From NCBI RefSeq assembly GCF_010731695.1, contig NZ_AP022586.1, positions 5,022,001-5,086,000 of the forward strand: a stretch of DNA of 64,000 nucleotides, given 5' to 3'. The DNA is from Mycolicibacterium litorale (GTDB lineage: Bacteria > Actinomycetota > Actinomycetes > Mycobacteriales > Mycobacteriaceae). Both the position numbers and the translations under genes were made by a program. The notes below the pieces were generated by a model. The model saw only the letters and a program-made list of their open reading frames with translations, was not told where the DNA came from and searched no databases. Within the stretch, counting starts at the first letter, position 1, and every line of letters starts with the position of its first letter. Below are positions 1 to 64,000 of this stretch, piece by piece.

Positions 1-1
1 G

Positions 2-517
2 ATGATGAACGCCTCCGACAACGTGATGGCCGAGGCGATCGGCAGGGAGGTGGCCGACCAACTCGGGCGGCCGCAGAGCTTCGAGGGCGCCACGCAGGCG
101 GTGCTGGGGCAACTGCGCAAGGCCGGCGTCGACACCAGGGACGCCCGGCTGTTCGACTCCAGCGGACTCTCGATCGACGACCGGCTGACCGCGCTCACCC
201 TCGACGAGGTGATCACCATCGCCGCGGGTGACGAACAGCCCGCACTGCGGCCGCTGGTCGACCTGCTGCCGATCGCCGGCGGCAGCGGCACACTGTCGAA
301 CCGCTATCTCGACACACCCGCGGGCCGCGACGCCGCCGGCTGGCTGCGTGCCAAGACCGGATCGCTCACCGGCACCAACTCGCTGGCCGGCATCGTCACC
401 GACGCCCGCGGCCGGGTGCTGACCTTCGCGCTGATGTCGAACAACGCCGGCCCGACCGGGCGCACCGCGCTGGATGCGCTGGCGGCCACGCTGCGGGCGT
501 GCGGGTGCGGCTCATGA
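2..517 (+). CDS. dacB: D-alanyl-D-alanine carboxypeptidase/endopeptidase, 3' part only
   Basis: This is the C-terminal 171 residues of a peptidase S13 (DacB/PBP4-like) enzyme that trims peptidoglycan peptides outside the membrane; the 5' end lies beyond the window. The SxN motif is seen as SDN near the start, and the KTG motif as AKTGSL about 120 residues in, in the expected order. The SxxK nucleophile motif must be upstream and is not visible. M. tuberculosis has dacB (Rv3627c) at the same place before the zincin and tilS genes, which supports the call. The stop overlaps the next start codon (ATGA), implying translational coupling. Confidence 0.88.
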   Translation: MMNASDNVMAEAIGREVADQLGRPQSFEGATQAVLGQLRKAGVDTRDARLFDSSGLSIDDRLTALTLDEVITIAAGDEQPALRPLVDLLPIAGGSGTLSNRYLDTPAGRDAAGWLRAKTGSLTGTNSLAGIVTDARGRVLTFALMSNNAGPTGRTALDALAATLRACGCGS

Positions 518-1557
518 GCGGATCGAGCGCGGAACTGACCGTCGGGCGCACCGTGGACTGGCGGTTCGCCGCCACCGTCGGCGCCAAACTGGCCCGACCC
601 GGACCGCCCGCCACCGACTACACCCGCAACCAGGCCCTCGAACAGCTCGCCGCGGCCGCACGGGAGGCCGAGCTGCCGGTGCGCGAGGTCACCGGCCTCA
701 ACGAAGGCAACGCCGTCACCGAGGCCCGCATCGTCGACCGCCCCGGATGGATCCGCGCCGCCGCGCAGTCGATGCGGGTGATGACCGGCGGCACCGACAA
801 GCCGAGCGGTTTCGTGACCGGCCGTGTCACAGGGGCGCAGACCGGTGCGGTGCTGGCGTTCGTGTCATCCGGCATCCTCGGCCAGTACGACCCGTTCGCC
901 GAGGGCGGCGGCGAACTGCTGCTGGTGTGGCCCAACGTCATCGCCGTCGAACGTCAGCTGCGGGTCTCGCCCTCCGACTTCCGGCTGTGGGTGTGCCTGC
1001 ACGAGGTCACCCACCGCGTGCAGTTCCGCGCCAACCCGTGGCTGGCCGACCACATGTCGTCGGCGCTCGCCGTGCTCACCAAGGACGGCGGCGACGACGT
1101 CACCGAGGTCGCCGCGCGACTGGCCGACCACGTCCGCAACCGGCATACCCAGACCGACCCCAACGCGAGCGGCGTGCTGGGCCTGATGCGCGCGGTGCAA
1201 GGCGAACCGCAACGGCGCGCACTCGACCAGCTGCTGGTCCTCGGCACGCTGCTCGAAGGGCACGCCGACCACGTGATGGACGCGGTCGGTCCGGCCGTCG
1301 TGCCGTCGGTCGCCACGATCCGGGCCCGGTTCAACCAACGACGTCAGCGCAGACAGCCGCCCGTCCAGCGCATCCTGCGCGCGCTGCTCGGCGTCGACGC
1401 CAAGATCAGCCAGTACACCCGCGGCAAAGCGTTCGTCGACCACGTCGTGTCCGAGGTCGGGATGCAACGGTTCAACACCATCTGGTCCGGGCCCGAAACC
1501 CTGCCGCTCCCAACAGAAGTCGACGAGCCGCAGCGATGGATCGACCGGGTGCTGTAG
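514..1557 (+). CDS. Zincin-like metalloprotease-family protein (Rv3626c type)
   Basis: A 347-residue protein with an HExxH motif (HEVTH, residues 163-167) in the context LHEVTHRVQF, typical of the actinobacterial zincin_2 family often listed as F420-associated or putative hydrolase. No signal peptide is visible, so it is probably cytoplasmic. The start at ATG 514 was preferred over an in-frame GTG at 499 because it overlaps the dacB stop as ATGA. The substrate is unknown. It sits between dacB and tilS as in M. tuberculosis (Rv3626c). Zinc binding by the two histidines is inferred from the motif; proteolysis has not been shown for the family as far as I know. Confidence 0.85.
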   Translation: MSGSSAELTVGRTVDWRFAATVGAKLARPGPPATDYTRNQALEQLAAAAREAELPVREVTGLNEGNAVTEARIVDRPGWIRAAAQSMRVMTGGTDKPSGFVTGRVTGAQTGAVLAFVSSGILGQYDPFAEGGGELLLVWPNVIAVERQLRVSPSDFRLWVCLHEVTHRVQFRANPWLADHMSSALAVLTKDGGDDVTEVAARLADHVRNRHTQTDPNASGVLGLMRAVQGEPQRRALDQLLVLGTLLEGHADHVMDAVGPAVVPSVATIRARFNQRRQRRQPPVQRILRALLGVDAKISQYTRGKAFVDHVVSEVGMQRFNTIWSGPETLPLPTEVDEPQRWIDRVL

Positions 1558-2498
1558 CCGTGCTGCGCGCCGAGGTGGCCGGGTTCGCCCGCCGCCACAT
1601 GTCCGGACAACCGCGGTGGTGTGTGGCACTGTCCGGCGGAGCCGATTCGCTGGCGCTGACCGCGGTGGCCGCCGACATCCTGCCCACCACCGCGCTCATC
1701 GTGGACCACCGGCTGCAGCCCGGTTCGGCCGCCGTCGCCGAGACCGCGCGGGATCAGGCCGTGCGGCTGGGCTGCGTCGAGGCGCGGGTGCTCGCCGTCG
1801 ACGTCGGGTCCGCCGGCGGTCCGGAGGCCGCCGCCCGCACCGCCCGCTACCACGCGCTGCGCGCCGCCCGCGGGGACGCCCCGGTGCTGCTCGCCCACAC
1901 CCTCGACGACCAGGCCGAGACGGTCCTGCTCGGGCTCGGCCGGGGTTCGGGTCCACGGTCGATCGCGGGGATGCGGGTGTGCGACCCGCCGTGGTACCGG
2001 CCCCTGCTCGGGGTGCGGCGCGCGGCCACCGTCGCCGCATGCGCCGAACTCGGCCTCCAGCCGTGGGCTGACCCGCACAACACCGACCCCCGCTACACCC
2101 GCAGCCGGTTGCGCACCGAGGTGCTGCCGCTGCTCGAAGACGTCCTCGCCGGCGGAGTGGCCGGGGCGCTGGCCAGGACGGCGGCCGCCCTGCAGGAGGA
2201 CAACGACACCCTCGACGCGCTGGCCGAGCAGGCGTCGGCCGAGGTGACCACCGGCGCGGGCCTGGACACCGCGCGCCTGGCGAGCCTGCCCGGCGCCATC
2301 CGGCGACGGGTGATCCGCGCCTGGCTCATCGCCGGCGGTGCCCGCGGGCTCACCGACACCCAGATCCAGGGCGTCGACGCCCTGGTGAGCGCCTGGCGCG
2401 GACAGGGCGGGGTGGCGGTCCCCTCGGAGCTGGCACGTCAGCGCCTGATCGCCGGGCGCCGCGACGGGATGCTCACCCTGCACCGTGAGCCGGTGTAG
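1536..2498 (+). CDS. tilS: tRNA(Ile)-lysidine synthase
   Basis: TilS converts the wobble cytidine of the AUA-reading tRNA-Ile to lysidine, using ATP and lysine. The N-terminal PP-loop motif SGGADS is at residues 33-38 of 320, followed by the conserved [12 protein letters not shown] segment. The start at ATG 1536 overlaps the upstream gene by 22 nt and gives an [12 protein letters not shown]-terminus that matches the remembered M. tuberculosis protein; GTG 1560 is the alternative. The length is typical of the short actinobacterial TilS. The gene leads directly into hpt, as in many bacteria. Confidence 0.95.
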
Positions 2499-2544
2499 GA
2501 CAGCCGCGTTGGTTCCGGCCGTCAGGGCATGGCACCCTTGGGTC

Positions 2545-3129
2545 GTGCCTGCGCATTCAGCCGACCTGTACGAGGGCGACATCAAATCGGTGCTTCTCTC
2601 GGAGGAACAAATCCAGACCCGCACGGCCGAGCTCGCTGCGCAGATCGCCGACACCTACCGCGACGCCGTCCTCGAACACGGGGAGGACCTGCTGCTCGTC
2701 ACGGTGCTCAAGGGCGCCGTCATGTTCGTCACCGATCTCGCCCGCTCGATCCCGCTGCCCACCCAGCTGGAATTCATGGCCGTCAGCTCCTACGGCTCCT
2801 CGACATCGTCGTCGGGTGTGGTGCGCATCCTCAAAGACCTCGACCGCGATATCAACGACCGCGACGTGCTGATCGTCGAGGACATCGTCGACTCAGGGCT
2901 GACCCTGTCGTGGCTGCTGCGCAACCTCGCGACCCGGCAGCCGCGGTCGCTTCGGGTGTGCACGCTGTTGCGCAAACCCGAGGCGGTGCGCGCCGACGTC
3001 GACATCAGCTACGTCGGCTTCGACATCCCCAACGAGTTCGTCGTCGGCTACGGCCTGGACTACGCGGAGCGCTACCGCGACCTGCCCTACATCGGCACGC
3101 TGGAACCGAAGGTGTACAGCGGCGACTGA
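2545..3129 (+). CDS. hpt: Hypoxanthine-guanine phosphoribosyltransferase
   Basis: A 194-residue purine-salvage enzyme that transfers ribose-5-phosphate from PRPP to hypoxanthine or guanine. The PRPP-binding loop is clear ([14 protein letters not shown]), as are the flexible-loop region with [11 protein letters not shown] and the KGA segment near residue 60. A GTG start at 2545 gives the expected family length; in-frame codons upstream extend into tilS and would add an unlike N-terminus. It follows tilS by 46 nt. In M. tuberculosis the same tilS-hpt pair precedes lpqG. Confidence 0.95.
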
Positions 3130-3134
3130 CCGCC

Positions 3135-3860
3135 TCAGGCGAGCTCCCAGATCACGGTCACGCTGAACCCGACGGTCTGCTGGCCGGGCTCGAGCGGCAC
3201 CGCCATGGCCGCCTCGCCGCGCGGCATCGGGGTGGGCGGCGCCGCGCCGCCGGACTCGGCGATGGAGATGACCTTGCCGAGCTCCAGACCGGACAGTTCG
3301 GCGTACTGCTCGGCGCGCGCCTTGGCGTCCTGGAACGCCCGCGCCCTCGCGTCACGGATCAACTCAGAATCGTCCTCGATGGAATAGCCGACCGAGTTGA
3401 TCCGGGTGGCGTCGCCGCCGGTGCTCACGATCAACGCCAGTGCCTGCGACGCCGCGCTCAACTCGCGGATCTTGACGTCGATCGAGTTGTTCGCGCGGTA
3501 TCCGATGATCTCGGTGCCGTCGGCGCCGAACTGCGGTTGCAGGCTGACCTGGGTGGTGCTGATGTCCTCGCGGGGGATGCCCGCGCCGACCAGCGCGTCG
3601 ATGACCGCCTGCTGACGTTCACCGGACTGGTTCATCGCGCCGGTGACGTCGGCGGCGATGGCCTCCATTGCGACGTTGGCGGTCAACGTATCCGGGGTGC
3701 CCTGCACCTCGCCGGAGCCGACGACGGTGACCTGTCGCACCTCCCCGGACCCGCCGGTGGTGGGCCCTGAGTTGGCGTCGCACGCGGCCACACCGGCGAC
3801 CGCCAGAGCCGCCGCGACGAGGGTGAGCAACCGGGTCTTCGCGCGCACAGCGATCGGCAT
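3135..3860 (-). CDS. lpqG: SIMPL-domain lipoprotein (LpqG-like)
   Basis: A 241-residue exported protein. The N-terminus has an Arg/Lys region, a hydrophobic stretch and a lipobox (VAAC, Cys near residue 27), so it should be lipid-anchored outside the membrane. The remainder is a SIMPL (DUF541/BP26-like) domain, with a VTVVGSGEVQGTPD start and conserved ARARAFQDAKARAEQYA helix. Family members form oligomeric rings or channels in other bacteria, but the role in mycobacteria is not known to me. It converges on hpt with a 5-nt gap and lies 16 nt downstream of the dehydrogenase gene. The start ATG was chosen by the signal peptide; upstream in-frame codons read through the neighbouring gene. Confidence 0.82.
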   Translation of the reverse strand: MPIAVRAKTRLLTLVAAALAVAGVAACDANSGPTTGGSGEVRQVTVVGSGEVQGTPDTLTANVAMEAIAADVTGAMNQSGERQQAVIDALVGAGIPREDISTTQVSLQPQFGADGTEIIGYRANNSIDVKIRELSAASQALALIVSTGGDATRINSVGYSIEDDSELIRDARARAFQDAKARAEQYAELSGLELGKVISIAESGGAAPPTPMPRGEAAMAVPLEPGQQTVGFSVTVIWELA

Positions 3861-3876
3861 GCCAGGCACCCTACCG

Positions 3877-4893
3877 TCAGGGAGTGACCAAGATCTTGCA
3901 TTGCTCCTCGGGTCGGGCGAGCGCATCGAAGGCCTCACCCACGCGGTCGAGGCCGACCTCGCCGGTGACCAGCGGGGCCACGTCGATCGTGCCCTCGGCG
4001 ATGGCGCGCAAGGTCTCCGCGAATTCCGCCGCGTCGTAGGCGAAGACGAACTGCACGGTGAGTTCCTTGGGGGCGCCGTAGAACGGCACCAGCGTGTCGG
4101 GTTCCATGCACACCCCGGCCACCACGACGCGGGTGCGGGCGGGGGCGCGGCGCAGGATGTCGTTGAGGACGCCGGGTGCGCCGACCGCTTCGAACACCAC
4201 CGCCGGTGTGATGCCCTCGAAGGGGGAGCGTTGCGCCGGGTCGACGGTGTCGTGTGCGCCCATCGTCTGCGCCAGGCGGCGGCGGGTCTCCGAGTAGTCC
4301 GCTGCCACAACGTGTTCCACCCCGCGTAGCCGCAGCGCGGCGATGATCGCCATTCCGATCGGCCCGCAGCCCAGCACCAGCGCGGACTCATCGCGGGTGA
4401 TCGCCGACTTGTTCGCCGCGTGCAGACCCACCGCCATCGGCTCGGTCAGTGCGGCGTGGCTCGGGTCCAGCCCGTTCGGCACCGGCAGCAGCAGCGGCGC
4501 CGACAGCAGCATGCGTTCGGCGTATCCGCCGATGACGGTGTTGGAGTAGACGATCGGCGCGACGCCGGTCGCGGACAACAGCACAGGGATGGAGGTCACG
4601 ACGGTGCCCGGCGGCGGCGCGTCGGTGTCCGGGCCGGAACCGAGCACCTCCGCGGAGATCTCGTGACCCATGAACACGTCGGCGGACAGGTCGACGGGTT
4701 CGCCCAGCTCGGGCATGCCCTCCATCTGTGCCCCGGCGGCCAGCGCGTCGGCGCCGTGGGAGGCGAAGTGCAGATCGGATCCGCAGATGCCACACGCCTT
4801 CACCGCGACCAGGACCTGCCCCGGACCGGGAACCGGTTCGGGCACGTCGTCGCGCAGCACCATCCGGCCGCCGCGCAGCACCGCCGCGCGCAT
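3877..4893 (-). CDS. Zinc-binding MDR-family dehydrogenase lacking the structural zinc loop
   Basis: A 338-residue medium-chain dehydrogenase/reductase. The catalytic-zinc elements are present (CGICGSDLHF and MGHEISAEV), as is a Rossmann nucleotide motif (LGCGPIGMAI). The four-cysteine structural-zinc lobe that usually follows the GHE motif is missing. The reaction is probably NAD(P)-dependent alcohol or polyol oxidation, substrate unknown. Its ATG overlaps the stop of the LLM oxidoreductase gene (TAATG), so it belongs to a minus-strand unit ephA-LLM-ADH that may include the lipoprotein gene. M. tuberculosis has ephA and Rv3618 together, but I do not recall this dehydrogenase beside them. Confidence 0.85.
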   Translation of the reverse strand: MRAAVLRGGRMVLRDDVPEPVPGPGQVLVAVKACGICGSDLHFASHGADALAAGAQMEGMPELGEPVDLSADVFMGHEISAEVLGSGPDTDAPPPGTVVTSIPVLLSATGVAPIVYSNTVIGGYAERMLLSAPLLLPVPNGLDPSHAALTEPMAVGLHAANKSAITRDESALVLGCGPIGMAIIAALRLRGVEHVVAADYSETRRRLAQTMGAHDTVDPAQRSPFEGITPAVVFEAVGAPGVLNDILRRAPARTRVVVAGVCMEPDTLVPFYGAPKELTVQFVFAYDAAEFAETLRAIAEGTIDVAPLVTGEVGLDRVGEAFDALARPEEQCKILVTP

Positions 4894-6083
4894 TACTGCG
4901 TATCCGACGTCAACTCGTCGGTGTGCTCGGTGATCGCCTTGACGATCGCGTCGCCGGCCCGGCCGAGGAGCTGGTCGCGCATGCCCTTGGCCCAGTCGTG
5001 GGAGGCCCGGGGTGCGGTCAGCTGACCCTTGAAGTGCGGCATCACTTTTCGCGCGAACAGATCGTAGGAGTGGTAGGTGGCCTCCGGCGAGGCCCAGTCG
5101 TGGCCGAGCAGCAGCAGCGTCCCGAAGCCGCCGGATTTCTCCAGCAGGTCGTCGATGTAGGCGATCGCGTCGTCGGGTGTGCCGATGCAGCAGTTGCCCT
5201 GCGCGGCGTACTCCGCGACGAATTCGCGTGGTGAGCGTTCCCCCTCCACGCTGTTCGACAGCGGGACGAACCCGGCCGCTCCGAAGTAGTTCGCGAAATC
5301 GGCCAGCCCGTAGGTGCAGTCGTCGATCGCCTGCTCGCGCGAATCGGCTAGGTGCATGATCGACAACACCCGCCAGTCGCCCCGATCCGGTTCCGGCCGG
5401 CCGGATTTGGCGGCCTGGTCGACGACGATCTGCCACGTCGACTCCAGCGCCGCGAACCCGCCGGGCACCGACATCGACAGCGACAGCAGCGACGTGCCCA
5501 GCGCACCCGCCAGCCGCGGACCCGACGGCGAGATCATCGCTGCGGTGGAGATCTCGGGATACGGCCAGGTGTAGGGCCGGATGTGCAGGTGGGCGTCGCG
5601 CAGCGTGAACCAGTCGGTCTCGCGGGTGATGCGTTCGTCGGGTGCGGCGCGCAGCAGCGCGAGGATCGCCTCGAGCGACTCCTGCATCATGCGGCGCTGC
5701 TCGACGGGGTCGAGCCCCATCATGTAGGCGTCCGACGGCAGTGCGCCCGGGCCGGTGCCGAACATGACCCGGCCGCGGGTGAGGTGGTCGAGCAGCACCC
5801 AGCGGTCGGCCACCATCAGCGGATGGTGGTACGGCAGCGACACCACACCGGTACCGAGGCGGATGTGCCTGGTGCGTTCGGCCGCCGCCGCGATGAAGAC
5901 CTCGGGACACGAGATGAGCTCGTAGCCGCCCGAGTGGTGTTCGCCGAACCACGCCTCGTCGAAGCCGAGGCGGTCCAGCCGCTCCACCCGCTCCATGTCG
6001 TATTCCAATGCGACGGTGGGGGATTGGCCGACCGGATGGAACGGGGTGATGAATACACCGAAGTTCAGCGGTTTGGCGGTCAT
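4893..6083 (-). CDS. LLM-class (bacterial luciferase-like) flavin-dependent oxidoreductase
   Basis: A 396-residue TIM-barrel flavoprotein of the luciferase-like monooxygenase superfamily. Typical features are the N-terminal NFGVFITPFHPVGQ strand, DEAWFGEHHSGG, and RIRLGTGVVSLPYHHPLMVADRW-type elements that form the FMN/F420 pocket. It corresponds by position to M. tuberculosis Rv3618, next to ephA. Its start overlaps the ephA stop as ATGA. Whether it uses FMNH2 or reduced F420, and its substrate, cannot be told from the sequence. Pairing with an epoxide hydrolase and a dehydrogenase suggests oxidation of a hydrophobic compound. Confidence 0.88.
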   Translation of the reverse strand: MTAKPLNFGVFITPFHPVGQSPTVALEYDMERVERLDRLGFDEAWFGEHHSGGYELISCPEVFIAAAAERTRHIRLGTGVVSLPYHHPLMVADRWVLLDHLTRGRVMFGTGPGALPSDAYMMGLDPVEQRRMMQESLEAILALLRAAPDERITRETDWFTLRDAHLHIRPYTWPYPEISTAAMISPSGPRLAGALGTSLLSLSMSVPGGFAALESTWQIVVDQAAKSGRPEPDRGDWRVLSIMHLADSREQAIDDCTYGLADFANYFGAAGFVPLSNSVEGERSPREFVAEYAAQGNCCIGTPDDAIAYIDDLLEKSGGFGTLLLLGHDWASPEATYHSYDLFARKVMPHFKGQLTAPRASHDWAKGMRDQLLGRAGDAIVKAITEHTDELTSDTQ

Positions 6084-7009
6084 GACAGCTCCAATCCGGA
6101 CAGATGTTCGAGCAGCAGGGTGTTCACCTCGTCGGGGCGTTCCTGCTGCAGCCAGTGGCCTGCGCCGTCGAGCAGCACCTCGCGGTACTCGCCGGTGACC
6201 AGATCGGACACCCGGTGGCGCGGGGTGAAGCTCAGCACCGGGTCGGCGCTGCCCGCGATGAACAACGTCGGCACCGTGACGGTCGGCGCCGGGGTGCGCT
6301 CGGTCAGCTCCCAGTTGCGGTCGAAGTTGCGGTACCAGTTCAGCCCGCCGGTGAATCCGGTGCGGGTGAACACCTCGGCGTAGTGGTCGAACTCCGCCTG
6401 GCTCATCCACTCCGGCAACGGGGGCAGCGGCTTGTCGACGAGTTCGGTGGCCGGGGCGGTGAATCCCTCGAGCGCCAGCATGCGCTGTAGGGACTGCCGC
6501 GGGTCCCGGCCGAGGTCGGCGTCGGCCACCCCGGGTTCCTGGAAGTACAGGATGTAGAAGAAGTGGTCTCCGAAGGTCTTGCGCCAGATCTGCGTCGGGG
6601 GGTCGGACGCGCGCGGTACGGGCGGCACGCTCAGGTTCACCAGGCCCGCCACCCGGTCGGGGTACAGCAGCGCGAAGTTGGTGACGACCGGGGAGCCCCA
6701 GTCGTGTCCCACCATCACCGCCCGCCGCGCACCGACGTCGTCGAGCAGTCCGGCGAGGTCGCCGGTCAGCGCGACGATGTCGTAGTCGGTGATCGCGTCC
6801 GGGCGCGACGAGTCGCCGTAGCCGCGCTGATCGGGCGCGATGACGTGGTAGCCGGCCTCGGCGAGCACCGGGAGCTGGTGGCGCCACGAATATGCGAGTT
6901 CGGGGAAACCGTGGGCGAGGACGACGACGGGCGCACCGCGTTCACCGGCCTCCACGACATTCAGGCGGACGCCGTTGGTGTCGACTGACCGTTCGGTCGG
7001 GGTGATCAC
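6080..7009 (-). CDS. ephA: Epoxide hydrolase, alpha/beta-hydrolase fold
   Basis: A 309-residue epoxide hydrolase that opens epoxides to diols through an aspartyl-ester intermediate. The oxyanion motif HGFPE, the nucleophile elbow GHDWGS (Asp nucleophile), an acid residue in GSADPV and the catalytic His in GAGHWLQQ are visible. Tyrosines in the lid (YILYFQEPG) fit the usual epoxide-activating pair. It closely resembles M. tuberculosis EphA over its whole length. The GTG start at 7009 was chosen by alignment to EphA; the open frame continues far upstream as an antisense shadow of ftsH. It is the first gene of the minus-strand oxidoreductase unit and is divergent from ftsH. Confidence 0.92.
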   Translation of the reverse strand: MITPTERSVDTNGVRLNVVEAGERGAPVVVLAHGFPELAYSWRHQLPVLAEAGYHVIAPDQRGYGDSSRPDAITDYDIVALTGDLAGLLDDVGARRAVMVGHDWGSPVVTNFALLYPDRVAGLVNLSVPPVPRASDPPTQIWRKTFGDHFFYILYFQEPGVADADLGRDPRQSLQRMLALEGFTAPATELVDKPLPPLPEWMSQAEFDHYAEVFTRTGFTGGLNWYRNFDRNWELTERTPAPTVTVPTLFIAGSADPVLSFTPRHRVSDLVTGEYREVLLDGAGHWLQQERPDEVNTLLLEHLSGLELS

Positions 7010-7219
7010 GGTCTCACCCAAGCACACGGGTCCGCGCGGCGGAAGTAGTTTGGATACGGCCGTGTCCACTTCGGAGTTCGCCGTCGGACGGTGCCCATGG
7101 TTGCCTCCGGCGAGCCGTCGGGAACAACGGAACGTTGGTCTAGCGGTAGCCTGAACTGATCCCAGCTGCACGTATCGGAAGGACGTGGCCCGGCGGACAC
7201 GCTGCGGGCCTAGGAGAAG

Positions 7220-9547
<2,328 letters not shown>

Positions 9548-9568
9548 CAATTCCACAAGGAGGCCTCG

Positions 9569-10174
9569 ATGACGCGGTCGCACAACTCGACCACGGTGAA
9601 CATCGCGGATTTCGATCAGCAGCGCGCGGAGGCAGCGGTGCGCGAACTGCTGATCGCCGTCGGGGAGGACCCCGACCGGCACGGGCTCATCGACACCCCG
9701 GCGCGGGTGGCGCGTGCGTACCGGGAGATGTTCGCAGGCCTCTACGTCGACCCCGACGACGTCCTCAACACCACCTTCGACGAGCAGCACGACGAGATGG
9801 TGCTGGTCAAGGACATCCCCATGTACTCCACGTGTGAACACCACCTGGTGGCGTTCCACGGCGTCGCCCACGTCGGGTACATCCCGGGTGTGGACGGCCG
9901 CGTGACCGGGTTGTCGAAGCTGGCGCGGGTGGTCGACCTCTACGCCAAGCGGCCGCAGGTCCAGGAGCGGCTGACCGCCCAGGTCGCCGACGCGCTGATG
10001 CGCAAACTCGACCCGCGCGGGGTCATCGTGGTGATGGAGGCCGAACACCTCTGCATGGCCATGCGCGGCATCCGCAAACCCGGCGCCACCACCACCACGT
10101 CGGCGGTCCGCGGCCAGTTCAAGACCGACAAGGCTTCGCGCGCCGAGGCGCTGGATCTGATCTTGCGGAAGTGA
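9569..10174 (+). CDS. folE: GTP cyclohydrolase I
   Basis: A 201-residue enzyme making 7,8-dihydroneopterin triphosphate from GTP, the first step of folate synthesis. The zinc ligands are visible in [12 protein letters not shown] and in the later [11 protein letters not shown] segment, the latter also a family signature. An AAGGAGG-like ribosome site sits 8 nt before ATG 9569. It lies 21 nt after ftsH and overlaps folP by 4 nt (GTGA), so ftsH-folE-folP-folB-folK are likely read as one transcript with coupled translation. Dependence on zinc is notable given the zinc-limitation genes elsewhere in the window. Confidence 0.97.
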
Positions 10175-11001
10175 GCGCCGCCGGGGTGCAGGTGATGGGC
10201 GTCGTCAACGTCACCGAAGACTCGTTCTCCGACGGGGGTCTGTTCCTCGATGCGGGCCGCGCCGTCGCACACGGGATGGCGCTGGCCGCCGAGGGCGCGG
10301 CGATCATCGACGTCGGCGGGGAATCGACCCGCCCGGGCGCGACCCGGGTGGACCCCGACGTCGAGATCGCGCGCATCGTGCCGGTCGTCGAAGCGCTCGC
10401 GGCGGCGGGCATCACGGTCAGCATCGACACCATGCGCGCCCAGGTGGCCGGTGCCGCACTCGAACACGGCGCCGCGATCGTCAACGACGTGTCCGGCGGC
10501 CGGGCCGATCCGGACATGGCGCGGGTGGTCGCCGAGGCCGGGGTGCCGTGGATCCTGATGCACTGGCGCGCCGTCGATCCCGACCGCCCGCACCAGGTGC
10601 CGGTCTACGGCGACGTGGTCAGCGAGGTGCGTGCCGAACTGCTGGCCGCAGTGGACGCCGCCGTCGCCGCGGGCGTCGACCCGCTGAACCTGATCATCGA
10701 TCCGGGCCTGGGGTTCGCCAAGACCGGGCAACACAACTGGGCACTGCTCAACGCGCTGCCCGAGCTGGTGGCCACCGAGATCCCGGTGCTGGTGGGCGCT
10801 TCCCGGAAACGTTTCCTCGGCGCCCTGCTCGCGGACGCCTACGGTGCGGTGCGTCCGCCCGACGGCCGGGAGACCGCCACGGCGGTGATCTCCGCGCTGG
10901 CCGCGCTGAACGGAGCGTGGGGAGTGCGGGTGCACGACGTGCGCGCCTCGGTGGACGCCCTGAAAGTGGTCGGGGCGTGGGAGGGCGGTGGCGGTGTCTG
11001 A
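10171..11001 (+). CDS. folP: Dihydropteroate synthase
   Basis: A 276-residue TIM-barrel enzyme joining p-aminobenzoate to hydroxymethyl-dihydropterin pyrophosphate; it is the target of sulphonamides. Signatures include [15 protein letters not shown] near the N-terminus, [11 protein letters not shown], the central SIDTMRA strand, and the C-terminal [10 protein letters not shown] loop. The GTG start overlaps the folE stop. This is the folP1-type synthase in the folate operon, by position and motifs. The stop overlaps folB. Confidence 0.97.
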
Positions 11002-11377
11002 CCGGATCGAGCTGCGCGGGCTGACCGTTCGCGGTCACCACGGCGTCTTCGACCACGAGCGCCGCGACGGACAGGACTTCGTCGTCGACCTGACGCTGTG
11101 GCTGGACCTCACCACGGCCGCGGCCAGCGACGACCTCGCCGACACCGTCGACTACGGCGGTTTGGCGCAGCGGGCCCACGACATCGTGGCAGGCCCGCCG
11201 CGCGACCTGATCGAGACCGTCGCCGCCGAGATCGCCGACGACGTGATGCGCGACGACCGCATCGAGGCCGTCGAAGTGGTCGTCCACAAACCGGAAGCGC
11301 CGATACCGCTGAGCTTCTCGGACGTCGCGGTGGTGGCGCACCGGACCCGCGCACGTGACGAGCAGGAGCGCAGATGA
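10994..11377 (+). CDS. folB: Dihydroneopterin aldolase
   Basis: A 127-residue member of the tunnelling-fold family that cleaves dihydroneopterin to 6-hydroxymethyl-dihydropterin and glycolaldehyde. The start region [21 protein letters not shown] carries the family signature, and the conserved VHKPEAP motif lies near the C-terminus. GTG 10994 is preferred because it gives MSDRIEL, close to the M. tuberculosis N-terminus; GTG 10988 is equally possible. It overlaps folP by 8 nt and folK by 4 nt. Confidence 0.95.
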
Positions 11378-11904
11378 CACGAGTCGTGCTGTCCATCGGG
11401 TCGAACGTGGGTGACCGGTTGGCGCGGTTGCAGTCGGTGGTCGACGCCCTCGGCGACGCCGTGCGGGCGGTGTCCCCGATCTACGAGACCGAGGCGTGGG
11501 GCGGCGTCGAGCAGGGCGCGTTCCTCAACGCGGTGCTCGTCGCCGACGATCCGAATCTCGACTGCTTCGCGTGGCTGCGCCGCGGGCAGGAGTTGGAGCA
11601 GGCCGCCGACCGGGTGCGCGGACAGCGCTGGGGACCGCGCACCCTGGACGTCGACATCATCACCTGCCACGACGGCGACACCGAAATACGTTCGGCGACA
11701 GCGGAACTCACGCTACCGCATCCGTACGCGCATCTCCGCGCGTTCGTTCTGACGCCGTGGCTCGCGGCCGATCCGGAGGCGACGCTGACGGTGGCGGACA
11801 CGATGCGGCCGGTGTCGTTGTGGCTGGAGGAACTCGACCCCGCCGAGCGCGCCAGTGTCCGGCTCACCGGCCTGACGCTGCACACGGAGCGTGCGGCCGG
11901 CTGA
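11374..11904 (+). CDS. folK: 2-amino-4-hydroxy-6-hydroxymethyldihydropteridine pyrophosphokinase
   Basis: A 176-residue kinase that pyrophosphorylates hydroxymethyl-dihydropterin to supply FolP. Visible signatures are the N-terminal [18 protein letters not shown], and [12 protein letters not shown], the last containing the metal-binding aspartates. ATG 11374 overlaps the folB stop (ATGA), and its own stop overlaps the next start by one base. The C-terminus is slightly longer than in E. coli HppK. Confidence 0.95.
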
Positions 11905-12383
11905 TGGGCCCGACCCGGAAACGCGACCTCGCCGCCGCGGTGCTGCTGGCCGGCATCGTCGGCTACATCGCGGCGGTGCTGGCCTATCCGCGACTGTTCC
12001 CGCCGATCACACTGTGGACCGGGTTGTCGCTGCTCGGCGTGGCCGTCGCGATCGCGCTGTGGGGCGTCAACGTGCGCAACAAGATCCGCGACGGAGAGAT
12101 CGGCGACGGGCCCGGCCGCCTGCATCCGCTCGCGGTGGCCCGCTCGGTGGTGATCGCCAAGGCGTCCGCATGGGTGGGCGCGCCGGTGTTCGGCTGGTGG
12201 ACGGGCATCCTCGTTCAACTGATTCCGCAGCGCGGTGCGTTGCGGGCGGCCGGTGAGGACACCGCAGGCGTGGTGGTCGCGGCGGCCAGCGCGCTTGCGC
12301 TGATGGTTGCCGGTCTGTGGCTTCAGCATTGCTGCAAGTCGCCGCCGGAGCCACCCGAGGACCCCGACGCCGCGTCGGACTGA
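11904..12383 (+). CDS. DUF3180 membrane protein (Rv3605c type)
   Basis: A 159-residue protein with four probable membrane segments (about residues 8-27, 35-55, 84-107 and 120-142) and a short acidic/proline C-terminal tail. It matches the actinobacterial DUF3180 family, which is consistently found directly downstream of folK; function is unknown. A conserved Arg-Lys-rich loop lies between the second and third segments. The start shares one base with the folK stop, so it is translationally coupled to the folate genes. Confidence 0.82.
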   Translation: MGPTRKRDLAAAVLLAGIVGYIAAVLAYPRLFPPITLWTGLSLLGVAVAIALWGVNVRNKIRDGEIGDGPGRLHPLAVARSVVIAKASAWVGAPVFGWWTGILVQLIPQRGALRAAGEDTAGVVVAAASALALMVAGLWLQHCCKSPPEPPEDPDAASD

Positions 12384-12459
12384 ACGCTTTCGCGGGCCGG
12401 CGGTCGAATCGCCGCGCGGGTCGACACGCTCGATGACCTGTGGCGGGTACAGTCGGCCC

Positions 12460-13827
12460 ATGACTGTCCTGCCCCGCGGACCGCGCGCCCGGCGCGGCAA
12501 TCGCAGGCCGGGCTGGATGCTGCTGACAGTGTTGCTGGTGCTGGCGATCCTGGCAAGTTCTGCGCTGGTGTTCACCAACCGGGTCGAGCTCCTCAAACTT
12601 GCCGTCATCCTGGCGTTGTGGGCTGCGGTGGCCGCGGCATTCGTCTCGGTGATCTACCGCCGGCAAAGCGATCACGACCAGGCCAAGGCGCGCGATCTGA
12701 AACTCGTCTACGACCTTCAGCTCGACCGGGAGATCTCGGCGCGGCGCGAGTACGAGCTGACCGTCGAATCGCAACTGCGCCGCGAGCTGGCCTCCGAACT
12801 GCAGGCTCAGGCCGCCGACGAGGTGGCCGCGCTGCGCGCCGAGCTCGCCGCGCTGCGCACCAATCTGGAAATCCTCTTCGACACCGACCTGGCGCACCGG
12901 CCGGCCATCGAACACGACCGCACCACCGTGCGCGCCTACAGCGACTGGGCGCCCGACAACGAGACCACGGGCCGCGTGAGCAGCAGTCGGCTCGACGCGA
13001 TGCTGCGCGCCGACGACATCGACCAGAGTGAATCGCGCACCGAGGAAAGCCCGATCATCGACGTGCCGGCCGAACCGCAACCGCCCGAGCCGGATTGGGT
13101 GCCGCCACCCGGATTCGGTGGCGCGCACCGCCGCCCCTCGGAGCCCGAGCCGCAGACAGCGGACCGCGGCGGCAGGCGGCGCCGCGTCGAGGAACCGGCG
13201 GCACCGATGCAGGCCGCCCCGCCCCCGCCGCCCCCGCGCCCGGAACCCGCGCCCGCCCCGGAACCGGAACCCGAACCCGAACCGGACACCGACCCGGGTA
13301 TCGCATCGCAGCCCCAGCCTTGGCAGCGCCCGGCGCCCGAGCCGGAGCCCGAGCCGGAGCCCGCACCCGTCGGCGGCTGGCAGCCGGCACCGGCCGAGGG
13401 GCAGTGGATTCCGGCGGGCGCCCCCGGAAGTCACTGGGTGGCTCCGCAGGTCGAGGAGGGGGCGCCCCAGGAGTACGTCGGGCGCAGGCGGGCCCAGGAG
13501 CCCGCCCCAGAACCGGCGCCGGAACCCCTACCGGAACCCGGCACCCTTGCGGAGTCCGAAACCGTTGCCGAACCCGAACCGGCAGTGGCGTCCACGCCCG
13601 AACCGCGCCGCGGCAAGCACTCTGCTGACGCCGGTGAACCTGCCCCGGCTGCCGAGACGCCCGCCCTCGGGCCCGTGTTCGGCCCGCGGGAGGAGACGCC
13701 GGAGGAGGCGCACGCCCGGCGTCGCCGCAGCATCGAGGACACCGGCGGGCAGTCCGTCGCCGAACTGCTGGCCCGGCTGCAGGCGAACCCGACCGCGGGC
13801 GGCGGTCGTCGACGCCGGGAGCCGTGA
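12460..13827 (+). CDS. Membrane protein with coiled-coil and Pro/Glu-rich tail (Rv3604c type)
   Basis: A 455-residue protein. An Arg-rich cytoplasmic N-terminus is followed by two membrane segments (about 20-39 and 46-66), then a charged helical, probably coiled-coil region (about 70-145). After that comes a long low-complexity region made largely of Pro-Glu and Ala-Pro-Glu runs (about 195-400) and a short conserved C-terminal helix ending RRRREP. It corresponds to Rv3604c (DUF6779-like) by position. The role is unknown; the architecture suggests a membrane-anchored scaffold. It starts 76 nt after the DUF3180 gene, so it may have its own promoter. Confidence 0.75.
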   Translation: MTVLPRGPRARRGNRRPGWMLLTVLLVLAILASSALVFTNRVELLKLAVILALWAAVAAAFVSVIYRRQSDHDQAKARDLKLVYDLQLDREISARREYELTVESQLRRELASELQAQAADEVAALRAELAALRTNLEILFDTDLAHRPAIEHDRTTVRAYSDWAPDNETTGRVSSSRLDAMLRADDIDQSESRTEESPIIDVPAEPQPPEPDWVPPPGFGGAHRRPSEPEPQTADRGGRRRRVEEPAAPMQAAPPPPPPRPEPAPAPEPEPEPEPDTDPGIASQPQPWQRPAPEPEPEPEPAPVGGWQPAPAEGQWIPAGAPGSHWVAPQVEEGAPQEYVGRRRAQEPAPEPAPEPLPEPGTLAESETVAEPEPAVASTPEPRRGKHSADAGEPAPAAETPALGPVFGPREETPEEAHARRRRSIEDTGGQSVAELLARLQANPTAGGGRRRREP

Positions 13828-13829
13828 GC

Positions 13830-13872
13830 TAATCTGCTAGCGACCGTCCGGTACCTGCGCGTGCAGGACCGG
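13830..13872 (+). promoter_or_regulatory. Putative promoter and structured leader of the panC operon
   Basis: TAATCT at 13830-13835 fits the mycobacterial -10 pattern TAnnnT. Just downstream, 13848-13872 can fold into a hairpin: CCGGT, a bulged A, CCTGC, loop GCGT, then GCAGG and ACCGG. No U-tract follows, so it looks more like a leader structure than a terminator. The coding start (ATG 13911) follows about 38 nt later. Promoter assignment is by eye only. Confidence 0.4.
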
Positions 13873-13910
13873 AACGTAACGAGAACTCGAGACTTGCGAG
13901 GTCGCCTGCA

Positions 13911-14852
13911 ATGGAGCAGCCCCCTGCGCCGTCGTGGGGTCCGCCCGACGGACTTCGCCCGGCCCGGCTGTCGGTCGGCATCATCTCGGCCGGCCGCGTC
14001 GGCACCGCGCTGGGCGTCGCACTCGAACGCGCCGGACATGTCGTCGTCGCGTGCAGCGCCATCTCCCGGGTCTCCCGGCAACGGGCCCAGCGCCGGCTGC
14101 CCGACAGTGCGGTGCTGCCGATCCACGACGTCGCGGGCCGCGCCGAACTGCTGCTGCTGGCCGTTCCCGACTCCGAACTCGCTGCCGTGGTCTCCGGCCT
14201 TGCAGCCACCGGTGCGGTGCGCCCCGGCGCGATCGTCGCCCACACCTCGGGTGCCAACGGCGTCGGCATCCTGGCACCGCTGACCGAACAGGGCTGTATC
14301 CCGCTGGCCATTCACCCGGCCATGACGTTCACCGGCGCCGACGAGGACATCGCGCGGCTGGCCGACGCGTGCTTCGGGGTGACCGCCGCCGACGACGTCG
14401 GCTACGCGGTCGCCCAGTCGCTGGTGCTCGAGATCGGCGGCGAGCCGTTTCGGGTCAGAGAGGACGCCCGCCCGCTGTACCACGCGGCGCTGGCGCACGC
14501 AGGTAATCACGTCACCACCGTGATCCTCGACGCGGTCGAGGCGTTGCGGTCCGCACTGTGGGGGCAGGAACTCTTGGGACAGGAACTCGTAGGGGACGCA
14601 CCGGGCGGAATCGCCGAGCGGGTGATCGCCCCGCTGGCCAGGGCCTCGCTGGAGAACGCACTGCAGCGCGGTCAGGCCGCGCTGACGGGGCCGGTCGCCC
14701 GCGGTGACGCGGCCGCGATCAGCGCCCACCTGCGGGCCCTCGCCGAGGTGGATCCGCAACTGGCAGAGGCGTACCGCACCAACTCGCTGCGCACCGCGCA
14801 GCGCGCCCACGCCTCCGACGACGTCCTCGCAGCGCTGGCGGTGCAGCCATGA
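13911..14852 (+). CDS. Rossmann-like/DUF2520 NADP-binding protein upstream of panC (Rv3603c type)
   Basis: A 313-residue protein with an N-terminal Rossmann-type nucleotide motif ([16 protein letters not shown]) and a C-terminal DUF2520 helical domain containing the conserved [11 protein letters not shown] motif. The fold resembles ketopantoate reductase and 6-phosphogluconate dehydrogenases. Its consistent position before panC suggests a role near pantothenate synthesis, perhaps as a ketopantoate reductase substitute, but this is only inference from context. The stop overlaps panC as ATGA. Confidence 0.8.
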
Positions 14853-15790
14853 CGAACCGTCGTCCCACCAAATTCGCCAGGGGCGAGCTGAACGTCTACA
14901 GCTCCCCGCGCGACGTCGCCGACGTCACCCGGGCGCTGCGCACCACCGGCAGGCGGGTCATGCTCGTCCCCACGATGGGCGCACTGCACGAAGGCCACCT
15001 CACGCTGATCCGCGCGGCCAGACGCGTCCAGGGTGCCGTGGTGATCGTGTCGATCTTCGTCAACCCCTTGCAGTTCGGTGCGGGGGAGGATCTCGACGCC
15101 TACCCGCGCACACTCGACGAGGATCTGGCCCTGCTCCGTGAGGAGGGGGTGGAGATCGCGTTCACCCCGACGGCCGCCGACATGTACCCGAACGGCACCA
15201 GAACCTCGGTCCATCCTGGTCCGCTCGGCGAAGACCTCGAAGGTGCTTCGCGCCCCGGCCATTTCGCCGGTGTGCTCACCGTGGTGTGCAAGCTGCTGCA
15301 GATCGTGCGGCCCGACCGCGCGTTCTTCGGTGAGAAGGACTACCAGCAGCTGGTGCTGATCCGGCAGATGGTCACCGACCTCAACATCGACACCCAGATC
15401 GTCGGGGTGCCGACGGTTCGCGAGGCCGACGGGCTCGCTCTGTCCTCGCGCAACCGCTACCTCGACGAGGTCGAGCGCGAACACGCCGGAGCGCTGTCGG
15501 CCGCCCTGCTGGCCGGGATGTACGCCGCGTCCGGCGGTGCGGCCGCCACGCTGGACGCCGCTCGGGCCGTACTCGACGAGGTTCCCGCGATCGAGGTCGA
15601 CTACCTGCAGGTCCGCGATCCGATGCTGGGTCCGGCGCCGTACGAGGGTGCGGCTCGCCTGCTGGTGGCCGCCCGGCTGGGCCGGACCCGGCTAGTGGAC
15701 AACATCGCCGTCGACATCGGCGCCTCGAGCGGTATCGACGGTCATCCGCGGGTCGGCTCGAATGATCACGAACTGCCCTGGAGGAACTGA
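14849..15790 (+). CDS. panC: Pantothenate synthetase
   Basis: A 313-residue ligase that condenses pantoate and beta-alanine with ATP to pantothenate. The HIGH-like motif is in [27 protein letters not shown] and SSRNRYL are further signatures. Start and stop both overlap neighbours (ATGA with the DUF2520 gene; one shared base with panD). The order DUF2520-panC-panD-coaX is that of M. tuberculosis. Confidence 0.97.
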
Positions 15791-16197
15791 TGTTTCGCAC
15801 CATGCTGAAGTCGAAGATCCACCGGGCGACCGTCACGCAGGCCGATCTGCACTACGTCGGTTCGGTGACCATCGACGCCGACCTGATGGATGCCGCGGAC
15901 CTGATCGAGGGGGAGCAGGTCACCATCGTCGACATCGAGAACGGCAACCGGCTGGTGACCTATGCGATCACCGGTGAGCGCGGGAGCGGCGTGATCGGGA
16001 TCAACGGCGCCGCCGCCCATCTCGTGCACCCCGGGGATCTGGTGATCCTGATCGCCTATGCCACCATCGCCGACGCCGAGGCGCGGGCGTACCAGCCGCG
16101 TGTGGTCTTCGTCGACTCCGGCAACAAGCAGGTCCACCTCGGCACCGACCCGGCTCTCGTGCCGGACACCGCCGCCGGCCTGATGTCGCCGCGGTAG
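15790..16197 (+). CDS. panD: Aspartate 1-decarboxylase, pyruvoyl-dependent
   Basis: A 135-residue proenzyme that makes beta-alanine from aspartate. It self-cleaves between Gly24 and Ser25 (YVGSVTID) to create the pyruvoyl group. Tyr58-equivalent and the NGAAAH segment are present. The C-terminal tail (after about residue 115) is the actinobacterial extension linked to pyrazinoic-acid binding in M. tuberculosis PanD. The start shares a base with the panC stop. Confidence 0.97.
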
Positions 16198-16201
16198 CGC
16201 C

Positions 16202-17017
16202 GTGCTGCTCACCATCGACGTCCGCAACACCCACACCACCGTCGGGCTGATCTCCGGATCGGGCGACCACGCAAAGGTGGTGCAGCAGTGGCGGATCCGC
16301 ACCGAAGCCGAGGCGACCGCCGACGAACTCGCGCTCACCATCGACGGTCTGATCGGCGACGACTCCGAACGCCTCACCGGGTGCGCCGGGCTGTCGACGG
16401 TGCCCTCGGTGCTGCACGAGGTCCGGCTGATGCTCGAACAGTACTGGCCGTCGGTGCCGCACGTGCTGATCGAACCGGGTGTGCGCACGGGCATCCCGCT
16501 GCTGGTCGACAACCCCAAGGAAGTCGGGGCCGACCGGATCGTGAACTGTCTGGCGGCCTACCACCGGTTCGGCACCGCGGCCATCGTCGTCGATTTCGGC
16601 TCGTCGATCTGCGTCGACGTGGTGTCGGCCAAAGGCGAGTTCCTCGGCGGTGCGATCGCACCGGGCGTCCAGGTGTCGTCGGACGCCGCGGCAGCCCGGT
16701 CGGCGGCGCTGCGCCGCGTCGAACTGACCCGGCCGCGCTCGGTCATCGGGAAGAACACCGTCGAGTGCATGCAGTCGGGCGCGGTGTTCGGCTTCGCCGG
16801 TCTGGTCGACGGCCTGGTCAACCGCATCCGCGAAGACGTCGACGGGTTCTCCGGCGCCGACGTCGCGGTGGTGGCCACCGGACACACCGCGCCGCTGGTG
16901 CTCCCCGACGTGCACACCGTCGCGCACTACGACCGCCACCTCACCCTCGACGGGCTTCGCCTGGTGTTCGAACGCAACCGCGACAACCAGCGCGGCCGCC
17001 TGAAACCGGCCCGCTAG
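16202..17017 (+). CDS. coaX: Type III pantothenate kinase
   Basis: A 271-residue member of the acetate/sugar kinase/Hsp70 actin-like superfamily that phosphorylates pantothenate, the first committed CoA step. Nucleotide-binding elements are the N-terminal [11 protein letters not shown] and [13 protein letters not shown]; the conserved GADRIVNC segment supplies the pantothenate site. A GTG start lies 4 nt after panD. It closes the ftsH-to-coaX gene run and is followed by a strong inverted repeat. Confidence 0.95.
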
Positions 17018-17018
17018 C

Positions 17019-17071
17019 GCGATTTCGGCGTGCGCAGTTGCGCCTGGCGCGACCCGCCACGCCGAAATCGC
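17019..17071. terminator. Long inverted repeat between convergent coaX and the deaminase gene
   Basis: A perfect 14-bp inverted repeat, GCGATTTCGGCGTG at 17019-17032 and its complement at 17058-17071, separated by 25 nt. It begins right after the coaX stop and overlaps the last codon of the minus-strand gene, so it can act as a terminator for both. It has no poly-U tract on either strand. From memory, similar ATTTCGGCGTG arms are scattered through intergenic regions of mycobacterial genomes, so it may be a dispersed element. Confidence 0.6.
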
Positions 17072-18315
17072 TAGAAGAACGTGCGGATCAGGTCGACCAC
17101 CCGGTTGTCGTCGTCGACCACCGGGATCATCGGCCACTTGTCGAACGTCGTACACGGATGCGAGACGCCGAATCGCAGCCAGTCGCCGACGCGCACCTCC
17201 ACTTCGCCGAGCGCGAGGTAGGCGTGCTGATCGTTCAGCTTGGTGACGTGGCCGCCACGCAGCGTCTTGGGCACCGGCAGCCCCTGGTCGAACGACACGT
17301 CGCGGCGGCCCATCCCCACCAACGCCAGCCCTGCCTCCGGGTGGGAGAGGACCTGCGCCCACACGCTCATCGCCGGGATGAGGCCGCCCGCGCCGGCGTC
17401 GCGCAGGGGTGAGGTCCGTTCGTAGAGCCCGTCGTCGTGGGTGAGGTAGCAGCCGCTGCGCACCACGGTGCGCACGGCCTGCCCGGCCGGCCAATCGCCG
17501 GTCAGCACGTCGGCGACCCGATCGAAGTACGTGCTGCCGCCTGCGGTGACGAGTACGTCGTCGGTCTCGAACGCGCCCGCCAACCGCACCACCGCGGCCC
17601 GCATGTCCGTCAGGTAGCCGGTCACCGCGGCCAACGCCTCAGCCGTCACGTCGTGTCCGCGCGCGGCCTCGTAGCCGGCGACCCCGACCAGGCGCAGCTG
17701 CGCGGAGGCGACGACCGCCCGCGCGACCGCATCGACCTCGTCGGCGGTGCGGCACCCGGTGCGTCCGCCTGCCATCCCGACCTCCACGCACACGTCGAGT
17801 GGGCGCTCGGAACCGGTCAGCGCCGTCGACATCAGCTCGACGCCGCGCACCGAATCCACCCAGCACACGACCCGGAAGTCCGGGTCGGCGTCGAGCTCGC
17901 GGGACAGCCACGCCACGCCCGCGGCGTCGACGACCTGATTGGCCAGCAGTACGTCACGGACGCCGAACGCGCGCAACACCCGCACCTGGCCCACGGTCGC
18001 GACGGTGACCGCGGTGGCACCGGCGTCGAACTGGCGGGCCAGCAGCTGGGGGGCCATGTGCGTCTTGCCGTGCGGCGCGAGCTCGACCCCGCGCCTGCGG
18101 CACCAGCGCGCCATCGTGACCAGGTTGTGAGTGAGCGCCGACGCGTGCAGGACGCACACCGGACCGACCACCCCGGCGCCGAACAATTCGGGTAGCCGTT
18201 CCCGGATCTGCGCGGGTGTGGCACCCCACCATTCGGCGGGCAGCCCCTTGAACCGCCAATCGAGCGGCTGATTCGCCAGCGCCGCGACGGCGTCGTAGTC
18301 GATGGGGCTGCGCAT
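17071..18315 (-). CDS. PLP-dependent amino-acid deaminase (D-serine dehydratase/D-threonine aldolase-like)
   Basis: A 414-residue fold-type III PLP enzyme of the alanine-racemase-like superfamily. The PLP lysine is in APHGKTHMAP (about residue 80). Near the C-terminus SHPCTTFDKW provides the His-x-Cys pair that binds zinc in eukaryotic-type D-serine dehydratases. Other family marks are VEVGMAGGRTGCR and TAGGSTYFD. It probably eliminates ammonia from a D-hydroxy amino acid or cleaves it; the exact substrate cannot be read from sequence. Start ATG 18315 was chosen by family-like N-terminus. It is divergent from lysS. Confidence 0.82.
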   Translation of the reverse strand: MRSPIDYDAVAALANQPLDWRFKGLPAEWWGATPAQIRERLPELFGAGVVGPVCVLHASALTHNLVTMARWCRRRGVELAPHGKTHMAPQLLARQFDAGATAVTVATVGQVRVLRAFGVRDVLLANQVVDAAGVAWLSRELDADPDFRVVCWVDSVRGVELMSTALTGSERPLDVCVEVGMAGGRTGCRTADEVDAVARAVVASAQLRLVGVAGYEAARGHDVTAEALAAVTGYLTDMRAAVVRLAGAFETDDVLVTAGGSTYFDRVADVLTGDWPAGQAVRTVVRSGCYLTHDDGLYERTSPLRDAGAGGLIPAMSVWAQVLSHPEAGLALVGMGRRDVSFDQGLPVPKTLRGGHVTKLNDQHAYLALGEVEVRVGDWLRFGVSHPCTTFDKWPMIPVVDDDNRVVDLIRTFF

Positions 18316-18393
18316 GTGTTCATTAAAGGCGGGGCGGTTGCCAGCGAGCGGCAGCACGGTCGCGGCGTGTGAGGCGGATGGTGAATGCAGCGT

Positions 18394-18399
18394 TAAGCT
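18394..18399 (+). promoter_or_regulatory. -10 element for a leaderless lysS transcript
   Basis: TAAGCT fits the TAnnnT -10 pattern and ends 8 nt before the GTG start codon at 18408. Transcription would begin at or next to the start codon, as is common in mycobacteria, which also explains the absence of a ribosome binding site. Confidence 0.5.
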
Positions 18400-18407
18400 G
18401 GCACCCC

Positions 18408-19934
18408 GTGAACCCGACCGCCGGCGCCGACAATACGCCCGACATCGACCCTGACATCCCCGAGCAGTTCCGCATTCGTCAGGCGAAGCGGGAACGTCTC
18501 CTCGCCGAGGGCCGCGACCCCTATCCGGTGGTCGTGGCGCGCACGCACACCCTCGCGGAATTGCGTGCCGCATTCGCCGATCTGCCGACCGACACCCAGA
18601 CCGGGGAGATCGTCGGCGTCGCCGGCCGAGTGGTGTTCGCCCGCAATTCCGGGAAGCTCTGTTTCGCCACCCTGCAGGAGGGGGACGGAACGCAGCTGCA
18701 GGCCATGATCAGCCTCGCCGAAGTCGGCCAGGAATCCCTCGACAATTGGAAGGCCGACGTCGACCTGGGCGACATCGTGTTCGTGCACGGGCAGGTCATC
18801 AGTTCGCGCCGCGGTGAGCTGTCTGTGCTCGCGGATTCCTGGCAAATCATCTCGAAGGCGTTGCGTCCGCTTCCGGTGGCGCACAAGGAGATGAGCGAAG
18901 AGGCCCGAGTCCGGCAGCGTTACGTCGACCTGATCGTGCGGCCGGAGGCGCGCACCATCGCCCGCCAGCGGGTGGCTGTGGTGCGCGCGGTCCGCAACGC
19001 CCTGGAGCGGCGCGGATTCCTCGAACTCGAGACGCCGATGCTGCAGACCCTGGCCGGCGGCGCCGCGGCCCGCCCGTTCGTCACGCACTCGAACGCCCTC
19101 GACGTCGACCTGTACCTGCGCATCGCGCCGGAACTGTTCCTCAAGCGCGCGCTGGTCGGCGGTTTCGAGAAGGTCTTCGAGTTGAATCGCAACTTCCGGA
19201 ACGAAGGCATCGATTCCACGCATTCACCGGAATTCGCGATGCTGGAGACTTATCAGGCTTACGGCGACTACAACGATTCCGCCGTCGTGACCCGCGAGAT
19301 TATTCAGGAAGTCGCCGACGAGGCGATCGGCACGCGCCAAGTGCCATTGCCTGATGGCACGGTCTATGACCTGGATGGCGAGTGGGACTCGCTGGAAATG
19401 TATCCGTCGCTGTCGGCCGCGCTGGGTGAAGAGATCACTCCACAGACCCCTGCGGATGAGCTCTGGGCCATCGCCGACCGGCTCGGTGTGGAGATTCCGC
19501 GAGATCGCGGCTACGGCCACGGTAAATTGATCGAAGAACTGTGGGAACACACTGTCGGTGAACACCTCTGGGCACCGACGTTCGTTCGTGATTTCCCGGT
19601 CGAGACGACTCCGCTGACCCGGTCTCACCGCAGCATTCCGGGGGTGACGGAAAAGTGGGATCTCTATGTCCGCAAGTTCGAGTTGGCGACCGGATACTCC
19701 GAACTGAGTGACCCGATAATCCAGCGGGAGCGATTCGAGGCCCAGGCCCGCGCGGCCGCCGCGGGTGACGACGAGGCAATGGTTCTCGACGACGATTTCC
19801 TCGCCGCATTGGAGTACGGGATGCCACCGGCCACTGGTACCGGAATGGGGATCGACCGGTTGTTGATGGCGTTGACCGGACTGTCAATTAGAGAGACAAT
19901 TCTGTTCCCGATTGTTCGGCGTCACAGCAACTGA
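18408..19934 (+). CDS. lysS: Lysyl-tRNA synthetase, class II
   Basis: A 508-residue cytosolic class II synthetase charging tRNA-Lys. An N-terminal OB-fold anticodon domain (about 60-160) precedes the catalytic domain, with motif 2 ([14 protein letters not shown]) and motif 3 ([13 protein letters not shown]). No extra MprF-like membrane region is present, so it is the LysS1 type. The GTG start fits a leaderless promoter. Codon use drops visibly in GC from about 19190 to the stop (for example AGA, ACA, TCA and ATT codons), unlike its neighbours. Confidence 0.95.
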
Positions 19935-20049
19935 AGTCCTGTGAAGGAAGCGTTGTTGAATGGTGTAGGTTCGTATGGCACATTGGAGGCCGAGATTCGG
20001 TAGCCGAAAACTATCCACCAAGCGCAGGTAGAAGGGTCAGTGTGAACTG

Positions 20050-20391
20050 ATGGCGAAGAAAGTCACCGTCACGTTGGTCGATGATTTCGACGGTGAAGGT
20101 ACCGCCGATGAAACGGTCGAATTCGGACTCGACGGAGTCAGCTACGAGATCGACCTCTCGAGCAAGAATGCGAAGAAGCTGCGCGAAGACCTGAAGCAGT
20201 GGGTCGACGCCGGACGCCGCGTCGGCGGTCGCCGCCGTGGCCGCGCCACCGGGCCGACCAGGGGCCGGGGCGCCATCGACCGCGAGCAGAGCGCCGCGAT
20301 CCGGGACTGGGCCCGCCGCAACGGCCACAACGTGTCGACCCGCGGCCGCATCCCCGCCGACGTCATCGACGCCTTCCACGCCGCCACCTGA
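20050..20391 (+). CDS. lsr2: Nucleoid-associated protein Lsr2
   Basis: A 113-residue H-NS-like protein that binds AT-rich DNA minor groove and silences horizontally acquired and antigen genes. The N-terminal dimerisation domain ([16 protein letters not shown] onward) and the C-terminal DNA-binding domain with the AT-hook-like RGR ([10 protein letters not shown]) are intact, joined by an Arg/Gly-rich linker. It follows lysS by 115 nt and is followed by a strong terminator, so it may be monocistronic. Confidence 0.97.
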
Positions 20392-20405
20392 TATCCAGGC
20401 GGTTC

Positions 20406-20435
20406 AACGGGCAACGCCGACCGGCGTTGCCCGTT
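20406..20435 (+). terminator. Rho-independent-like terminator of lsr2
   Basis: A 14-bp perfect inverted repeat (AACGGGCAACGCCG and its complement CGGCGTTGCCCGTT) with a nominal 2-nt loop, realistically a 12-bp stem with a 6-nt loop. It begins 15 nt after the lsr2 stop. The trailing sequence is only weakly T-rich, which is usual for mycobacterial terminators. Confidence 0.8.
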
Positions 20436-20462
20436 CGCGTCTACGCACCGGTGCGTCCCGGC

Positions 20463-20479
20463 TTTCGCTGGTGGCGAAC
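20463..20479. promoter_or_regulatory. Candidate ClgR operator upstream of clpC1
   Basis: TTTCGC, five bases (TGGTG), then GCGAAC: a near-palindrome with the CGC-N5-GCG core reported for actinobacterial ClgR sites. ClgR is known to activate clp protease genes in mycobacteria. It lies about 257 nt before the clpC1 start. One position of the remembered consensus does not match. Confidence 0.4.
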
Positions 20480-20735
20480 CGATCGATGCCCCGCACGGGA
20501 AACGAATCGCCACACCGTCGCGTTGACATGGTCAGCAGCGGGAACAGGGCGAACGGCGCGGCACACGCGGCACCGGAAGTCCTGACCGCCGAGGCGGTAC
20601 GTACCGCCAACCACGGCGCCCGATGCAGCCGCCCGATAGAGTGGACGGCAGGTGTACTGGAGTCAGTGGCAGTGCCAGTGGTGAGGCCTCTGAGCTGCGT
20701 ACGCCACCTATGCGATGGAGAGCAGGTAACCACCG

Positions 20736-23261
20736 ATGTTCGAACGTTTCACCGACCGTGCCCGCAGGGTCGTCGTCCTGGCTCAGGAAGAAGCCCGGAT
20801 GCTCAACCACAACTACATCGGCACCGAGCACATCCTGCTGGGACTCATTCACGAGGGTGAGGGCGTAGCGGCCAAGTCACTGGAGTCGCTGGGCATCTCG
20901 CTGGAAGGCGTGCGCAGCCAGGTCGAGGAGATCATCGGCCAGGGCCAGCAGGCGCCGTCCGGCCACATCCCCTTCACCCCCCGCGCCAAGAAGGTGCTCG
21001 AGCTGTCCCTGCGTGAGGCGCTGCAGCTCGGCCACAACTACATCGGCACCGAGCACATCCTGCTCGGGCTCATCCGCGAGGGTGAGGGTGTCGCCGCCCA
21101 GGTCCTGGTCAAGCTCGGCGCGGAGCTCACGCGCGTGCGCCAGCAGGTCATTCAGCTGCTGAGCGGCTACCAGGGCAAGGAGTCCGCGGAGGCCGGCACC
21201 GGCGGCCGCGGCGGCGAGTCCGGCAACCCGTCGACCTCGCTGGTGCTCGACCAGTTCGGCCGCAACCTCACCGCCGCCGCGATGGAGGGCAAGCTCGACC
21301 CCGTCATCGGCCGCGAGAAGGAAATCGAGCGGGTCATGCAGGTGCTGAGCCGCCGCACCAAGAACAACCCGGTGCTGATCGGCGAGCCCGGCGTCGGCAA
21401 GACCGCCGTCGTCGAGGGCCTGGCCCAGGCGATCGTCCATGGCGAGGTGCCCGAGACGCTCAAGGACAAGCAGCTCTACACCCTCGACCTCGGCTCGCTG
21501 GTCGCGGGCAGCCGCTACCGCGGTGACTTCGAGGAACGCCTCAAGAAGGTGCTCAAGGAGATCAACACCCGCGGCGACATCATCCTGTTCATCGACGAGC
21601 TGCACACGCTCGTCGGCGCGGGTGCCGCCGAGGGCGCGATCGACGCCGCCAGCATCCTCAAGCCGAAGCTGGCCCGCGGCGAGCTGCAGACCATCGGCGC
21701 CACCACCCTCGACGAGTACCGCAAGTACATCGAGAAGGACGCCGCCCTGGAGCGCCGCTTCCAGCCCGTCCAGGTGGGCGAGCCGACCGTCGAGCACACC
21801 ATCGAGATCCTCAAGGGTCTGCGCGACCGGTACGAGGCGCACCACCGCGTCTCGATCACCGACAGCGCGATGGTCGCTGCCGCGACGCTGGCCGACCGCT
21901 ACATCAACGACCGGTTCCTGCCGGACAAGGCCATCGACCTGATCGACGAGGCCGGCGCCCGCATGCGGATCCGCCGGATGACCGCTCCGCCAGACCTGCG
22001 CGAGTTCGACGAGAAGATCGCCGACGCGCGCCGGGAGAAGGAGTCGGCGATCGACGCGCAGGACTTCGAGAAGGCGGCGAACCTGCGCGACCGCGAGAAG
22101 CAGCTGGTCGCCCAGCGCGCCGAGCGGGAGAAGCAGTGGCGTTCGGGTGATCTCGACGTCGTCGCCGAGGTCGACGACGAGCAGATCGCCGAGGTGCTGG
22201 GCAACTGGACCGGTATCCCCGTGTTCAAGCTGACCGAGGAGGAGACCACCCGTCTGCTCCGCATGGAGGACGAGCTGCACAAGCGGATCATCGGCCAGGA
22301 GGACGCCGTCAAGGCCGTCTCGAAGGCGATCCGCCGCACCCGTGCCGGGCTGAAGGACCCCAAGCGCCCGTCGGGCTCGTTCATCTTCGCCGGTCCGTCC
22401 GGTGTCGGTAAGACCGAGCTGTCCAAGGCGCTGGCCAACTTCCTGTTCGGTGACGACGACGCGCTCATCCAGATCGACATGGGCGAGTTCCACGACCGGT
22501 TCACCGCGTCGCGGCTGTTCGGTGCCCCTCCGGGGTACGTCGGCTACGAAGAGGGCGGCCAGCTCACCGAAAAGGTGCGCCGCAAGCCGTTCAGCGTCGT
22601 GCTGTTCGACGAGATCGAGAAGGCCCACCAGGAGATCTACAACAGCCTCCTGCAGGTCCTCGAGGACGGCCGCCTCACCGACGGTCAGGGTCGCACGGTC
22701 GACTTCAAGAACACCGTGCTGATCTTCACCTCGAACCTCGGTACGTCCGACATCTCCAAGGCGGTCGGGCTGGGCTTCACCAAGGGTGGCGGTGAGAACA
22801 ACTACGAGCGGATGAAGCAGAAGGTCAACGACGAGCTGAAGAAACACTTCCGCCCCGAGTTCCTCAACCGCATCGACGACATCATCGTGTTCCACCAGCT
22901 GACGCAGGACGAGATCATCAAGATGGTCGACCTGATGATCAGCCGGGTCGGCAACCAGTTGCGGGCCAAGGACATGACGATGGAGCTGACCGACAAGGCC
23001 AAGGCCCTGCTGGCCAAGCGCGGGTTCGACCCCGTGCTCGGTGCGCGGCCGCTGCGCCGCACGATCCAGCGCGAGATCGAGGACCAGCTGTCGGAGAAGA
23101 TCCTGTTCGAAGAGATCGGACCCGGTCAGCTGATCACGGTCGACGTCGAGAACTGGGACGGCGAAGGCCCCGGCGAGGACGCCAAGTTCACCTTCTCGGG
23201 TGGGCCGAAGCGCACCGAAACCGCGCAGCCTGACCTGGCTCAGGCCGGCGCAGCCGAATAA
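20736..23261 (+). CDS. clpC1: ATP-dependent Clp protease ATPase subunit ClpC1
   Basis: An 841-residue AAA+ unfoldase that feeds substrates to ClpP1P2. Two N-terminal Clp repeats (about 1-145) are followed by D1 with Walker A GEPGVGKT (from residue 216), a UVR-containing M domain (about 410-480), and D2 with Walker A GPSGVGKT (from residue 553). A VGLGF loop after about residue 675 is the likely ClpP-docking tripeptide. The N-domain is the binding site for cyclomarin, lassomycin and ecumicin in M. tuberculosis. Length is close to the 848 residues there. Confidence 0.97.
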
Positions 23262-23273
23262 CGACGAGTCGCG

Positions 23274-23305
23274 AACGGGCGGTCACCTTCGGGTGGCCGC
23301 CCGTT
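23274..23305 (+). terminator. Terminator after clpC1
   Basis: AACGGGCGGTCACC, a TTCG loop, then GGTGGCCGCCCGTT: a 14-bp stem with a single G-T wobble, followed by TTCGTC. It starts 12 nt after the clpC1 stop and insulates the downstream riboswitch from clpC1 read-through. Confidence 0.85.
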
Positions 23306-23364
23306 TCGTCGTCCGGGGGCGGCGTGGCGGCCGACAGGGTGGCGGCGCGATTCCTCCCCGCAGT

Positions 23365-23480
23365 GCTTAGGATGTGCGATGTAATCGGCAGGCGAAGGAA
23401 TCTGGTGAGAATCCAGAACGGTCGCGCCACTGTGAGAGTCAGACCCGACGCCTGCTTCACCCCATACGGGACGCGAAATC
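23365..23480 (+). ncRNA. Cobalamin (B12) riboswitch
   Basis: The region contains the conserved cobalamin-riboswitch core: a short stem (TCTGG, loop, CCAGA) at 23401-23417, the invariant GCCACTGT stretch at about 23426-23433, and a degenerate B12 box ending in CGCCTGC near 23449-23455. The 3' end lies just before the ribosome site of cbtB. In known cases adenosylcobalamin binding blocks expression of cobalt-uptake and B12 genes, and CbtBA is a known target class. The expression-platform fold was not computed. Confidence 0.88.
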
Positions 23481-23496
23481 CCGGGAAGGAACCCTG

Positions 23497-23712
23497 ATGA
23501 CGTCACCGCAAGCCCACAAGACCCGGGTACCGGCCATCGACCTGTCGGCCACGCGTTCGGCGGTCTGGCTGTCGGCCACCGCATTCCTCGCGCTGCTGGT
23601 GCTCTACTTCCTCGGCTTCGATCAGGGGGCGACGTCGGTGTTCGGCGACAACACCGCCATCCACGAGTTCATTCACGACGCTCGCCATCTCCTCGGCTTC
23701 CCCTGCCACTGA
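23497..23712 (+). CDS. cbtB: CbtB, small subunit of predicted cobalt transporter
   Basis: A 71-residue protein with one membrane segment (about residues 23-45) and a C-terminal histidine cluster (HEFIHDARHLLGFPCH) typical of CbtB. A GGGAAGGAACC ribosome site precedes ATG 23497; an upstream in-frame start would put coding sequence inside the riboswitch and is rejected. It is the first gene after the riboswitch and lies 26 nt before cbtA. The role in cobalt uptake is predicted from genomic context in the literature. Confidence 0.9.
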   Translation: MTSPQAHKTRVPAIDLSATRSAVWLSATAFLALLVLYFLGFDQGATSVFGDNTAIHEFIHDARHLLGFPCH

Positions 23713-23738
23713 CCGATCCGGCAGGCAGACAAGTCAAC

Positions 23739-24533
23739 ATGGAGAAACAGATCATCGGGCGCGGCCTCCTGGCCGGTGCCCTCGCCGCCGTGGTCGCCTT
23801 CGTCTTCGCGCGGATCTTCGTCGAACCCGTCATCGAGCTGGCCATCGCCTACGAGGACGGCGTCGGCGCCGCCCATGAGGCCATCGAGCACGCGGGTGCC
23901 GGCCACAGCCACGGCGGGGACGGCGGCGGGTTCTCGCGCGCCGTGCAGATGAACATCGGTATGGGCTTCGGCGTGCTGGCGTTCAGCGTCGCGATGGGCG
24001 CGCTGTTCGCGATCGTGTTCGCCGTCGCGTACGGCCGGGTCGGTGACGTCTCGGCCCGCCTCCTGTCGCTCTACGTCGCGGGCGGCATGCTGCTGAGCCT
24101 CTACGTGGTGCCGTCGCTGAAATACCCGGCGAGCCCGCCCGCGCTGAGCCTCGACGAGACGCTTCGGCAGCGGACGCTGCTGTACCTGCTGCTGGTCGTG
24201 CTGTCCGCCGCGCTACTGGTCGGCGCGGTCTGTCTCGGCCGCCGGCTACGGGACCGGCTGGGCACCTGGAACGCCACGCTGGCGGGTGCGGGCGCCTACA
24301 TCGTCGCGATGGCCGTGCTGATGCTCGTCCTGCCCGGCATCGACGAGACGCCGGGGCCGCTGCGCGACGACGGGGGCGTCATCGTCTACGAGGGCTTCCC
24401 GGCCGACGTCCTCTACGACTTCCGGCTGTACTCGCTGGGCACCCAGGTCGTGATGTGGGCGACGATCGCGCTGGTGTTCGCACCACTGGCGGCACGGCTG
24501 CTCGACCGGCGGCGTGAAGTCCTCCGGACGTGA
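23739..24533 (+). CDS. cbtA: CbtA, membrane subunit of predicted cobalt transporter
   Basis: A 264-residue membrane protein with about five hydrophobic segments. A His-rich extracytoplasmic loop (HAGAGHSHGG) after the first segment is the likely metal-capture site of this family. The last segments alternate with short charged loops. It is co-transcribed with cbtB from the riboswitch-controlled promoter and overlaps the phosphatase gene by 4 nt. Cobalt specificity is inferred from the B12 riboswitch. Confidence 0.9.
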   Translation: MEKQIIGRGLLAGALAAVVAFVFARIFVEPVIELAIAYEDGVGAAHEAIEHAGAGHSHGGDGGGFSRAVQMNIGMGFGVLAFSVAMGALFAIVFAVAYGRVGDVSARLLSLYVAGGMLLSLYVVPSLKYPASPPALSLDETLRQRTLLYLLLVVLSAALLVGAVCLGRRLRDRLGTWNATLAGAGAYIVAMAVLMLVLPGIDETPGPLRDDGGVIVYEGFPADVLYDFRLYSLGTQVVMWATIALVFAPLAARLLDRRREVLRT

Positions 24534-25081
24534 GTGAGGTCGTCCGGCTGACGCTGGTGTCGCACGCCATGACCGACGCCGTGTCGGCCGGACGATTCCC
24601 CACCGACGAACCACTCAACGCCCAGGGGCACCGTCAGGCCGACGCCAGCGTGGAGCTGGGGCCAACCGACGCCGCCTACTGCGGACCGGAGAAGCGCACC
24701 AGGCAGACCGCCGAACTGCTCGGCCTGCAGGCGGTCGTCGAACCGCTGCTGGCCGACCTGGACTGTGGCCGGTGGCGCGGTGATGTCCTGGGCGGTGTGG
24801 AGCCGGCGGAGCTGGCCATCTGGCTCACCGAACCCACCCAGGCGCCGCACGGTGGGGAATCGGTGATCGACGTCGTCGAGCGGGTGCGGCGCTGGATGGA
24901 CTCGTTGACCAACCAGCGCGGTCGGCTGGTGGCGGTCACCCATCCCGCCGTCGTGCGCGCCGCGATCCTCGTGGCGCTCGACGCGCCGGCCCGGTCGTTC
25001 TGGCGCATCGACGTCGCGCCGGTGAGCCGGACCGTGCTGCACTTCCGCGGGCACGCCTGGACGCTGCGCTCGTCACTCTGA
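24530..25081 (+). CDS. Histidine-phosphatase-family protein with altered RHG motif
   Basis: A 183-residue phosphoglycerate-mutase-fold protein. The catalytic His is in LVSHAMTD, where the usual RHG is SHA: the phosphate-binding Arg is replaced by Ser. The second arginine (KRTRQTAELL), and the C-terminal His (VTHPAVVR) are kept. The GTG start overlaps the cbtA stop, so it is in the B12-riboswitch operon. That context suggests an alpha-ribazole-phosphatase-like (CobC) role, but the motif change leaves activity uncertain. It converges on lpqF. Confidence 0.75.
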   Translation: MSEVVRLTLVSHAMTDAVSAGRFPTDEPLNAQGHRQADASVELGPTDAAYCGPEKRTRQTAELLGLQAVVEPLLADLDCGRWRGDVLGGVEPAELAIWLTEPTQAPHGGESVIDVVERVRRWMDSLTNQRGRLVAVTHPAVVRAAILVALDAPARSFWRIDVAPVSRTVLHFRGHAWTLRSSL

Positions 25082-25091
25082 TCTGGCGCGG

Positions 25092-26471
25092 CTAGTCGGC
25101 GACCGGCACCATCGCGAACGTCTGGCGCACGATGGCCAGCAGCCAGCTCGCCGCGGTCGAGCTGCGGTAGCGCGGCCAGTTGAGCTGGAAGCTGACCACC
25201 CAGGGCTGACCGGTGTGGTCGACGGCGTACCAGCTGAACGTGAGATCGCCCGGCAGGTTGCCGCCCTTGGCGCCGATGTACGGCCATTTCGCGCGGTCGA
25301 GTTCGACCCCGGGGATGGCCGACAGGATGTCCTTGACGGGCGCGGCTTCGCCGACCGCCGCATCCTGCAGCGCGGCGTGCACACGGCAGATGTCCGATGC
25401 GCTGCCGTACCACTCGGCGCCGTACTGGGATGCGGGGGTGTGGGTGCGGGCCGGGTCCGGTTCGTAGGGACGGGCGTCGGTCTGCTTGAGCAGCGCGGCG
25501 CGACCCTGCGGATCGGCCTGCTTCCACTGTTCGCGCAGATCGGGCTCACCCCAGCCGACCGAGAACATCTCGTGCATGGTCGGGAACGGCGTCATGCTGG
25601 CCGGATCGTGGTGCCCGCCCGCCTTGAGGGCCTGCTCCACCGCGCCGGTGCCCACGCGGCCGATCAGCAGATCGGTCGCCATGTTGTCGCTGGCCGAGAT
25701 CATCTCCTGCGCCGCCGTGCGCACCGACACCGTCGCGCCCGGGGGCATCTGCTCGAGCCGCGACGAACCGACGGCCTTGGCGCGCTCGGTGATGGTCAGC
25801 GCATCGTCCCAGCCGACGGTGCCGGCCTGCACGGCGTGCGCGACGGCCAGCAGGACGTAGAGCTTGAAGATCGACGCCAGCGGCAGCGACATCTCGGTGT
25901 TGGTGCCCGCCACCGGCTGGCATTTGCCGACGGGTCCACTGCGGTCGACGCGGGCCACCTGGTAGGAGTAGCGCGCACCGGACTCGCCCAGCACGGCGTC
26001 GATGTCGGACCACTTCTGGATCGCCGGCGGATGCAGCGTCACGTCGAAACGGTCCACCAGACCGTTGTCGTCGGTGCGCAGTTCGATGTCCTGGGCGGCC
26101 CCGTACGACGTCTTGACGTGCAGGGTCGCACTGCCCGCGCGGATGTCCACCCCGGTCGCGGTGATCGGGCGGTCCCACCACAGGTTGCCCATGGCGTCGA
26201 TGACGTGGTCGACCTGGTCCTCGACGGCCATCGTGCGGACGTTGACGTCACCGATGGGCCAGTCGGAGTTCACCATGTCCATGGTCTGCTTGGCGCGCAG
26301 ACCCTGGGGTGTGGTCGTGCCGATGTGTGCGCCGTAGGCGGCGTCGGCCGGAGCGGTGCCGGCGTCCCCGCATCCGGACGCTAGGGAAACGACGAGCGCG
26401 GCAGCGGTCACCAGGCCGGTGGCCCGGCGCGCCTGCCGCGTCGCGTCAGCCCTTGTCGCCGGACCCCGCAA
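25092..26471 (-). CDS. lpqF: Beta-lactamase-like serine hydrolase lipoprotein (LpqF-like)
   Basis: An exported protein of about 459 residues with a hydrophobic signal and lipobox (LASGC). An N-terminal Rv3593-type domain is followed by a class A beta-lactamase-like domain with SxxK (SIFK), SDN (SASDN) and a KTG-like KGG (AKGGN), so the serine-hydrolase machinery looks intact. No ATG fits: I chose TTG 26471, which gives an Arg-containing n-region and overlaps mhuD by 26 nt; GTG 26411 would leave a signal without positive charge. Substrate unknown. Position matches Rv3593, downstream of mhuD. Confidence 0.78.
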   Translation of the reverse strand: MRGPATRADATRQARRATGLVTAAALVVSLASGCGDAGTAPADAAYGAHIGTTTPQGLRAKQTMDMVNSDWPIGDVNVRTMAVEDQVDHVIDAMGNLWWDRPITATGVDIRAGSATLHVKTSYGAAQDIELRTDDNGLVDRFDVTLHPPAIQKWSDIDAVLGESGARYSYQVARVDRSGPVGKCQPVAGTNTEMSLPLASIFKLYVLLAVAHAVQAGTVGWDDALTITERAKAVGSSRLEQMPPGATVSVRTAAQEMISASDNMATDLLIGRVGTGAVEQALKAGGHHDPASMTPFPTMHEMFSVGWGEPDLREQWKQADPQGRAALLKQTDARPYEPDPARTHTPASQYGAEWYGSASDICRVHAALQDAAVGEAAPVKDILSAIPGVELDRAKWPYIGAKGGNLPGDLTFSWYAVDHTGQPWVVSFQLNWPRYRSSTAASWLLAIVRQTFAMVPVAD

Positions 26472-26775
26472 CGTCCAGCACGACCTCGAACTCGAGCAGC
26501 GAGGCACCGGTCGCAACCGGGTTGGCGGCCTGACCCTTGTGGGCTTCGATGGCGGGACCGGTGGCCCACGCCTGGAACGCCTCGTCGGACTCCCACTGCG
26601 TGACGACGAAGTAGCGGTTCTCACCCTTGACCGGCCGCAGGAGCTGGAAGCCGAGGAAGCCGGGCTGGTTGTCCACGGCGTGTGCGCGGTGGGCGAACCG
26701 CTTCTCCAGTTCCGGACCGGCGTCAGGCGGGACCTCGATTGCGTTGATCTTCACCACAGGGTTCTGGCTGGGCAT
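26446..26775 (-). CDS. mhuD: Haem-degrading monooxygenase MhuD
   Basis: A 109-residue antibiotic-biosynthesis-monooxygenase-fold protein that degrades haem to mycobilin and iron without releasing carbon monoxide in M. tuberculosis. Family haem-pocket residues are present: Asn11 (Asn7 equivalent), Trp70 (Trp66) and His79 (His75), each shifted by four because of an N-terminal MPSQN extension. Nearly the whole sequence can be aligned by eye with remembered Rv3592. It is divergent from an alpha/beta hydrolase and upstream of lpqF. Confidence 0.93.
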   Translation of the reverse strand: MPSQNPVVKINAIEVPPDAGPELEKRFAHRAHAVDNQPGFLGFQLLRPVKGENRYFVVTQWESDEAFQAWATGPAIEAHKGQAANPVATGASLLEFEVVLDVAGSGDKG

Positions 26776-26813
26776 GCCGCCAGGTTACCGGTTGGTCTGG
26801 GCAAGATGAGCAG

Positions 26814-27584
26814 ATGGACACCCCACTGCTGACCCCTCGAGGCGGCGACGGCGCGCCCCTGGTGCTGGTGCACGGCCTGATGGGGCGGGGCAGCACGTGG
26901 GGCCGTCAGCTGCCGTGGCTCACCGGACTCGGGGCGATCTACACCTACGACGCTCCGTGGCATCGCGGTCGCGACGTGGTGGACCCGCATCCGATCAGCA
27001 CCGAACACTTCGTGGCCGAACTCGGCGATGCGGTCGCCGCTCTCGGCCGTCCGGCCACGCTGATCGGGCATTCGATGGGCGGTCTGCACGCGTGGTGTCT
27101 GGCCGCCCACCGTCCCGAGCTCGTGACCGCGGTGGTGGTGGAGGACATGGCGCCGGACTTCCGCGGCCGCACCACCGGACCGTGGGAGCCGTGGCTGCAC
27201 GCGCTGCCCGTCGAGTTCGAGACCGAACAACAGGTGTTCGCGGAATTCGGCCCGATCGCCGGACGCTATTTCCTCGAGGCGTTCGACCGCACCGCGACCG
27301 GGTGGCGTCTGCACGGCAGGCGCCGCCACTGGATCGACATCGCCGCCGAGTGGGGGCTGCGCGACTACTGGGAGCAGTGGCGGCAGCTGCGGGTGCCCAC
27401 GCTGCTGCTGGAGGCGGGTAACTCGGTCACCCCGCCGGGGCAGATGCGCCGCATGGCCGAATCCGGTTACCGGACAACATATCTGCAGGTTCCCGGCGCC
27501 GGCCACCTCATTCACGACGAGCAGCCGCAGGTGTACCGCGACGCGGTCGAGGCATTCTTAGCGACGCTCGCCGAGCGCGCCTGA
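26814..27584 (+). CDS. Alpha/beta-fold hydrolase (Rv3591c type)
   Basis: A 256-residue hydrolase with the oxyanion motif VLVHGLMG, nucleophile elbow GHSMGG (Ser), and catalytic His in GAGHLIHDEQP. Substrate unknown; short-chain ester or C-C hydrolases share this pattern. It corresponds to Rv3591c beside mhuD. The 3' end overlaps the convergent small membrane-protein gene by 27 nt. Confidence 0.85.
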   Translation: MDTPLLTPRGGDGAPLVLVHGLMGRGSTWGRQLPWLTGLGAIYTYDAPWHRGRDVVDPHPISTEHFVAELGDAVAALGRPATLIGHSMGGLHAWCLAAHRPELVTAVVVEDMAPDFRGRTTGPWEPWLHALPVEFETEQQVFAEFGPIAGRYFLEAFDRTATGWRLHGRRRHWIDIAAEWGLRDYWEQWRQLRVPTLLLEAGNSVTPPGQMRRMAESGYRTTYLQVPGAGHLIHDEQPQVYRDAVEAFLATLAERA

Positions 27585-27821
27585 GGACGGCCACGTCGGG
27601 TGCTCCTCGAAGCGGGTGCGGATCGCGTCGAGGTCGTGCTGGACCCGGTGGAAGTCGCGGTCCTCGTCGCGTCGGCTGTCGAAGCGGCCCGCCATGGGGG
27701 CCCACACCCGGAACTGGTCGAGCTCCCAGCGCAGGATCCCGGCGCGGCGCGCGGTCCAGATCAGGACAGCGCCCAACGCGAACGGGCTGATCACGATGAG
27801 GGAAATCAGTGCTGTACTCAT
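27558..27821 (-). CDS. Small single-span membrane protein
   Basis: An 87-residue protein starting MSTALISLIVISPFALGAVLIW, one N-terminal membrane segment, then a charged cytoplasmic helix (residues about 35-75) with Arg/Asp/Glu-rich sequence. The start was placed at ATG 27821 because upstream in-frame residues are Cys/His-rich and unlike coding sequence. I do not recognise a family. The last 27 nt overlap the convergent hydrolase gene. Confidence 0.55.
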   Translation of the reverse strand: MSTALISLIVISPFALGAVLIWTARRAGILRWELDQFRVWAPMAGRFDSRRDEDRDFHRVQHDLDAIRTRFEEHPTWPSSGALGERR

Positions 27822-27892
27822 GGCAGATATCTTTCGCCGGGTGACTTTCCGCCAACAGTGGCAGCACTGACATCTTGGGCTAATATGCTGCC

Positions 27893-28873
27893 ATGGCGTT
27901 GAAAAGCGTATCGACACTGGTGCTCGACGGTCTAGCGGTTTTCGAGTTCGGCGTCATCTGCGAGGTCTTCGGAATCGACCGCTCCGCGGACGACGTGCCC
28001 AACTTCGACTTCAAGGTCTGCGGACCGGTGGCCGGCAAAGCGGTACAGACATCGATCGGGGCACAACTGGTGCCCCAGCACGACTTCGGCGATCTCCTCG
28101 GCGCCGACCTGGTGGCCGTGCCCGCGATCGCCTCGGGCAAGAACGGCTACCCGCCGGAGGCGCTCGAGGTGCTGCGCGCCGCCGCGGCGAGCGGTTCGAT
28201 CATCCTGACGGTCTGTTCGGGGGCGTTCGTCGTGGGCGCGGCGGGACTGCTCGACGGCCGGCCCTGTACGACCCACTGGATGTACGCCGACCTGCTGGCC
28301 CGGACGTATCCCACCGCGCGCGTGGACCGCAACGTGCTGTTCGTCGACGACGGCAACCTCATCACCAGTGCCGGGACCGCGGCCGGTATCGACGCCTGCC
28401 TGCACCTGGTGCGCCGTGAACTCGGCAGCGAGGTCACCAACAAGATCGCCCGCCGCATGGTGGTCCCGCCGCAGCGTGACGGCGGCCAGCGCCAGTACAT
28501 CGAGCAGCCGATCCCGGTCAGGTGCTCGGAACGCTTTGCGCCGCACCTGGACTGGATCGTGGCCAACCTGGACAAGCCGCACACCGTCAGCACGCTGGCC
28601 CGCCGCGCGAACATGTCGGCCCGCACCTTCGCCCGCCGCTTCGTCGAGGAGACCGGCACCACCCCGATGCAATGGGTGACCGATCAGCGAGTCCTCTACG
28701 CGCGCAGGATGCTCGAGGAGAGCGACCTCGACATCGACCGCATCGCCGAGCGGTCCGGGTTCGGCACGGCCACGCTGCTGCGCCACCACTTCCGCCGGAT
28801 CATCGGGGTGACCCCCACCGATTACCGCAGGCGGTTCTGCTGCGCCGACAGCCCCGCCGAGCAGACCGCCTGA
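27893..28873 (+). CDS. GlxA-family transcriptional regulator (DJ-1/PfpI + AraC HTH)
   Basis: A 326-residue regulator. The N-terminal DJ-1/PfpI amidotransferase-like domain (about 1-180) carries a Cys in LTVCSGAFVVGAAGLL at the usual nucleophile position. The C-terminal AraC/XylS DNA-binding domain (about 215-320) has two helix-turn-helix motifs (STLARRANMSARTFARRF and IAERSGFGTATLLRHHF). Such proteins often sense amines or amino-acid derivatives. It has no obvious divergent target; the minus-strand c-di-GMP gene converges on it. Confidence 0.88.
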   Translation: MALKSVSTLVLDGLAVFEFGVICEVFGIDRSADDVPNFDFKVCGPVAGKAVQTSIGAQLVPQHDFGDLLGADLVAVPAIASGKNGYPPEALEVLRAAAASGSIILTVCSGAFVVGAAGLLDGRPCTTHWMYADLLARTYPTARVDRNVLFVDDGNLITSAGTAAGIDACLHLVRRELGSEVTNKIARRMVVPPQRDGGQRQYIEQPIPVRCSERFAPHLDWIVANLDKPHTVSTLARRANMSARTFARRFVEETGTTPMQWVTDQRVLYARRMLEESDLDIDRIAERSGFGTATLLRHHFRRIIGVTPTDYRRRFCCADSPAEQTA

Positions 28874-28885
28874 CGATTCGGCGCG

Positions 28886-30754
28886 CTAACCGCGCCCGGG
28901 GGTGGCCGAGGTGTCGCGCAGCGCGTCGACGGCGATGTGACCCTGACGGAACAAGGCCTCCATCGCCGCGCCGTCCACCGGGCGCGACAGCATGAAACCC
29001 TGCGCCCGAGGGCAACCCAGTTCGAGCAGCGTCTTCGCGGCCGCGACGGTCTCGACACCCTCCGCGACCACCTCGAGGCCGAACGCGTCGGCCAACGCCA
29101 GGATGGCCCGCACGATCGCCAGATCGCCGGCGTTGGCGCCGAGGTCGCGGACGAAGCCTCGGTCGATCTTCACGGTGTCGACGGGCAGCGACTTGAGGTG
29201 GGTGAGCACGCTGTAGCCCGTGCCGAAGTCGTCGATCGCGATGCGCACGCCGACCTCCTTGAGCGCGGCCAGCGTGTGCCGGGTGGCCTCGATGTCCTGG
29301 ACCACCACGCTCTCGGTGATCTCCAGGCACACCGCGGAGCCGTCCAGCCCGAACTCGGCCAGGGTGCCGTCGACGGTGGCGGCGAAACCGTCCGAAACCA
29401 GTTGCACGGGTGAGACATTGACCCGCAGGATGGCATCGGTCGCGGTGCCCCGCGACCGCCAGCGGGCGAAGTCCGCGCACGCCGACCGCATCACCAGCCG
29501 GCCGAGTTTGCCTGCGAGATTGATGGATTCGGCCACCCCGATGAACGATTCGGGCAGCAGCAGACCCCGGGTCGGGTGCCTCCAGCGGACCAGCGCCTCG
29601 GTGCCGAGCACCTTGCCGGTGCGCATGTCGACCTCGGGCAGGTAGTGCAGCACCAGCGCGCTGCTGGCTTCGTCGATGACGCCCTCGAGGTGCAGCTCGA
29701 TGTCGTTGCGGATGGCGTGCTGTGAGGCCATCTCGGTGGTGAACACCGCGGTCTTGCTGCCGCCGGTGCTCTTCGCCGAGAGCGCGGCCTGATCGGCGCG
29801 CCGCAGCAGATCCGACGTGGTGTCGTGGCCGGGGGCGCCGACGGCCACCCCGATGCTCACTGTGCGGGCCAGCATTTCGCCGTCGATCACCACCCTGCGC
29901 TGCAACCACGTCTGCAGCCGGCGCGCGAAGCTCTCGGCGGTCGCGACGTCCATCGGCCCGTCGGGCACCACCACGAATTCGTCTCCGCCGACGCGGGCGA
30001 TCACCGCGGGCCGCTCGGTGCCCGCCCGCAACCGCTCGGCGAACATCTTGATGAACTGGTCGCCCGCGTTGTGGCCCAGGTAGTCGTTGACGGTTTTGAG
30101 TCGGTCGAGGTCGAGGAAGAGCACCGACACCGGGCCGGGCCGGCCGTCGGAGAGTCGATCGTCGAGGTGCGCCATCAGCGCCCTGCGGTTGAGCAGCCCC
30201 GACAGGTCGTCGTGCTCGGCGAGGTACTGCAGCTGCTCTTCAGCGGCGATACGCGCCTGCAGCTGGGCGAAGAGCGTCGCGATGGTCTGCAGCGCGTTCT
30301 GCTCCTCGGTGGTCCACTCGCGGTCACCGATCTTGATGAAGCCGAGGATGCCCGAGGTGATCTCACCCGACAGCAGCGGGACGCAGGCCATCGACACCGA
30401 CGGCACCCCCCGGCCCTCCTCGATGCGGCGCTGGTAGTCGTCGTTGTCCGGTTCGGGCCGCACGATCAGCGGCTTCTTGAGGTACTCGGCCTGCCGGAAG
30501 ATGGGGTCGGCCTCGGAGAAATAAATCACCCCGATCGGATCCGGGTCGGGGATGTAGTCGCGGATCGGCCACTCGGCCACCAGCTTGGTGGCCTTGATGA
30601 CGTGGTCGTTGTGACGCAGGAAGCTGAAGTCGACACCCAGGTGGTCGACGACGTCGGCGAGTACCCGGGTGCAGCTGGCGATCACGTTGGTCGCGGTAGC
30701 GGCCATCAACTCCGCCGCCGCCGCGGTGACGACCTGATCGAGGCTGCGGGTCAT
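28886..30754 (-). CDS. GAF-GGDEF-EAL cyclic-di-GMP synthase/phosphodiesterase
   Basis: A 622-residue cytoplasmic protein: GAF domain (about 10-170), GGDEF domain (about 175-345) with intact GGDEF at 256-260, and EAL domain (about 360-610) with EALVRW at 386-391, DDFGTG, KIDRGF and EGVET. Both catalytic sites look complete, so it may make and degrade c-di-GMP, like DcpA of M. smegmatis (same domain order). The RxxD inhibitory I-site is absent: the expected positions read RPAV. Transcribed alone. Confidence 0.93.
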   Translation of the reverse strand: MTRSLDQVVTAAAAELMAATATNVIASCTRVLADVVDHLGVDFSFLRHNDHVIKATKLVAEWPIRDYIPDPDPIGVIYFSEADPIFRQAEYLKKPLIVRPEPDNDDYQRRIEEGRGVPSVSMACVPLLSGEITSGILGFIKIGDREWTTEEQNALQTIATLFAQLQARIAAEEQLQYLAEHDDLSGLLNRRALMAHLDDRLSDGRPGPVSVLFLDLDRLKTVNDYLGHNAGDQFIKMFAERLRAGTERPAVIARVGGDEFVVVPDGPMDVATAESFARRLQTWLQRRVVIDGEMLARTVSIGVAVGAPGHDTTSDLLRRADQAALSAKSTGGSKTAVFTTEMASQHAIRNDIELHLEGVIDEASSALVLHYLPEVDMRTGKVLGTEALVRWRHPTRGLLLPESFIGVAESINLAGKLGRLVMRSACADFARWRSRGTATDAILRVNVSPVQLVSDGFAATVDGTLAEFGLDGSAVCLEITESVVVQDIEATRHTLAALKEVGVRIAIDDFGTGYSVLTHLKSLPVDTVKIDRGFVRDLGANAGDLAIVRAILALADAFGLEVVAEGVETVAAAKTLLELGCPRAQGFMLSRPVDGAAMEALFRQGHIAVDALRDTSATPGRG

Positions 30755-30814
30755 GTGCTCACGGTATCCCGCGCACGCGCGCCCGGGTGAGTGACCGCGT
30801 TGGTACGCGGGCGT

Positions 30815-31681
30815 TCACGAACCTTCCCCCGCGAGTGCGAAGCGGCCGTCGGCGGTCTGTTCGACGAGGCCGTCGACCAGCAGCGAGTCGAGGGCCCGGT
30901 CGCGCTGGGCGGGGTCGGCCGTCCACGCTACGTCCAGTTCGGCCCTGGTGACGGGGAACTCACTGCCGCGCAGCACATCCAGCAGCCGGCCCCGCACCTG
31001 GCGGTCGGTGCCTGCGTAGCGCTGCGCGCGCCGTGCCGGTGCCGTCGCCGCCGGATATCCGAGCGAACGCCACGTGCATGTCCCCAGCGGGCACAGGCCG
31101 CACCGCGGCGCGCGGGCCGTGCACACCGTCGCGCCCAGTTCCATCAGCGCGACCGAGAAGCGCGGTGCGTCAGGGCCTTCGGGCAGCAGGGCCGCGACGT
31201 CGACGAGATCGCGGCTGCTGGCCGGGCTGTCGGCGCGGCCGTGCACCGCCCGCGCGACGACCCGGCGGACGTTCGTGTCCACCACCGGAACCCGCTGCCG
31301 GTAGGCGAAGCAGGCCACCGCCCTGGCCGTGTAGGCGCCGATACCGGGCAGGCTCAGCAGCACCTCCACGTCCGAAGGCACCTCGTCACCGTGCTCGGCC
31401 GCGATCACCGTCGCGCACTCGTGCAGACGCTTCGCGCGGCGCGGATATCCGAGCTTGCCCCACGCCCGCAGGACGTCGGCCGCGCCGGCCGCCGCGGTCG
31501 CCGACGGGGTCGGCCAGCGCGCGATCCAACTCAGCCAGACGGGTTCGACACGGGACACCGGTGTCTGCTGCAACATGAACTCGCTCACCAGGATCTGCCA
31601 GGGCGTCACCCCCGGCCGGCGCCACGGCAGGTCACGCTGTTCGCGGTCATACCACGCCAACAGGTCGGCCGGATCGATCAT
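30815..31681 (-). CDS. mutY: A/G-specific adenine DNA glycosylase
   Basis: A 288-residue base-excision enzyme that removes adenine opposite 8-oxoguanine. Catalytic Glu34 (LVSEFMLQQT), the helix-hairpin-helix LPGIGAYTA, catalytic Asp135 (VVDTNVRRV) and a four-Cys iron-sulphur motif (C187, C194, C197, C202; spacing 6-2-4) are present. The MutT-like C-terminal domain of E. coli MutY is replaced by a shorter tail with a winged-helix look. It is divergent from canB with only 29 nt between starts. Confidence 0.95.
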   Translation of the reverse strand: MIDPADLLAWYDREQRDLPWRRPGVTPWQILVSEFMLQQTPVSRVEPVWLSWIARWPTPSATAAAGAADVLRAWGKLGYPRRAKRLHECATVIAAEHGDEVPSDVEVLLSLPGIGAYTARAVACFAYRQRVPVVDTNVRRVVARAVHGRADSPASSRDLVDVAALLPEGPDAPRFSVALMELGATVCTARAPRCGLCPLGTCTWRSLGYPAATAPARRAQRYAGTDRQVRGRLLDVLRGSEFPVTRAELDVAWTADPAQRDRALDSLLVDGLVEQTADGRFALAGEGS

Positions 31682-31710
31682 CTCTCAACCATTCAGGCAC
31701 AATAAGCGCC

Positions 31711-32331
31711 ATGCCGAATACCAGCCCGGTGACCGCATGGAAGGCACTCAAGGAAGGCAACGAGCGCTTCGTCGCGGGTAGGCCCCAACACCCGAGCCAG
31801 AGTATCGAGTACCGCGCGAGCCTCGCCGAGGGCCAGCGGCCGACGGCGGTGGTCTTCGGCTGCGGCGACAGCCGGGTCGCCGCCGAGATCATCTTCGACC
31901 AGGGGCTCGGCGACATGTTCGTGGTCCGTACGGCCGGCCACGTCATCGACTCCGCGGTGCTCGGTTCGATCGAGTTCGCCGTCGCGGTGCTCGACGTGCC
32001 GCTGATCGTGGTGCTCGGCCACGACAGCTGCGGTGCGGTGAAGGCGACGCTGTCGGCGCTCGACGACGGTGTGGTGCCCGGCGGATACGTGCGTGACATC
32101 GTCGAACGGGTCACCCCGTCGATCCTGCGGGGTCGCCGCGAAGGGCTCACCCGGGTCGACGAGTTCGAGGCGTGCCACGTCAACGAGACGGCCGTGCAGT
32201 TGCAGGAGCGCTCCAGCGCGATCGCCGAACGCATCCAGTCCGGCACGCTCGCCATCGCCGGCGTGACCTACCACCTCGCCGACGGCCGCGCCCAGCTGCG
32301 CGAGCATCTGGGCGACATCGGCGAGGTCTGA
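31711..32331 (+). CDS. canB: Beta-class carbonic anhydrase
   Basis: A 206-residue zinc enzyme interconverting CO2 and bicarbonate. Zinc ligands Cys51, His104 and Cys107 are clear, with the Asp53/Arg55 dyad (CGDSR) and GHDSCGAV. It corresponds to Rv3588c. The short space to mutY suggests overlapping divergent promoters. No signal peptide, so cytoplasmic. Confidence 0.95.
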   Translation: MPNTSPVTAWKALKEGNERFVAGRPQHPSQSIEYRASLAEGQRPTAVVFGCGDSRVAAEIIFDQGLGDMFVVRTAGHVIDSAVLGSIEFAVAVLDVPLIVVLGHDSCGAVKATLSALDDGVVPGGYVRDIVERVTPSILRGRREGLTRVDEFEACHVNETAVQLQERSSAIAERIQSGTLAIAGVTYHLADGRAQLREHLGDIGEV

Positions 32332-32402
32332 CCCCCGCTTCACAGCGCGACACGCCGGGTAACGTCGGACGACTGATCTTGACCAGGCCTTACCTTGGTC
32401 AT

Positions 32403-33179
32403 GTGCTGGATCTCGAACCGCAAGGCCCTCTGCCCACGCAGATCTATTGGCGACGCCGGGCGCTGGCGCTGGGCATCGCGGTGGTCATCATCGGGGTCGT
32501 CGCCGCAATCGTGGTGATGGTGGTGTCGGGCGGTTCCGGCGCGGAGACGAAGAACGCCGACCAGCAGTCGGCGGCCCCCGCCGAGGCCGCGCCGACGCCG
32601 CTGCCGGGGGAGAACCCCGAGGTCAAGACCCCGATCGTGCCGCCGCCCCAGCAGGCGCCGCCGCCGACCCCCACGCCCACCGCCGCCGTCACACCCCCGC
32701 CGGTGCTGCAGGAGGGCGACGACTGCCCGGATTCCACGCTCGCCGTCAAGGGCATCACCAGCCAGCCCGAGTACGTCGTCGGCGACCAGCCGAAGTTCAC
32801 GATGGTCGTCACCAACATCGGCCTGGTGGCCTGCAAGCGCGATGTCGGCGCCGCCGTCCTCGCCGCCTATGTCTACTCGCTGGACAACACCAGGCTGTGG
32901 TCGAACCTCGACTGCGCGCCGTCCAACGAGACGCTGGTCAAGACGTTCGCCCCGGGCGAGCAGGTCACCACGGAGGTCACCTGGACCGGGATGGGTTCGG
33001 CGCCGCAGTGCCCGCTGCCGCGTCAGCCGATCGGCGCCGGCACCTACAACCTGATCGTGCAGCTGGGCAACCTGCGGTCGTCACCGGTGCCGTTCATCCT
33101 CGCTCCGTCCGCACCGCCCGGTCAGGCGCCTGCCCCCGGCGCGCCCGGCGCCCAGCCTCCCGGCCCCGGCGTCGGCTGA
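32403..33179 (+). CDS. Single-span membrane protein with Pro-rich stalk (Rv3587c type)
   Basis: A 258-residue protein. A short cytoplasmic N-terminus ending in WRRR is followed by one membrane segment (about 20-42), a Pro/Ala-rich stalk (about 55-100), an extracytoplasmic domain of about 120 residues with three cysteines and a DUF-type immunoglobulin-like look, and a Pro/Gly/Ala tail. GTG 32403 fits the topology. It resembles Rv3587c by position and layout. The role is unknown. Confidence 0.78.
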   Translation: MLDLEPQGPLPTQIYWRRRALALGIAVVIIGVVAAIVVMVVSGGSGAETKNADQQSAAPAEAAPTPLPGENPEVKTPIVPPPQQAPPPTPTPTAAVTPPPVLQEGDDCPDSTLAVKGITSQPEYVVGDQPKFTMVVTNIGLVACKRDVGAAVLAAYVYSLDNTRLWSNLDCAPSNETLVKTFAPGEQVTTEVTWTGMGSAPQCPLPRQPIGAGTYNLIVQLGNLRSSPVPFILAPSAPPGQAPAPGAPGAQPPGPGVG

Positions 33180-33181
33180 GT

Positions 33182-34297
33182 TCAGGCCAGCCGGTCGGCG
33201 ATCGTCGACTCGGCCAGCAGGGACAGACCTTCCCTGATGTGGCGCGCCCACATCGAACCGATGCCCTCGACCGACTGCAGGTCGTCGGCGCTGGCGGCGA
33301 GCAGACCCTGCAGCGAACCGAAGTTGCGCACCAGCAGGTCGACGTGGGCGAACTGCAGCCGCGGTATGCCTGCCATGGCCCGGTAGCCGCGCGAGCTCAT
33401 CGCCGAATCCTGCGCCTCGAGCGTGGACGGATAGCCGAAGACCCTTGCCAGCGTGGTGAAGTCGAGTAGCTCGTTGTCCGACAGCGAGTCCAGTTCCTCG
33501 AGCGTCGCGCTGACCTGTGCGGGAGTCGGCGGGTCGGGGTTGGCGTGATAGTCGCGCACGATCAGCTCGCGGGCGTTGTCGTTGTCGCCGACGAGTTCTT
33601 CGAGCTGCAGCTTGAGCTGGCGTCCGTCGGTGCCGAGTTCGACCACGTCGGCATCGATTTCCAGGCTGATCCGCCGCACCATCTCCAGCCGCTGCACCAC
33701 GGTCATCACGTCCCGCAGCGTCACGAAGTCCTCGATCTCCGCGGTCGACAGCTGCCGGCTCACCTCGTCGAGGCGGGACTTGTAGCGCTCGAGCGTGGCG
33801 ATCGTCTGGTTGGCGCGCGACAGGATCGTCGGGGTGTCGGGAACCACGTGCCGCTCACCGGCCACGTACACGGTCACGATGCTCATCGAGTGGCTGACCG
33901 AGATCACCGGATAACCGGTCTGGATCGCGGTGCGCTCGGCGGAGCGGTGCCGGGTGCCGGATTCGTCGGTCGGGATGGACGGATCCGGAACGAGCTGGAC
34001 GTTGGCGCGCAGGATGCGGGTGCCGTCACTGGACAGCACCACCGCACCGTCCATCTTCGACAGCTCGCGCAGTCGGGTAGGGGCGTAGCGCACGTCGAGT
34101 TCGAATCCGCCGTCGCAGATCGTCTCGACGCTGTCGTCGTAGCCCAGCACGATCAGCGCGCCGGTCCGGCCGCGCAGGATGCGCTCCAGCCCGTCGCGCA
34201 GCGGTGTCCCCGGTGCCAACCGGCCGAGTGTCTCCCGCAGCGTCGGACGGGCCAGCTGGACGACATTGCTGCCCGTCCTGGCGGTCTTCACGGCCAT
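33182..34297 (-). CDS. disA: Diadenylate cyclase DisA
   Basis: A 371-residue enzyme making cyclic-di-AMP from two ATP and scanning DNA. The DAC domain carries DGA (83-85) and RHR (116-118); a helical linker and a C-terminal helix-hairpin-helix DNA-binding domain ([16 protein letters not shown]) follow. ATG 34297 is preceded by a good GGGAGGAA ribosome site, so the longer in-frame N-terminus is rejected. It lies 40 nt downstream of radA, the usual arrangement, and converges with the Rv3587c-like gene. Confidence 0.96.
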
Positions 34298-34337
34298 TGT
34301 TCCTCCCGGGCGCGCTGCCTGCTCTTCGCGCAAGCGC

Positions 34338-35729
34338 TCATCGGCCGCCATTGTCCGCGATGCGGTACAGCACCTGCAACGCCGCCGAGATGTTCTGAGC
34401 CGGAAGCAGCCGCAGCCCCTTCGGCACCGTCAGCGTTCCCGGCGGGACGACGGCGCTGGTGAACCCGAGGCGGGCGGCCTCGGCGAGGCGGCGGTCCATC
34501 CCCGTCACGCGGCGCAGATCGCCCGCAAGGCCCAGCTCGCCGATCACCACGGAGTTGGCGGGCATCGCCCGTTCGTTCCTGGCCGAGGCCATCGCGAGTG
34601 CGATCGCGAGGTCCGACGACGGATCGGTCAGTCGCATCCCGCCGACCGTCGACAGGTAGATGTCGCACGGCCCGACCTGGAGTCTGGTGTGTTTGTCGAG
34701 GACCGCGGCGATCATCGCGGCGCGGGCGGAGTCGATGCCGCTGACGGCGCGGCGGGGGTGAGGTCCGGTGGGCTGGCCGACCAGCGCCTGCACCTCGCCG
34801 ATGAGCGGCCGCTTTCCGTCGAGCGTCACGGTCACCGCCGTGCCCGGCACCGGGGTGTCCCGCTGGTCGCGGAACAGCCCCGACGGGTCGGCCACGCATT
34901 CGATCCCGTTGTCGTGCAACTGGAAACAGCCGACCTCGTCGGCGGCGCCGAAGCGGTTCTTCACACCGCGCACCATCCGCAGCGTCGAGGCGCGGTCGCC
35001 TTCGAAGTGCAGCACGACGTCGACGAGGTGTTCGAGCGAGCGCGGCCCGGCGATCGCGCCGTCCTTGGTGACGTGGCCGACGAGCACCATCGCGATGCCG
35101 CCCGGACCCGCTGCACCCTTGGCGTACTGGGTCAGTGCCGTGGTGACCGCGCGGACCTGGGTGACGCCACCGGTGACCCCGTCGGCCTCGGTGGTGGACA
35201 TCGTCTGCACGGAGTCGACGACGACGAGGCTGGGCGCGACGGCGTCGATGTGGCCGAGTGCGGTGGGCAGATCGGACTCGGCGGCGAGGTACAGCTCGTC
35301 GTGGGTGCAGCCGGTGCGCTCGGCGCGCAACCGCACCTGACCCGCGGACTCCTCACCGGTCAGGTAGAGCGCGCGGCGTCCGTTCGCCGCCCAGCGGTGC
35401 GCGACCTCGAGCAGCAGGGTGGACTTGCCGACGCCCGGATCGCCGGCGAGCAGGGTCACCGAACCGGGTACCAGCCCGCCGCCGAGGACTCGGTCGAGTT
35501 CGCTGATCCCGGTCGCATCGTGCGTGGTGTGGCCGGGGTCGATGCTGCTGATCGGGACCGCGGGGGAGTTGGGAGCGACCGCCCGCCGGGCGGCGGACCC
35601 GGCGATCGCGGCGACCACCGCGACCTCCTCGACCGTCCCCCAGGTGCCGCAGTCCGGGCAGCGGCCCACCCACTTGGCGGTGATGTGCCGGCACTCCGAA
35701 CAGCGGTACTGAGAACGTGCCTTGGCCAC
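34338..35729 (-). CDS. radA: DNA repair protein RadA
   Basis: A 463-residue RecA-like ATPase for processing recombination intermediates. Features in order: C4 zinc finger (Cys10, 13, 24, 27), Walker [10 protein letters not shown], the RadA-specific KNRFG motif, and a C-terminal Lon-protease-like domain. RadA-DisA co-transcription is common in Gram-positives and RadA modulates DisA activity in other bacteria. The zinc finger makes it another zinc user in this neighbourhood. Confidence 0.96.
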
Positions 35730-35803
35730 GGGACGACGTTATCGGGCAGTGCCGACAGAACGGGCCGGCGGCCGGCCCGGGTTCTCTCGTGTCGCGGTGT
35801 GGG

Positions 35804-36382
35804 TCAGTGTCCGCCGGAGTGCTCGGAGCCGCCGCCGCCGCTGTCGTCGCGCCGGGGTTCCTCGCCGGCCGAAATCGGCACCTGGACGGTGACCTCGCCG
35901 CTGCGCTGGAAGGTGAACGTGAACGGGTAGGTCAGCCCGTTGGTGATGGGCTTGGACAGCGTGACGTCGACGGTCAGCGGTTCGGCCGGTTGGACGCTCT
36001 CCAGTGCGGCGGTCTGCCCGTCGGGCTCACCGGCGACCAGGACACCGTTCGGGGCGATCGTGGCGTCGCCGCGGACCGGCGCCGAACCGATGTCGGTGCG
36101 GATCGACACCAGCTTGTCGGGCTGGTCGGCCGACTCGTTGGCGGCAACGAACAGCAGCTCGGCCTCGCTGCCCGGGCGGACGTAGTCGGAGGTCTGCGGC
36201 GCGCGCAGGTGCACGTTGCGCAGCGCGATGTCGCCGACCCCCGCGTTGACGCCGTTGACGGCGGGCGCCTGGGTGGCGGTCTGGGAGATCTGCCCGGCTC
36301 CGCAGGCGGTGAGGGCGAGGGCCAGCCCGCAGGCCGCCAGCCCGGAGGTGACGGCGGAAGCGCGCGGATGGATGCGGTTCAC
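35804..36382 (-). CDS. lpqE: Lipoprotein LpqE
   Basis: A 192-residue lipoprotein with a lipobox (LTAC, Cys27) and a mainly beta-strand body; the C-terminus ends in an acidic, glycine/histidine tail. Matches LpqE (Rv3584) by position next to radA. It belongs to the widespread actinobacterial surface-lipoprotein group resembling copper-chaperone-type folds, but I see no Met/His metal cluster. Function unknown. It lies 75 nt upstream of radA on the same strand. Confidence 0.82.
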
Positions 36383-37202
<820 letters not shown>

Positions 37203-37208
37203 CGCTGA

Positions 37209-37883
37209 ATGACCACAGTGGCCGTTGTTCCGGCCGCGGGATCCGGTGAACGGCTCGCGGCCGGAGCGCCAAAGGCCTTCGTGAATCTGGCCGGACGGCC
37301 GATGCTCGAACGCGCCATCGCCGGGCTCCGGGAGTCCGGGGTGGTCGACAGCATCGTGGTCGCGGTCCCGCCGAATCGCACCGACGAGGCGAAGCTCGTC
37401 TTCGGCGGTGAGGCGCTCATCGTCTCCGGCGGCGCCGACCGCACTGAATCGGTGAGCCTGGCGCTCGCCGCCGTGGGCGACGCCGACTTCGTCCTCGTTC
37501 ACGACGCCGCTCGTGCGCTCACCCCGCCCTCGTTGGTGGTCCGCGTGGTGCGGGCGCTGGAAGCCGGACATGGCGCGGTCGTTCCCGGGCTTCCGGTCGC
37601 CGACACCATCAAGGCCGTCGACGCGAACGGCGCGGTGCTCGGCACGCCCGAGCGGGCGGGGCTGCGTGCGGTGCAGACGCCGCAGGGTTTCCACATCGAC
37701 GTGCTGCGTCGCGCGTACGCGCGGGCGGGCGATGGCGGCTTCACCGACGACGCTTCGATGGTCGAACAGGCCGGCGGGCAGGTGCAGGTCGTCGACGGCG
37801 ACCCGCTGGCGTTCAAGATCACCCATCCGCTGGATTTGGTGCTTGCCGAGGCGATCCTGGCCGGCGAGGTGACCGCTCGATGA
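37209..37883 (+). CDS. ispD: 2-C-methyl-D-erythritol 4-phosphate cytidylyltransferase
   Basis: A 224-residue MEP-pathway enzyme adding CMP to methylerythritol phosphate. The CTP-binding start [19 protein letters not shown], the VHDAARAL motif and the TDDASMVE segment are seen. It lies 6 nt after carD and overlaps ispF by 4 nt (ATGA). Confidence 0.97.
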
Positions 37884-38374
37884 CCCTGCCGCGGATCGGG
37901 CTGGGCAGCGACGTCCATCCGATCGAAGCGGGCCGGCCGTGCTGGCTGCTGGGCCTGCGGTTCGACGGCGCCGACGGCTGTGCCGGGCACTCCGACGGTG
38001 ACGTCGCCGCGCACGCGCTGTGCGACGCGCTGCTGTCGGCGGCCGGGCTGGGCGACCTCGGTGAGGTCTTCGGCACCGGCAGACCGGAGTGGGAGGGCGT
38101 GAGCGGCGCCGACATGCTGCGCCACGTCCGCAGCCTGCTGCAGGAGGCGGGCCTTCGGGTCGGCAACGCGGCCGTCCAAGTGATCGGAAACCGGCCGAAG
38201 ATCGGGCCGCGGCGGGCCGAAGCCCAGGCATTGCTGTCTGAACTGATCGGCGCCCCGGTGTCGGTTTCGGCGACCACGACCGACGGGCTGGGGCTGACCG
38301 GCCGGGGCGAGGGTTTGGCCGCGATCGCCACTGCTCTCGTGGTCGATGCGGATCAACGGCATATAGGCCGGTAA
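37880..38374 (+). CDS. ispF: 2-C-methyl-D-erythritol 2,4-cyclodiphosphate synthase
   Basis: A 164-residue zinc enzyme closing the cyclodiphosphate ring in the MEP pathway. Metal ligands are in GSDVHPIE (Asp11, His13) and in the [11 protein letters not shown] segment. The C-terminal [14 protein letters not shown] motif is standard. Translationally coupled to ispD. Confidence 0.97.
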
Positions 38375-38385
38375 GCTGGCCCGTC

Positions 38386-39831
38386 GTGACCGATCGCGCA
38401 GAAGCCGGCCGGTCGGCGACATCGCCGACGGGCCTGCGGCTCTACGACACCATGGCGGGTGCCGTGCGCGATTTCGTGCCGCTACGTGCCGGGCATGTCT
38501 CCATCTATCTCTGCGGGGCGACTGTGCAGGGCCTCCCGCACATCGGCCACGTCCGCAGCGGGGTGGCGTTCGACGTTCTGCGGCGCTGGCTCACTGCCAA
38601 AGGGCTGGACGTCGCGTTCATCCGCAATGTCACCGACATCGACGACAAGATCCTCATCAAGGCCGCCGACGCGGGCCGGCCGTGGTGGGAGTGGGCGGCC
38701 ACCTACGAACGCGCCTTCACCGCCGCGTACGACGCGCTGGGCGTGCTGCCGCCGTCGGCCGAACCGCGGGCGACCGGGCACATCACCCAGATGGTCGAGC
38801 TGATCGATCGCCTGATCGACCGCGGGCACGCCTACACCGGTGACGGGGACGTCTATTTCGACGTCTCGACGCTGTCGGACTACGGCAAGCTCTCCGGGCA
38901 CCGCATCGACGACGTCCACCAGGGCGAGGGCGTGGCCACGGGGAAGCGCGATCAGCGCGACTTCACGCTGTGGAAGGGCGCCAAACCGGGCGAACCGTCC
39001 TGGCCCACCCCGTGGGGTCGCGGCCGCCCGGGCTGGCACACCGAATGCGTCGCGATGTGCGAGGCGTATCTCGGCGCCGACTTCGACATCCACGCCGGCG
39101 GCATGGATCTGGTGTTCCCGCACCACGAGAACGAGATCGCCCAGGCCGAGGCCGCCGGCGACGGGTTCGCCAACTTCTGGCTGCACAACGGCTGGGTCAC
39201 CATGGGCGGCGAGAAGATGAGCAAGTCGCTCGGCAATGTGCTCTCGATTCCCGCTGTCCTGCAACGGGTTCGGGCCGCGGAGCTGCGCTACTACCTGGGC
39301 AGCGCGCACTACCGGTCGATGCTGGAGTTCTCCGAGAACGCACTGCAGGACGCGGTCAAGGCCTACGCCGGGGTCGAGGACTTCCTGCACCGCGTCCGCA
39401 CGCGGGTGGGCACCGTGGTGCCCGGCGAGTGGACGGCGAAGTTCGCCGCCGCGCTCGACGACGATCTGTCGGTGCCGATCGCGCTGGCCGAGGTGCACGC
39501 CGCACGCGCGGTGGGCAACCGCGCGCTGGACTCCGGCGACCACGAGACCGCGATGGCGCAGGCCCGGTCGATCCGCGCGATGATGGGCATCCTCGGCTGC
39601 GACCCGCTCGACGAGCGGTGGGAGTCACGCGACGAGACCTCGGCGGCGCTGAGCGCGATCGACGTGCTGGTCCGGTGGGCGCTCGACAGCCGCACCGAGG
39701 CCCGCAACCGCAAGGACTGGGCGACGGCCGATCAGATCCGCGACCGGCTCAAGGAGGCCGGCATCGAGGTGACCGACACCGCCGACGGTCCGCAATGGTC
39801 GCTGCTCGACGGCGACAGCAAGGATGCCTGA
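38386..39831 (+). CDS. cysS: Cysteinyl-tRNA synthetase
   Basis: A 481-residue class I synthetase. HIGH is in [15 protein letters not shown] in GEKMSKSLG, and the substrate zinc site uses the Cys in YLCGATVQG plus the later Cys/His cluster ([13 protein letters not shown]). A GTG start at 38386 gives an N-terminus like the M. tuberculosis protein with a few extra residues. It lies 11 nt after ispF. Confidence 0.97.
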
Positions 39832-39833
39832 CG

Positions 39834-40778
39834 ATGGCGGGTAACTCGAAACGCCGTGGCGCGGTGCGCAAAGCGGGCACCAAGAAGGGTCCGACCGTCG
39901 GCTCGGGCGGCGTGCGCCGCCGCGGGCTCGAAGGTCGTGGCGCAACACCGCCCGCCCACGAGCGGCCCCACCACCCGGCTGCCAAGCGTGCGGCCAGGGC
40001 GCAGAAGCAGCAGCAGCGGCGCCCCGCCCGTAAGACCGACGAAACCGAACTGGTGTTGGGCCGCAACCCGGTGGTGGAGTGCCTGCGCGCCGAGGTCCCG
40101 GCCAGCGCCCTGTACGTCGCGATGGGCACCGAGGCCGACGAGCGGGTGACCGAGGCCGTCCAGATCGCCGCCGACACCGGCATCCCCATCCTCGAGGTGC
40201 CCCGTCCCGACCTGGACCGTATGAGCAACAACGCCCTGCACCAGGGGTTGGCGCTGCAGGTGCCGCCGTACGACTACGCCCACCCCGACGATCTGCTGGC
40301 GACGGCGAAGGCCGACGGCGCTCCGGCACTGCTGGTCGCGCTCGACAACATCTCCGATCCGCGCAACCTGGGCGCGATCGTGCGTTCGGTGGCGGCGTTC
40401 GGCGGGCACGGGGTGCTGATCCCGCAGCGACGCTCGGCGTCGGTGACCGCGGTCGCGTGGCGTACCAGTGCCGGTGCGGCAGCGCGCCTTCCGGTCGCCC
40501 GGGCCACCAACTTGAACCGCACGCTCAAGAGCTGGGCCGACGCCGGCCTGCAGGTGGTCGGTTTGGACGCCGACGGGGACACCACGCTCGACGAACTGGA
40601 CGGCGCCGGGCCGATGGTGGTGGTCGTGGGCTCCGAGGGCAAGGGGCTGTCGCGCCTGGTGCGCGAGCACTGCGATGCGGTCGTGTCGATCCCGATGGCC
40701 GGACCGACCGAATCGCTCAACGCGTCGGTGGCCGCCGGTGTGGTGCTCGCCGAGATCGCGCGCCAGCGCCGCAGCTGA
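39834..40778 (+). CDS. rlmB: 23S rRNA 2'-O-methyltransferase, RlmB/TrmH family
   Basis: A 314-residue SPOUT-family enzyme predicted to methylate 23S rRNA G2251. An unusually long basic, Lys/Arg/Gln-rich N-terminal tail (about 1-65) precedes the substrate-binding domain ([15 protein letters not shown]) and the SPOUT knot with GSEGKGLS and [15 protein letters not shown]. The basic tail is typical in mycobacteria. The ATG lies 2 nt after the cysS stop. Confidence 0.92.
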
Positions 40779-40799
40779 CTCAACCTTCTGCGTCGAGAC

Positions 40800-40833
40800 G
40801 ACGGTTGTTGACCGATTTCGGCCGGAAACCGTC
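40800..40833. terminator. Possible bidirectional terminator between rlmB and the ArsB-like gene
   Basis: A 7-bp inverted repeat (GACGGTT and AACCGTC) enclosing a smaller CCGATTTCGG palindrome, between two convergent genes. The stem is modest and lacks a U-tract, so this is a weak call. Confidence 0.3.
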
Positions 40834-40856
40834 ACCAACAGTAGTGTCGGGGCGCA

Positions 40857-42095
40857 CTACGCTCCGATCACCCGGAGCCCCACCCACAGACCGGACACCG
40901 CCGCGACCAGGGTGAGCGGCACCGTGCACAGCCCCACCCCGCTGAACCGCAGCACGCCGGTGGGCACGTCGGCGCGGTGGACGACGTTGCGCCACAACAG
41001 GTTCGCCAAGGATCCGACGTAGGTGAGGTTGGGACCCACGTTGACCCCGATCAGCACGGCCAGCACGGCCGCCGGGCCGGCGACGCTCACCAGAGGCAGC
41101 AGCACGAGGACGGCGGGCAGGTTGTTGACCACGTTGGACAGCACCGCCGCCACGGCCGCGACGCCCAGCAGCGCGACGAAGCCGTCGCCGTCGGGGAGCA
41201 TCGATCGCATCGCCTCGTCGAGGCCGTGGCTCATCACCGCCTCGACCACCACGCCCAGGCACAGCACGAACGCCAGGAATGGCACGTTGGCCGACCGCAC
41301 GATGCCCGCCACGGTGCTGCGGCGCTGCGCCAGCCCCCGGACGCCGAGGACGACCGCACCGCCCAGCGCCGCCCACGCCGGTGACACGTCGAACACCGAG
41401 GTCACCGCGAAACCCGCCAGCGTCAGGCCCAGCACGAAGAGGACGAACATCGGCATCTCGACGGCGGGCAGCGGTTCCGCGGGACGGGGCGCAACAGCGA
41501 GGTCGCGGGCGAAGAGCGCACGCAGCACGACGTATTCGACGAGGATCGAGGCCAGCCACGGCAGGGTCATCAGCGCGGCGAAGTGGGTGAAGGACAGTCC
41601 GGCGGCGGTGAACGCCAGCAGGTTGGTCAGGTTCGACACCGGCAGCAGCAGCGATGCGCTGTTGGCCAGGTGTGCGGTGGCGTAAGCGTGCGGGCCGGCC
41701 GGGATGGCCAACGTGCGGCAGGTGGCCAGCACGACCGGGGTGAGCAGCACGACCGTCGCGTCGAGGCTGAGGATCGCGGTGGTGCCGGTCGCGATGACGA
41801 ACACCACGGCCAGCAGCCGCCTCGGATCGCCCGCCCCCGACCGCGCCATCCAGACGCCGGCGGCGTGGAACAGGCCGGCGTCGTCGCACAGCTGCGCGAG
41901 GACCAGCACCGCCGCGAGGAACCCGACGACCGGCGCGAGCCGCGCCACCTCGGCCGCGGCGTCGTCGACCGAGATCGCTCCGGTCGCGATCAGCAGCCCG
42001 GCGGCGGGCACCGCGACGACCGCCTCGGACCAGCCGCGGGGCCGCACCGACGCGAAGGTGAGCACGGCGGCGAGCAGCACCAGCGCAAGGAACAC
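40857..42095 (-). CDS. ArsB/NhaD-superfamily ion permease
   Basis: A 412-residue inner-membrane protein with about 11-12 hydrophobic segments and the anion-permease signatures of the ArsB/NhaD superfamily (such as NVGPNLTYVGSLANLLW near the C-terminus). It corresponds to arsB2 (Rv3578). No arsR or arsC is next to it, so an arsenite role is unproven. It starts 12 nt after the metallo-hydrolase gene, and so may be read from the Zur-box promoter upstream of the CobW-like gene. Confidence 0.82.
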   Translation of the reverse strand: MFLALVLLAAVLTFASVRPRGWSEAVVAVPAAGLLIATGAISVDDAAAEVARLAPVVGFLAAVLVLAQLCDDAGLFHAAGVWMARSGAGDPRRLLAVVFVIATGTTAILSLDATVVLLTPVVLATCRTLAIPAGPHAYATAHLANSASLLLPVSNLTNLLAFTAAGLSFTHFAALMTLPWLASILVEYVVLRALFARDLAVAPRPAEPLPAVEMPMFVLFVLGLTLAGFAVTSVFDVSPAWAALGGAVVLGVRGLAQRRSTVAGIVRSANVPFLAFVLCLGVVVEAVMSHGLDEAMRSMLPDGDGFVALLGVAAVAAVLSNVVNNLPAVLVLLPLVSVAGPAAVLAVLIGVNVGPNLTYVGSLANLLWRNVVHRADVPTGVLRFSGVGLCTVPLTLVAAVSGLWVGLRVIGA

Positions 42096-42107
42096 CGAGG
42101 GTCCCCG

Positions 42108-43028
42108 TCAGCGCCAGGGGTCGTCGGACTGCCACAGCACGGGCAGATGCAGCGCGACGCCGTCCTCGTCGGCGAGGCCGGTCAGCACCCGCATCGTGGC
42201 GTCGAGGTCGTCGGCCACGTACGGCAGGGCGCGCAGCGGCTCGTGCAGCGGCCGGAAGAAGTCGTCCCAGTGGATCAGCACCACGCGGCGGGCGCCGACC
42301 GCGCGGACGGTCTCCGTCCAGTACTCCCGCAGATAGCTTTCGGGTTGCCGCCCGAGCTGCCCGACACCGAGGTAGACCGCGTCGGCGTGCCTGCCGCTGA
42401 GCGCGCCGGGGACGAACCCCGCGCTGCCGACGATCAGCAGGGTGCGCGCGGTCGGCCGGTGACGCAGCAGGAGCGACCACGCCTCACCGCAGCGGTAGGC
42501 CGACGCCCTGACCGGTGGGGTGACGGGCCGCTCGATCGCCCCCGGGAAGCGATCCGGCGGGCAGTGTCCGGAGTCGACCAGGGTGAGGTCGTAGGCGCCG
42601 AGGGTGACGGTGTCCCCGGAAACCACCGTGTGCACCCGATTCTCCGGCAGACCGTGGCCGCGCCCGAGGTGTGCGGCCGAGGCGCCGCCGACGAGCACGG
42701 CGCCGGTGCGGTCGGCGACGAGCGCGGAGTCGAGCGCGTGGTCGAAGTGGGTGTGGACCGGCAGCACCGCGTCGAGCCGGTCGACGCGCAGACGTGACAG
42801 GCAGCCGTCGACCCGTGGTGGCGACGGGGCGACGCGGCCCAGTGCGACCTGCAGCAGGCCGGGGCGGGAGAAGAAGCCGTCGGTCAGCACCGCCGACGAA
42901 CCGTCGTCGATCAGCAGGGTGGTGACGCCGGCCCAGGTCACGGTGAGGGTGGAGTCCGCGGTGGCGGCGGGTGCGTCGAACCATCGCCCGTGGTCCCGTA
43001 GATCGGGCCGGCCGGCTCGCACGCGCAT
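42108..43028 (-). CDS. Metallo-beta-lactamase-fold hydrolase (Rv3577 type)
   Basis: A 306-residue protein with the metal-binding HxHxDH motif as HTHFDHALD and a later DSGHCPPDRF segment, typical of MBL-fold phosphodiesterase-like hydrolases (UlaG/YycJ-like). Zinc or manganese binding is inferred. It follows rpmE2 by only 9 nt on the same strand. In M. tuberculosis the gene (Rv3577) sits beside arsB2 but is not next to the ribosomal-protein genes, so its coupling to zinc control here comes from insertion of the zinc cassette. Confidence 0.8.
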   Translation of the reverse strand: MRVRAGRPDLRDHGRWFDAPAATADSTLTVTWAGVTTLLIDDGSSAVLTDGFFSRPGLLQVALGRVAPSPPRVDGCLSRLRVDRLDAVLPVHTHFDHALDSALVADRTGAVLVGGASAAHLGRGHGLPENRVHTVVSGDTVTLGAYDLTLVDSGHCPPDRFPGAIERPVTPPVRASAYRCGEAWSLLLRHRPTARTLLIVGSAGFVPGALSGRHADAVYLGVGQLGRQPESYLREYWTETVRAVGARRVVLIHWDDFFRPLHEPLRALPYVADDLDATMRVLTGLADEDGVALHLPVLWQSDDPWR

Positions 43029-43037
43029 CCGCCCACT

Positions 43038-43307
43038 CTAGGCGCGACCTCCCGCGGTCCTGCCGTAGCGGCGATGGAACTTCTCGACCTGACCGGCAGT
43101 GTCGAGGGTGCGCCGCGATCCCGTCCAGAACGGGTGCGACGCCGCGCTCACGTCGACGACGACCAGGGGATAGGTGCGGACTCCGTCGGGGGTCTCCCAC
43201 TCGATCGTTCTGGAACTGGTGATGGTCGACCGGGTCAGGAAGGCATCACCGGTCAGCGCGTCCTGGAACACCACCGGGTGGTAGTCGGGGTGGATGCCGG
43301 GCTTCAT
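43038..43307 (-). CDS. rpmE2: Zinc-independent ribosomal protein bL31 (type B)
   Basis: An 89-residue L31 paralogue without any cysteine, hence the zinc-free C-minus form that replaces zinc-binding L31 when zinc is scarce. The family start [16 protein letters not shown] and [21 protein letters not shown] segments are clear. An AAGGAGAT ribosome site is present, and the ATG overlaps the upstream CobW-like gene's stop (ATGA). Type B L31 is Zur-controlled in other actinobacteria. Confidence 0.95.
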
Positions 43308-44497
43308 CGTCGATCTCCTTCTCCGCGTAGCGAGTTGGTGGGGGCGGTCTCGTCGAGCTGGTCGCACGGATCTTCGTGCCAGTCGCCGAACGGGTCGTCG
43401 TACGCGGTCCACGTCTCGGGCCGGGCCAGCTCGTCGTCGGTCAGCAGCGCACGCGACAGCACGCGCTCGACAGCCTTCGGCTCGGCGCCGCACACCAGGA
43501 CGGTCAGCGCGATGTGGCGGTCGCCGAAGCGCTGATCCCACTGCAGCGCCGCGAGTGCGACGCGTTCCGGTGCGGCATAGGCCCTCTGGTGCTGGTCCAT
43601 GGCCGCGAGCCACCGACCGGCGTGGCCGACGTGCAGACCGCCGCCTGCCGATTCGATCCACACGACCGCATCGGGCTGGCTGGCCAGCCAGGCACGGCCG
43701 CGGATGCGCACCACGCCGTCGAGGAGGTCGTCGATCGCCTGATGGAGGCGCTCGGGGTGGAACGGGCGGGCGGCGTTGAACTCGACGATCGTCACGTCGC
43801 CGTCGGCGCGCAGCGGCGGTTCGCCGGCCAGCAGCGCATCGTGCGGGTTGTGCCCACGTCCGCGCCGCGCATCGGGTTCGAGGTTGGCCAGGGCGGTGGC
43901 GAGTCGGTCCGTGCCGACGGTGATCCGCGCCCGCGGTGAAAGCCGGCGCAGCACGGCCAGCGTCCGACGGTCCGGTTCGGTGAGTACCAGCACGTCGGCG
44001 AATTCGGCCTGGCCGACGACCACCTGGGCGACGGTGCGGTTGTCGTCGAGGTCGTCGTCACCGAGCGCCTGGGCGAGCCAGACGGCGACGTCCACGGTCG
44101 TCACCACCGCTTCGATGGACACGTCGCGGGCGGCCGGTCCGTCGATGTGACCGGGGCCCACGTGGACCGCGACGTTGTCGATCGCCCAGCACACGGGTTC
44201 CGGTTCGAGCCAGGGTGCGAGCTGCACGACGATACGGGTGACGTCGTCGCGGTGGTGCAGCAGGCGCAGCAGTACCAGCAGGTCGTTGCGCGTCGTGCAG
44301 CCCACGCATCCCTTGGTGAGTTCCAGCGGCCATTCCGAGATGAGTGTCCGGCCGTCGCGCTGGGTGGCGACGGTGCGGACCACCACCTGACCGTCGAAGC
44401 GGTGGCTGATCACCACGGTCCCGGGGGCCGCCATCAGGACGTCGCACACCGCGTTCGACTGACCCTGCCCGGCAACGACGATCACCGGAGTCCGCAT
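43304..44497 (-). CDS. mrf: Degenerate CobW/COG0523-like protein, probable MRF ribosome-hibernation adaptor
   Basis: A 397-residue protein with CobW/COG0523 layout: an N-terminal P-loop-like strand ([13 protein letters not shown]), a GCVGCT motif where true COG0523 GTPases have CxCC, and a CobW C-terminal domain (about 235-375) ending in an acidic Asp/Glu/His tail. The Walker A Gly-Lys-Ser/Thr is absent, so GTP hydrolysis is unlikely. In M. smegmatis the protein encoded with the zinc-independent ribosomal genes is MRF, which recruits the hibernation factor MPY to ribosomes; I infer this is its orthologue from position. A Zur-type palindrome lies 16 nt before the start. Confidence 0.72.
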
Positions 44498-44512
44498 CGC
44501 TTCCTCCCACTG

Positions 44513-44529
44513 TTGAGAATCATTTTCAA
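44513..44529. promoter_or_regulatory. Zur box 1 (mrf-rpmE2 side)
   Basis: TTGAGAAT, C, ATTTTCAA: a 17-bp palindrome with 7 of 8 arm positions matching, close to the actinobacterial Zur consensus. It lies 16 bp upstream of the minus-strand mrf start, where bound repressor would block the promoter. Confidence 0.85.
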
Positions 44530-44567
44530 TAACCGGCTGCCTACGCTACAGTCCCGATCGAGCGTTG

Positions 44568-44584
44568 TCGAAAACCGTTTTCAA
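44568..44584. promoter_or_regulatory. Zur box 2 (rpmB2 side)
   Basis: TCGAAAAC, C, GTTTTCAA: a 17-bp palindrome with 7 of 8 arm matches, 19 bp before the rpmB2 start and 38 bp from box 1 start to box 1 end side. Zinc-loaded Zur here would repress the zinc-independent ribosomal genes. Confidence 0.85.
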
Positions 44585-44603
44585 TTACTTCGGGAGGAAC
44601 CTC

Positions 44604-44840
44604 ATGTCCGCGCACTGCCAGGTCACCGGCCGCTCGCCCGGCTTCGGTAATCGGGTGTCGCATTCGCACCGTCGTACGCGACGGCGCTGGGACCCCAACA
44701 TCCAGACCAAGACCTACTACGTGCCGTCCGAAGGCCGGCGGGTCACGCTGCGCGTGAGCGCCAAGGGGATCAAGGTGATCGATCGCGACGGCATCGACGC
44801 CGTGGTGGCGCGCATCCGCCGAAAGGGCGTGAAGATCTGA
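44604..44840 (+). CDS. rpmB2: Zinc-independent ribosomal protein bL28
   Basis: A 78-residue L28 paralogue. Where the zinc form has two CxxC pairs, this one starts [13 protein letters not shown] with a single cysteine and has none later, so it cannot form the zinc site. The [17 protein letters not shown] core is conserved. A GGGAGGAA ribosome site precedes ATG 44604. First gene of a four-gene cassette under Zur box 2. Confidence 0.94.
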
Positions 44841-45004
44841 TGGCGCGCAACGAGATCCGCCCGATCGTCAAGCTCAAGTCCACCGCGGGAACCGGGTACA
44901 CCTACGTCACCCGCAAGAACCGCCGCAACGATCCGGACCGTCTGGTGCTGAAGAAGTACGACCCCGTGGTGCGGCGCCATGTCGACTTCCGCGAGGAACG
45001 CTGA
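44840..45004 (+). CDS. rpmG2: Zinc-independent ribosomal protein bL33
   Basis: A 54-residue L33 paralogue lacking all four zinc cysteines; the conserved [19 protein letters not shown] core is present. The start shares its A with the rpmB2 stop (TGATG), and the stop likewise overlaps the rpsN2 start, so the cassette is translationally coupled. Confidence 0.94.
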
Positions 45005-45309
45005 TGGCGACGAAGGGCAAGATCGCCCGCAACGAGCACCGGCGGCGGCTGGTCGCACGGCACGCCGAACACCGCGCCGAACTCAAAGACGTCATCCGCA
45101 GACCGTCGTCGTCCGCGGCGGAGAAGGCCGCCGCGATGGCTGCGCTGCAACGGCTTCCTCGAGATGCCAGTCCGGTACGGCTGCGCAACCGCGATTCCGT
45201 CGACGGCCGTCCGCGCGGGCACCTGCGCAAGTTCGGGCTGTCCCGCGTCCGGGTCCGTGAGATGGCGCACCGCGGTGAGTTGCCCGGTGTGCGGAAAGCG
45301 AGTTGGTGA
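45004..45309 (+). CDS. rpsN2: Zinc-independent ribosomal protein uS14
   Basis: A 101-residue long-form S14 without the CxxC pairs of the zinc-binding form. The C-terminal [35 protein letters not shown] tail is the classic S14 signature. Coupled to rpmG2 by one shared base. Confidence 0.94.
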
Positions 45310-45313
45310 GTCG

Positions 45314-45574
45314 ATGGCTAAGAAGAGGGCACCGAAACGACGGACGCCGCTCAAGGAACCGGTGCGGCAGAAGCGCAATCCCCTCACCGCGCGCGGGGTG
45401 ACGACGATCGACTACAAGGACACCGCGCTGCTGCGCACCTTCATCTCGGAGCGCGGCAAGATCCGGTCCCGCCGGGTGACCGGCCTGACGCCCCAGCAGC
45501 AACGGCAGGTCGCGGTGGCGATTCGCAACGCCAGGGAGATGGCGTTGTTGCCGTTCGTCGAGGATCGTCGCTAG
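45314..45574 (+). CDS. rpsR2: Zinc-independent ribosomal protein bS18
   Basis: An 86-residue S18 paralogue without cysteines; the [22 protein letters not shown] core is characteristic. Last gene of the cassette; its stop overlaps that of the convergent MFS gene by 3 nt, leaving no room for a separate terminator. Confidence 0.94.
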
Positions 45575-46782
45575 GCGGGCTGGGCGGCCGAGGCCCGGGC
45601 GCTGCGCACCCCCGCGGCCGCGGCGCCGAGGCAGGCCAGCGCGACGGCGCAGGCGAACCACGGGAACACCACCACGAGCTCCCAGCGCGTCGCGGCCCAG
45701 CCGGCCAGCAGGGTCGGCACCGCCATCGCCGAATAGGCCAGCAGGTAGAACGCCGACATGGTCTCGCCGCGCTTACCCGCGGGCACGACGTCGGACAGGT
45801 GGCGCAACGATCCGCCGAACCCCAGCCCGAACGTCGCGCCGAGCAGGGCCGCCGCCACGAACACCAGCTGCCAGTGGTGGGCCAGCAGCACCGGGATCGT
45901 GACGAGCAGCGCGATCGCCATGCCGAGGTCGCCGATGACGGCGGAGTGGCGGGCGGGCACGCGGGTGGCCGCGAGTTGGGCCAGCGCCGCCGCGAACGCC
46001 GTCGTGCCGACCACGGCGCCGCCGAAGACGAGGTTGTCGATGTGCGTCTGGCGGGCCGCCAGCGAGGGGTAGAGCGACAGCAGCACACCGAGCACCGACC
46101 AGGACGCCATCGCGCCCAGCGCGGAGAACCAGAAGTCGCGCCGGATCTCCTGCGGCACGGCGGGTCTGGCCAACCGGATGCGGCCCCGGGTGCGGGCGGT
46201 GTGCGGTTCGCGCAGCGCGACGAGTCCGGTGCCGACGATCAGGCAGAGCACCGCGACGACGGCATACGGGGTGCGCAGCGGATGCGGTGCGTACTGGGCC
46301 AGCAGGGCGGACCCGAGGATCGCGACCGTCATCCCGATGTTGAAGCTCACGCCGGACAGCTGGCCGGTGCGCACGCCGTGATGGGGTCGCAGGTCAAGAA
46401 GTGCGGCGGCGCCCGCGACGACGATCGAGCCCACCGCGGCGCCGTGGATGGCGCGCGCGAGCAGCAGCAGCGCCATGCTGTCGGCGATCAGGAATACGCC
46501 GAGCCCGACCATCAGCGCGATCAACGCCGCGATGAGCACCGGCTTGCGGCCGACGACGTCGGATATCCGGCCGGACACCAGCACCGCGCCGAGCGCGGCG
46601 ACGGCGTAGACCGCGAAGATCATCGTCGTCGCCAGCGGGGACAGGTGCCAGTTCGCCTCGTAGAGGCCGTACAGCGGGGCGGGCACGCCGGATACGCCGA
46701 GCGCTACCCCGCTCAGCACGAGCAGCAGGGGATAGGCCCACCGTTGCGTCTCGTCACCGATTGAACGGTCGAATGCCACCAT
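45571..46782 (-). CDS. MFS transporter
   Basis: A 403-residue major facilitator protein with 12 probable membrane segments and the family loop motif [11 protein letters not shown] between segments 2 and 3. Substrate unknown; related proteins export drugs or sugars. ATG 46782 removes an unlike N-terminal extension. It is divergent from an ArsR-type regulator, which probably controls it through the operators between them. Confidence 0.85.
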
Positions 46783-46801
46783 CACAGCCTTCCCGGGGTA
46801 G

Positions 46802-46819
46802 GTTTGACGGACATCGAAC
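46802..46819. promoter_or_regulatory. Operator repeat 1 of the ArsR-MFS divergent promoter
   Basis: GTTTGA, CGGACA, TCGAAC: first of two copies of an 18-bp element 37 bp apart. Arms match except one base. It lies between the MFS start and the regulator. Confidence 0.65.
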
Positions 46820-46830
46820 CCAACCGAGAG

Positions 46831-46836
46831 TACGCT
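46831..46836 (+). promoter_or_regulatory. -10 element of the ArsR gene
   Basis: TACGCT fits TAnnnT and sits between the two operator copies, so repressor on either copy would block it. Confidence 0.45.
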
Positions 46837-46838
46837 GG

Positions 46839-46856
46839 GTTTGACGGACATCAAAC
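46839..46856. promoter_or_regulatory. Operator repeat 2 of the ArsR-MFS divergent promoter
   Basis: GTTTGACGGACATCAAAC: perfect 6-bp inverted arms around CGGACA, second copy of the element at 46802. Probable ArsR-family binding site. Confidence 0.7.
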
Positions 46857-46878
46857 TTGCGTGGTGAAGGACACTCTG

Positions 46879-47202
46879 ATGGCGGACGACACGCTGACCG
46901 CCGCCCCGGTCGGCTCTGTTCAGCAGGTGCTCGGGGCGCTTCACGACCCCGTCCGCCTCGAGGTCGTCCGGCGGCTGCACAACGCGGGCACCGCGATGCA
47001 GTGCGGTGCGCTCTACGACGGCATCAACAAGTCGACGGCCACCCACCACTTCAAGATCCTGCGCGAGGCCGGTGTCACCGAGCGGTTGGTGATCGACGGG
47101 CTGACCTATCAGCGGCTCCGTCGTGACGAGGTGGAGGCCGCGATGCCGGGGCTACTCGACAGCGTGGTGGCGAGCGCGAATCGGCAGGCCGGCGCTAGCT
47201 GA
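46879..47202 (+). CDS. ArsR-family transcriptional regulator
   Basis: A 107-residue winged-helix repressor with the recognition helix in GINKSTATHHFKILREAGV. No obvious metal-binding Cys-x-Cys pair; a single Cys in AMQCGALYD. ATG 46879 has a GAAGGA site and clears both operators; an upstream ATG at 46804 lies in the operator and is rejected. Its stop overlaps the convergent pxpA by 8 nt. Likely partner: the divergent MFS gene. Confidence 0.82.
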   Translation: MADDTLTAAPVGSVQQVLGALHDPVRLEVVRRLHNAGTAMQCGALYDGINKSTATHHFKILREAGVTERLVIDGLTYQRLRRDEVEAAMPGLLDSVVASANRQAGAS

Positions 47203-47959
47203 ACGGGGCTAGGGCGACGCCCTCGGCGGTCAACCGGTCCCGCACGGCGGTGGCGATCTGCACCGCTCCGGGCGAATCCCCATGCACGCACACTGAATTC
47301 ACCGAGATGTCGATCGTCGACCCGTCGATCGCGGTGACGTTCCCGGCGGTCACCATCGAGATGACACGGTCGGCGATCTGCTCGACGTCGTGGAGCACCG
47401 CACCGGGTTCGCGTCGCGAGACCAGTTGTCCGTCCGGCTGATACGCCCGGTCGGCGAACGCCTCGGCGACGGTCCGCAGGCCCAGTTCCGCCGCTTCGGC
47501 GAAGAACACCGAACCCGACAGCCCCAGCACCGGCAGCCCCGGGTCCACCGCGTGCACCGCGGCCGCCACCGCCCGCGCCTGGTCGCGGTTGGTGACGATC
47601 GAGTTGTACAGAGCGCCATGAGGTTTGACGTAGGAGACGGCAGAGCCCGCCGCTTCGGCCAGCGCCGAGAGCGCCCCGATCTGATACATCACGTCGGCGG
47701 TCAGATCCTCGGGGGTGGCGTCGATGAACCGCCTGCCGAAGCCGGCGAGATCCCGGTAGCTGACCTGCGCGCCGATGCGCACGCCGCGGGCGGCGGCGGC
47801 CCGGCACACCCTGGCCAGGCCGGCCGGGTCGCCGGCGTGGAATCCGCACGCCACGTTGGCCGAGGTGACGATCTCCAGCATCGCGTCGTCGTCGCCGAGC
47901 GTCCACACGCCGAAACCCTCACCGAGGTCGGCGTTGAGGTCGACGGCTGCTCCGGACAC
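47195..47959 (-). CDS. pxpA: 5-oxoprolinase subunit A (LamB/YcsF family)
   Basis: A 254-residue LamB/YcsF protein; in other bacteria PxpA with PxpB and PxpC hydrolyses 5-oxoproline to glutamate. VDLNADLGEGFG, NVACGFHAGDP and VKPHGALYN are family signatures. pxpB and pxpC are not next to it. A GTG start at 47959 lies 10 nt after the aztA stop on the same strand, so it may be on a Zur-controlled transcript. Confidence 0.9.
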   Translation of the reverse strand: MSGAAVDLNADLGEGFGVWTLGDDDAMLEIVTSANVACGFHAGDPAGLARVCRAAAARGVRIGAQVSYRDLAGFGRRFIDATPEDLTADVMYQIGALSALAEAAGSAVSYVKPHGALYNSIVTNRDQARAVAAAVHAVDPGLPVLGLSGSVFFAEAAELGLRTVAEAFADRAYQPDGQLVSRREPGAVLHDVEQIADRVISMVTAGNVTAIDGSTIDISVNSVCVHGDSPGAVQIATAVRDRLTAEGVALAPFS

Positions 47960-47969
47960 GTCGCCCAGC

Positions 47970-48611
47970 CTAGTGCCGGATCGACGCGTCGAGATCGACG
48001 CGGTGATCGGCCGCGCTGACCACCCCGGCGTCGTGGGTGGCGGCCACCACCGTCGTCCCCGCCGCGGCGAACCGGCGCAGGTGGCCGATCACCATGGCGC
48101 CGGCCGCGTTGTCGAGCCCGGTGGTCGGCTCGTCGAGCAGCAGCAGCGGCGCCTGCTGGGCGAAGGCCTGGGCGAGCAGCACCCGCTGGCGCTGCCCGCC
48201 GGACAGTTCGCCCAGGCTTCGATGCCGCAGCGCGGTCAGTCCGAACTCCTCGAGCCACTGGTCGACCACGGCGTGATCGGCACGGGTCGGGCGCCGCAGC
48301 AGGCCCAGTCGCCGCCACCGGCCCATCATCACCGCCTCCGCGGCGGTGATGGGGAACGTGTCGGTGACGTGGCTGCGCTGGACGGCGAGCGCGACGTTTG
48401 CGGTGCCCGTCTCGACCGTGCCCCGGACCGGCCGAAGCACACCGGCGAGCAGTCCCAGCAGCGTCGACTTCCCCGCACCGTTCGATCCGGTGACCGCGGT
48501 CAGCGCACCCGGAGTGATCGACACGTCGAGATCCCGGAACACCTCGGTGGCGGGGTAGCCGAACGCGATCCCGCGCACGGCGATCGCGGTTCTCGGCGGC
48601 GCCGCCGTCAT
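47970..48611 (-). CDS. aztA: Zinc ABC transporter ATP-binding protein AztA
   Basis: A 213-residue ABC ATPase: Walker A GSNGAGKST, signature LGELSGGQRQR, Walker B LLLLDEPTTGLD and the switch His in ATHDAG. It matches the ATPase of AztABCD-type zinc importers and lies divergent to the permease, with a Zur box between. ATG 48611 is chosen; ATG 48635 would put coding sequence in the Zur box. Confidence 0.85.
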   Translation of the reverse strand: MTAAPPRTAIAVRGIAFGYPATEVFRDLDVSITPGALTAVTGSNGAGKSTLLGLLAGVLRPVRGTVETGTANVALAVQRSHVTDTFPITAAEAVMMGRWRRLGLLRRPTRADHAVVDQWLEEFGLTALRHRSLGELSGGQRQRVLLAQAFAQQAPLLLLDEPTTGLDNAAGAMVIGHLRRFAAAGTTVVAATHDAGVVSAADHRVDLDASIRH

Positions 48612-48618
48612 CCGTCTG

Positions 48619-48635
48619 TTGAAAATGGTTTTCAT
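48619..48635. promoter_or_regulatory. Zur box 3 (aztA / permease-fusion divergent promoter)
   Basis: TTGAAAAT, G, GTTTTCAT: a palindrome with 6 of 8 arm matches and a TGAAAATGGTTTTCA core, 7 bp from the aztA start and 21 bp from the permease start. One operator could control both directions. Confidence 0.82.
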
Positions 48636-48655
48636 TACTGCTAGAAGTGTACGCC

Positions 48656-50632
48656 ATGACCTACTGGCTGACCGCACCGTTCGAGGCCGACGTCGTCGTG
48701 CGAGCCTTGGCGGCCGGCGTCATCGCCGCCTGCCTGTGCGCCCCCGTCGGATGTTGGGTGGTGTTGCGCGGCAGCGTGTTCCTGGGCGACGCGATGACCC
48801 ACGGCATGCTGCCCGGCGTCGCGCTCGCGGCCCTGCTGGGTGCGAATGTGCTCGTCGGCGGCTTCCTCGCGGCGGTGGCGATGGCGGTCGGCGTGGCCGC
48901 GGTGGGCCGATCGTCGAAGCTCTCCTCGGACACCAGCATCGGGCTGCTGCTCGTCGGCATGCTCGCACTCGGCGTGGTGATCGTCTCCAGGTCGCAGAGT
49001 TTCGCCGTCGACCTCACCGGATTCCTGTTCGGTGACGTGCTGGCCGTCCGCACCGGCGATCTGGTCACGCTGGGCGCCGCGCTGGCCGTCACCCTCGCGG
49101 CGGTGCTGGTCGGTCACCGCGCGTTCGTGGCGGTCACATTCGACCCGCGCAAGGCCACCACGCTCGGCCTGCGTCCCGACCTCGCGATCCCCGCACTCAC
49201 CGTGTTGGTGGCGATCGCGATGGTCGCGTCGTTCCACGTCGTCGGCACGCTGCTGGTACTGGGCCTGCTCATCGCCCCGCCGGCAACGGCCCTGCTCTGG
49301 GCGCGGTCGATTCCGCGGGTGATGGTGCTGGCCGCCGTGATCGGTTGCGTCGCGGTGTATCTCGGTCTGCTCATCTCCTGGCACGCCGATACGGCGGGCG
49401 GCGCGACGATCGCGGGTGTCGCGGTGCTGATGTTCTTCGCCTCGACGGTCGCCAGGCGGATCGTCGCCGCGTGGAAGCCGGTGACCGCGGTCGCGGCGTC
49501 GGCATGCTTCGTGGCGGGGTGCTCCGGTGGGGCCACCGAATCCCCGCAACCGCCCGCCGTAACCGGGGGAGACGAGGTCGTGGTCGAGGGGGCGCGCGAA
49601 CTCGACGGACCGCTGACGCGTCTGGTCCTCGTCGATCCGGCGTCCGGGGCGACAGCGGTCTACGACGCCGTCGACGAAACCGAGACTCCCATCGGCGATT
49701 TCGGGCCGGTAACGTCGATCGACGACGACGGCCGCTTCGCGTACCTGCGGACCGGCGCACGCACCACGATCGTGGACGCCGGCGCATGGACCTTCGACCA
49801 CGGCGACCACTACCACTACTTCGCCACCGAACCCGCGGTCGCCGGAACCCTCGACGTGCCGGCAGCCTCGGTCAGCGCTAACAACTCGGTGGCTGCGGTC
49901 GAGACCACCGGGGGTGCCGTCGAGGTGCTCGACCGGGAACGCCTCGGCCGACGGGCGGTCGAGACGACCGGGGTCGACGGCGACGTCGCCGCCGCGGCAC
50001 CGCTCGGCAGCCGCCTCGTCACGGTCGACCCGGCCGGCCGGGTGCGCGCCACCGCCGACGGCGAGACGATCGATGTCGACGCCCGGTGTCCCGGCGTCAG
50101 CTGGGCGATGGCGTCGCGCCGTGCGGCGGTGTTCGGTTGCGCGACAGGTGCACTGCGGGTCGCGGGCGGCGATGGCACGCCGACCGCGACGACGATCCCG
50201 TACCCAGCGGATGCGCCCGCCCAGCGGCCGGCCACCGTGACCCACCGCGACCGCGCCGACGTCTTCGCCGGCATCGCCGCCGGCCACGTGTGGGTGCTCG
50301 ACAGCAGGCAGCGGTCCTGGGTCCTCATCCCGGCCCCGGACGCGGTGGCGGTGAACACCGCCGGGGACGGCACGGTACTCGTCCTGCACCGCGACGGCAC
50401 CCTGGCCGCCGTGGACGTGACGACCCGCTCCGAGACCGCGCGCATCCCGTTGCTCGACGGCGTGCGCCCCGACGGCCCGGCCCCGGTCGTCGAGATCGAT
50501 TCCGACCGCGCGTATGTGAACAACGCCGCGGCGCGCGAGGTGTACGAGATCGACTACGCCGACGGGCTGCGCATCGCGCGTACGTTGCGCACCGAGGTGT
50601 CACCGGGCCTGATGGTCGAGGCCGGCCGGTGA
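48656..50632 (+). CDS. aztB: Zinc ABC permease AztB fused to an AztD-like beta-propeller
   Basis: A 658-residue fusion. Residues about 1-272 form an ABC-3 (ZnuB/AztB) permease with 8-9 membrane segments. Residues about 276-289 look like a signal-peptide core with a lipobox (VAGC, Cys289). Residues about 290-658 form a YncE/AztD-type propeller that resembles the free AztD downstream (shared CPG...GC..G.L block and HG[DE]H motif, here His382 and His385 with His387). The reading frame is continuous with no stop at the junction; an in-frame GTG at 49481 could allow separate initiation. A start at GTG 48647 is possible. The stop overlaps aztC (GTGA). Confidence 0.8.
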   Translation: MTYWLTAPFEADVVVRALAAGVIAACLCAPVGCWVVLRGSVFLGDAMTHGMLPGVALAALLGANVLVGGFLAAVAMAVGVAAVGRSSKLSSDTSIGLLLVGMLALGVVIVSRSQSFAVDLTGFLFGDVLAVRTGDLVTLGAALAVTLAAVLVGHRAFVAVTFDPRKATTLGLRPDLAIPALTVLVAIAMVASFHVVGTLLVLGLLIAPPATALLWARSIPRVMVLAAVIGCVAVYLGLLISWHADTAGGATIAGVAVLMFFASTVARRIVAAWKPVTAVAASACFVAGCSGGATESPQPPAVTGGDEVVVEGARELDGPLTRLVLVDPASGATAVYDAVDETETPIGDFGPVTSIDDDGRFAYLRTGARTTIVDAGAWTFDHGDHYHYFATEPAVAGTLDVPAASVSANNSVAAVETTGGAVEVLDRERLGRRAVETTGVDGDVAAAAPLGSRLVTVDPAGRVRATADGETIDVDARCPGVSWAMASRRAAVFGCATGALRVAGGDGTPTATTIPYPADAPAQRPATVTHRDRADVFAGIAAGHVWVLDSRQRSWVLIPAPDAVAVNTAGDGTVLVLHRDGTLAAVDVTTRSETARIPLLDGVRPDGPAPVVEIDSDRAYVNNAAAREVYEIDYADGLRIARTLRTEVSPGLMVEAGR

Positions 50633-51534
50633 TCCGACGGTGCGTCGCGTGGATACTCACCCTCAGCGTCGCCGCACTGACCGCCTGTGACACAACACCA
50701 TCGGCGCGCGAGATCATCGTCACCACCAACATCATCGGTGACGTCGTGCGCAACGTGGTCGGCGACACCGCACCCGTACGGGTGCTGATGCAGCCGAACG
50801 CCGACCCGCACTCGTTCGCGCTCTCCGCGCAGGACGCGGCCGCGCTGTCGACCGCGAGTCTGATCGTCTCCAACGGCCTCGGCCTCGAGGAGGGCATCGC
50901 CCGGCACGTGCAGACCGCGGCCGAGGACGGGGTGCCGACACTGGCCGTCGGTGACCGCATCGATCCGATCCGCTACACGCAGGGCGACTCCGCCGGTGCA
51001 CCGGATCCGCACTTCTGGATGGACCCCCGGCGCATGATCGCCGCCGTCGACGCCGTGGCGGAGACCGTCAGCCGCGAGGTCGAGGGCATCGACGCCGCGG
51101 CCGTGGACCGCAACGCCGAACGCTATCGCGAGCAACTGCGGGCGCTCGATGCGTCGATGTCCCAGCAGTTCACCGGGATCCCGGCCGATCGCAGGAAGCT
51201 CGTCACCAACCACCATGTGCTCGGCTACCTCGCCGACCGGTTCGGTTTCGCGGTCGTCGGTGCGATCGTGCCGAGCGGCACCACACTCGCCGCGCCGAGT
51301 TCGTCGGACCTGCAGTCGCTGGTGTCGGCCATCCGATCGGCGCGGGTGCCCGCGATCTTCGTCGATTCGTCACAGCCCGAGCGGTTGGCGCGGGTGCTGG
51401 CCGAACAGGCCGGGGTCCGGGTGCGGATCGTCGCCCTCTACACCGAATCCCTCAGTGCGCCTGGCACACCCGGCGCCACCTACCTCGACATGATGCGCGC
51501 CGACACCGACGCCATCGTCAACGGCCTGCGCTGA
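50629..51534 (+). CDS. aztC: Zinc-binding lipoprotein AztC
   Basis: A 301-residue ABC cluster 9 substrate-binding protein with a lipobox (LTAC, Cys20). Probable zinc ligands are His61 (ADPHSF), His128 (DPHFWMDP), His195/196 (NHHVLGY) and Asp246 (VDSS). The long His-rich loop of E. coli ZnuA is absent, as in AztC, which receives zinc from AztD. GTG start overlaps the fusion gene's stop. Confidence 0.9.
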   Translation: MIRRCVAWILTLSVAALTACDTTPSAREIIVTTNIIGDVVRNVVGDTAPVRVLMQPNADPHSFALSAQDAAALSTASLIVSNGLGLEEGIARHVQTAAEDGVPTLAVGDRIDPIRYTQGDSAGAPDPHFWMDPRRMIAAVDAVAETVSREVEGIDAAAVDRNAERYREQLRALDASMSQQFTGIPADRRKLVTNHHVLGYLADRFGFAVVGAIVPSGTTLAAPSSSDLQSLVSAIRSARVPAIFVDSSQPERLARVLAEQAGVRVRIVALYTESLSAPGTPGATYLDMMRADTDAIVNGLR

Positions 51535-51566
51535 ACGCCGGCCAACCCGTGAATCGAAGGAGCGAT

Positions 51567-52739
51567 ATGAACAGTCAGCGGTGGATGTACCGCGTCGGCG
51601 CGGCGACCGCCACGGTGGCCGCACTGGCGGCGTGTTCGGACAGCGGTTCGCCCGCACCGCAGGCGCAGGCCCAACCCGTCAACGAGCCCCTGGTCGCCAC
51701 GTACGACGGCGGGCTCTACGTCCTCGACGGTGAGACGCTCGAGGTCGAGCAGGACATCCCGCTCGACGGCTTCCTGCGGGTCAATCCCGCCGGCGACGAC
51801 GCCCACGTCCTGGTCACCACCGACGAAGGATTCCGCATCCTCGACGCTGCCCGCGGACAACTGACCGACCACACGTTTCCCGCCGCCGACGCCGGCCACG
51901 TCGTGAACCACGGCGAACACACCGTGCTGTTCGCCGACGGGTCGGGTGAGATCACCGCCTTCGATCCGCACGCGCTGGAGAACGGCGGGCTGCCGGAGAC
52001 CGAGACGTTCACGACGCCGCAGGCCCACCACGGGGTGGCGGTGATCCTGTCCGACGGCACCCTGGTGCACAGCATCGGCGACTCCGAGAAGCGCACGGGG
52101 GCCGTGGCGATGCAAGGTGGTCGCGAGATCGCCCGCAGCGAGGAATGCCCCGGCATCCACGGCGAGTCGGTGGCCGCCGACGAGGTGGTCATCCTCGGGT
52201 GTGAGAACGGCGTGCTCGAGTACGCGAACGGAAAATTCACCAAGATCCCGAGCCCGACGCCCTACGGGCGGACCGGGAACACCCGCGGCCACGAGGATTC
52301 GGCCGTGGTGCTCGGTGACATGAAGGTCGATCCGGACGCCGAGTTGGAGCGCCCGCAGCAGTTCGCGCTGATCGACACCGCCACCGACCGGCTCGAGGTC
52401 GTGCAGATGCCACCAGCGGTGAGTTACTGGTTTCGGTCGCTGGGCCGGGGTCCGCAGGCCGAAGCACTGATCATGGGGACCGACGGAAAGCTCTACGTGT
52501 TCGACCCGGTCACCGCGGACATGGTCAAAGCCGTTCAGGTGACGCAGCCGTGGACCGAGCCGGACGATTGGCAGGACCCCGCCCCCGCGGTGTTCACCCG
52601 CGAGGACGCGGTCTACGTCACCGATCCCGCGGCCAAGCAGATCCACCTCGTCGACCTGCAGGCCGGGACCGTCACCGCGTCCGCGACGCTCGAACAGGCA
52701 CCGAACGAGCTCAGTGGCCCCGTCGGCCACGATCACTGA
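51567..52739 (+). CDS. aztD: Zinc metallochaperone AztD
   Basis: A 390-residue lipoprotein (lipobox LAAC, Cys23) with a beta-propeller of YncE type. Histidine motifs at likely zinc sites: HVVNHGEH (111-118), AHHG near 168, CPGIHGE near 200, and a terminal GHDH. In Paracoccus AztD hands zinc to AztC in the periplasm. A GAAGGAGCG ribosome site supports ATG 51567 over GTG 51549. It lies 32 nt after aztC. Confidence 0.9.
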   Translation: MNSQRWMYRVGAATATVAALAACSDSGSPAPQAQAQPVNEPLVATYDGGLYVLDGETLEVEQDIPLDGFLRVNPAGDDAHVLVTTDEGFRILDAARGQLTDHTFPAADAGHVVNHGEHTVLFADGSGEITAFDPHALENGGLPETETFTTPQAHHGVAVILSDGTLVHSIGDSEKRTGAVAMQGGREIARSEECPGIHGESVAADEVVILGCENGVLEYANGKFTKIPSPTPYGRTGNTRGHEDSAVVLGDMKVDPDAELERPQQFALIDTATDRLEVVQMPPAVSYWFRSLGRGPQAEALIMGTDGKLYVFDPVTADMVKAVQVTQPWTEPDDWQDPAPAVFTREDAVYVTDPAAKQIHLVDLQAGTVTASATLEQAPNELSGPVGHDH

Positions 52740-52749
52740 AGTCGACTGG

Positions 52750-53391
52750 CTACCAGCGATTTTCGCTGATGAACTCGGCCAGTGGGCGGGTATACGCCCA
52801 CTGGTCGAGTTCGAGTTGGGGGCGCTCGGGGAACTCCGGCACCGGCCCGAGGCAGAGCACCGCCACGGGGTCCGCACCGTCGGGCATCCCGAGCAGGCCG
52901 GCGAGCCGGCGCGGGTCGAAGATCGACACCCAGCCCATGCCGAGGCCCTCGGTGCGCGCCGCCAGCCACAGGTTCTGGATCGCACACGACACCGACGCCA
53001 GATCCATGTGGGGCAGCGTGCGCCGGCCGAACACGTGCTGTTCGCGGCCCTCACGCAGCGCGACCACGAGCAGCTCCGCACAGTCGAGAATGCCCTCGAC
53101 CTTGAGCGCCAGGAACTCCTCACCGCGCGGGCCGAGCGCCGCCGCGGTGCGGTGGCGTTCCTCGTCGACCAGGGCGTGGATGTCGCGCCGGACGGCGGGA
53201 TCGGTGATGCGGATGAAGCGCCACGGCTGCATCAGCCCGACGTTGGGGGCGGCGTGCGCGGCGGCCAGCAGGCGGGTGAGGACGTCGTCGGACACCGTCT
53301 CGCCGGCGACGAACCGCCGCATGTCGCGGCGTTCGGCGATGGCGCGGTACACGGCGTGGCGTTCGGCGTCGGTGAACGCGTGGTCGGTCAC
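52750..53391 (-). CDS. bluB: 5,6-dimethylbenzimidazole synthase
   Basis: A 213-residue flavin-destroying nitroreductase-family enzyme that makes the lower ligand of B12 from FMNH2 and oxygen. RRDMRRF, PNVGLMQPWRF and the GLGMGWVSIFDP segment are BluB marks, including the conserved Asp. It converges on aztD with 10 nt and is divergent from a sulphurtransferase. No B12 riboswitch is seen before it, unlike cbtBA. Confidence 0.9.
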   Translation of the reverse strand: MTDHAFTDAERHAVYRAIAERRDMRRFVAGETVSDDVLTRLLAAAHAAPNVGLMQPWRFIRITDPAVRRDIHALVDEERHRTAAALGPRGEEFLALKVEGILDCAELLVVALREGREQHVFGRRTLPHMDLASVSCAIQNLWLAARTEGLGMGWVSIFDPRRLAGLLGMPDGADPVAVLCLGPVPEFPERPQLELDQWAYTRPLAEFISENRW

Positions 53392-53423
53392 GGCGCCAGC
53401 TTAGGGATGGCACGATCGGAGAG

Positions 53424-54257
53424 GTGACACGCGCCGACGTCCTGATCACCGCGGCGGAACTGGCCGAGCACCTCGCCACCGGACGCCCGGTCACCGTCCT
53501 CGACGTCCGTTGGGAGCTGGCACGCCCCGATGGCCGCGAGGCCTACGCCCGCGGCCACGTGCCCGGCGCGGTCTACGTCTCCCTCGACGACGAGCTGAGC
53601 GACCACACGGTCGCCGGACGTGGCCGCCATCCGCTCCCCACCGGAGCGTCGGTCGAGGCGGCGGCCCGCCGGTGGGGTGTGCGCGACGGTGTCCTCACCG
53701 TCGTCTACGACGACTGGAACCGCGCCGGTTCGGCGCGCGCGTGGTGGGTGCTGACGGCGGCGGGTGTCGATCGGGTGCGCATCCTCGATGGCGGGCTGGC
53801 CGCCTGGGTCGCGTCCGGCGGAGCGCTCGAGACCGGTCGGGTCACGCCGTCGCCGGGTGACGTCCGCGTCATCCACGACGACCTGTACCGCGGCGCGCTG
53901 CCGACTCTGACGGCCGACGACGTCGCGCAGTTCGACGGACTGCTGCTCGACGCCAGGGTGCCGGAACGGTTCCGCGGCGAGGTGGAACCGGTCGACCCGG
54001 TGGCCGGGCACATCCCCGGCGCCCAGAACGCACCGAGCACCGGGCTGCTCGACGCCGACGGTGTGTTCCGTGCCGATGCCGCGCTGCTCGACCGCGCGAG
54101 CCGCGCGGGACCCGTCGGCGCGTACTGCGGATCCGGGGTCACGGCGGCGGTCCTGGTCGCGGCGATGCGCGCCGAGGGTGTGGAGGCGGCACTGTTCCCG
54201 GGCTCATGGTCGCAGTGGTGCGCCGAACCGGAGCGCGCGGTGGCCACCGGGGCCTGA
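53424..54257 (+). CDS. Sulphurtransferase with two rhodanese domains
   Basis: A 277-residue two-domain thiosulphate/mercaptopyruvate sulphurtransferase. The N-terminal inactive domain (about 10-125) and active C-terminal domain (about 145-275) with loop YCGSGVTA (active Cys) are seen. The loop pattern (CGSGVTA) is closer to mercaptopyruvate sulphurtransferases. A GTG start follows the bluB divergent space of 32 nt. Confidence 0.88.
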   Translation: MTRADVLITAAELAEHLATGRPVTVLDVRWELARPDGREAYARGHVPGAVYVSLDDELSDHTVAGRGRHPLPTGASVEAAARRWGVRDGVLTVVYDDWNRAGSARAWWVLTAAGVDRVRILDGGLAAWVASGGALETGRVTPSPGDVRVIHDDLYRGALPTLTADDVAQFDGLLLDARVPERFRGEVEPVDPVAGHIPGAQNAPSTGLLDADGVFRADAALLDRASRAGPVGAYCGSGVTAAVLVAAMRAEGVEAALFPGSWSQWCAEPERAVATGA

Positions 54258-54280
54258 CCGGCCCGAATCGCATCTGGAAA

Positions 54281-54297
54281 TGCAAACCGTTATCGTT
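54281..54297. promoter_or_regulatory. Degenerate Zur-box-like sequence before znuA
   Basis: TGCAAACCGTTATCGTT resembles Zur box 2 at most core positions (AAACCGTT.TC) but is poorly palindromic (about 5 of 8 arm matches). It ends 5 bp before the GTG start of the zinc-binding protein. Confidence 0.4.
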
Positions 54298-54302
54298 AAT
54301 CG

Positions 54303-55247
54303 GTGATCCTCAGCCCCCGACGTCTCCTGGTCGCCGGCCTCGCGGCCACGGTCCTTTCGTTCGTGACCGTCGCATGCTCGGGTGGAGAGCAGCCCGCCCC
54401 CACCGCGCAACCCAGCGGGGACTGCCCGGCGGAGCCGCTGTCGGTGGTGGTGAGCGTCGACCAGTGGGGCAGCATCGTCTCCCAGCTCGCGGGCGAGTGC
54501 GCCACCGTCAACACCGTGGTCTCCGGGTCCTCCGTCGATCCCCACGACTTCGAACCCGCCCCCAAGGACGCGGCACTGTTCGAGGACGCGCAGTTGATCG
54601 TCGTCAACGGCGGCCACTACGACGAGTGGGCCACCAAACTGGCCGCCGGATCGGCGCCGGACGCCCCGGTGATCGACGCGGTGGAGCTCAGTGGCGGCGC
54701 CGCGCACGCCGAGGAGTCCAACCCGCACGTCTGGTACAACCCCGCCGCGGTCACCGCCGTCGCCGATGCGGTCACCGCCGAATTCGCCAAGCTGGCCCCG
54801 GCCGCCGAGGACTACTTCACCGAACGACACGCGGAATTCGGGGATTCGCTCGCGACCTACCACCAGATCGTCGGCTCACTGAAGGCCACCGCCGGCGGTA
54901 AGACCTACGCCGCCACCGAGAGCGTCTTCGACGAGATGGCCGCAGCCGTCGGGTTGGTCAACCGCACCCCGCCCGGCTACCAGGCCGCCGCCGCACATGA
55001 GAGCGACCCGTCGCCCGCCGACCTCGACGCGTTCCTGCGGCTGCTGGGAGATCGCGGGGTCGACGTGCTGATCTACAACGTGCAAACCGAAGGGTCGGTG
55101 CCGCAACAGATCCGGGCCGCCGCCGAACAGGCCGGTGTGCCCGTCGTCGAGGTGACCGAGTCCATGCCGCCCGGCGCCGACTCGTTCGAGTCATGGCAGG
55201 TCGGCCAACTCTCCGCGCTGGCCGAGGCGCTCGGTGTCGGCGGCTGA
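54303..55247 (+). CDS. znuA: Zinc ABC transporter substrate-binding lipoprotein
   Basis: A 314-residue ABC cluster 9 binding protein with a lipobox (VTVAC, Cys25). His81 (VDPHDFEP) and His142 (NPHVWYNP) are conserved zinc ligands; a HAEE segment stands for the usual loop. It belongs to the ZnuA group found with AmidABC-like mycobacterial zinc systems. It overlaps the ATPase gene by 14 nt. Confidence 0.9.
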   Translation: MILSPRRLLVAGLAATVLSFVTVACSGGEQPAPTAQPSGDCPAEPLSVVVSVDQWGSIVSQLAGECATVNTVVSGSSVDPHDFEPAPKDAALFEDAQLIVVNGGHYDEWATKLAAGSAPDAPVIDAVELSGGAAHAEESNPHVWYNPAAVTAVADAVTAEFAKLAPAAEDYFTERHAEFGDSLATYHQIVGSLKATAGGKTYAATESVFDEMAAAVGLVNRTPPGYQAAAAHESDPSPADLDAFLRLLGDRGVDVLIYNVQTEGSVPQQIRAAAEQAGVPVVEVTESMPPGADSFESWQVGQLSALAEALGVGG

Positions 55248-56007
55248 GCCGGCGCTGACGTTCCGCGGCGTCAGCGTCGTCCGGGGCCGTCGCACGGTCT
55301 GGTCGCAGGCTGACTTCGACGTGCCCGCGGGCGGGGTCGTCGCGGTCATCGGCAGCAACGGGGCCGGTAAGACCACGCTGCTGCAGGTGGTGCTCGGCCT
55401 GCTCACCCCCGCCACCGGCCGGGTCGAGGTGTTCGGGAAGCCGCCGGGTGCGCTCAACGGCCAGATCGGTTACGTGCCGCAGAATTACGGGTCGAACCCG
55501 GGCGAGGCCGTCCGCGCCCGCGATGCGGTCATGCTCGGCCTCAATGGGCACCGCTGGGGGCTGGGGCTGGCCTCGCGGGAGGATCGTGCGCGCGTCGACA
55601 AGGTGCTCGCCGCCGTCGACGCGACGGCGTTCGCCGACCGAAGGCTCTCCCAGCTGTCGGGTGGGCAGCGCCAACGTGTCGCGCTCGCCGAAGCACTGGT
55701 CGGCCGTCCCAAGATGCTGATCCTCGACGAACCGCTGGCCGCGCTCGACATGCGCAGCCAGCACGAACTCGTCGCGCTCGTGAAGACCGTCAACGCCGAA
55801 TTCGGTGTCACCGTGCTGGTGGTCGCCCACGACCTCAACCCGCTGCTACCGATCCTCACCGGCGCGATCTACCTGCTCGACGGCCATCCGCACTACGACT
55901 CGCTCGACGGGGTGGTCGACGAGAAACTGCTCACCCACCTGTACGGCGCCGCGGTCGAGGTGGTGCACACCCCACAGGGTGATCTCTACGTGCGGAGGAT
56001 GCGGTGA
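55234..56007 (+). CDS. znuC: Zinc ABC transporter ATP-binding protein
   Basis: A 257-residue ABC ATPase with Walker A GSNGAGKTT, signature LSQLSGGQRQR, Walker B MLILDEPLAALD and switch His in VAHDLN. Located between the binding protein and permease of the same system and overlapping both. Confidence 0.92.
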   Translation: MSAAEPALTFRGVSVVRGRRTVWSQADFDVPAGGVVAVIGSNGAGKTTLLQVVLGLLTPATGRVEVFGKPPGALNGQIGYVPQNYGSNPGEAVRARDAVMLGLNGHRWGLGLASREDRARVDKVLAAVDATAFADRRLSQLSGGQRQRVALAEALVGRPKMLILDEPLAALDMRSQHELVALVKTVNAEFGVTVLVVAHDLNPLLPILTGAIYLLDGHPHYDSLDGVVDEKLLTHLYGAAVEVVHTPQGDLYVRRMR

Positions 56008-56870
56008 CCACGACCGTGGTGGCGCTGAGCTACCAGGACAACTGGTGGCAGATCCTCTCCTCCAGCTTCATGCGCAACGCGCTGGTGGGCGGCACCATCG
56101 TCGCGCTGGCCGCCGGGCTGATCGGCTACTTCGTCGTCGTGCGCAACACCGCGTTCGCCGCGCACGCGCTCGCCCACATCGGGCTGCCGGGTGCGACAGG
56201 CGCGGCGCTGCTCGGGCTGCCGGTGGTGTTGGGTCTCGGCGTGTTCTGCATCGGCGGTGCCCTGGTGATCGGGGCGCTGGGCAGACGGGCGGCCGACCGG
56301 GAGGTCGCGACCGGCACGGTGCTGGCGATGGCGACCGGCCTGGGCCTGCTGTTCAACTCCTTGGCGACCCGCAATTCAGGGACGTTGACGAACGTCCTGT
56401 TCGGCAACCTGCTGGCGATCACCGGCGAACAGATCGTGTCGTTCGCGGTGCTGCTCGGCGTGCTGGCGGCCGGCATCGGCGTGATCTACCGCCCGCTGTT
56501 GTTCACCTCCGTCAACGCCCAGGTGGCCGACGCGAAGGGGGTTCCGGTGCGCGGACTCTCGGTCGTGTTCATGGTGCTGCTCGGCCTGACGATCACGATG
56601 GCGGTGCAGGCGGTCGGGACGCTGCTGCTGTTCGCGTTGGTGGTGACGCCCGCCGCGGCGGCGATCATGCTGACCGCGCGGCCCGCGGCGGCGATTGCGC
56701 TGTCGACGGCGATCAACCTGGTGGCGGTGTGGGCCGGCCTCGCGCTGTCCGCGATGTTCAACGCCCCGCCCAGCTTCATCATCGTGACGATCGCCTGCGG
56801 TGTCTGGGCGGTCGTGTGGGCGGTCGAACGCGGGCTGCGTTCGTCTGCCGACCGCGTGCTGGTGACGTGA
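56004..56870 (+). CDS. znuB: Zinc ABC transporter permease
   Basis: A 288-residue ABC-3 family permease with about eight membrane segments, ending in a normal short basic tail, unlike the fused AztB upstream. Start overlaps znuC (GTGA). With znuA and znuC it completes a second zinc importer. Confidence 0.92.
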   Translation: MTTTVVALSYQDNWWQILSSSFMRNALVGGTIVALAAGLIGYFVVVRNTAFAAHALAHIGLPGATGAALLGLPVVLGLGVFCIGGALVIGALGRRAADREVATGTVLAMATGLGLLFNSLATRNSGTLTNVLFGNLLAITGEQIVSFAVLLGVLAAGIGVIYRPLLFTSVNAQVADAKGVPVRGLSVVFMVLLGLTITMAVQAVGTLLLFALVVTPAAAAIMLTARPAAAIALSTAINLVAVWAGLALSAMFNAPPSFIIVTIACGVWAVVWAVERGLRSSADRVLVT

Positions 56871-56900
56871 CCGCGGCCGCATCGGCTAACGTCACAGAGC

Positions 56901-57998
56901 ATGTCCAGGAGTCCGGAGCCGCGACGGCACGCGACCCTGGCCTCCCTCGCGGCCGAGCTGAAGGTCAGCCGCACCACCATCTCCAATGCGTACAACCGAC
57001 CCGACCAGTTGTCGGCCGAACTGCGTGAGCGCATCTTCACCGCGGCCAAACGGCTCGGCTATCCCGGGCCCGATCCGGTGGCGCGGTCGCTGCGCACCCG
57101 CCGGGCGGGTGCGGTCGGCCTGGTGATCACCGAACCGCTGAACTACTCCTTCAGCGATCCGGCCGCACTCGATTTCGTTGCCGGGCTTGCCGAATCGTGT
57201 GAGGACGCCGGGCAGGGCCTGCTCCTGGTGGCGGTCGGGCCGAATCGCAGTCTGGAGGACGGTTCTGCGGCCGTGCTGGCCGCGGGTGTCGACGGTTTCG
57301 TCGTCTACTCCGCCAGCGACGACGATCCGTACCTGCCGGTGGTGCAGCAGCGGCACCTGCCCGTTGTGGTCGTCGACCAGCCCAAGGATGTTCCCGGCAC
57401 GTCGCGGGTCTGCATCGACGATCGTGCCGCGATGCGCCAGATCGCCGAATACGTTCTGGGGCTGGGCCACCGGGAGATCGGGTTGCTGACGATGCGGCTC
57501 GGTCTCGAGCGGCCCGACGGCAGCAGGCCCACGGTGGCAGACCCGGAACGCCTCCGCACGCCCCACTTCCATGTCCAGCGCGAGCGCATCGCGGGCGTGT
57601 ACGACGCGGTGGCCGCGGCCGGACTCGACGAGCGCGCGGTGACGGTCGTGGAGAGCTACGAGCACCTGCCGACCTCCGGCGGGGCGGCCGCCGAGGTGGC
57701 GCTGGCCGCCAATCCGCGGCTGACGGCGTTGATGTGCACCGCCGACGTGCTCGCGCTGTCGGCGATGGACTATCTGCGCTCGCGCGGGATCTACGTGCCC
57801 GGTCAGATGACGGTCACCGGTTTCGACGGCATCCCCGATGCGGTGCGCCGCGGGCTGACCACCGTGGTGCAGCCCAGCATCGAGAAGGGGCGACGCGCCG
57901 GCCGGTTGCTGCACGAGCCGCCGCGCGACGGGCTGCCGGTCATCGAGGTGCTCGACACCGAACTGCTGCGCGGTCGCACCGCGGGCGCCCCGTCCTGA
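56901..57998 (+). CDS. LacI-family transcriptional regulator (Rv3575c type)
   Basis: A 365-residue regulator: N-terminal LacI helix-turn-helix (TLASLAAELKVSRTTISNAYNRP) and a periplasmic-binding-protein-like effector domain (about 70-350). It matches Rv3575c by position. It lies 30 nt after znuB but marks the return to the conserved chromosome order, so it is probably independent. Target unknown; sugar sensing is usual for the family. Confidence 0.88.
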   Translation: MSRSPEPRRHATLASLAAELKVSRTTISNAYNRPDQLSAELRERIFTAAKRLGYPGPDPVARSLRTRRAGAVGLVITEPLNYSFSDPAALDFVAGLAESCEDAGQGLLLVAVGPNRSLEDGSAAVLAAGVDGFVVYSASDDDPYLPVVQQRHLPVVVVDQPKDVPGTSRVCIDDRAAMRQIAEYVLGLGHREIGLLTMRLGLERPDGSRPTVADPERLRTPHFHVQRERIAGVYDAVAAAGLDERAVTVVESYEHLPTSGGAAAEVALAANPRLTALMCTADVLALSAMDYLRSRGIYVPGQMTVTGFDGIPDAVRRGLTTVVQPSIEKGRRAGRLLHEPPRDGLPVIEVLDTELLRGRTAGAPS

Positions 57999-58061
57999 CC
58001 TCTCACCCCGTCCGGCGACCGTGCGTGTCTGCACCCGCCACACCGCGGAAACGTCAGCAGT

Positions 58062-59000
58062 TCACGCCCGCTCGGCACGTCGCGAGCGCCACGATTGCAC
58101 CGCCGGCGCCAGCGCGTCAACGAGCATCGGCAGCTGCGGCGCCATCGCCAGACACGCCACCGAGGCGAGTAGCGCCGCCGACTCCGTGACCGCGAGCACC
58201 CGTTCGTCGAGCGCGCGCAGACCGAGCCCGACGGCGGCGGCGTCGTAGGCGGCGTGGCCCTCCGGCCCGACGAGCGCGAGGTCCGATTCCACCGCTCCCA
58301 ACGTGACCAGCTCGAAGTCCGACCAGTATTCGCCGGTCGCGGTGGGAATCATGTTGTGGAACGGCGCATCACCGTGGATCGGCTGGACGTCCACGCCGGG
58401 GAATGCCGCCTCGAACCCCGCCCGGGACGTGAGCACCGGTGCGAGGTGTTCCCAATCCTGCCGCGCGCGCTGTACATCGGCGGCGTCGAGCAGGCCGGGC
58501 TGGTGCTCCAGCTCGGTGAGCGCCGCGGGTATGTAGGTCTCGAACTGCGTGAAGAACCCGAGGCCGCCGCCGTCGTACTCGCGCAGTGCGGCGTGCAGCC
58601 CCGCCGTCGACGCGCACCGCTGCGCCAAGTCCGGCTCGCCGTCGCTCACCGCGTCGAGATACTGCCAGAACGTCATGGAGAAGCCATCGAGCACAACGGG
58701 TTCGCGGGGCACCAGGGGACTCGGCGGCACCACCGGCAGTCCGCGGTCGGTCAGCCAGCCCGCCACCGACAGCTCGGCGCGCTGCTGCGCCGTCTGCCGC
58801 TCGGGGGACGAGCGCACCGATGCGGGCAGCACCGTCGGCACCCGCACCACCACCGGCGACGGCGCCAGATGGACGATCACGGAGAAGACGTCGTAGAGCA
58901 CCCGCGGCTCATCGACGTGCAGGCCGAGGTCTCGACCGGCCGCCGTCGCCGCGGTGACGGCGCGGGCGGTGCGGGCCGCCAGGTCGTCGGAGGTCAGCAT
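58062..59000 (-). CDS. Aminoglycoside-phosphotransferase-family kinase-like protein
   Basis: A 312-residue APH-fold protein with the catalytic HGDxxxxN (HGDAPFHN) and a DFE-type metal site (SDFELVTLG). Small-molecule kinase of unknown substrate; antibiotic resistance is not implied. It shares its first base with the otsB stop, so the two genes are coupled. Confidence 0.8.
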   Translation of the reverse strand: MLTSDDLAARTARAVTAATAAGRDLGLHVDEPRVLYDVFSVIVHLAPSPVVVRVPTVLPASVRSSPERQTAQQRAELSVAGWLTDRGLPVVPPSPLVPREPVVLDGFSMTFWQYLDAVSDGEPDLAQRCASTAGLHAALREYDGGGLGFFTQFETYIPAALTELEHQPGLLDAADVQRARQDWEHLAPVLTSRAGFEAAFPGVDVQPIHGDAPFHNMIPTATGEYWSDFELVTLGAVESDLALVGPEGHAAYDAAAVGLGLRALDERVLAVTESAALLASVACLAMAPQLPMLVDALAPAVQSWRSRRAERA

Positions 59001-59764
59001 CAGCGGTGGCGCCGGGCGGCGAGCAGATACTCCAACGCCTCGGCCACGTGCTGCGGTTCGCCCACCCGGTAGGCCGCCGCGGTCTCACCGGGCCCGACCT
59101 TCACCCCGATGTCCCCGTCGCGCATCCGGCGGAACGCCTTCTCGTCGGTCACGTCGTCACCGAGGAACACCACCGCCGACGCGTCGTGCTGATCGCGCAG
59201 GATGTCGACGGCTTGGCCCTTGTCGGTGTGGATGACGGCGAACTCCTTGACCGCCTTGCCGTCGGTGACCTGCGCATCCCACTGCGCCGCAGCCTCGTTG
59301 GCGCGTCGCATCGCCGCCTCACCGTCGGCCGGTGAGGCGTTGCGCACGTGCAGCGCGACGCTGGCGGGCTTCAATTCGACTGTGGCGCCGGGGAACTCCG
59401 CGGCGATGGCGTCGAGGGCGCCTTTGATCTCGACCAGCAGGGCCCGAGCCCGCTCGTCGATCGGCGAGACGAATCCGGTGTCGAACTCCGAACCGTGGCT
59501 GCCGACCAGGTGCACGCGGTCGGACACCCCGGAGAGCTCGCGGAGCACGGCGAGCGCGCGGCCGGAGATGAGCGAGACGGTGGTCGCGGGCAGCGCGGCC
59601 AGTTCCTCGAGGGCGGCGGCGGACGCGGGTAGCGGCCGGGCGTCGGCAGGGTTCGACACGATCGGCGCGAGGGTGCCGTCGTAGTCGCAGGCGATCAGCA
59701 GGCGGGGGAGTCGCGCGGCGCGGTCGAGCGCCCGGCGCAGATCTGTCGGTAAGCCGTCGGCCAC
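59000..59764 (-). CDS. otsB: Trehalose-6-phosphate phosphatase
   Basis: A 254-residue HAD-superfamily phosphatase with DxDGT (27-31, CDYDGTLAPI), SGR (SLISGRAL), and the LGDDVTDEKAF metal motif. It is the short OtsB form rather than the longer two-domain OtsB2. GTG start. It lies 3 nt downstream of kstR on the same strand. Confidence 0.9.
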   Translation of the reverse strand: MADGLPTDLRRALDRAARLPRLLIACDYDGTLAPIVSNPADARPLPASAAALEELAALPATTVSLISGRALAVLRELSGVSDRVHLVGSHGSEFDTGFVSPIDERARALLVEIKGALDAIAAEFPGATVELKPASVALHVRNASPADGEAAMRRANEAAAQWDAQVTDGKAVKEFAVIHTDKGQAVDILRDQHDASAVVFLGDDVTDEKAFRRMRDGDIGVKVGPGETAAAYRVGEPQHVAEALEYLLAARRHR

Positions 59765-59767
59765 GCG

Positions 59768-60475
59768 TCAGATCTTAGGGCGGTCACCGTCGCCGATGAG
59801 CAGCCGCACCGCCAGATCGAGCCGTTTGCTCACGTCGGTGGCCGAGGCGCGGCGGGTCAGCCACGCCAGCAGGTTCGACAGCCAGACATCGGAGATGACG
59901 CGGGCGATGTGGTACTGGTCCTCGGTGGGTTCGCCGTCGCTCATCGCGCGGGCGAACATCGAATCCATCAGCTTGCCCACGTGATCAACCTCACCGGCCG
60001 CCGACGCGTCGGCGAAGACGAATGCACGCGTCATCGCCTCGGTGAGCAGCGGGTTGCGCTGCATGGCGCGGTTGAGCTTGCCGACCATGAAGTTCAGCCG
60101 CTGATACGGCGTACCGCCCGCGAGTGCCGCCCGGTCGGTCTTGGCGTCGATCCGCTCGAACTCGCGCCCCAGCGCCGACACCAGCAGGTGCACCTTCGAC
60201 GGGAAGTAGCGGTACAGGGTGCCGACGGCGACGTCGGCGCGTTCGGCCACCGCGCGCATCTGCACCGCCTCGTAGCCGCCCTTCGAGGCGATCGCCAGCG
60301 TGGCGTCGAGGATCCGCTTGCGACGTTCCCGCTGTGCCTCGGAGCCGAGTTCGGACTCGGCGAGCACCGCCACGTTCATCACCTCACGTGGCCGTGAGCC
60401 GGAGCCCGTCTCGCGGGATCGCGAGTCGGAACCCGACGACGGGCTGGTGTGTGCTGGCATCGAGGCCTCGGACAT
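59768..60475 (-). CDS. kstR: TetR-family cholesterol-catabolism repressor KstR
   Basis: A 235-residue TetR regulator nearly identical by eye to KstR (Rv3574) from AVLAESELGSEAQRERRKRIL onward, including the helix-turn-helix GGYEAVQMRAVAERADVAVGTLYRYF segment. KstR represses a large sterol regulon and is released by 3-oxo-cholestenoyl-CoA type ligands. ATG 60475 has AAGGAG upstream and adds a Ser-rich N-terminus; a start at the inner Met before NVAVLAESE is possible. Confidence 0.95.
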   Translation of the reverse strand: MSEASMPAHTSPSSGSDSRSRETGSGSRPREVMNVAVLAESELGSEAQRERRKRILDATLAIASKGGYEAVQMRAVAERADVAVGTLYRYFPSKVHLLVSALGREFERIDAKTDRAALAGGTPYQRLNFMVGKLNRAMQRNPLLTEAMTRAFVFADASAAGEVDHVGKLMDSMFARAMSDGEPTEDQYHIARVISDVWLSNLLAWLTRRASATDVSKRLDLAVRLLIGDGDRPKI

Positions 60476-60497
60476 GCCGTGTGACGCTCCTTCATCG

Positions 60498-60523
60498 TGC
60501 GTATCCCCCCAAAACGATACGCA
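60498..60523. repeat. Inverted repeat upstream of kstR
   Basis: TGCGTATC (60498-60505) and GATACGCA (60516-60523) are perfect 8-bp arms around a 10-bp C/A-rich spacer, 23 bp before the kstR start. It does not resemble the KstR motif; it could be another operator or an mRNA hairpin. Confidence 0.6.
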
Positions 60524-60616
60524 TGTCGGGCTCCGTTTTCTCACCTCGGCATCGGCGCGGCAGCGACGTGTCCTGCTGCGATGCCGGTCGACTTGACGGT
60601 TGAACGCTGGCACCAT

Positions 60617-60630
60617 TAGAACACGTTCTA
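60617..60630. promoter_or_regulatory. KstR operator
   Basis: TAGAACACGTTCTA is a perfect 14-bp palindrome matching the published KstR motif (TnnAACnnGTTnnA). It lies 43 bp before the fadE34 start and 141 bp before kstR, so it can control both. Confidence 0.93.
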
Positions 60631-60673
60631 GTGAGGAGTATGAGCCTTCTCACCCAACGCGAGGAGTCCGGAA

Positions 60674-62800
60674 ATGACCCAGTCGCTGCTGTCGGGGTCC
60701 GGCCCCGGCACCGACGAGCAGTTTGCTGCCCGCGAGATGGTGCGCGACTGGGCCGCCGCCTCCCGGGCGGTGGAGGCCGCGCGTGAGGTGGAACAGGGCG
60801 ACTCCGAGGCGTGGCGCCGCGCGTACGCGGGGTTCGCGGAGCTGGGCATTTTCGGCGTCGCGATCCCGGAGGAGCAGGGCGGCGCGGGCGGCACCGTCGA
60901 GGATCTGTGCGCGATGGTCGACGAGGCCGCAGCGGCGATGGTGCCCGGGCCGGTCGCAACCACCGCGCTGGCCACGCTGGTGATCACCGACGAGGCGCTC
61001 CTCGAGGCGTTGGCATCGGGCGCACGCACCGCAGGCGTGACGCTGGCGGCCGACGTGACCGTCGAAGGCGGCACCGCATCCGGGGTGGCGGCGCAGGTGC
61101 TCGGCGCCGAACCGTCCGGGCTGCTGCTGCTCCCCGCCGGGGATGCGGTCGTGCTCGTCGACGCCACCGCCGACGGGGTGACGGTCGAACCGCTGACCGC
61201 GACCGACTTCTCCCGCCCGCTGGCCCGGGTGGTGCTCGACAGCGCCCCCGTCACGACACTCGACCTCAGCGCGGGCCGGCTCGCGGATCTGGCCGCGACG
61301 CTGCTCGCGGCGGAGGCCGCCGGTCTGGCGCGCTGGCAACTGGTCACCGCCACGGACTACGCGAAGGTCCGCGAACAGTTCGGTAAGCCGATCGGCAGCT
61401 TCCAGGCGATCAAGCACATGTGCGCCGAGATGCTGTTGCGCGCCGAACAGGTGTCGGTGACGGCGGCGGACGCGGCCCGCGCCGTGACCGACGGCGACGA
61501 CCGGCAGCTGAGCATCGCGGCGGCGGTCGCAGCCGCCGCGGGTATCGACGCAGCGAAGGCCAACGCCAAGGACTGCATTCAGGTCCTCGGCGGCATCGGC
61601 ATCACCTGGGAACACGACGCACATCTGTATCTGCGGCGCGCATACGGCATTTCGCAGTTCCTCGGCGGCCGCTCGCGGTGGCTGCGCCGCATCGCCGACC
61701 TGACCCAGCAGGGCGTGCGGCGCGAGCTGCGCATCGACCTCGACTCGGTCGACCACCTGCGCCCCGAGATCAGCGCGGCGGTCGCGCAGGTCGCGGCGCT
61801 GCCCGAGGACCAGCGCCAGCCCGCGCTCGCCGAGGCCGGTCTGCTCGCCCCGCACTGGCCGAAGCCGTTCGGCCGCGCGGCGTCCCCGGCCGAACAGCTG
61901 CTGATCGACCAGGAGCTGGCCGAGGCGGGGGTGTCGCGTCCCGACCTCGTCATCGGCTGGTGGGCGGCCCCGACGATCCTCGAACACGGCAGCCCCGAAC
62001 AGATCGAGCAGTTCGTTCCCGCCACCCTGCGCGGTGAGTTGTCCTGGTGCCAGCTGTTCAGTGAGCCGGGCGCGGGTTCGGACCTGGCGGCGCTGCGCAC
62101 CAAAGCCGTTCGCGTCGACGGTGGTTGGAAGCTCACCGGCCAGAAGGTGTGGACCTCGGCGGCGCACAAGGCGCACTGGGGTGTCTGCCTGGCGCGCACG
62201 GATCCGGACGCCCCGAAGCACAAGGGCATCACGTACTTCCTCATCGACATGAAATCGCCGGGCATCGTGATCCGCCCGCTGCGCGAGATCACCGGTGACG
62301 AGCTGTTCAACGAGGTGTTCTTCGACGACGTGTTCGTACCCGACGAGATGGTGGTCGGACAGGTCAACGACGGGTGGCGGCTGGCCCGCACGACGCTCGC
62401 CAACGAGCGGGTCGCGATGGCAGGCGGTACTGCGCTGGGCAATCCGATGGAGGAACTGCTGCGGACGGTGGCCGAACAGGGGCTGGATCCGGCCGACGAG
62501 GACCGGCTGGGACACCTGATCCTGACCGCGCAGGTGGGCTCACTGTTGGATCAGCGCATCGCGCAGAAGGCCGTCGGTGGGCAGGATCCAGGTGCGGAGT
62601 CCAGCGCGCGCAAGCTGATCGGCGTGCGTTACCGGCAGGGCCTGGCGGAGTTCCGGATGGACCTCTCCGAGGGCGCGGGTGCGGTGGTCAACCAGCCGGT
62701 GCACGACTTCCTCAACACCCGCTGCCTGACCATCGCCGGCGGTACCGAGCAGATCCTGCTGACCCTGGCCGGTGAACGGCTGCTGGGGCTGCCGCGGTAG
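60674..62800 (+). CDS. fadE34: Fused two-domain acyl-CoA dehydrogenase FadE34
   Basis: A 708-residue polypeptide with two acyl-CoA dehydrogenase halves (about 1-350 and 365-708), matching FadE34 (ChsE3, Rv3573c), which dehydrogenates the five-carbon cholesterol side-chain CoA thioester. The C-terminal half holds the FAD-site segment CQLFSEPGAGSDLA. A GAGGAG ribosome site precedes ATG 60674, under the KstR operator. Confidence 0.93.
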   Translation: MTQSLLSGSGPGTDEQFAAREMVRDWAAASRAVEAAREVEQGDSEAWRRAYAGFAELGIFGVAIPEEQGGAGGTVEDLCAMVDEAAAAMVPGPVATTALATLVITDEALLEALASGARTAGVTLAADVTVEGGTASGVAAQVLGAEPSGLLLLPAGDAVVLVDATADGVTVEPLTATDFSRPLARVVLDSAPVTTLDLSAGRLADLAATLLAAEAAGLARWQLVTATDYAKVREQFGKPIGSFQAIKHMCAEMLLRAEQVSVTAADAARAVTDGDDRQLSIAAAVAAAAGIDAAKANAKDCIQVLGGIGITWEHDAHLYLRRAYGISQFLGGRSRWLRRIADLTQQGVRRELRIDLDSVDHLRPEISAAVAQVAALPEDQRQPALAEAGLLAPHWPKPFGRAASPAEQLLIDQELAEAGVSRPDLVIGWWAAPTILEHGSPEQIEQFVPATLRGELSWCQLFSEPGAGSDLAALRTKAVRVDGGWKLTGQKVWTSAAHKAHWGVCLARTDPDAPKHKGITYFLIDMKSPGIVIRPLREITGDELFNEVFFDDVFVPDEMVVGQVNDGWRLARTTLANERVAMAGGTALGNPMEELLRTVAEQGLDPADEDRLGHLILTAQVGSLLDQRIAQKAVGGQDPGAESSARKLIGVRYRQGLAEFRMDLSEGAGAVVNQPVHDFLNTRCLTIAGGTEQILLTLAGERLLGLPR

Positions 62801-62801
62801 C

Positions 62802-63374
62802 TCAGCCGAAGGTGGTCTGCGCGCAGGCGTCCGGGGTGGTCAGGTTCACCCCGGAGTAGACCACCTGGATGTGACTGCACACGATGAACGCCGCCTTGAC
62901 GGCCGGCTGGCCGGTGGTCCACTCGGTGGGCATCGAACTGCCGTCGATCCGGTAGCGCTCGATCGGCCCGCCACCGAACGAGGTCACCGAGATCTCGACG
63001 TCGCGCAGCGACTTGTACATCTTCGAGAGCACGTTGTTGTGGTTGGCGCCCTTGACTTCTCGCGGAGTCCCTGAGGGGGCGCTGTACTCGGCTTCCTGCC
63101 AGACGTCGCGGTCGTTGCTGCGCAGCGTGATGGTCTGCCGTGACCATGCGTCGCCGGGCAGCCCGGTCGGCCCGCCGGGCGTCAGCAGGTTCGTGCTGGT
63201 GTTGAACGAGCACCGGTTGCCGACGCAGTCCGCGTTGACGTGCATCTCGATCTTGGTGGCCGGGTCGACGGCGATCGAGCTCTGCGCCGAGTTCGACGCG
63301 GCCGCGGCCGTCGCGGGCTGGGGGAGAAGTGCCGTCAGCAATGCCGCCGCACTTACTGCTGCGAGCCGGTTCAT
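62802..63374 (-). CDS. Secreted protein (Rv3572 type)
   Basis: A 190-residue protein with a typical Sec signal peptide (cleavage after the ATAAA region, about residue 25) and four cysteines in the mature part (about residues 50, 55, 166, 184), suggesting two disulphides. Matches Rv3572 by position. Function unknown. Convergent with fadE34, 1 nt between stops, and 21 nt downstream of kshB. Confidence 0.8.
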   Translation of the reverse strand: MNRLAAVSAAALLTALLPQPATAAAASNSAQSSIAVDPATKIEMHVNADCVGNRCSFNTSTNLLTPGGPTGLPGDAWSRQTITLRSNDRDVWQEAEYSAPSGTPREVKGANHNNVLSKMYKSLRDVEISVTSFGGGPIERYRIDGSSMPTEWTTGQPAVKAAFIVCSHIQVVYSGVNLTTPDACAQTTFG

Positions 63375-63395
63375 CGTGTTGAAGTTAGCCCTTCG

Positions 63396-64000
63396 CTACT
63401 CGTCGTAGGTGACTTCGACCGAATCCGACCGCGGCACCGCCTGGCATCCCAGGATCAGGCCTTCGTCGAGGTCGGACTGTTCGAGGACGTCGTTGATCTC
63501 CATCTCCACCTCGCCGCTGCGCTTGAGCACCGCGCAGGCGCCGCAGTGGCCCTCGCGGCAGGAGAACGGTGCGTCGAGACCCTTGTCCAGCAGCACGTCG
63601 AGCAGTTTGGCGTTGCGCGGCCAGCGCACCTCGTGGGTCTGCCCGTCGAGGGTGACCACCGCGGTGGCCGGGCCCTCGTCGCTGTCGTCCTCCTCGATGA
63701 CGACCGCCGCGAACGGGTCGGACTCCAGCGATTTGAACACCTCGATGTGGATCTTGTCCGCCGCGGTGCCCGCACTGGTCAGCGCCTCTTCGGCGGCGGC
63801 CATGAACGGGCCGGGCCCGCAGATGTAGGCGTCGTGGCCGGTGTAGGGCGCGGCCAGGCCGGCCAGTGCGGCCGCCGACGGCAGGCCCTGCACCGATTCG
63901 AGCCAGTGCACGACGGTGAGCCGGTCGGAGTACTTCGCGCTCAGCTCGCGCAGCGTGCCGGCGAAGATCACGTTGGACTCGTCGCGGTTGGCGTAGACCA
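63396..64000 (-). CDS. kshB: 3-ketosteroid 9-alpha-hydroxylase reductase, C-terminal part
   Basis: The last 200 residues or so of KshB, cut by the window end; the frame stays open through position 64000. It shows the end of the NAD-binding domain (DAYICGPGPFM) and a plant-type 2Fe-2S domain with CREGHCGAC plus a later LGCQAV Cys. KshB passes electrons from NADH to the oxygenase KshA, opening the steroid ring system. Position matches Rv3571. Confidence 0.92.
   Translation of the reverse strand, partial: VYANRDESNVIFAGTLRELSAKYSDRLTVVHWLESVQGLPSAAALAGLAAPYTGHDAYICGPGPFMAAAEEALTSAGTAADKIHIEVFKSLESDPFAAVVIEEDDSDEGPATAVVTLDGQTHEVRWPRNAKLLDVLLDKGLDAPFSCREGHCGACAVLKRSGEVEMEINDVLEQSDLDEGLILGCQAVPRSDSVEVTYDE

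Follow-up and report, generated by a model that had tools for sequence, protein, structure and literature searches.

The window analyzed here, a stretch of 64,000 nucleotides from Mycolicibacterium litorale, contains a zinc importer locus in which one gene, a single 658-codon frame at 48656–50632, encodes both an AztB permease and an AztD-like propeller, which we call X. The features of the locus, in window coordinates, are as follows.

47970..48611, minus strand: aztA, ATP-binding subunit, divergent from the fused gene; NCBIfam AztA, 236.6 bits, cut-off 220.
48620..48634: Zur-like operator TGAAAATGGTTTTCA, in the aztA–aztB intergenic region.
48656..49453, plus strand: AztB permease part, residues 1–266; nine membrane helices by our reading of the structure model.
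49451..49522, plus strand: internal lipoprotein signal, consisting of a basic stretch, a hydrophobic core and a lipobox.
49520..50632, plus strand: propeller X, residues 289–658, a putative AztD paralogue and predicted lipoprotein after cleavage.
49799..49816, plus strand: His382-x-x-His385-x-His387, predicted equivalent of the hairpin at zinc site 2 of AztD, with His replacing Asp104.
50629..51534, plus strand: aztC, zinc-binding lipoprotein; AztC, 376.8 bits, cut-off 350.
51567..52739, plus strand: aztD, a second propeller, with site 1 kept and the site-2 hairpin absent; 441 bits, cut-off 400.

The permease part matches the NCBIfam AztB family (NF040871) over residues 4–256 with 347.2 bits, above the curated cut-off of 280, and the neighboring AztA, AztC and AztD each score above their NCBIfam cut-offs. 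The aztA start was taken from the sequence as the ATG at 48611 (the listed open reading frame begins at 48677). On the other side, the GTG start of aztC, likewise read from the sequence, overlaps the TGA of the fused gene.

The first-pass annotation described a permease and a propeller in one frame with a lipobox at the join, and comparison with homologues confirms both: the same junction is present in the query and the best 120 of its 354 homologues, and the lipobox cysteine is found in all 121 of these fused proteins, which are related sequences. Among these 121 (the query and the best 120 of 354), 117 are longer than 600 residues and a few are shorter. The same annotation named a sequencing error, or a fusion confined to this assembly, as the finding that would undo its claim, and the fused homologues in relatives exclude this. 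An artefact of sequencing or annotation was thus rejected and has a negligible probability: the genome is a single contig and the junction recurs in the best 120 of 354 homologues, and nothing points to an artefact in the M. litorale gene itself, although frame breaks do exist in some relatives (G153 and L047). Among 198 genomes of the same genus, 30 contain a match at E ≤ 1e-30 and 22 contain both parts, which form one open frame in 19, separate genes in two and a broken frame in one. The break in relative G153 (loci L019/L125) lies near the last permease helix, and in M. monacense (P0101), which has the same junction stretch, the frame is open at that point. In Mycobacterium sp. IS-1496 (L047:4001-6898, also L016) the fused frame leaves X near its end and continues through aztC, giving 965 codons with a second internal lipobox; this is a draft assembly and the run-on may be an error.

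The segment that joins the two parts has the features of a bacterial lipoprotein signal, namely a basic stretch, a hydrophobic core (codons 276–288) and a lipobox, VAG-C, ending at Cys289 (codon 49520–49522), but it lies within the protein rather than at its N terminus. Across positions −24 to +15 around the junction in the 121 fused proteins (the query and the best 120 of 354 homologues), the cysteine is the sole invariant position, with position −1 occupied by G (108), A (12) or S (1), position −3 by V (79), A (26), L (13), I (2) or T (1), position +1 limited to A, S, G and T, and a hydrophobic core of 13–17 residues (median 14). A core of this size has the length of a lipoprotein signal and is short for a permanent transmembrane segment. 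In the 41 fused loci of the wider survey described below, the core spans 11–23 residues (median 13), compared with 12–20 (median 14) in the separate lipoproteins of split loci, and the cysteine codon is TGC in 26 and TGT in 15. A codon-position test across the junction gave no clear result, the basic stretch being too variable.

The charge distribution around this segment is strongly asymmetric, with an average of 3.39 Lys and Arg residues in the tail preceding the core vs 0.12 in the stretch aligned to residues 290–310. Most other permease loops obey the positive-inside rule, although the predicted outer loop at residues 112–132 carries 1.69 Lys and Arg vs 2.05 Asp and Glu. In the AlphaFold model the propeller has pLDDT values mostly above 90; part of the permease is weakly modeled, with low confidence at about residues 40–125, and the junction, residues 273–307, is below 50. 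Our reading of this model gives nine membrane helices, four of them after a conserved loop at residues 153–173. This helix order would place the permease C terminus inside and hence the propeller outside. Together with the charge pattern and general knowledge of type II importers, it suggests that the permease C terminus is cytoplasmic. Cys478 and Cys495 of X are invariant in 31 fused proteins and align with a cysteine pair of AztD, which suggests a fit with an outside location. An lspA gene is present in the genome.

One explanation of the junction is that the protein stays whole, its former signal being retained as an additional helix that is not cleaved and that tethers the propeller to its own permease. 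Some ABC importers do have substrate-binding domains tethered to the permease, and the fusion would place the chaperone beside the channel; moreover, of the 22 same-genus genomes that have both parts, 19 carry the fused form, and some loci (L080 and L110) have long linkers before the signal. A lasting tether, however, needs neither the cysteine nor a small residue at −1, yet among the query and the best 120 of 354 homologues the cysteine is present in 121 of 121 and position −1 is always G, A or S, while the core measures 13–17 residues rather than about 20. We therefore regard a permanently whole protein as unlikely. The longer linkers, rich in Gly, Pro and Ser, are found in four loci of one other genus (L076, L080, L082 and L110), whose fused proteins are 679–802 residues long where complete; L077 is the L110 locus in shortened form.

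Another explanation is that X is translated separately from an in-frame internal start, either GTG 49481 or an upstream codon such as one 32 positions before the cysteine. Of the 41 fused loci, 17 have a start codon at −32 and 11 have one at −13; GAAG lies shortly upstream of GTG 49481; and in 48 of 51 split relatives a possible lipoprotein start falls between −30 and +60 nt from the permease stop. Against this, any single position is common to fewer than half of the 41 loci, four of them have no in-frame start 15–45 codons before the cysteine that would give a basic n-region, a Shine–Dalgarno-like 4-mer is found in only three, and GTG makes up no larger a share of the Val codons there than elsewhere (0.41 vs 0.45). 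A scan of the 41 fused loci for a conserved internal translation start found none. A start at GTG 49481 would itself leave 13 residues before the cysteine, none of them basic, and with a start codon at this position in 11 of 41 fused loci the internal GTG start put forward in the first-pass annotation is weak. Separate translation of X is thus improbable. The three alternatives that the annotation offered (an intact fusion, release by signal peptidase II and an internal start) were well seen, and it is release from a polyprotein that the data favor. Indeed, since a lasting tether needs neither the cysteine nor a small −1 residue, and no internal start is conserved, a polyprotein that would be lipidated and cleaved is the favored reading of the junction.

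The distribution of the fusion was followed in 93 actinobacterial loci, of which 41 are fused and 52 are not. This set is a selection from all matches, drawn from genus and order samples and named contigs, with no more than 30 loci taken from each search and a further 40 regions chosen mostly from homologue matches; L085 (the same place as L001), L091 and L096 (permease incomplete) and rows with identical permeases were left out. The frame-broken L019 was counted as split in the tree and omitted from the 51 split loci used for spacing counts. By a permissive pattern, a lipobox is present in all 41 fused and all 52 split loci. A single clade of all fused genes is rejected on the permease tree (p-AU 1e-38), as is a single clade of the 10 nonmycobacterial fused genes, and the signal is preserved although the fused state is not one clade. 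At least four changes between fused and split forms are forced by well-supported branches, and the most economical count is seven; because the tree was built quickly from a single protein and has many weak branches, the number of changes is uncertain. The fusion may have been lost in some lineages and gained in others: the mycobacterial group, in which 31 of 34 rows are fused, also contains the split loci L022 and L050 (M. wolinskyi). In six further mycobacterial loci, L051–L056 (M. houstonense, septicum, senegalense, porcinum, setense and Mycobacterium sp. URHD0025), the genes for X and AztD are adjacent, an AztB match is absent from the stretch examined, and a distant AztC/ZnuA-type protein comes after them.

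These data bear on whether the fusion is a tolerated accident of gene overlap that provides only coexpression, with the lipobox kept because X must be a lipoprotein. Of 51 split loci, 48 have the lipobox cysteine no more than 150 nt from the permease stop (median 68), and 48 have a possible start between −30 and +60 nt from that stop, with an overlap in 34, so that a small change can fuse the genes; the interchange of the two forms on the tree, including the split L022 and L050 within the mycobacterial group, points the same way. That 31 of 34 mycobacterial-group rows are fused suggests, on the other hand, a state that is not harmful and is perhaps favored. We put such an accident at somewhat below an even chance, and it is compatible with the polyprotein reading because it also requires a cut.

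What X contributes is suggested by comparison with AztD. The first-pass annotation called the propeller AztD-like; this holds for the fold, which X shares with AztD, but not for its being the AztD of the system, as aztD itself lies two genes downstream. X scores 43.7 bits against AztD (NF038015), below the cut-off of 400, and two Streptomyces X proteins score 72.5 and 45.3; the assignment of X as the system's AztD was rejected in view of the full-scoring AztD (441 bits) downstream. AztD is also present in all 17 X genomes checked, with best matches of 374.8–513.9 bits, above the cut-off in 15. In a propeller tree of 102 of the 148 aligned propellers (near copies thinned and L134, a truncated AztD, omitted), the X rows form one clade, and X and actinobacterial AztD fall in separate clades. 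Judged by sequence, X is a second, unnamed, divergent AztD paralogue that is predicted to carry the other zinc site.

The Paracoccus AztD (P. denitrificans structures 6ck1 and 6cmk) has two zinc sites, of which only site 2 transfers zinc to AztC (PMC6689063). We aligned the sites in 95 X rows, 48 rows of actinobacterial AztD, several of which share a genome, and five nonactinobacterial AztD-like proteins. The nonactinobacterial proteins have the site-2 hairpin ligands in five of five and all three site-1 histidines in four of five. Actinobacterial AztD has the site-1 histidine triple in 47 of 48 rows, the remaining row being cut, but the hairpin is deleted and its histidines are found in none of the 48. 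All 95 X rows carry the site-2 hairpin, as HxxHxH where AztD has HxxHxD (His for Asp104), and this hairpin is invariant in the 31 fused proteins; all three site-1 histidines are found in 3 of 95 rows and are absent from M. litorale X. The three site-1-bearing rows (L115, L120 and L123) group with L114, which lacks the site, in a branch of four rows placed as sister to the remaining 68 X rows of the tree, and by sequence they resemble an intermediate stage that has survived with both sites present. Collectively, these sequence patterns suggest that the two zinc sites of AztD have been divided between actinobacterial AztD (site 1) and X (the site-2 hairpin). The partition is not clean: a C-terminal histidine, which belongs to site 2 in Paracoccus, is present in 37 of 48 actinobacterial AztD rows though the hairpin is lost, and in none of the 93 complete X rows, whose last residue is R in 81 (L077 and L016, cut or run on, being omitted from this count). 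As X keeps the hairpin of site 2, the only site shown to transfer zinc to AztC in Paracoccus, the predicted zinc-passing half would be made together with the permease.

The same component is found outside the fusion. On two Streptomyces plasmids aztB and aztC flank a stand-alone X gene annotated as "hypothetical protein". A search with Streptomyces X gave 1046 matches at E ≤ 1e-8, and in the best 120 of these the names are mostly "hypothetical protein" or "lipoprotein", 118 have a lipobox-like stretch near the start, 117 have the HxxHxH pattern, and a pattern search for the site-1 HHG motif found it in none. By the same kind of search among the 121 fused proteins (the query and the best 120 of 354 homologues), HxxHxH is present in 115 of the 117 proteins longer than 600 residues and HHG in none of the 121.

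The motif TGAAAANNRTTTTCA occurs once in the genome, in the aztA–aztB intergenic region, and shuffled versions of the window yield 0.00 Zur-like operators at up to two mismatches. By hand count, the operator matches 23 of 24 positions of the mycobacterial Zur consensus as given in the accessible part of PMC7174638. Genes of the kind associated with zinc starvation lie nearby, at 43304–45574 (an MRF recruiter GTPase on the minus strand and alternative-kind L28, L33, S14 and S18 genes), and two weaker Zur-like sites, with two mismatches each, are found at 44514 and 44569. A second metal ABC transporter (binding protein, ATPase and permease) at 54303–56870 scores below the Azt cut-offs and is likely the counterpart of mycobacterial ZnuABC.

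Comparison with the AztABCD system of Paracoccus denitrificans shows the same gene set, with M. litorale AztA, AztC and AztD above the cut-offs and AztB present as a domain. M. litorale adds a fifth component, X, fused to AztB, and its zinc sites appear split between X and AztD, whereas a Paracoccus versutus plasmid carries separate aztA, aztB and aztC genes and one two-site aztD. OpuA and GlnPQ are ABC importers whose permease carries fused substrate-binding domains, and like them the M. litorale protein has a predicted extracytoplasmic binding domain in the permease chain; the fused part here is a chaperone rather than a substrate-binding protein, and it has a conserved lipobox. The Bradyrhizobium fbcH product, a cytochrome b/c1 polyprotein cut at an internal signal peptide by signal peptidase I, likewise combines a membrane and an exported subunit in one chain, but for the M. 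litorale fusion an Lgt/LspA route is proposed. The streptococcal AdcA, a ZinT–ZnuA fusion according to the consulted part of PMC6689063, also joins a zinc-binding accessory domain to a part of its own importer, in that case to the binding protein and not to the permease.

The M. smegmatis ZnuABC2 system (MSMEG_6049-6052) is, from the kinds and order of its genes, very probably the same system. In the sections of the ZnuABC2 literature at hand, it is described as Zur controlled and clustered with alternative ribosomal protein genes, MSMEG_6051 is labeled a "pseudo ABC transporter transmembrane protein", and a fusion, a lipobox and an AztD paralogue go unmentioned (PMC7174638, PMC13098993). A search of open-license literature, mostly titles and the beginnings of abstracts, found no AztB fusion or internal lipobox, and no X-like component among the first 15 of 10,065 matches. 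Thus, the parts are of known kinds, and the arrangement is new as far as the open-license literature shows.

We favor, with a probability of about 0.6, the reading in which the fused gene encodes a polyprotein that Lgt and LspA would split into AztB and a zinc-passing lipoprotein X, the chaperone halves being X and AztD. Translation would first yield AztB, which would end on the cytoplasmic side after its last helix; a complete lipoprotein signal comes next and would reenter the membrane, placing the propeller outside. Lgt would lipidate Cys289 and LspA would cut before it, giving, in a 1:1 ratio, AztB with a short extra C-terminal segment and membrane-anchored lipoprotein X. The calculated mass is 67 kDa for the uncut chain and about 38 kDa for the predicted mature propeller. 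As the site-2 half of an ancestral two-site AztD, X would hand zinc to AztC, which would deliver it to AztB/AztA, and the separate AztD, having retained site 1, may act as a store or serve a different acceptor. The lipidation and cleavage at Cys289, like the zinc binding and transfer by X, we infer from conserved sequence features. The fuller proposal, that an Lgt/LspA-split polyprotein has arisen more than once and links production of a zinc channel to that of the zinc-passing half of a site-divided chaperone, seems to us slightly better than an even bet.

The interest of the locus lies elsewhere than the first-pass annotation placed it: in the division of a chaperone, with the half that presumably passes zinc produced along with the channel, and in a strongly conserved internal lipobox. 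If the reading is correct, an internal signal within a polytopic protein can be processed by signal peptidase II, and this would happen in natural genes of many species that are easy to test. The X family is large and its names are mostly generic; a widespread zinc importer thus seems to have a component that has gone without a name. Finally, actinobacteria appear to place the two zinc sites of AztD on separate proteins, which would provide a natural experiment on the roles of these sites.
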